A DNA stretch of 20,389 nucleotides. Origin: a virus. Location of the stretch: positions 1-20,389 of the IMG/VR virus record IMGVR_UViG_3300011115_000295; one strand, written 5' to 3'. Both the position numbers and the translations under genes were made by a program. This document shows positions 1-20,389 of the stretch, in pieces. The notes below the pieces were generated by a model that was given only the letters and a program-made list of their open reading frames with translations, did no database searches and had not been told where the DNA came from. Numbering within the stretch: position 1 is the first letter of the stretch; every line of letters begins with the position of its first letter.

Positions 1-340
1 CTATTTCAGACTTTTCAACTGTAGAACTGTTTTCAGAATTATGTTTAAATACTCCTTTATTTGATACTTTATAAGCAGCGTAAGGTAAAAACTCTACCAT
101 TGCCCAATGTATTACCATTGGTTTAATATATTTGCTTAAAAGCGTTGTATATGGACTTGCTAAATTACCTGCTACAATCCCATCGTTTATTTTATCATAT
201 AGTTTAGTTCCTAAATAGTTTTGTATATGTAATTGTTGTGCTTGAAATATATATTGAGTATATATATCAGGGTCTAAATTACCATTCAAATTAGTAAATT
301 TAACTATGTCATTTGTGCTTATGAATAATCCTTGTGCCAT
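1..340 (-). CDS. Head-tail connector-like protein, C-terminus cut by window edge
   Basis: The ATG at 338-340 opens a frame that stays open to the window edge (113 codons). The protein starts MAQGLFISTNDIVKFT and contains LHIQNYLGTKLYDKI and HWAMVEFLPYAAYKV. I recognise this pattern from a Bacteroidota phage family (DUF6712-like) found next to portals and thought to act as a head-tail connector or adaptor at the portal vertex. The start lies 2 bases after the portal stop codon, so the two are probably translated together. The predicted character, helical with tyrosines and an early start-proximal NTND motif, fits a gp6-like adaptor, but that role is inferred from position and family memory. 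The C-terminus cannot be judged. Confidence 0.6.
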   Translation of the reverse strand, partial: MAQGLFISTNDIVKFTNLNGNLDPDIYTQYIFQAQQLHIQNYLGTKLYDKINDGIVAGNLASPYTTLLSKYIKPMVIHWAMVEFLPYAAYKVSNKGVFKHNSENSSTVEKSEI

Positions 341-342
341 TT

Positions 343-2121
343 TTAAACGTCTTTAGGTAAATTTTTATTATTTGGATGAAAACCTTTTAAAGGCATATCA
401 TTTGGCATCATTGCTACTTCTTTTGAGTTTCTAATTCTATAACCATATTTTTCAGCAGTTGCAACAGATATTGTTTTTGCATTAGGATTATTAACATCAA
501 TTTTAACACCTTCCATATTTACAAAAGTCTTTCTTAAAAATTTATGATGGCATCTTGGTCCACCTTTATATAAGAAGATATTATAAGGTGTATTATTGTG
601 TTCAAATCCATCATTAACTAATTTAGAATTTACATTTTCTAAATCTTCTTTTCTGTAAACTCTACCGTTATTTGATGCAGTCATCATTTTTTGACAAAAT
701 TCTCTTTCTGGACTTTGATTTCCTGTATAAGAATATCTTGTAATAAATTTAAAACTATCTATTGTTTCGTCTTGTGAAGATTTAGCATTTGGTCTTGAAG
801 CTACACTTGTAGCAAAATCCCATATTTTAGATAATGTACTTTTTTTATTTAGATTGTTAATTTCAGAATCTAATTCTTCTTCTGTATCATAATCAACTTC
901 TGTTTCATCAATACAAACCCAATTATCAGAAAGTATTTCTCCTTTAGAAGAAAGAAAATCATCTAATTCTACATTAGTATCAGCAGACATTTTAACTCCT
1001 GTTTCTTCTTCTTGAGTTTCTGCATTCATTCCTGATGTATCTACAAATTCTAAAGGTTGAATCGTTTTAAAATATAACTTTAATGATATATTATTAATAG
1101 CTAAAATAGAGTCTAATGCGTCAATTATTTCTAATTGGTATGGTTTTATTACTATGTTGTCAAATAATAGCGTAGCAGTCTTTATTTCGTCTGCATTGTT
1201 GCCTAAACCACCATCTCCTGTTCTAATTCCTAATAACATTGGACTTGTAACTCTATGTCCTACTATTAGCTTTTCAAAACATTCTCTTGATAAATATTCG
1301 TAATGTGCAGGAGCATCATTTAAAGGTAAATCTTCAACAGTTGTTTTTGATTCAGCATTACTATTAAAAGCTACAATAACTTTTTCTCCTCTTGCACCTG
1401 TTAATTTACCAAGTACATCACGTTTCATTTTATCCCTCATTTCTTCTGAAGGAATACCATTATTGAAATTAATTACTTTTGTGCCACTAAAACCGTTTTG
1501 ACAATCATTAATTTGATAATCTGCAATATTTTCTTCTAATAAAGCATAAGGTAAAGAACCAGAATAGTCAATAGGACTGTAATAATCAAATCCACTTACA
1601 TAAGGTTTAATAACATATATTTCAACTTCATTACCATTACCAAATCCAAAAGCAGGAATACGTTTAGCTTCTTCACTTGGTTTCTTTTTTGTCCAATCAG
1701 GGAAATAATACCAAGCCTCAATTTGTCCTTTATCATTACATTTTTCTGCTCTTAATGTTTGCATTGGAAAATGAAGAACTTGTTTAACTTGTTTCTTTTC
1801 CATTACAATTTGCATTGCAGCCATTCCTAATAACTTTCTTTCTAAAGCTACTTTCTTTACATCAGAATCTTTAATAAGTGATTTGAATTGAGCATATTCA
1901 TTTGGTTTACGATTAGAATCTAATGCATCTAATCCTTTACCATAAATCATATTTGTAACACCTGTTATAATAGCACCGTTTGTTGCACTATAAAGATACC
2001 TATCAATTAAATATTGAAAGTAATTATTATCACTTCCGTATTCTATATAATTGCTCTTTTTGTTTTCTTGAATTTGAGGACTTGTATAAGCACTTAAATT
2101 AACTATTGATATATTACTCAT
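343..2121 (-). CDS. Phage portal protein with C-terminal Cys/His extension
   Basis: 592 aa. The first 400 or so residues match Bacteroidota phage portals: an N-terminal YIEYGSDNNYFQYLIDRY segment, then NGAIITGVTNMIYGKGL, and a helical region with GHRVTSPMLLGIRTGDGGLGNNADE, typical of the wing and stem. The portal forms the dodecameric DNA channel at one capsid vertex and docks the terminase. An acidic linker (about 365-430) leads to a distinct domain at about 457-560 with REFCQKMM (Cys476) and GGPRCHHKFLR (Cys523, His524, His525). This resembles the Cys/His portion of minor head proteins and may bind a metal. The gene overlaps the upstream 109-aa gene by 8 bases and ends 2 bases before the connector start. 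Portal assignment is firm; the role of the extension is unknown. Confidence 0.85.
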   Translation of the reverse strand: MSNISIVNLSAYTSPQIQENKKSNYIEYGSDNNYFQYLIDRYLYSATNGAIITGVTNMIYGKGLDALDSNRKPNEYAQFKSLIKDSDVKKVALERKLLGMAAMQIVMEKKQVKQVLHFPMQTLRAEKCNDKGQIEAWYYFPDWTKKKPSEEAKRIPAFGFGNGNEVEIYVIKPYVSGFDYYSPIDYSGSLPYALLEENIADYQINDCQNGFSGTKVINFNNGIPSEEMRDKMKRDVLGKLTGARGEKVIVAFNSNAESKTTVEDLPLNDAPAHYEYLSRECFEKLIVGHRVTSPMLLGIRTGDGGLGNNADEIKTATLLFDNIVIKPYQLEIIDALDSILAINNISLKLYFKTIQPLEFVDTSGMNAETQEEETGVKMSADTNVELDDFLSSKGEILSDNWVCIDETEVDYDTEEELDSEINNLNKKSTLSKIWDFATSVASRPNAKSSQDETIDSFKFITRYSYTGNQSPEREFCQKMMTASNNGRVYRKEDLENVNSKLVNDGFEHNNTPYNIFLYKGGPRCHHKFLRKTFVNMEGVKIDVNNPNAKTISVATAEKYGYRIRNSKEVAMMPNDMPLKGFHPNNKNLPKDV

Positions 2122-2443
2122 AAATTACAAATTCGTTGTTTGTAGTGTTTGCTACGTATTGATTTTGATTAACTGTATATGTACTTGTTTCTTGATTTGT
2201 ACAAAAAACTTTATCCTTATAAACTATGTCGTTATTGTTCTTGATTGAAAGATTATAAAATGTATTTTCTTTTAAATCAAAAATTGATGTTGTTGTTAAA
2301 TAATAATCTGATAAAAAGAAATCAGCAGCAATAGTTGTTTCACTTCCTGTATTTTCATTTCTTAAAACAATAGTAGTAGCTTTTAATTCTCTTGGAATAA
2401 AGCTAAAAGTTTGTGCAGTATTTTGTTCTTTTAAAATTATCAT
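2114..2443 (-). CDS. Small beta-rich virion-associated protein, unknown
   Basis: 109 aa, starting MIILKEQNTAQTFSFIPREL. Short alternating hydrophobic and polar stretches with many Thr, Asn and Tyr and no Cys cluster suggest an all-beta fold of about one Ig-like domain. It sits between tail tube and portal and overlaps the portal start by 8 bases, so translational coupling to the portal is likely. Its ATG is preceded by an A-rich leader that is identical over 19 bases to the one before the tail chaperone gene. Position suggests a minor structural, head decoration or neck protein, but no motif proves that. Confidence 0.75.
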   Translation of the reverse strand: MIILKEQNTAQTFSFIPRELKATTIVLRNENTGSETTIAADFFLSDYYLTTTSIFDLKENTFYNLSIKNNNDIVYKDKVFCTNQETSTYTVNQNQYVANTTNNEFVIYE

Positions 2444-2490
2444 AATATTTTTTTATAATAATAATTTAAACATAAAATTGTTTTAAAACA

Positions 2491-2522
2491 AAAAAGGCAT
2501 ACTAATTAAAGTACACCTTTTT
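2491..2522 (-). terminator. Intrinsic terminator after tail tube gene
   Basis: Read on the minus strand, a 12-bp stem (arms 2511-2522 and 2491-2502) with two G-T wobbles closes an 8-base loop and is followed by T-rich DNA. It lies 22 bases past the tail tube stop. Because the arms begin and end with A and T tracts it could also work on the plus strand. A 14-base palindrome TTGTTTTAAAACAA (2479-2492) directly abuts it. Confidence 0.75.
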
Positions 2523-2544
2523 AAAAAAACAAACAAACAAAATG

Positions 2545-3096
2545 TTATGCTACAGTACCTTCAACAATAGAAGCAAGAACCGCACTAACTAATGTACCAG
2601 CAGTAGGCACAATAAAATTAGCAGGAACTTTTTCCATACCTTGAAATTCCATTTTATAAGATGAAGCATCACCCATTGCAGCACCTGTAGATACAGTAGC
2701 AGTTACTAAATCCATTCCTTTAGTCAAACCTGCCATAAAGAAATTACCGTTGTTATCTTCTATAATAACTTGTGGACGTCCATAAGCTAAAAGTTTAAGT
2801 TGTTTATGGTCAGCAATTGTTAATTTTTTAATATCCAAAGATAATTTTTGGTCAACAAATGTAGTACCGTTATCTCTTGAACTTGTTACAGTTTGCTCAA
2901 AAGTTGAAGTTCCTTTTAATTCATATTTGTAACCAATAGGAGTACCACCTAAAGCAGTGATAACATCCTCTTGTCCTGCAGTTGCAGAATATGTTACTGT
3001 TGTAGCATCACCCCAATTAATGAAGTAAACTGCTCTTAATCCTCCTAAACTGTCCTTACATTGAACAGCCCGTCCTAATGAAATATCACAAGCCAT
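2545..3096 (-). CDS. Major tail tube protein
   Basis: 183 aa, beginning MACDISLGRAVQCKDSLGGL and continuing RAVYFINWGDAT, a signature I recognise from Bacteroidota phage tail tube proteins. A stretch around KYELKGTSTFEQTVTSSRDN and a long beta-rich middle fit a tube-fold subunit that polymerises round the tape measure to form the non-contractile tail. The gene is framed by two strong intrinsic terminators (3117-3148 before it, 2491-2522 after it), which few neighbours have. Its place between the major capsid and portal genes, far from the tape measure and chaperone, is unusual. The tail tube call is based on sequence pattern; no sheath gene is visible, supporting a siphovirus-like tail. Confidence 0.75.
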   Translation of the reverse strand: MACDISLGRAVQCKDSLGGLRAVYFINWGDATTVTYSATAGQEDVITALGGTPIGYKYELKGTSTFEQTVTSSRDNGTTFVDQKLSLDIKKLTIADHKQLKLLAYGRPQVIIEDNNGNFFMAGLTKGMDLVTATVSTGAAMGDASSYKMEFQGMEKVPANFIVPTAGTLVSAVLASIVEGTVA

Positions 3097-3116
3097 ATTT
3101 TTATATTTTTAAAGTT

Positions 3117-3148
3117 AAAAAAAAGGGATGGCATTTTACCACCCCTTT
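3117..3148 (-). terminator. Intrinsic terminator after major capsid gene
   Basis: On the minus strand the arms AAAGGGGTGG (3139-3148) and CCATCCCTTT (3122-3131) form a 10-bp stem with one G-T pair and a 7-base loop, followed by eight T (3117-3124). It lies 21 bases after the capsid stop and about 20 bases before the tail tube ATG. No promoter of the TAnnTTTG type is visible between it and that ATG, so the tail tube gene would depend on readthrough. Confidence 0.85.
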
Positions 3149-3169
3149 GTTAATATACGTTACTAATTA

Positions 3170-4135
3170 TTAGTTAGCAGCGTTTGTAATACCATAAGTA
3201 GTAATATCAGCAACATTTCCGTATTGAACTGCAGCAGTAAAACGCATTATAATTCTTACATTTTGTGAGCCGTCAAGAGGACTTAAATCTATAACTTGAA
3301 CTTCATTTGCATCAGAAAGTAAAGAAGTTCCAAAATAAAGGTTAGATTTTTGAGCAGCTATCGCAACAGTTGGAGCAAGTCCATTTGCAACAAATATTTT
3401 AATACCATCAAAAGAAAGTGAACCATTATTATACCATTGTGTTCCCATTGCGTTAGTACCATTAGCACCTAATCCACTTGCACCAAATCCACCTAAAGCA
3501 CGTACATAAGCCCTTGCAGTTGCTTGTGAGATATAAAGATACAAATCTTCTTTACCATACAATGCAGCAGGAATAGCATCAACAAGTTTACCAAGTTCAG
3601 CAACAACAGTAGAAGCAGCAGTAATGTTAGTAGATGTAGCAGCAACTTCTTGAGTAGAAGGTAAACCAGCATCTAAAGTTAACAATCTTGTAAATCCATC
3701 AAATTCACCTGCATTAGCAGTAACACCTGCCCAAATGTTTTTCTCTGTTTTTTCAGCAACTTTAGCAGCTACGTGAGAAATTAAATAATCAGCAAATGTT
3801 GGAGGTAAAGAATCAAAAGCAGAATACCCTTGTTGAATCGCCATCCAAGTTTGATGAAAATCTTTTTTACAAAGTTGTAAATTTACTTGAAATTCTTCAG
3901 GCTGAATAATTTTTTCAGCAATAGTAATAGTAGAAGTAGCACTAAAATCACAAGTTGCATCTGCAACAATAGCATCAGTATTAATTCTGTTAATTACTTG
4001 CTTAAATTTAATATTCGGCAATACTTCAATACCACCATTTGCAATAGTGTTACCTGAAAGTAAAGCAGCAGAAATATATTTTCCTGCAAATTCTCCAGCA
4101 TAAGTAGGAGAAGAAATTGTTGTTGTAGTAGCCAT
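3170..4135 (-). CDS. Major capsid protein (HK97-like fold)
   Basis: 321 aa, Ala/Thr-rich, with the architecture of Bacteroidota siphovirus capsid proteins: an extended N-terminal region (MATTTTISSPTYAGEFAGKY), a basic middle segment with LQLCKKDFHQTWMAIQQGY, the helix HVAAKVAEKTEKNIWAGV (spine-helix-like) and a C-terminal beta strand region ending RFTAAVQYGNVADITTYG. It forms the icosahedral shell. The scaffold gene ends 7 bases upstream, and a strong terminator follows it, consistent with a very abundant transcript end. There is no obvious long N-terminal delta domain, which fits the presence of a separate scaffold gene. Confidence 0.87.
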   Translation of the reverse strand: MATTTTISSPTYAGEFAGKYISAALLSGNTIANGGIEVLPNIKFKQVINRINTDAIVADATCDFSATSTITIAEKIIQPEEFQVNLQLCKKDFHQTWMAIQQGYSAFDSLPPTFADYLISHVAAKVAEKTEKNIWAGVTANAGEFDGFTRLLTLDAGLPSTQEVAATSTNITAASTVVAELGKLVDAIPAALYGKEDLYLYISQATARAYVRALGGFGASGLGANGTNAMGTQWYNNGSLSFDGIKIFVANGLAPTVAIAAQKSNLYFGTSLLSDANEVQVIDLSPLDGSQNVRIIMRFTAAVQYGNVADITTYGITNAAN

Positions 4136-4142
4136 AATTTAT

Positions 4143-4697
4143 TTAGTTAAAAAGTTTTGCCATAACTATATCTTGTGTAGTCATTTGGCGATTAGATGAT
4201 ATTTTATTTAATTTTAATTCAGATTTAACTTCAGGTGAATGTGTTAATGGTTCAACAACAACATCAGAACTTAATTCTTCTTTAACAACTTCTTTGCTTA
4301 ATTTTAATTCAGCAATTTCAGTTCTTAATTTTTCAATTTCAGAAAAGAACATTTCTTTTGAAACTGATTCAACAATACGTTTTGGAGTTGCAGGTGTAGT
4401 AGCTTCCATTTCTTGTTCAGCAGGAGTAGCAACTTCTTCTTCATTTGCAGGTGCTTCTTCTTCAGGCATTTCAATAGCAGCAATAATACCTTCAACATCA
4501 ACTTTTAAAATGTTACCATCTTCAAGTTCGTATTCTCCAACAGGCATAGGAATTTTTTCCTCACCGTTTACAATAAAAACATTGTTATCTGGTTCAAAAG
4601 CATCAGCTTCTATAACAGTAACTCCATCTTTAAGTTTCATTTGAGCAAGTTTTACTTCCATACCCAAAAGAGTTTTGATTTCATTAATTACATTCAT
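4143..4697 (-). CDS. Capsid scaffolding protein-like
   Basis: 184 aa. Residues 17-75 form a small beta domain (KLKDGVTVIEADAFEPDN, then PMPVGEYELEDGNILKVDVEG) seen beside XkdF proteases and capsid genes in Bacteroidota phages. Residues 76-108 are a low-complexity Glu/Ala/Pro/Thr linker. Residues 112-145 form a coiled coil (EIEKLRTEIAELKLSKEVV), and the end TTQDIVMAKLFN may be the capsid-binding tail. Acidic, helical and directly upstream of the capsid gene, it fits a protein that guides procapsid assembly and is then removed by the nearby protease. Function is inferred from layout and composition. Confidence 0.7.
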   Translation of the reverse strand: MNVINEIKTLLGMEVKLAQMKLKDGVTVIEADAFEPDNNVFIVNGEEKIPMPVGEYELEDGNILKVDVEGIIAAIEMPEEEAPANEEEVATPAEQEMEATTPATPKRIVESVSKEMFFSEIEKLRTEIAELKLSKEVVKEELSSDVVVEPLTHSPEVKSELKLNKISSNRQMTTQDIVMAKLFN

Positions 4698-4714
4698 ATT
4701 TACTTATTTAAAAA

Positions 4715-5104
4715 TTATTTAACTGAAGCAACTGCAGATTTCATTTGGTCTACATTGTCTTTTATTTGACCTATCTTACTTGCCACATCTACATATTCTT
4801 TATAGAATTGAGTTGTTTTAGTATCTATACCTAATTCTTTAGCAGTTTTATCATAGTTTTTATAATACCCATCAATATTTTTTTGATATGCATCAGGTAC
4901 ACCTTGAAATTGTGTTAAAGATTTTTTAGCTTCAGCATATAATGCAGCAGCTTTATTTAATTTATCTGTAGCAATTGATGTTGCTTTTAAAGCAGTATCT
5001 GTTTGTTTAATGTAATTAGAAAAGTCAAAAGCCAATTCTACTTTTTGACTTGCTAATTTTGTTTTTCCAAACAAAGCCTCGTTTACTAATTTTTCAGTTG
5101 TCAT
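4715..5104 (-). CDS. Helical head-module protein, unknown
   Basis: 129 aa, almost entirely predicted helix, rich in Lys, Ala and Gln, with heptad-like stretches such as TDKLNKAAALYAEAKKSL and a C-terminal helix VASKIGQIKDNVDQMKSAV. No Cys, no transmembrane segment and no enzyme motif. It lies between the small Cys protein and the scaffold gene in the head module and has the same type of AAAAAAATA leader as three other late genes, so an assembly or internal head protein is possible. I do not recognise a family. Confidence 0.75.
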   Translation of the reverse strand: MTTEKLVNEALFGKTKLASQKVELAFDFSNYIKQTDTALKATSIATDKLNKAAALYAEAKKSLTQFQGVPDAYQKNIDGYYKNYDKTAKELGIDTKTTQFYKEYVDVASKIGQIKDNVDQMKSAVASVK

Positions 5105-5130
5105 ATTATATTTTTTTATTATAATTATTT

Positions 5131-5149
5131 TTATAACACTTTGTTATAA
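5131..5149 (-). repeat. Perfect 7-bp inverted repeat between two head genes
   Basis: TTATAAC and GTTATAA flank a 5-base spacer, starting one base past the stop codon of the small Cys gene. No T tract follows in the minus direction, so it is not a standard terminator. It might be an mRNA processing or stability hairpin. Such short AT-rich hairpins also arise by chance here. Confidence 0.35.
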
Positions 5150-5150
5150 A

Positions 5151-5333
5151 TTACGTTGTTCTTGTTGAAATTATATTTCCTGCTCCATCTCTAACTACTG
5201 CATTAGATTGTGAAACTAAACTTCCTATTCCTTGTTCTGATAATTCTCCATTGCAACATTTTTGCGAGTATTTACCATCTTTGCATAAGCAACCTCTTTT
5301 ACCACCTTTTGGTGAACTTGTTTTTCCTGACAT
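5151..5333 (-). CDS. Small Cys-rich phage protein (CxC...CC)
   Basis: 60 aa from the ATG at 5331-5333. A longer in-frame opening with upstream ATGs exists, but it would run through the end of the HAD-like frame. The MSGKTSSPKGGKRG start lies 10 bases after that frame's stop and has an A-rich leader (AAAATAAAATT). The core is KRGCLCKDGKYSQKCCNG, a CxC-x8-CC pattern that recurs in small proteins of Bacteroidota phages, followed by QGIGS. The four Cys could bind one metal ion, though this is inference. It sits in the head module between the protease-HAD region and the scaffold; function unknown. Confidence 0.75.
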   Translation of the reverse strand: MSGKTSSPKGGKRGCLCKDGKYSQKCCNGELSEQGIGSLVSQSNAVVRDGAGNIISTRTT

Positions 5334-5343
5334 AATTTTATTT

Positions 5344-5649
5344 TTAATCGTTAATAAATAATTTTCCAATACCTTCAAGTTGTTTAACAACATTTTCATT
5401 ATTATCATAATGTGTTTCTATTTTTAAACTTTTAATTTTAGCTATTTTATTTTCATTAGAACCTGTAGCGTAAACTCTACTTAAAGGTATTCCTAATTGA
5501 TTTGCTTTTTCTATTAAACCTTCTTTTGAATTTCTTGCAGAAATAATATATAAATCATTATTTTCTGATATTAATCTTTTTGCTATTTCTGTTCCTTTTG
5601 AAGTTGATAATGTAGAATCATAATCAAAAGAAATTTTAGCAAGGTTTAC
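5344..5649 (-). CDS. HAD-like phosphatase domain, reached by -1 frameshift from protease gene
   Basis: Reading frame GTA (5647-5649) to TAA (5344-5346) gives 101 residues starting VNLAKISFDYDSTLST. The frame contains no ATG, GTG or TTG at all, so it cannot be started normally. It shows HAD superfamily features: motif I DYDST (Asp nucleophile and second Asp), motif II IISAR, a Lys region in NKIAKIK and an acidic HYDNN at motif III. HAD enzymes hydrolyse phosphoesters using an aspartyl intermediate. The only sensible way into this frame is a -1 slip from the XkdF-like gene on A AAA AAG (5649-5655), which would give a 297-aa fusion. The alternative is a missing A in the run, making one continuous gene. 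Confidence 0.7.
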   Translation of the reverse strand, partial: VNLAKISFDYDSTLSTSKGTEIAKRLISENNDLYIISARNSKEGLIEKANQLGIPLSRVYATGSNENKIAKIKSLKIETHYDNNENVVKQLEGIGKLFIND

Positions 5650-6236
5650 TTTTTTTTTTCACCATTTAAAATGATGTCTTTAATTTTTAAAAGTAATTCT
5701 TGTTCTTTTGCTAATTGTAAACTCATTTCTAATTTGTCACTAAAATATCCTTCGATTGAAAATCCTTTAACCTTTCCTGTTTTTACAAAGTCATTCCAAA
5801 TAGCATCATTATTAACTTTCATTGATACCATCCAAGTTCCTACAGGGGCATTTAAACCATACTTTTTAGACTTATCCATTTCAGTATCTTCAACTATCCA
5901 AGATTCAACTACTGATAAATCTTTTAGTTTCTTTTCGTGTTCTAATGTTGCATTATTTTGATTACTATTCATTAAGAATAATTCACTTGCTTTACGTACT
6001 GTATCATTTGAAAAGAATATATAATATTCATCATCTCCATTTTTACGGTAAATATTTTTATTTGGTATTAATGCAGCACCCATTAAAATCTTTTTTTCAT
6101 CATCAACTTTAGCAAGTTCTAAATGTTCACTTAATGCAATAAAGTTAGATTCTATTGCAGGAAATTCAACTATTGATACTGCTTCTATTCCGTTTAACTT
6201 TTCAGTTTCGTCTATTATTAATTCAACTATTCTCAT
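5646..6236 (-). CDS. xkdF-like: XkdF-like prohead serine protease
   Basis: 196 aa in the zero frame. The order of conserved pieces fits the XkdF family of phage proteases: AALIPNKNIYRKNGDDEYY, candidate catalytic His100 in ATLEHEKKL, candidate Ser112 in VVESWIVED, then VGTWMVSMKV and the late GFSIEGYF (158-165). Such proteases are packaged in the procapsid and cleave scaffold and other head proteins during maturation. The scaffold and capsid genes lie just downstream, as expected. The C-terminal helix ends NGEKKK at a stop placed directly after an A10G run; a -1 slip there would add a HAD-like domain (see 5344-5649). The leader before the ATG has the shared AAAAAAATA block. Confidence 0.75.
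   Translation of the reverse strand: MRIVELIIDETEKLNGIEAVSIVEFPAIESNFIALSEHLELAKVDDEKKILMGAALIPNKNIYRKNGDDEYYIFFSNDTVRKASELFLMNSNQNNATLEHEKKLKDLSVVESWIVEDTEMDKSKKYGLNAPVGTWMVSMKVNNDAIWNDFVKTGKVKGFSIEGYFSDKLEMSLQLAKEQELLLKIKDIILNGEKKK
5649..5655 (-). promoter_or_regulatory. A AAA AAG slippery heptamer (-1 frameshift candidate)
   Basis: The minus strand has a run of ten A then G (5649-5659), read in the protease frame as GAA AAA AAA AAG TAA. The heptamer A AAA AAG is the same as the E. coli dnaX slippery site and is followed at once by the zero-frame stop. A -1 slip enters the HAD-like frame without loss of residues. Confidence 0.6.
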
Positions 6237-6275
6237 ATTATTTTTTTAATTATAATTAATTTATATTTATTTTGT

Positions 6276-8108
6276 TTATCCTATTGAAGCACTCGAAATT
6301 ATATTTCTGTCTAAACTTTGAGCAGTTGTAACATCATTAGAAACTACATAAGCCTTTATAGGTTGTTGTTGTTGATTACCTATTGTTTGTGCTAATTGAT
6401 TTGTAGCACTTGCACCTACTACATTAAATGAAGGAGCAGCAGGAGCAGCACTTCCTCCTGTACCACCACCACCTCCACTTGGTGCAGAACCACCCCCTGA
6501 ACCACCGCTTGATAATAATTGTCTTGCTCTTGCAATATTTCCTATAACAGATGCAGCAGTTGAAGCATAAGATACAACTCTCGCAATAGTACCAATACCA
6601 GGAACTAATGGAAATGCTAATTGAGCGGCTACACCTTCAGCATTTGCTAAAGTTGATGCTTTAGAAATTGCTACCGCACTATCTATTCCTATTTGAGTTA
6701 ATGCAATAGCTTTAGATATAACTTGACCTGCTTTTGTTTTTGCTAATCCTGATGTTTCTAATCCTGCTATTATATTATTTAGATTTGCTTTTGAATTTGC
6801 TATTGCATCATTTTTTCTTTTTTCAGCATCAATGTCATATTGTATTTCTTCATCTGTTAATTTACGTCTTTCTGCTACATAATTTTGACCAATAGCAACT
6901 TTAGTTTCTAAATCAGAAATCATTGAAGCATTAGCAGTATCTTTTTTTATTTTATCAGTATCAACTGCTTTTAAATTATTTTCTTCATCAAAAGCATTTG
7001 CTTTATCTATATATTCTTTTTTAGCAGCTATTGCATCTTCATTTGCTTTTGTTGATGCTTCTTTATTTTTATTTCTTAATTCATTATTATGATTAGTTTG
7101 CTCTTGTCTTATCTCAACATTTTGCTTTCTAATTATATTACCCTTTTCAGCATTTGCATCATTTAAATTTTTGGTTTGTTTACCAAATTCCTCTAATGAT
7201 TTTCGTGTTATTTCTTCTTGTGCTTTTATTTGTTCTTCATCTGCATCAGCTGCTTTTAAACTTGCTAAAGCATTTAAATTTTTATGGTATGTGTTTTTAG
7301 CTATTTCTCTACTTGAATTTGCAAAAGCTATTTTCTCATCTATTAATTTTAATTCTAATTTTCTAATAGCATCTGTAGAAGCACCTGATGCTTTAGCCAT
7401 TGCTAATTGATAATCAGAATTTGTTTGTAATGATTTAGAAGCACTATCAGCAGTTTTAGATTGATTATTTAATGCAGTTTTATTTGCATTTATAGAAGCA
7501 GTATTTATTTTTGCAGCTTCTGCATTTGACATAAAATAATTTGTTAAAGCAACTCCTCCTGCAACTAAAGCAGCTACTCCAGCTACAAGTAATCCAATAG
7601 GATTTGCAGCCATAGCAGCATTCCAAAGCCATTGCCCTGCAGTAATAGCTTTCTGAACAATTGCATAACTTTTTACAACTGCTCCTAATTGCCTAAATTG
7701 GTCTACACTTTCACCTATTGCTTGAGCACCACTTGCAATAGCCATAGCAGACTGAACTTTTAAAATAGCTTGTTCTACATCTTTACTTTCAGTTCCTAAA
7801 GTTCCCATTACACCTGTAACAACAGAAAAACCTCCAGCTATTCCATTTAAAGAACCTGATAATGCTTTAAATTTTGCATCAGGATTAAATGCGTCTGTTA
7901 ATGCTTTTGCATCTCCTATTTTATCAGCTAATATAGCAGCGTTCTTTGCTGCGTTTACTGCTTCTTTAGATGTTGCTCCAAACTTATCAGATAATGAAGC
8001 TACTTCTGCTTGTGCATTTCTTAATTGAGATTTTAAACTACCAAGAGATTTTTCAGCATCAGCTAAATTCGATGTAATTTCTAACTCTATTGTTTTCTTT
8101 TCAGCCAT
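6276..8108 (-). CDS. Tail tape measure protein
   Basis: 610 aa, Ala/Lys/Asn-rich and mainly helical. Residues 1-160 hold N-terminal coiled coils (SLKSQLRNAQAEVASLSDKF). Residues 168-192 form a hydrophobic segment (ANPIGLLVAGVAALVAGGVAL), typical of tape measures that enter the host membrane. Residues 200-430 are a long charged coiled coil. Residues 440-530 are Ala/Ile-rich, and a Gly/Ser tract near 535-560 precedes a short tail. The protein fixes tail length and is expected to help DNA cross the cell envelope. At this length a short tail of roughly 90 nm would be expected if the usual 0.15 nm per residue holds. It overlaps the 52-aa ORF by 22 bases. Confidence 0.8.
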   Translation of the reverse strand: MAEKKTIELEITSNLADAEKSLGSLKSQLRNAQAEVASLSDKFGATSKEAVNAAKNAAILADKIGDAKALTDAFNPDAKFKALSGSLNGIAGGFSVVTGVMGTLGTESKDVEQAILKVQSAMAIASGAQAIGESVDQFRQLGAVVKSYAIVQKAITAGQWLWNAAMAANPIGLLVAGVAALVAGGVALTNYFMSNAEAAKINTASINANKTALNNQSKTADSASKSLQTNSDYQLAMAKASGASTDAIRKLELKLIDEKIAFANSSREIAKNTYHKNLNALASLKAADADEEQIKAQEEITRKSLEEFGKQTKNLNDANAEKGNIIRKQNVEIRQEQTNHNNELRNKNKEASTKANEDAIAAKKEYIDKANAFDEENNLKAVDTDKIKKDTANASMISDLETKVAIGQNYVAERRKLTDEEIQYDIDAEKRKNDAIANSKANLNNIIAGLETSGLAKTKAGQVISKAIALTQIGIDSAVAISKASTLANAEGVAAQLAFPLVPGIGTIARVVSYASTAASVIGNIARARQLLSSGGSGGGSAPSGGGGGTGGSAAPAAPSFNVVGASATNQLAQTIGNQQQQPIKAYVVSNDVTTAQSLDRNIISSASIG

Positions 8109-8245
8109 TTTATTTCTCTTTTGATTTTATTAAATCCTTGTTTTAATGTTGTTGGTCTTTGGTATTTTCCTTTAGCTATTTCAATCAATTCACTTTGTCC
8201 GTAAAATTCATCTAATGCTAATAAATCTAAAATGTGCTTTATCAT
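8087..8245 (-). CDS. Small basic protein between tail genes
   Basis: 52 aa from the ATG at 8243-8245 to TAG at 8087-8089; the N-terminus is MIKHILDLLALDEFYGQSEL and the C-terminus is strongly basic (IKREIKWLKRKQ). The start lies 2 bases past the stop of the 646-aa tail protein and the end overlaps the tape measure start by 22 bases. It thus fills the only gap between two tail genes. No family recognised. It could couple translation of the tape measure, act as a small tail assembly factor, or be a chance frame. Confidence 0.55.
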   Translation of the reverse strand: MIKHILDLLALDEFYGQSELIEIAKGKYQRPTTLKQGFNKIKREIKWLKRKQ

Positions 8246-8247
8246 AA

Positions 8248-10188
8248 TTATCTATTGTCTGTTAGTAATTCAAATTGAACTTCTCCTGTTGTTAAATCTG
8301 TTGTGAACGTGTTAATCAAATATCTCTTATCTCTTATAACAAGCCTATCGTTTAATTTAAGCGTAGTTAATAATGATGTTGGTAATATTCCACTAACTTT
8401 AATTAATCGTGCTTTATAATCAAATATATTAGCAAAATATTGTTCGTAATAATTTCTATACAAACCATTTGGAACTGGTAAATTTGTTAATGTACTTTGT
8501 TGTTCATTAAAATTTAATCCGTATGTTTCACCACTTATTAAAGTTTCTTGTCCAAATGCTTTATAAGCATAATATGCCAATGCTCCAGTTGTAGGAGTTG
8601 AAAAATAAAAAAAATCTGAACCTAATGAAGTTAATGCAGTTGGATTATAATCATATAAAATTAATGGTTTTGGAATATATGGTTGAAAGTCTGTTTTTAA
8701 ACAATAACCAACTTGTAATAATGAAGCTAAATTTTGAAAGTTTAAATCTTCAAAAGGTAGTTTAACAGAATATTCATCTCCATCATTTTGAGTATTGTAA
8801 AATAATGAACCGTACTCTATACCATTAGCTGACATAAAACCAACATTTATAAATGATTCTGACTTTTCATATTCAAAATTTATTTTCTTATATGTTTTTA
8901 CTCTATTTAAATTTATATTATCAGATTTAATATATTTAGTAATATCTATTGTATTTCCTGATGTATAATAACTTTCTAATTGTTCAATAGTGTAATTTAT
9001 TCCATCAGTTGAATAACAAGTTAAATTAAACATTTTTAATAATCCACTAAAAAAATCTTCTATTTTTATTTCTGGCATATAAGACCTAATGGAAATATTA
9101 GATGATATTGTTTGAGCAGACATTGTAGCAGATTTTGTATAAGTACCATAAGTAGCACCCATATCTATTTTAAATACAAATTGAAATGCTTCAGATGTTT
9201 CTATATAAAATGAATGTTTATTTTGGTCGGCATCTGTTCTTACTACAAATGAAGTTGTACCTCCATTACTATCTGTATAAGTGTCCCATCTTTCTCCATT
9301 TAAATATCTATAAACTGTATATGGAACTGTAGTAAATCCAGATTGTGGTATAATTGTTATTTTTGTTCCACCACCATTTGCTCTTATAAAATAATTATCA
9401 GTTAAATTTACAGTTACTCCCGCTAAATCTTCTAAATTTCCTTTAGTAGTAAAATCAATTTGTTGAAATAAATTTGTTTTAAATGTATCTGAATTCTTTA
9501 ACCATAAATAAGCATTTGTAAATTTTGCATCACTTAAAAATGTTCCTTCAAAGTTAATGGCAAATTGAGTTTCAATCATATTTAAAACTGCTGGTAATTT
9601 TATCGCTGGAAATAAATCATTATATCTTATAGGTGTTGCACTTGCAGTAATATCATAATTAACATCATATCCCCAATTATTTAAAGATGAAATTAAAGGA
9701 AACATTACATTTGAACTTGTTGCAGTAGTTATTCTGCTTAATACATCACTTGCACTATAAGCAAAATCATAAGTTGTATTTAATGTTAAATCTTTTAAAT
9801 ATAAACCATTAAATTTATCTTTTAAACTACCTAAAGTTCCAATAAATGTAATACTATAATCTTGTGGTTGTCCATCTTTTACATTTGCACTTTCTAATTG
9901 TATCTTACCACTTCTAAATGGAATGGTATCTATTTCAATATATGCATCAGCTTTAACTAATGTACTAAATCCATTATCATTTGAATTTTCGTACCAATGT
10001 CTGAATATTTTATTGTTTTGTTTTGATGCAGGTACTGTAAATGTTTGACTAAAATCTGTATACGTTTTGGATATATCATTAACATTTTGAATAGAACTAT
10101 TAACAGATATTTTTTCATCTGAAAATAATTCTACTCTATTATATTCTAATGTAGTTGCATCTTTAATATATATTCCTACTACTATCAT
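8248..10188 (-). CDS. Large distal tail / baseplate-like structural protein
   Basis: 646 aa, strongly beta-rich, with many Thr, Ser, Asn and aromatic residues. The N-terminal part (about 10-60) has the pattern NVNDISKTYTDFSQTFTVPA followed by KQNNKIFRHWYENS, which I recognise from large tail or baseplate proteins of Bacteroidota phages. The C-terminus (YLINTFTTDLTTGEVQFELL) looks like a closing beta hairpin. No lysozyme or peptidase motif is visible. It overlaps the 374-aa gene by 4 bases (ATGA) and precedes the tape measure, so it probably builds the tail tip or host-facing hub. The exact role is inferred from position. Confidence 0.65.
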   Translation of the reverse strand: MIVVGIYIKDATTLEYNRVELFSDEKISVNSSIQNVNDISKTYTDFSQTFTVPASKQNNKIFRHWYENSNDNGFSTLVKADAYIEIDTIPFRSGKIQLESANVKDGQPQDYSITFIGTLGSLKDKFNGLYLKDLTLNTTYDFAYSASDVLSRITTATSSNVMFPLISSLNNWGYDVNYDITASATPIRYNDLFPAIKLPAVLNMIETQFAINFEGTFLSDAKFTNAYLWLKNSDTFKTNLFQQIDFTTKGNLEDLAGVTVNLTDNYFIRANGGGTKITIIPQSGFTTVPYTVYRYLNGERWDTYTDSNGGTTSFVVRTDADQNKHSFYIETSEAFQFVFKIDMGATYGTYTKSATMSAQTISSNISIRSYMPEIKIEDFFSGLLKMFNLTCYSTDGINYTIEQLESYYTSGNTIDITKYIKSDNINLNRVKTYKKINFEYEKSESFINVGFMSANGIEYGSLFYNTQNDGDEYSVKLPFEDLNFQNLASLLQVGYCLKTDFQPYIPKPLILYDYNPTALTSLGSDFFYFSTPTTGALAYYAYKAFGQETLISGETYGLNFNEQQSTLTNLPVPNGLYRNYYEQYFANIFDYKARLIKVSGILPTSLLTTLKLNDRLVIRDKRYLINTFTTDLTTGEVQFELLTDNR

Positions 10189-11309
10189 ACAACATCATTT
10201 ATAAGGTTATAAGCGTATTCAAACTCCATTTCGTAGTTTATCAATCTATCTTTTAAACTTGTCTTTAAATCGCTTCCTTGTGTTTTAACTATTACAGGTT
10301 TACCATCTAATAAAACAGTTTCTGACAATAATAAATCAGTAATTAATTCTGAATAATTTTCATCTACAAATCCTGTATTTAATTTTATAGTTTGTGTTCC
10401 ATTTATATTAAATGTTTTAACTTGCCCTTTAGATGTGTTATAGTTTATTGCACTTGGCATTAATTTATAATCTGTTCCTTTTACTGCAATGCTATTAGTT
10501 TGTTGCTTAAAGAATATAATATCCTTCCAACCACCATATCGATTTACAAAAGAACATCTAACAGGTGTATATTTACATTCTTCAGTTGGATATGTATAAA
10601 AAATATAAACAATAGGACTACCACTAACAGGTGTTGATGTAACTGTAACCTTGCAACCATTTATAAATCTTACATCATATATAATTGGTGTTATTGGTAT
10701 TTTTACATTGTATATTCCAATTTGCCCAATCAAAAAATTAGTAGTAAATGAAAATGTCGTACCATCAATTCTTTCATATTTTACAGATGTTGTAGTTGTT
10801 GCTGGTCTGTCAATTAATAAATTAACATACTCCATTTTTAAATCTGAATATGTTCCACTGTAATAATTAAAATTAATATTTGTATTGCCTAATAAATTAA
10901 ATACAGAATCAGTTGTAGTTTGGTAACCATCTAAATAATTTGTAAAACCATTAACTCCTACATAATCAGTTTCATCTAATAATGTATAAGTACTTCCAAC
11001 TAATTTATATCTTTTTACTTTAAAATTTACCCATTCGTATATATTATCTGCATAAATATCAATGCCCGGATTTAAATCGTAATTATTTGGTTTAACATTT
11101 TCAATAAACTCCCTTACATAATTCGAAATATTGTAAGATGTATTAATTTGTGTTGCACTTGGTATTGCTTTTGAAAGAGAATAAAAACCAACACCAGATG
11201 ATGGAACTGCATTTCCCTTATTCCAAATTGATAATTCTATTTTACTTCCTATTTGTCCAGTTTCTGCTACTTCAATTATAAATGGACTTCTTACTTTTAC
11301 TACTTTCAT
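10185..11309 (-). CDS. Tail structural protein, probable tail tip component
   Basis: 374 aa, beta-rich, start MKVVKVRSPFIIEVAE. It has a central segment NISNYVREFIENVKPNNYD and a Cys pair around EECKYTPVRCSFVNRYGGW. The C-terminus ends with a probable beta strand (YEMEFEYAYNLINDVV). It is coupled on both sides: its ATG overlaps the stop of the 53-aa ORF, and its stop overlaps the ATG of the 646-aa protein. Proteins of this pattern occur next to large tail proteins in Bacteroidota phages; I treat it as a distal tail or receptor-side structural subunit, without a proven motif. Confidence 0.6.
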   Translation of the reverse strand: MKVVKVRSPFIIEVAETGQIGSKIELSIWNKGNAVPSSGVGFYSLSKAIPSATQINTSYNISNYVREFIENVKPNNYDLNPGIDIYADNIYEWVNFKVKRYKLVGSTYTLLDETDYVGVNGFTNYLDGYQTTTDSVFNLLGNTNINFNYYSGTYSDLKMEYVNLLIDRPATTTTSVKYERIDGTTFSFTTNFLIGQIGIYNVKIPITPIIYDVRFINGCKVTVTSTPVSGSPIVYIFYTYPTEECKYTPVRCSFVNRYGGWKDIIFFKQQTNSIAVKGTDYKLMPSAINYNTSKGQVKTFNINGTQTIKLNTGFVDENYSELITDLLLSETVLLDGKPVIVKTQGSDLKTSLKDRLINYEMEFEYAYNLINDVV

Positions 11310-11467
11310 ATTGTATGGTATATTGTATCAATCAAATTTTCATCTATATATATTTCTTCTTTGCAATCCCATAAATTAATATATGCAGATGAATTAATTA
11401 TATCTTGTGATTCTATTATAAATGTTGGAATTGTATCTTCTCCTTTATAAATCTTTACTATGTTCAT
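11306..11467 (-). CDS. 53-aa tail-module protein, coupled on both sides
   Basis: ATG at 11465-11467 overlaps the upstream stop (TGA 11464-11466) as ATGA, and its own TGA (11306-11308) overlaps the next ATG (11307-11309). The product starts MNIVKIYKGEDTIPTFIIES and ends IDENLIDTIYHTI; it is small and acidic with a likely beta-hairpin core (AYINLWDCKEEIYI). The exact fit between two genes with two overlaps is good evidence that it is translated. Function unknown, possibly a small tail-tip or joining protein. Confidence 0.7.
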   Translation of the reverse strand: MNIVKIYKGEDTIPTFIIESQDIINSSAYINLWDCKEEIYIDENLIDTIYHTI

Positions 11468-11970
11468 TTTATATCTTTTAAATTATAATCTACCATTGTT
11501 TCAACATCTTGTCCAAATGCTTTTATTAAATCTATATCTATATACTTTTTATATCCTGCTTCAAATGGTTTAGTAAAAAATAAAGAAGGTTTAATTCCAT
11601 TTAAAAATATACTTCTTGCTATTGCATATTGTAAACCTTTTCTTGATTGAAATTCTCCTTTAGCATTTCTTGGTGCAATACCTTTTCTTACCATCCATTT
11701 ATCAAATGCTTTTACAGGTGGCATTTTATTTTTATAACTATATGGTGTATTGTATTTTTTAATCTTACCTGAAACCCCTTTGTCTTGGTAAGCACCGTAT
11801 TCTGCCATTGTAAAACCAACTATGCTAAATCCATTTTCAGTAACTACTTCACCATCGATTGAATTATATAATTCTTTAGAACTATTTTTACCACCTTTGG
11901 TTAAATTACTTCTGGATTGTTGGATAACATAATCCCTAAATTTTTTTAAAGTCTTTTCAACTTCTAACAT
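11464..11970 (-). CDS. HK97 gp10-like head-tail joining / tail completion protein
   Basis: 168 aa. An N-terminal helix VEKTLKKFRDYVIQQSRSNL is followed by ELYNSIDGEVV and a beta strand with FTMAEYGAYQDKGVSGK, the 'Y..Y.D.G' pattern of the HK97 gp10 family. A basic middle (KGIAPRNAKGEFQSRKGL) and a helical C-terminus complete it. Family members act at the neck in joining heads and tails. It overlaps the upstream tail terminator-like gene by 7 bases and the 53-aa gene by 4, as in a tightly coupled neck module. Family assignment is moderately sure. Confidence 0.65.
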   Translation of the reverse strand: MLEVEKTLKKFRDYVIQQSRSNLTKGGKNSSKELYNSIDGEVVTENGFSIVGFTMAEYGAYQDKGVSGKIKKYNTPYSYKNKMPPVKAFDKWMVRKGIAPRNAKGEFQSRKGLQYAIARSIFLNGIKPSLFFTKPFEAGYKKYIDIDLIKAFGQDVETMVDYNLKDIK

Positions 11971-12419
11971 TTTGTCATTTGGTTTTGAATTGCCATTTCA
12001 AATGTAACTGTAACTCCTGCCATTTTATTTTCAAATCTTTCAGTAAAAAATTCGCAAGATGGTGTACCTATTAATTCATAATCTTCAGCAAGTTTACCCA
12101 TTCGTAAAACTTCCAAGAATCTATTAACTACCATTAATTGTGTGTTTAAAACATCTTGTTCATTATCATTACCTAAAAATATATCAGTTGTTAATGATTT
12201 ACTTTCATCAACTATATCCATACATAATATAGATACATTGTAATTCCAAGTTGAACCTAAATAAGTTGCTGAATTAATTATAATATGGCTCAAAGGAAAG
12301 ATTGTAAGCTTGTTTAAATCAACTTTAAATATATCTCCAATAGTAACTGTATTTACAAATAAATCTTCCTTTAATTGGTTCTTAATTGCTTGTGTTATTT
12401 CGTAATAATGTGATGTCAT
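11964..12419 (-). CDS. Tail terminator / tail completion-like protein
   Basis: 151 aa. The start MTSHYYEITQAIKNQLKEDL (helix) is followed by strands with HIIINSATYLGSTWNYNVSILCMDIV and a helix LNTQLMVVNRFLEVLRMGKL, then GTPSCEFFTERFENKMAGVT and a closing strand. This alpha-beta order resembles small tail completion proteins of the gpU or gp17 type that cap the tail tube. It starts in an ATGA overlap with the end of the chaperone frameshift frame. Placement between chaperone and gp10-like gene supports a neck or tail-end role, but no diagnostic residue is known to me. Confidence 0.5.
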   Translation of the reverse strand: MTSHYYEITQAIKNQLKEDLFVNTVTIGDIFKVDLNKLTIFPLSHIIINSATYLGSTWNYNVSILCMDIVDESKSLTTDIFLGNDNEQDVLNTQLMVVNRFLEVLRMGKLAEDYELIGTPSCEFFTERFENKMAGVTVTFEMAIQNQMTKC

Positions 12420-12673
12420 CTATTCTGTCTTTTAATTAAATCAGATTCTATTTTATTCTTTTCTTTTTCGAATGTTAGATATGTTAAACATTGGTTGATT
12501 GGTAATCTTGTAACGGAATCAAATCTTGTAACGTCTCCTTGACTAAGAGCATAGAGGCTACTATACCATCCGAATCTGGAATTGAAATTTGCCGTTGCAG
12601 AATATTCTGTATCTCCTTGTCCTTGTCCAAATAATGAATCGTAGCTTTCAATAATTCGTTGCCTAAACTGTAA
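12416..12673 (-). CDS. Tail assembly chaperone, -1 frame extension (GT-like)
   Basis: This frame is entered by a -1 slip at T TTT TTT (12673-12679) in the 226-aa gene. It adds 85 residues after residue 164 (LQFRQRIIESYDSLFG, then FNSRFGWYSSLYALSQGDVT and CLTYLTFEKEKNKIESDL), giving a 249-aa fusion. The segment 'GWY.S.YAL..GD..R.D.VT.LP...CLTYLTFEK' is one I recognise as a separate frame next to the same upstream gene in other Bacteroidota phages. An ATG at 12697 could start the frame internally, but frameshift entry fits the gpG/gpGT arrangement, in which the long form links chaperone and tail tube or tape measure. It ends in an ATGA overlap with the next gene. Confidence 0.65.
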   Translation of the reverse strand, partial: LQFRQRIIESYDSLFGQGQGDTEYSATANFNSRFGWYSSLYALSQGDVTRFDSVTRLPINQCLTYLTFEKEKNKIESDLIKRQNR

Positions 12674-13164
12674 AAAAAAACCGTTGCACCTAAACAAACA
12701 TCTAATGGTGCATACTTCATTACTTCAGCATACGTTATAGTTCCATTATAATCTTCAATCTCATACGTGCCATTTAAGCCTTTCTTTTTAATTGGTCTAT
12801 ACAATACTGCCATTGCTTTATGTATTTCATCCCAATCAGTAATATAAGTGTCTAAATCTGTATACTCTCCAAATGTCATTTCATCTAAATTAGGAATAAA
12901 ACCAAATTCAGTTCCTCCCATTTTAAACGTAGGTATAAAAGAATGATTCTGGTTAAACATATTTCCAATAGATGTAGTTATATCATTTACATCTTTATAT
13001 TTAATCTGTGCTACTTCTTTTAAATCTATTCCACAAAATATCTGCACCATCTTTTGATGCAGAAATTCTGTATCTTCATTGTCTTTAGCTATCTTTAAAA
13101 AAGCCTGATATTGTGAAAGTTTAATTTCACTTAATTTTGTTGGTATTGTAATCTCTAACTTCAT
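12484..13164 (-). CDS. Tail assembly chaperone, zero-frame form (G-like)
   Basis: 226 aa. The start MKLEITIPTKLSEIKLSQYQ and the later FGFIPNLDEMTFGEYTDLDTYI plus HKAMAVLYRPI form a pattern common in Bacteroidota phage tail regions. Both this frame and the -1 frame are open together over about 190 bases (12484-12673), which is unlikely by chance in DNA this AT-rich. The G-like short form and the GT-like long form normally work in a fixed ratio to coat the tape measure during tail assembly. Unusually, the gene lies 4.4 kb upstream of the tape measure and far from the tail tube gene. A 19-base A-rich leader just upstream is the same as that of the 109-aa gene. Confidence 0.7.
   Translation of the reverse strand: MKLEITIPTKLSEIKLSQYQAFLKIAKDNEDTEFLHQKMVQIFCGIDLKEVAQIKYKDVNDITTSIGNMFNQNHSFIPTFKMGGTEFGFIPNLDEMTFGEYTDLDTYITDWDEIHKAMAVLYRPIKKKGLNGTYEIEDYNGTITYAEVMKYAPLDVCLGATVFFYSLGNELLKATIHYLDKDKEIQNILQRQISIPDSDGIVASMLLVKETLQDLIPLQDYQSTNV
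12673..12679 (-). promoter_or_regulatory. T TTT TTT slippery heptamer (-1 frameshift candidate)
   Basis: The minus strand reads ACG GTT TTT TTT TAC in the chaperone frame, a run of nine T. The zero-frame heptamer T TTT TTT meets the X XXY YYZ rule. A -1 slip gives TTA CAG TTT and opens the 12416-12673 frame. Confidence 0.6.
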
Positions 13165-13212
13165 TTGTTTATTTTTTTATAATAATAAAATAAAGTCATA
13201 ATTGTATTAAAC

Positions 13213-13239
13213 AAAAAAAAGCAACCATTTCTGATTGCT
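13213..13239 (-). terminator. Intrinsic terminator after 52-aa gene
   Basis: Minus-strand arms AGCAATC (13233-13239) and GGTTGCT (13220-13226) pair over 7 bp (one wobble) around a 6-base loop and run into eight T (13213-13220). It sits 25 bases past the 52-aa gene and about 50 bases before the late operon's first ATG. Confidence 0.85.
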
Positions 13240-13264
13240 CCTTTCAACTATTAACTAACCTTAA

Positions 13265-13423
13265 TTAAATTTCCTTTATATCTATTGCAAAGAATCTTTG
13301 TGTAAACATATCTTTGAATAATGTAATTACCATTTGTTCATTTTCTGCTATTATATTAGCATACTCATAATCTTTCTCGTTGTCAGCATATCTGTACCAA
13401 CCTTTAACTTCGTATTGTTTCAT
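13265..13423 (-). CDS. 52-aa conserved-type protein, single-gene unit
   Basis: ATG at 13421-13423, TAA at 13265-13267. The protein starts MKQYEVKGWYRYADNEKDYE and ends TLFKDMFTQRFFAIDIKEI: a beta strand, an acidic helix and a second strand, a ferredoxin-like half. I recognise the 'GWYRYADNEKDYE' pattern from small proteins of Bacteroidota phages. It has its own promoter (13454-13461) and terminator (13213-13239), so it makes a separate short transcript between the packaging genes and late operon. Function unknown; an independent unit would suit a regulatory or host-directed role, which is inference. Confidence 0.75.
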   Translation of the reverse strand: MKQYEVKGWYRYADNEKDYEYANIIAENEQMVITLFKDMFTQRFFAIDIKEI

Positions 13424-13453
13424 AGTGTTTGTTTTAAGATTAAATATATTTTA

Positions 13454-13503
13454 CAAATATAACACTTTTTGTTATTTATATTTTACTTTAACATTTATTT
13501 AAC
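13454..13503 (-). promoter_or_regulatory. Bacteroidota-type promoter with upstream direct repeat
   Basis: The minus strand has TATATTTG (13454-13461), a full match to the -7 element TAnnTTTG, and 25 bases upstream ATGTTAAA (13487-13494). A second GTTAAA lies 11 bases farther up (13498-13503). The start point would be near 13447, leaving a leader of about 24 bases before the ATG at 13423. The promoter at 20019 has the same layout. No clear -33 TTG is seen. Confidence 0.65.
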
Positions 13504-13648
13504 TTTTCAAATAAACACTTGCAACCTTATACATTTCCTGCATCTTTCTAATCTCACCTATATTTCTTGGCAAATTAATAACCACTTGTATATCTTTAAC
13601 GTGATGTATGTAACATTGTATTACTGCAATTATTTCACCATAACTCAT
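13499..13648 (-). CDS. 49-aa small protein, unknown
   Basis: ATG at 13646-13648, TAA at 13499-13501. Starts MSYGEIIAVIQCYIHHVKDI; the second half (INLPRNIGEIRKMQEMYKVA) is a basic amphipathic helix. It lies 50 bases past the large terminase stop, with an inverted repeat between them. The stop codon falls in the upstream repeat of the next promoter. Coding is plausible from its natural composition and the lack of another use for this gap, but no family is recognised. Confidence 0.5.
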   Translation of the reverse strand: MSYGEIIAVIQCYIHHVKDIQVVINLPRNIGEIRKMQEMYKVASVYLKS

Positions 13649-13667
13649 AATTTATGTTTTTATTACT

Positions 13668-13688
13668 TAACGGTGATTATAACCGTTA
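13668..13688 (-). repeat. Inverted repeat after large terminase gene
   Basis: TAACGGT (13668-13674) and ACCGTTA (13682-13688) form a perfect 7-bp hairpin with a 7-base spacer, 10 bases past the terminase stop. Neither strand shows a good T tract after the stem, so it is a weak terminator at best; an operator or mRNA hairpin is also possible. Confidence 0.45.
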
Positions 13689-13697
13689 TTAATTGTT

Positions 13698-14906
13698 TTA
13701 GTAAATAAAGTAATTTCCTTTGTTAGCATTTCCTAATTGATATGTAACTGCGTATCTTAATGGGTCAAGTAAATGATTGTGTGCATCCTGTGGTGTTTTT
13801 GACTTTCTTTCTAACCAACAATAGTTATTTAATTCTCTTATTAAATTAATTGATTCAGGTGAAACTATTAAATCATAATCTTGTAATACACTAATACCAT
13901 AAGTAACAGAATCTGGTCCTTTAATTGCAGGTACTATATTTAAACCTAATGTAGCTAATTCACTTATTAATCTTGGTTCTGCTGAATCAGCAACTATTAA
14001 ACCATCATTAGCGTGTTGCTTATTTAATTGATATATCTGTGATGTTGTTAAACCTTTTAAGTAAAATCTTTCGTTAATGTATATTCGTTTATTAGTTGTA
14101 TCTATGTTGCATTCTAATAAAGTCGATTCATCCGAAGCAAATCCATAATCTTGGCCAAAGATAGATTTACCTATTTGTTTATATTCTCCAATGGTCCAAT
14201 TAGTAAATATAACTCCTTCAGCTTTATCTAACCATCCACCTAATATTTGATGCTTATACTTTTCAGGTCTCCTTAACTTTATATTTTCAATCTGATTAAT
14301 AAATGATTCAGAAAGGTTTTCTATATTGTCTTGGTATGTTGTATGGATATAAGTTGTATCTCCTTTTATTAAATTACTACCTGATTGTATTCCTTTATCT
14401 TCAAAGAATTTTTTGTAAATGAAATGTTCTTTTGTTGCAGGATTTAAAACTAATAAAACTCTATTTTGTATTCCTTTAGTTCTTATACTAAAATCAATCT
14501 TTTCAAATATTTCTTCATCATTTAATTCTTCTGCTTCATCTAATACCCAAGTTGTAACTCCAGCTAATGATTTTAAACTTGCAGTTTGTGTTCCACTACT
14601 TGTTTTAATACCTTTAAAGAGTATTTTAGACCCTGTTTTTAGATTTACTATTTCATCCTTCGTAATATAAAATTCGTGGCTTAAATTAGCTGTTTCAATC
14701 TTATCTATAAATTCAGGAATAATAGAAACATTTGCAGATGTTAAAGTATATCTTGTAAATAATATAACGTGACCAACTTCATAAGTTAATAACAGAAGAA
14801 ACGAGTTCAAAGAATATGATTTCCCTGAACCCCTTCCACCTGTAATTACAAAGTACCTACTATCACTTCCTAATAGATTATACTTTTCATTCAGATTTAT
14901 TTCCAA
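13698..14906 (-). CDS. terL: Terminase large subunit
   Basis: 402 aa, the motor that pumps DNA into the procapsid and cuts it. The N-terminal ATPase has Walker A GGRGSGKS (23-30), an adenine-binding type start before it, Walker B VLDEAEE (near 120), and the coupling motif NPAT (near 155). The C-terminal RNase H-like nuclease shows acidic residues in FGQDYGF, VADSAEPR and DAHNHLLDPLRY, the expected three Asp positions. Length is a little short of the usual 420-500 aa but all motifs are present. It overlaps the small terminase gene by 20 bases. The Walker A start and the small N-terminal lead (22 residues) fit other Bacteroidota phage terminases. Confidence 0.93.
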   Translation of the reverse strand: MEINLNEKYNLLGSDSRYFVITGGRGSGKSYSLNSFLLLLTYEVGHVILFTRYTLTSANVSIIPEFIDKIETANLSHEFYITKDEIVNLKTGSKILFKGIKTSSGTQTASLKSLAGVTTWVLDEAEELNDEEIFEKIDFSIRTKGIQNRVLLVLNPATKEHFIYKKFFEDKGIQSGSNLIKGDTTYIHTTYQDNIENLSESFINQIENIKLRRPEKYKHQILGGWLDKAEGVIFTNWTIGEYKQIGKSIFGQDYGFASDESTLLECNIDTTNKRIYINERFYLKGLTTSQIYQLNKQHANDGLIVADSAEPRLISELATLGLNIVPAIKGPDSVTYGISVLQDYDLIVSPESINLIRELNNYCWLERKSKTPQDAHNHLLDPLRYAVTYQLGNANKGNYFIY

Positions 14907-15201
14907 TTTTAAATATATCTTTTATGTTAAAATCATTTACGTTGTGCGTAGCTTCAATAATTTCTTTTGGCTTACCAAATATATGTTCAGCAATAAACAA
15001 CTGTCCTCTTTGTGATTCCATTAGTGTAGATTTAACAAATGCTATCTTTGTTTCTTCTTCTGTATCTTTATTGTAAAGTTCACCTAATGCTTTTAAAAAG
15101 ATATTGTTTACTTTTTGTTCTTCTGCTTTTGGTTTACGTCCAGCATTTTTATTACCACCGTTGTATTTTCTTTTATCTTCCATATTCAAAAAAGTAATCA
15201 T
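14887..15201 (-). CDS. terS: Terminase small subunit-like protein
   Basis: 104 aa from ATG 15199-15201; an internal ATG at 15181-15183 (MEDKRKYNGG) would give 98 aa and looks more like relatives, so the start is uncertain. A basic N-terminal tail KRKYNGGNKNAGRKPKAEEQ is followed by helices including ETKIAFVKSTLMESQRGQLF and EHIFGKPKEII, typical of DNA-binding small terminases of these phages. It would recognise the packaging site and load the large subunit encoded just downstream with a 20-base overlap. No clear helix-turn-helix triad is seen, so the call depends mostly on position and the 'GGNKNAGRKPK' pattern. Confidence 0.75.
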   Translation of the reverse strand: MITFLNMEDKRKYNGGNKNAGRKPKAEEQKVNNIFLKALGELYNKDTEEETKIAFVKSTLMESQRGQLFIAEHIFGKPKEIIEATHNVNDFNIKDIFKIGNKSE

Positions 15202-15228
15202 TATTGAATTAAAAATAAATAAAATCTA

Positions 15229-15459
15229 TTATTGTTTATCTTTAAATCCTTTTTTCAATCTCATTAAATTATTTGCTCTTTCTTTTATCTGTTTAAATTC
15301 CTCATCAATTTTATTATGATAATCTATTTTAAATTTATTTTTTGATTCACATATTTCATTACAGTATAAAGCATCAGTAAATCCAGTATTTATAATCTTG
15401 CTACACCAATTACATAATGTAGCACCTTTACCATTATTAAATTTATGTATTGGTTTCAT
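15229..15459 (-). CDS. Small putative zinc-binding protein
   Basis: 76 aa: MKPIHKFNNGKGATLCNWCS then YCNEICESK and a long basic helix (IDEEFKQIKERANNLMRLKK). Cys16 and Cys19 with Cys33 and Cys37 form a four-Cys set that could hold one zinc. I recognise the start 'MKPIHKFNNGKGATLCN.C' from small Bacteroidota phage proteins near the terminase. It overlaps the 79-aa gene by 4 bases (ATGA). Role unknown; nucleic acid binding is possible. Confidence 0.75.
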   Translation of the reverse strand: MKPIHKFNNGKGATLCNWCSKIINTGFTDALYCNEICESKNKFKIDYHNKIDEEFKQIKERANNLMRLKKGFKDKQ

Positions 15460-15695
15460 TCTATTAATCTATCAATGTTAATATTGTGTGCATCAAGAAT
15501 CTCTGCTATTTTATTTCCCATAAAATCAACAACACTTGACCATTCAGGAGTATCAATATAATTTTCATATTTTCTAAACATAGCCTTACGCAATTGTAAT
15601 ATATCAAATAAAGCACAAGCCATATCTAAAGACTGATTTGCTCTATTAAACTCCATTTGGTCATCGGGTAAATTAAATTCTAATATTGCTCTCAT
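15456..15695 (-). CDS. 79-aa phage protein, unknown
   Basis: MRAILEFNLPDDQMEFNRAN starts a short strand and helix, then SLDMACALFDILQLRKAMFR is a helix and the remainder is helical and acidic. The 'MRAILEFNLP.DQ.EF..A' pattern recurs in small proteins of Bacteroidota phages. No catalytic motif. It overlaps neighbours by 4 bases at each end, so it belongs to a chain of coupled genes leading toward the terminase. Confidence 0.75.
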   Translation of the reverse strand: MRAILEFNLPDDQMEFNRANQSLDMACALFDILQLRKAMFRKYENYIDTPEWSSVVDFMGNKIAEILDAHNINIDRLIE

Positions 15696-16006
15696 ATCTT
15701 TTTAAATTGTTTAAACCATTCCTCAAAACTTCCAAAAAAACCATTATCTGATTCCATTCCATTAAGCCAAGATTCTTTTAAATCTTCCTCACTATAACTT
15801 CTTTCTTGTTGCCATTTAGCACCATCTTGGAATATATCTTTTATAGTCCATTTGTTTGACTTTGGCATATACTTTTCAGCAGCTTCTTCAATGTATCCAT
15901 AATCAACACCAGTGGCATCTTTACAATTCTTACACTGTTCTACACATTTCCCATCATCATAATCAATTTCATCACCACAATAGAAATTCTTTTTAAGTTC
16001 TCTCAT
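15692..16006 (-). CDS. 104-aa protein with Cys cluster, unknown
   Basis: Residues 1-30 hold four Cys (YCGDEIDYDDGKCVEQCKNC), which could bind zinc. Then comes a helical, aromatic-rich part (YIEEAAEKYMPKSNKW, DIFQDGAKWQQERSYSEEDL) and SFEEWFKQFKKI at the end. I know similar short proteins from Bacteroidota phages, where the second half often appears alone. It begins in an ATGA overlap with the 30-aa membrane microprotein. Function unknown. Confidence 0.75.
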   Translation of the reverse strand: MRELKKNFYCGDEIDYDDGKCVEQCKNCKDATGVDYGYIEEAAEKYMPKSNKWTIKDIFQDGAKWQQERSYSEEDLKESWLNGMESDNGFFGSFEEWFKQFKKI

Positions 16007-16095
16007 TCTGTTCCTTTTTTAATTAAATAATACCATAGCCAAATTAACTTTGACCTTATAAATTCATAAGCTAATAACACTAATATATATTTCAT
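16003..16095 (-). CDS. 30-aa predicted membrane microprotein
   Basis: ATG 16093-16095, TGA 16003-16005 overlapping the next ATG as ATGA. The product MKYILVLLAYEFIRSKLIWL then WYYLIKKGTE is hydrophobic and could span the membrane once, with a positive C-terminal end. It starts 2 bases past the stop of the helix-turn-helix gene. Tight spacing on both sides supports translation. Too short for family assignment. Confidence 0.5.
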   Translation of the reverse strand: MKYILVLLAYEFIRSKLIWLWYYLIKKGTE

Positions 16096-16097
16096 AG

Positions 16098-16295
16098 TTA
16101 ATATGTTTTTAATATTCTTATTTTATCTGATTTATCTTTTATTGTAACATAACCAACTGCCTCAAATAATTTGATATACCGGTATACTGTTCTTATGTTT
16201 ACTCCAAGATATCTTGATATTGTATGCATATGTCTTGGTTTATCTTCAAGGTACTGCATCAGCCTTATACATCTATACATTTTATGTTGATTCAT
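16098..16295 (-). CDS. Small helix-turn-helix DNA-binding protein
   Basis: 65 aa, mostly one winged-helix-like HTH: RLMQYLEDKPRHMHTISRYL then GVNIRTVYRYIKLFEAVGYV and a short wing DKSDKIRILKTY. The recognition helix VNIRTVYRYIKL resembles DeoR or HTH_11 type domains. It may regulate phage genes or read a site on its DNA. It is coupled to neighbours by ATGA at the start and a 2-base gap at the end. The DNA-binding function is well supported by pattern; the target is unknown. Confidence 0.75.
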   Translation of the reverse strand: MNQHKMYRCIRLMQYLEDKPRHMHTISRYLGVNIRTVYRYIKLFEAVGYVTIKDKSDKIRILKTY

Positions 16296-16456
16296 TCTTC
16301 ATCGGTTTTATATTCCCAAAAGTATTCACATTCTAATCCTTTATTAGGAGGTTTACAAAAATATGATTGTCTAAACTTACTTGGTTCTGCTTTATATCTA
16401 TAACATAAAGTTGATAGTTCGCAAAAGTTTCCCGAACACATTGTTATATCTGGCAT
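16292..16456 (-). CDS. 54-aa Cys-rich small protein
   Basis: ATG 16454-16456, TGA 16292-16294, too short to be easily called. Starts MPDITMCSGNFCELSTLCYR and has five Cys (7, 12, 18, 34, 43) with SYFCKPPNKGLECEYFW. The pattern 'MPDITMC.G..C.....CYRY.A.PS..RQSYF..PP' is known to me from small Bacteroidota phage proteins, so it is probably real. It may bind a metal. It overlaps the upstream stop by 1 base (TAATG) and the HTH start by 4 (ATGA). Confidence 0.75.
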   Translation of the reverse strand: MPDITMCSGNFCELSTLCYRYKAEPSKFRQSYFCKPPNKGLECEYFWEYKTDEE

Positions 16457-16737
16457 TACAATAATTTTTTAGTTGCTATTTCGTATTTCGCTTGTTGGAT
16501 TGCTAATTTAAGAATTAAAAATAATCTTTCTGCTTCAGCATAATCAATATTAATCGAAGTAGCTCCTAAACTATCAAATCCAATTACTAATCCATTTCCA
16601 TCATCAACAAGACAAATTGCTTCAGAGTTTAATATATCGCTATTCCAATTACCTCCGTTATATAATAATGTGTGGCAATCATCAATTAATTCGTAGTCAT
16701 ACTCGTGTATATCATCTATAAAAATTTGTTTTTTCAT
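16456..16737 (-). CDS. 93-aa acidic protein, unknown
   Basis: MKKQIFIDDIHEYDYELIDD opens an acidic alpha-beta protein; the middle AICLVDDGNGLVIGFDSLGA looks like a beta hairpin and AEAERLFLILKLAIQQAKYE a closing amphipathic helix. No catalytic motif is recognised. It is coupled to the following gene by TAATG and begins 1 base after the DnaA-like gene's stop. An antirestriction or inhibitor role would fit an acidic small phage protein, but this is speculation. Confidence 0.7.
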   Translation of the reverse strand: MKKQIFIDDIHEYDYELIDDCHTLLYNGGNWNSDILNSEAICLVDDGNGLVIGFDSLGATSINIDYAEAERLFLILKLAIQQAKYEIATKKLL

Positions 16738-16738
16738 C

Positions 16739-17287
16739 TTATTTGTTTTTATTATGTTCTATTACTTTCATATTCATATCATAGATAGCTTGTAAGCGTA
16801 GTATCATTACTTCTTGATGTTCTGTTCCTTTTGTTTCATTAAGAAGGTTGGTTAACTGTTCTATTATTTTGTATTCGTATCTTGCTTTTTCCATTTGTTT
16901 TATTCTTAAATTACTTTCTTCTAATTTAATTTGCAGTTCTGATATTTTTAAAGTTCTCTTTTTAAGTTCTAATCTTAACTGATTGTTATCTTCTGTATTT
17001 AAAATGTTTTCTTCTTCCATTTGATTTATGATTGTGTTTTTTAAATATCTTAATTCATCATTAAACTTTTCATACATAGAATAGTTGTTTAGTGAATGTA
17101 TTACAGTTGCGTGATTCTTATTTACTGAATCAGCCATTTCTTGTAATGTCATTTTAGGTTTAAAATGTTTAATTGAATGAAAATATAATGCTCTTGCTTC
17201 AATTATATTATGCTTCCTACCGATTTTACAAACATCTATATTTGTTTCTTGCTTTATTATCTGTTTTATTCTTTCTGTTATTTCCAT
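16739..17287 (-). CDS. DnaA domain IV-like DNA-binding protein with coiled coil
   Basis: 182 aa. Residues 18-70 resemble the C-terminal DNA-binding domain of DnaA: GRKHNIIEARALYFHSIKHF, then LQEMADSVNKNHATVIHSL, where NHATVIHS (58-65) lines up with the DnaA signature 'DHSTVLHA' that reads DnaA boxes. No ATPase domain is present. Residues 85-150 form a charged coiled coil (LRLELKKRTLKISELQIKLE), probably for dimerisation. Such a protein could bind DnaA-box-like sites to start, block or copy-control replication, or regulate transcription. It starts 11 bases after the ABC-GNAT gene's distal stop. The domain call is solid; the biological role is inferred. Confidence 0.75.
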   Translation of the reverse strand: MEITERIKQIIKQETNIDVCKIGRKHNIIEARALYFHSIKHFKPKMTLQEMADSVNKNHATVIHSLNNYSMYEKFNDELRYLKNTIINQMEEENILNTEDNNQLRLELKKRTLKISELQIKLEESNLRIKQMEKARYEYKIIEQLTNLLNETKGTEHQEVMILRLQAIYDMNMKVIEHNKNK

Positions 17288-17298
17288 TTTTAATTATT

Positions 17299-17604
17299 TT
17301 AAAACATTGATATTTGATTTTGTGCTACATCTTTATAAACTTCACTTTTAAATTTAATAATTGAAGTATCATCATTTGATGGTTCTCCTATATATTCAAA
17401 AGCGTAAAACATATTTTTATTATTAAATCCCCAAAAATTATTGCCCATATCTTTTGAAGATTTTTCACTAAAAATTTTTCTGCTTTTGCTTGTTTCTTTC
17501 CATTGGTTAGATTTTAATCTTTTTTCTCCTAAAGATGGGTTTGAAGTTTTTACAAAATATCTATCACCTTCTTTTTTATAAAGAGATGCTATATAATTTG
17601 ATAA
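17299..17604 (-). pseudogene. Distal GNAT part of the ABC-GNAT gene after in-frame TAG
   Basis: The frame continues for 101 codons after the TAG at 17605-17607 and ends at TAA 17299-17301. It encodes the missing acetyltransferase C-terminal half: LSNYIASLYKKEGDRYFVKT, then SNPSLGEKRLKSNQWKETSK, and a tail ending QNQISMF. The piece LSNYIASLY..G.RYF..TS.PSL matches the sequence that follows the acetyl-CoA loop in related phage ABC-GNAT proteins. The frame is intact, so the amber is either recent, read through, or an error. No good start is seen near its 5' end for separate translation. Confidence 0.7.
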
Positions 17605-18456
17605 CTAATATCCAATGCCTAATCCTTGAAAATCAGGAATAACAACTGTTCTTGTTCCTCTAAATGCTTTTTTTACATAACCACTTGGGAAAGGTAAAAC
17701 TGCTAAAAAAGCAACAGGTTTATCATTAAATAAAGCAATAAAACATTTACTCGATTGATTTAAATCTTGACTTAAATAATGATGTTGTTTGAATAAATTC
17801 CAAGTTTCATATCTACATCGAAATATAGAAAGTTCAATTTTTGGTTGCCGAAGTTGTGACGCTATTTCAAGACGTCCTTTAGATGGTGAATAAATCCAAT
17901 CAGGTTGCAACCATTCCATTATATCAAAGTGACAAGATGCAAGTACAATTTTTTTATTAGTTCTTCTAATATACTTTTGTAATGCATTAGACATAGCTTT
18001 AGCAACATCTCTATCTACTACAGATGTATATTCATCAATTAATATTACTTCATTTTCTTTTGCACTTCCTACAATATAAGCAAGATTTGCTCTGTATTGT
18101 TCACCATTAGATAAAGTATTGAATGGTCGTAACCAAGTTGGAACAGAACTTAAACCCATAGCAGATAATAAAAATGTAGCATCTTTAGGTTCTAACCAAT
18201 CAAAGTTACTTATTAAAGATTTAGAATTATCAAAATATGATTTATCCATTTCTTTTTTAAAGTAGTTTTTTAATATAGTAGTTTTGCCTGTTCCACTACC
18301 ACCATAAACTACACCTATATTCCAATCTTTAGGTAAATTTTCTAAATTAGCTTCAACAATTACATTTGATTCTGATTTGTTTTGTATATCAAATGCTTCA
18401 TAAATATATTCTGTATATTTATCATTGTTTATTTTATGAGTTAAATTTATTTTCAT
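17605..18456 (-). CDS. Phage ABC ATPase-GNAT fusion, interrupted by amber stop
   Basis: 283 aa up to TAG; 384 aa plus the TAG position if read through to 17299. ABC ATPase part: Walker A GGSGTGKT (52-59), signature LSNGEQ (115-120), Walker B VILIDE (137-142), D-loop SVVD and H-loop His176 in SCHFD. From about residue 205 a GNAT acyltransferase begins: FRCRYETWNLFKQHHYLSQD, PVAFLAVLPFP and the acetyl-CoA loop RTVVIPDFQGLGIG (269-282). The TAG falls 2 codons after that loop, removing the rest of the fold. The family is widespread in phages of many hosts; its substrate is unknown to me. It overlaps the upstream 38-aa ORF by 23 bases. Confidence 0.8.
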   Translation of the reverse strand: MKINLTHKINNDKYTEYIYEAFDIQNKSESNVIVEANLENLPKDWNIGVVYGGSGTGKTTILKNYFKKEMDKSYFDNSKSLISNFDWLEPKDATFLLSAMGLSSVPTWLRPFNTLSNGEQYRANLAYIVGSAKENEVILIDEYTSVVDRDVAKAMSNALQKYIRRTNKKIVLASCHFDIMEWLQPDWIYSPSKGRLEIASQLRQPKIELSIFRCRYETWNLFKQHHYLSQDLNQSSKCFIALFNDKPVAFLAVLPFPSGYVKKAFRGTRTVVIPDFQGLGIGY

Positions 18457-18550
18457 TTTTTATTTCTTTTTTAGGTGTTAAAGCATTTATATCTTTTTCA
18501 TATTGACTTTCAAGCCAATTTTCTGACGAATGTTTCTTTTCTTTTTCCAT
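18434..18550 (-). CDS. 38-aa charged small protein
   Basis: ATG 18548-18550 overlaps the exonuclease stop as TAATG; TAA at 18434-18436 lies within the start of the ABC-GNAT gene (23-base overlap). Product MEKEKKHSSENWLESQYEKD then INALTPKKEIKNENKFNS is highly charged, perhaps a linker-like peptide. It fills the only gap between two genes. Real coding is plausible but not proven. Confidence 0.45.
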   Translation of the reverse strand: MEKEKKHSSENWLESQYEKDINALTPKKEIKNENKFNS

Positions 18551-19326
18551 TATAATACTCCTCTTAATACATATTGATTTAAATCTACATCGCTATCTTC
18601 TCCAAAGAAATATTTATAGTTAGCTATACCTTGTTCAAGTTTACGTTTGCCTTTTTCATAAAATTCATCTGAACATTCAAATATTCCAATGTCTAAACTT
18701 CCTTTGTCTATACATACAAAAACAAATTCATCTACACCAAACATTTCCCTGTAAAGATATGCTTGTAAATCATAACTGTATTTATCTGCTGAATATCTAA
18801 ATTCATTTAATCCCGTTGTAGTTTTTAAATCTACTATTTGATTGTCTTTTAATATATCTGCTTTTGCTCTAAATGGTATTCCATCAATCATTGCTATTTC
18901 TGGTATTTCAAATTGTGCTTTAGACATATAGTGTACTGCTTCATCGTTTCTTAATATTGCATCAGCTAAACGTTCTGCTGCTTTAATTTCATTTGTAGTG
19001 TAAACTTCTAATCCTTCTGCTTTTGCTTCTTTGTATGCTTTTCCTGCTTTTGTTGCTACATCTACAATAGTTAATTCATCAATCTTATGTGGCTCTAAAA
19101 TCATTGTGTGGAATAGTTTACCATCTCTTAATGGTTGTGTTTCACTTTGTCCGTACTTTGTAACGTACTTATACGTTTTAGGACTTGATAGTACCATTTT
19201 AAGACTTGAACTACTTAATGCCTGTTTACCTAAATAACCATAGTAAAATGTATCATCATACATATTGTCTATTAGTTCTTGTTTATCCCAAAGTTTGTTA
19301 TCGAATGTTTTAATTTTTGTTTCCAT
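18550..19326 (-). CDS. RecE/YqaJ-type PD-(D/E)XK exonuclease
   Basis: 258 aa. The start region ALSSSSLKMVLSSPKTYKYV and LRDGKLFHTMILEP are typical for RecE C-terminal-like (DUF3799) nucleases. Active-site residues are visible: His73, Glu139 or 142, Asp157 in PFRAKADIL, the D-x-K pair in IVDLKTT (Asp166, Lys168), and Gln188 in YDLQAYLY. Such enzymes digest one strand of double-stranded DNA ends and hand the other to a single-strand annealing protein in phage recombination. No partner annealing protein or SSB is in view, so it may be to the right of the window. It overlaps the 67-aa gene by 17 bases. Confidence 0.85.
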   Translation of the reverse strand: METKIKTFDNKLWDKQELIDNMYDDTFYYGYLGKQALSSSSLKMVLSSPKTYKYVTKYGQSETQPLRDGKLFHTMILEPHKIDELTIVDVATKAGKAYKEAKAEGLEVYTTNEIKAAERLADAILRNDEAVHYMSKAQFEIPEIAMIDGIPFRAKADILKDNQIVDLKTTTGLNEFRYSADKYSYDLQAYLYREMFGVDEFVFVCIDKGSLDIGIFECSDEFYEKGKRKLEQGIANYKYFFGEDSDVDLNQYVLRGVL

Positions 19327-19513
19327 TGTTTATTATTAGTTTTAGTATGTAATCGTATGTTGCTAATTCTCTTTCTGTACTATCAATCATTATCTTTAAA
19401 TGTTCATCAGATGTTAAACTTTGTCCAGACATTAATTCATTTATGTATTTGAACAATTCTCTATCTAATACCTGTACTTTAGATTGTATTGTAAAGTATG
19501 CAGCTTCATTCAT
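19310..19513 (-). CDS. 67-aa helical protein, unknown
   Basis: MNEAAYFTIQSKVQVLDREL opens an all-helical protein with LTSDEHLKIMIDSTERELAT; two or three helices, no Cys, mildly acidic. It overlaps neighbours by 4 and 17 bases, which fits translational coupling toward the exonuclease. No family recognised. Confidence 0.7.
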   Translation of the reverse strand: MNEAAYFTIQSKVQVLDRELFKYINELMSGQSLTSDEHLKIMIDSTERELATYDYILKLIINNGNKN

Positions 19514-19716
19514 ATTCTTATTTTATCTAAATTATTCATTGTTTCATCATAATTCAATACGTCTCTAATTTGTTGTGCATAAGCATCTGATTCATTCCAA
19601 TCTTTTACTAATGCATTAGCAATTAATTCTAATTGTTTGCGTACATAAACGTTTTCAGTTGTTTCTAAAATAGAAATGCAAGTTTCTAATTTAAATAAAA
19701 TTTGTAGTTTGTCCAT
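19510..19716 (-). CDS. 68-aa helical protein, unknown
   Basis: MDKLQILFKLETCISILETT and ENVYVRKQLELIANALVKDW form two amphipathic helices, followed by DAYAQQIRDVLNYDETMNNL. Acidic and small; resembles many short early phage proteins and no more. An A-rich leader precedes it; the next upstream stop (19737) is 20 bases away. Confidence 0.7.
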   Translation of the reverse strand: MDKLQILFKLETCISILETTENVYVRKQLELIANALVKDWNESDAYAQQIRDVLNYDETMNNLDKIRI

Positions 19717-19736
19717 TTTGTTTGTTTTTTAAATTG

Positions 19737-19985
19737 TTATTTGTTATAAATTGTTACTTGGTCAAAGTCACTATCTTCATAAGTTATCTTAAAATCTATG
19801 TTATGTAAATTAGATATATCTTTAACTATACTATTACATACTGACTTTAAATCTTTAATGTTATGCAATTCATAGAAATCTGATAAGTCAATACTATTCA
19901 TTTCTTTGATGTACACCATTAACTCTATGCTCTCATATTCATTGCAAAGTAATTCTTTTACTAATTCTAAATTGATTAATTTCAT
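19737..19985 (-). CDS. 82-aa acidic early protein, unknown
   Basis: The start is set at the ATG 19983-19985 (MKLINLELVKELLCNEYESI). An earlier in-frame ATG at 20019-20021 overlaps the -7 promoter element, so it would lie upstream of the transcript start. The leader from about 20012 to the ATG is A/C-rich (ACAAACAAAAACAACAAATT), with no Shine-Dalgarno. The product is acidic and helical (LNLELVKELLC, LSDFYELHNIKDLKSVCN) and ends SDFDQVTIYNK. It is the first gene after the promoter at 20019, as expected for an early gene. No family recognised. Confidence 0.7.
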   Translation of the reverse strand: MKLINLELVKELLCNEYESIELMVYIKEMNSIDLSDFYELHNIKDLKSVCNSIVKDISNLHNIDFKITYEDSDFDQVTIYNK

Positions 19986-20018
19986 AATTTGTTGTTTTTG
20001 TTTGTTATTATTATTTAG

Positions 20019-20068
20019 CAAATATAAACATTATTTGTTTATAAAAAACATTTTAACATAAAATTAAC
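20019..20068 (-). promoter_or_regulatory. Bacteroidota-type promoter with upstream direct repeat
   Basis: TATATTTG (20019-20026) is a full TAnnTTTG match. ATGTTAAA (20052-20059) lies exactly 25 bases upstream, as at the promoter at 13454, and GTTAAT (20063-20068) lies 11 bases farther up, again the same step. Transcription would start near 20012 and serve the early gene at 19737-19985 and onward. The elements follow directly on the T tract of the terminator at 20071. Confidence 0.7.
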
Positions 20069-20070
20069 AT

Positions 20071-20099
20071 AAAAAAAAGAGTAGTTATTTGCTACTCTT
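20071..20099 (-). terminator. Intrinsic terminator, contains end of 47-aa gene
   Basis: Arms AAGAGTAG (20092-20099) and CTACTCTT (20077-20084) make a perfect 8-bp stem with loop CAAATAA and then T8 (20071-20078). The TAA of the 47-aa gene (20085-20087) is inside the loop. Confidence 0.87.
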
Positions 20100-20228
20100 A
20101 ATTTGACTTTTACAAACTGTAAACCTTTGTTCTGTATTAGGATATTCCTTTTTCATTTTTTCATCAATCATACATCTTTGTATAAATTCTCTTTCGTGTT
20201 CACCTTGTTTAGGTTGTGGTATTGGCAT
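20085..20228 (-). CDS. 47-aa small phage protein (F..RC...P..QR...C pattern)
   Basis: ATG 20226-20228, TAA 20085-20087 within the terminator loop. MPIPQPKQGEHEREFIQRCM, then KEYPNTEQRFTVCKSQ: this 'EREFI.RCM......YP...QR..VC' pattern is one I recognise from small proteins and protein tails in many phages, often near head genes. Two Cys 20 residues apart may pair or bind metal. It overlaps the 49-aa gene by 20 bases. Function unknown. Confidence 0.7.
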   Translation of the reverse strand: MPIPQPKQGEHEREFIQRCMIDEKMKKEYPNTEQRFTVCKSQIKSSK

Positions 20229-20358
20229 TTGTTTTTAATTTTAAGTTAATAATTTTTATATATATTTCGTTTACTCTTTCCGAATTTAATCCCCTGTTAT
20301 AATTGAATTTCATTATACGTTGGATTCTTTGTAATGCTGATTGTTTACTCTTTGTCAT
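20209..20358 (-). CDS. 49-aa basic protein, unknown
   Basis: ATG 20356-20358, TAA 20209-20211. MTKSKQSALQRIQRIMKFNY is a basic amphipathic helix, followed by NRGLNSERVNEIYIKIINLK. A TATATTTA sequence about 20 bases before the ATG is one base off the -7 element and may be its promoter, but the window ends before an upstream element can be judged. The high pI suggests nucleic acid binding. No family recognised. Confidence 0.55.
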   Translation of the reverse strand: MTKSKQSALQRIQRIMKFNYNRGLNSERVNEIYIKIINLKLKTNANTTT

Positions 20359-20389
20359 ATTGTTTTAATTTTTCTAAATATAAGATTAA

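Follow-up and report, generated by a model that had tools for sequence, protein, structure and literature searches.

The prohead protease gene and the open frame behind it

The window, by which we mean the whole stretch of DNA analysed here, is a 20.4-kb viral fragment from IMG/VR with 28% G+C, whose minus strand carries a cluster of head and tail genes. Within the head gene cluster, together with the portal, scaffold and major capsid genes, lies an ORF at positions 6236..5646 that is a predicted prohead protease of the XkdF type (Peptidase_S78_2), with a zero-frame product of 196 aa. It matches the XkdF family of Pfam (PF14550) over residues 40–164 (E=1e-15, 58.2 bits against a cutoff of 24), as well as phrog_24921 (E=1e-52) and families of head maturation proteases, and its relatives share the head operon. 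A small Cys-rich gene (MSGKTSSPKGGKRGCLCKDGKYS...; 5151..5333, minus strand) is a fixed neighbour in the relatives. Since it directly follows the protease gene in those relatives that lack the HAD domain described below, this domain represents a module placed between the two genes. The phages carrying this junction probably infect Bacteroidota, as the nearest cultured protease is that of Nonlabens phage P12024L (50% identity) and one of the relatives (L222) is a contig from a Bacteroidetes MAG; all relatives compared are metagenome contigs.

Two other minus-strand genes of the window deserve mention. An ATPase-GNAT gene (17605-18456) is interrupted by an in-frame TAG at 17607-17605, beyond which the frame stays open for ~76 more codons, and a relative with 70% identity (L060) reads through at this place; the interrupted gene may be a pseudogene, an error or a case of readthrough. 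A small protein encoded at 16739-17287 has a match to the DnaA C-terminal-type HTH domain (PF08299, E 1.6e-6) just below the curated cutoff.

The zero frame of the protease ends with the codons GGT GAA AAA AAA AAG TAA, that is, on an A10G run (5649..5659, minus strand) with the TAA stop directly 3' of it (5646..5648); in the relatives, the zero-frame stop lies 0–3 codons beyond the run. The -1 frame (5344..5658, stop codon at 5346-5344) encodes a HAD domain and is startless, with no ATG, GTG or TTG across its 104 codons, 101 of which come after the AAA AAA of the run. Upstream, this frame is closed by a TGA at 5661-5659, inside the GGTGAAAA stretch, so that the overlap of the two frames is restricted to TGAAAAAAAAAAGTAA. 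Because the TGA closes the -1 frame upstream and the frame opens within the A-run, the run is the only place to change frame. An earlier reading of this locus as a protease ending on A10G-TAA with a startless HAD domain in the -1 frame is thus borne out by the window sequence, where the zero and -1 frames overlap at a slippery sequence, as expected of a recoding site.

In the genes of the window, the A10 alone reaches eight A's in mRNA sense, against 5.95 runs of at least this length expected from synonymous-codon shuffling (one run or fewer in about 0.2% of shuffles), indicating that this phage avoids long A-runs outside the junction. Likewise, in every contig examined with the HAD domain in a shifted frame, the junction is the sole run of A9 or more.

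The -1 frame encodes a small HAD domain

All four HAD motifs (DxDx[T/S/V]; S/T; K; acidic cluster) were found in the -1-frame segment. Alignment places motif I, with the nucleophile and the acid/base aspartates, at DYDST (5611..5625), motif II at ISAR of the IISAR stretch (5533..5544), the motif III lysine at K70 (5446..5448) and motif IV at HYDNN (5398..5412), all on the minus strand. Among 27 relatives, down to about 38% identity, residues D11, D13, A40, R41, K70, D84, N85 and N86 are invariant, whereas position 39 of motif II is either S or T. An AF2 model of the segment reached a pLDDT of 95.5 and matched KDO8P phosphatase with a Foldseek E of 4e-4. VIA Z scores for this model were 9.9-11.5, including 11.5 for phosphoserine phosphatase and 10.4 for T4 PNKP (polynucleotide kinase 3'-phosphatase). 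Universal stress proteins match the model with similar scores, and the HAD call therefore rests on the motifs and the fold together. By contrast, linker and HAD came out poorly in the AF2 model of a natural in-frame fusion (L072; mean pLDDT 67.7, few rows), and an alignment mixing rows of fusions, proteases alone and HAD alone was left out, as its domains were misaligned.

Based on its motifs and modelled fold, the -1 frame is predicted to encode a complete small domain with phosphatase or nucleotidase activity. It shares the Rossmannoid core and motifs I-IV with the HAD phosphatases (KDO8P phosphatase, phosphoserine phosphatase, T4 PNKP and the nucleotidase phrog_8630) but is about 100 aa long, capless and 14-25% identical to them. 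None of the curated HAD profiles of Pfam or NCBIfam matched the window segment above cutoff. A match to the nucleotidase family phrog_8630 (E=4e-6) and matches of PF06189 (5'-nucleotidase) to three of the 27 relatives (best E 7e-8) hint at a nucleotidase. Weak Pfam matches of the segment to Diphthami_syn_2 and ADH_zinc_N were taken as chance. The same HAD domain (TM 0.93, 56% identity) is present in BFVD entries from uncultured Caudovirales phages named 'Phage-like element PBSX protein, XkdF' (for example A0A6J7WUA4), where, unlike in the window, it lies in frame within one polypeptide annotated only as XkdF.

Three arrangements of HAD behind the protease

A search of IMG/VR with the HAD segment yielded 67 loci, and the alignment was extended to more than 500. 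Behind the XkdF protease, HAD was found in three arrangements, namely in a startless -1 frame, with its own ATG, or in one open frame with the protease. The first comprises the window and ten contigs (L002-L010, L268). All eleven, which come from different metagenomes with proteases diverging to 54% identity, have A10 followed by a HAD frame that is in -1 and startless, although they were found without requiring A10. A DNA pattern that needed only at least eight A's near the HAD start again placed every shifted HAD behind A10, and none behind A9 or A11. In the second arrangement, ten relatives (L012, L013, L074-L078, L080, L100, L222) start HAD at an ATG that overlaps the protease stop (ATGAAAATTAG or TAATG) and have no A-run. 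In the third, protease and HAD form a single ORF of 321 codons in L072 and 417 codons in L079, the homologs in one frame with XkdF that the original prediction had proposed looking for. Together with the eleven contigs of the first arrangement, these fusions strongly support its reading of the locus as a protease-HAD fusion by a -1 shift at the A-run.

Among 88 protease ends that have no HAD or an own-ATG HAD, the longest A-run is A7 (none reach A8), and even no-HAD proteases that share up to 97% identity with the query lack the run (L142-L144, L146-L148; the 97% case is L142). The KKK[VI]xLAK leader preceding HAD is conserved and is read in frame in L072 and in a portal fusion (L019). Within the shifted HAD frame, dN/dS is mostly 0.05-0.3, reaching 0.53 against L010, which shows purifying selection. 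The zero-frame stops differ among the HAD frameshift contigs (TAA, TTC AAT TAG, TAG), indicating that the frame break is old. In the HAD tree, the frameshift state occurs on two supported branches, with L010 grouping with the in-frame L079 (95/81) and the others with the in-frame L072 (99/93). The L010 protease is 93% identical to that of the window, though its HAD lies in another branch, which indicates that HAD has been exchanged while A10 and the -1 frame were kept. Altogether, the comparison shows that selection has maintained the A10 together with the -1 frame and the lack of a start codon.

Other domains behind the run and the in-frame mirror image

We further scanned for the protease motif EGYF (GAA-coded only) followed at 68-98 nt by at least nine A's. 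In eleven further contigs, representing four junction lineages, the protease ends 2-3 codons past an A10, and the -1 frame enters a different, helical domain that begins with ESYxDYPxxxxxNAKxA (the "SYTDYP domain"). The codon phase of the run varies between lineages (GAA AAA AAA AAG; TTC AAA AAA AAA AGT; TTA AAA AAA AAA GCA; ACT AAA AAA AAA AGA). By run length, a domain in a shifted frame was found 22 times behind A10, three times behind A9 and never behind A8, A11 or A12, counts that are samples drawn from GAA-coded EGYF patterns. Neither HAD nor SYTDYP was found in a shifted frame behind exactly A8, or behind A7 among the matches listed. The three A9 ends have SYTDYP out of frame (+1 in L340, -1 in L353 and L358), and L353 resembles an in-frame A10 junction minus one A. 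The site and its frame relation are conserved in the eleven HAD and eleven other-domain contigs, with dN/dS of the HAD frame indicating selection, as expected of a recoding site.

Another 45 contigs with A9-A12 read the extension in frame with the protease. In 37 of these, a -1 stop occurs no more than two codons from the run. Counted by distinct contexts, the -1 stop lies within two codons in 16/22, against 0.255 expected (p=5e-6, a value that is too optimistic, as the contexts are related by descent and this relatedness is ignored), and a +1 stop lies within four codons in 19/22, against 0.40 expected. The in-frame A6-A8 controls show no excess (-1 stop 3/9, +1 stop 5/9). The -1 stops arise from different residue pairs (ATT GAT, ACT AAT, ATT AGT, GTT GAA, GTT AAA). 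Such early shifted-frame stops are the trace that would be expected of a two-product site. Comparison across these contigs suggests that the A-run is a general element of the XkdF protease family, where the slip site is kept and the attached domain swapped, and that either arrangement would give two products, the protease alone and the protease with a domain.

More broadly, the protease C-terminus appears as a hub for accessory domains, among them SYTDYP, HxH/WYMPC (PF12518, DUF3721) and DUF5824 (PF19141), in varying combinations (extended XkdF ORFs in L150, L162-L172, L177, L193, L204, L217 and others). In the public annotation of the Rhizobium phages MN988558.1 and MN988459.1, a 'DNA methyltransferase/prohead protease protein' matches the XkdF family, representing another enzyme on the same protease.

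Distribution of the HAD domain among head genes

In a census of 151 HAD reading frames, 57 are located upstream of terL, 26 are N-terminal inserts in XkdF, 20 directly follow XkdF in another frame, two are C-terminal in frame with XkdF, four are in the portal and three are with the HK97-type protease (39 unplaced). Counting in-frame HAD on head proteins, there are 28 contigs with XkdF, four with the portal and three with the HK97-type protease. A phosphatase on a head protease, described in the original prediction as unusual, is thus one instance of a recurrent association of HAD with head proteins. These are putative effector domains on head proteins of terminase-portal phages, and in the window the domain would get there through recoding only. 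Portal HAD domains are inserted or appended (L019:1081-3159, L272, L136:2633-4921, L056), and the L019 and L272 portal junctions have a run of A10 or A9 ahead of the in-frame HAD. HAD just upstream of terS/terL (L014, L017, L024-L055 and others) usually stands behind a small 'PxPxxGExxxxFxxRCMSD' N-terminal segment.

Each of 20 whole HAD-positive contigs contains exactly one copy, as does the window, and some HAD-less phages of the protease clade have no HAD anywhere in contigs of 30-37 kb. Hence, judging by gene content, HAD is a single-copy, dispensable module tied to the head and packaging genes.

Proposed mechanism and alternative explanations

We consider it likely that the A10 is a slip site yielding the protease alone and a minority protease-HAD product that would carry HAD into the head. 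Under this scenario, much protease of 196 aa and a minority fusion of about 297 aa would be made from one gene, through RNA-polymerase slippage on the A-run, ribosomal -1 frameshifting on A_AAA_AA(A/G), or both. The fusion product is very probably made in the HAD frameshift phages, given that selection has kept the run, its frame relation and the sequence of HAD. It would bring a limited dose of the predicted capless phosphatase or nucleotidase into the procapsid, since the protease works inside the procapsid. There, HAD could act on nucleotides, DNA ends or phosphoproteins, or be ejected with the DNA into the host. Its position leads us to propose an accessory activity within the head or close to it, because HAD is dispensable and, in phages related to these, is found on the portal, on other proteases and beside the terminase. 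The own-ATG HAD genes of ten relatives suggest that fusion would not be needed for HAD function.

A homopolymer of nine A or T lets RNA polymerase slip efficiently in vivo (PMC5009743), and A10 reaches this length of about nine or more. The original prediction had pointed to the dnaX heptamer, and a purely ribosomal shift of the dnaX type on A_AAA_AAG, with no part for the polymerase, is a reasonable possibility that falls short of an even chance. A_AAA_AAG, the most shift-prone heptamer in E. coli, above A_AAA_AAA (PMC5009743), is indeed in frame in the window and in 9/10 HAD relatives, and nearly all frameshift junctions have a G directly after the run. However, the heptamer is out of frame in three other-domain lineages and in L010, where A10 is still kept, so that what the lineages share is the A10; and seven A's would suffice for the ribosome, yet shifted domains are lacking behind A8, and behind A7 among the matches listed. 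Nor was a conserved stem-loop or Shine-Dalgarno stimulator found at the junction. A 3' RNA structure is the usual stimulator of ribosomal -1 frameshifting, although it is not strictly required. Downstream of the run, RNAalifold found no conserved structure (-0.27 kcal/mol, with a compensatory change at a single pair), and folding better than in shuffled sequences was limited to the window (z -2.6) and, weakly, L006. As the lineages share a run length rather than one heptamer, with no shifted domain below A9 among the matches listed and no conserved RNA structure, the comparison slightly favours RNA-polymerase slippage, and both routes may contribute. Transcriptional slippage appears at least as likely as ribosomal frameshifting; in weighing the routes, we would give slightly over half to the polymerase, about a third to the ribosome and about a tenth to others.

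The remaining explanations dispense with a slip during expression. HAD might be made as a separate protein, from a non-AUG start (ATT/ATA) or by re-initiation after the protease stop, and the ten relatives with an ATG overlapping that stop make coupling a real alternative. We nevertheless regard it as unlikely for the window, as the frameshift group lacks ATG, GTG and TTG but has the A10, the ATG group lacks the run, and the KKK[VI]xLAK leader is conserved and translated in frame elsewhere. The original prediction had counted a relative with a normally started, unfused HAD against the fusion; such relatives exist, but because they lack the run, they represent an alternative arrangement, and the reading for the window stands. 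About equally improbable is phase variation, with replication slippage altering the run length so that the fusion would be on in some phage particles and off in others. Homopolymers do vary by replication slippage in bacteria (PMC3711429), and near-identical junctions occur in frame (L312, A10) and out of frame (L353, A9). Still, phase variation predicts A9 and A11, while the HAD frameshift group has no run-length variation, all eleven contigs having A10, and its frame break is fixed by differing zero-frame stops; we consider this explanation disfavoured. The same two observations lead us to reject a sequencing or assembly error or a one-base deletion, which would make the real gene a permanent in-frame fusion with 11 A's. 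Such fusions exist in L072 and L079, and other in-frame junctions have A9-A12, but among the HAD frameshift contigs, with protease identities of 54-93%, A11 occurs in none, leaving the loss of one A, also considered in the original prediction, very improbable. Finally, HAD might be a decaying remnant and the shift a fixed mutation, in keeping with its dispensability and its absence from several close relatives. The low dN/dS and the intact active site, with all catalytic residues kept in the frameshift group, lead us to reject a pseudogene, and we give decay hardly any credence. The two-product slip site on A10 thus remains the preferred reading.

Comparison with known systems

Promiscuous Ig-like domains are added to virion proteins of tailed phages by programmed frameshifting, as in T3, A2 and Listeria phages (PMC5009743). 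They likewise occur on various virion proteins, in frame or shifted near the gene end, with two products. What sets the present case apart is a head protease as the carrier, with an enzyme (HAD) or a small helical domain added at a poly-A run. With its HAD Rossmannoid fold, the domain works like the Ig-like additions without being one itself.

In dnaX, slippage is ribosomal in E. coli and transcriptional in Thermus. The XkdF junctions resemble dnaX in that an A-run within one gene would give two products with a common N-terminus. Two dnaX orientations are known, one in which the extension is in frame and the shifted frame soon stops, and one with these roles exchanged (PMC5009743), and the shifted-domain and in-frame-domain junctions mirror each other like these two forms. 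In contrast to dnaX, the gene here encodes the head protease of a phage, the extension can be exchanged from phage to phage, and no conserved stimulator was found.

Small enzyme domains on head proteins of terminase-portal phages have been proposed to be packaged and injected (Iyer 2017 PMC5512222; PMC9503650), and Nudix domains fused to MuF, portal and a capsid-processing serine peptidase have been described (PMC9503650). Like these polyvalent or head-effector proteins, the present phages have a small enzyme domain on the portal, protease or another head protein; the passages searched in PMC5512222 and PMC9503650 mention neither HAD on a head protease nor a dose controlled by slippage. The baculovirus 38K protein is a HAD phosphatase required for nucleocapsid assembly that dephosphorylates a core protein on which genome packaging depends (PMC5899202), although it belongs to an unrelated virus and is not fused to a protease, making it a functional analogy only. 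A substrate in the capsid, as for 38K, or delivery to the host, as for Nudix, would each fit the HAD domain.

Frameshifted Ig-like additions to virion proteins and effector fusions on head proteins are thus already known. Tailed phages use slippage for tail chaperones and Ig-like decorations, and here it appears to serve in the same way to attach enzymes to the protease that matures the head and works inside the procapsid. In the literature covered, from which subscription journals were mostly absent, we found no report of HAD on an XkdF protease or of slippage there, of an enzyme put on a head protease by slippage, or of an A10 site that persists through changes of domain and frame. As a tentative wider model, a tuned A10 might serve as a general dosing device in AT-rich phages, in which polymerase slippage would set a fixed ratio of plain to cargo-bearing protease, the cargo would enter the procapsid and reach the host, and cargo and frame would be swapped while the site is kept. 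If the two-product reading is true, it would offer phages a simple route to dose cargo into heads, and would allow a concrete test of the delivery of head-borne enzymes into the host, and the in-frame, shifted, separate-ATG and absent states would form a clean natural series for the origin and flipping of recoding sites.
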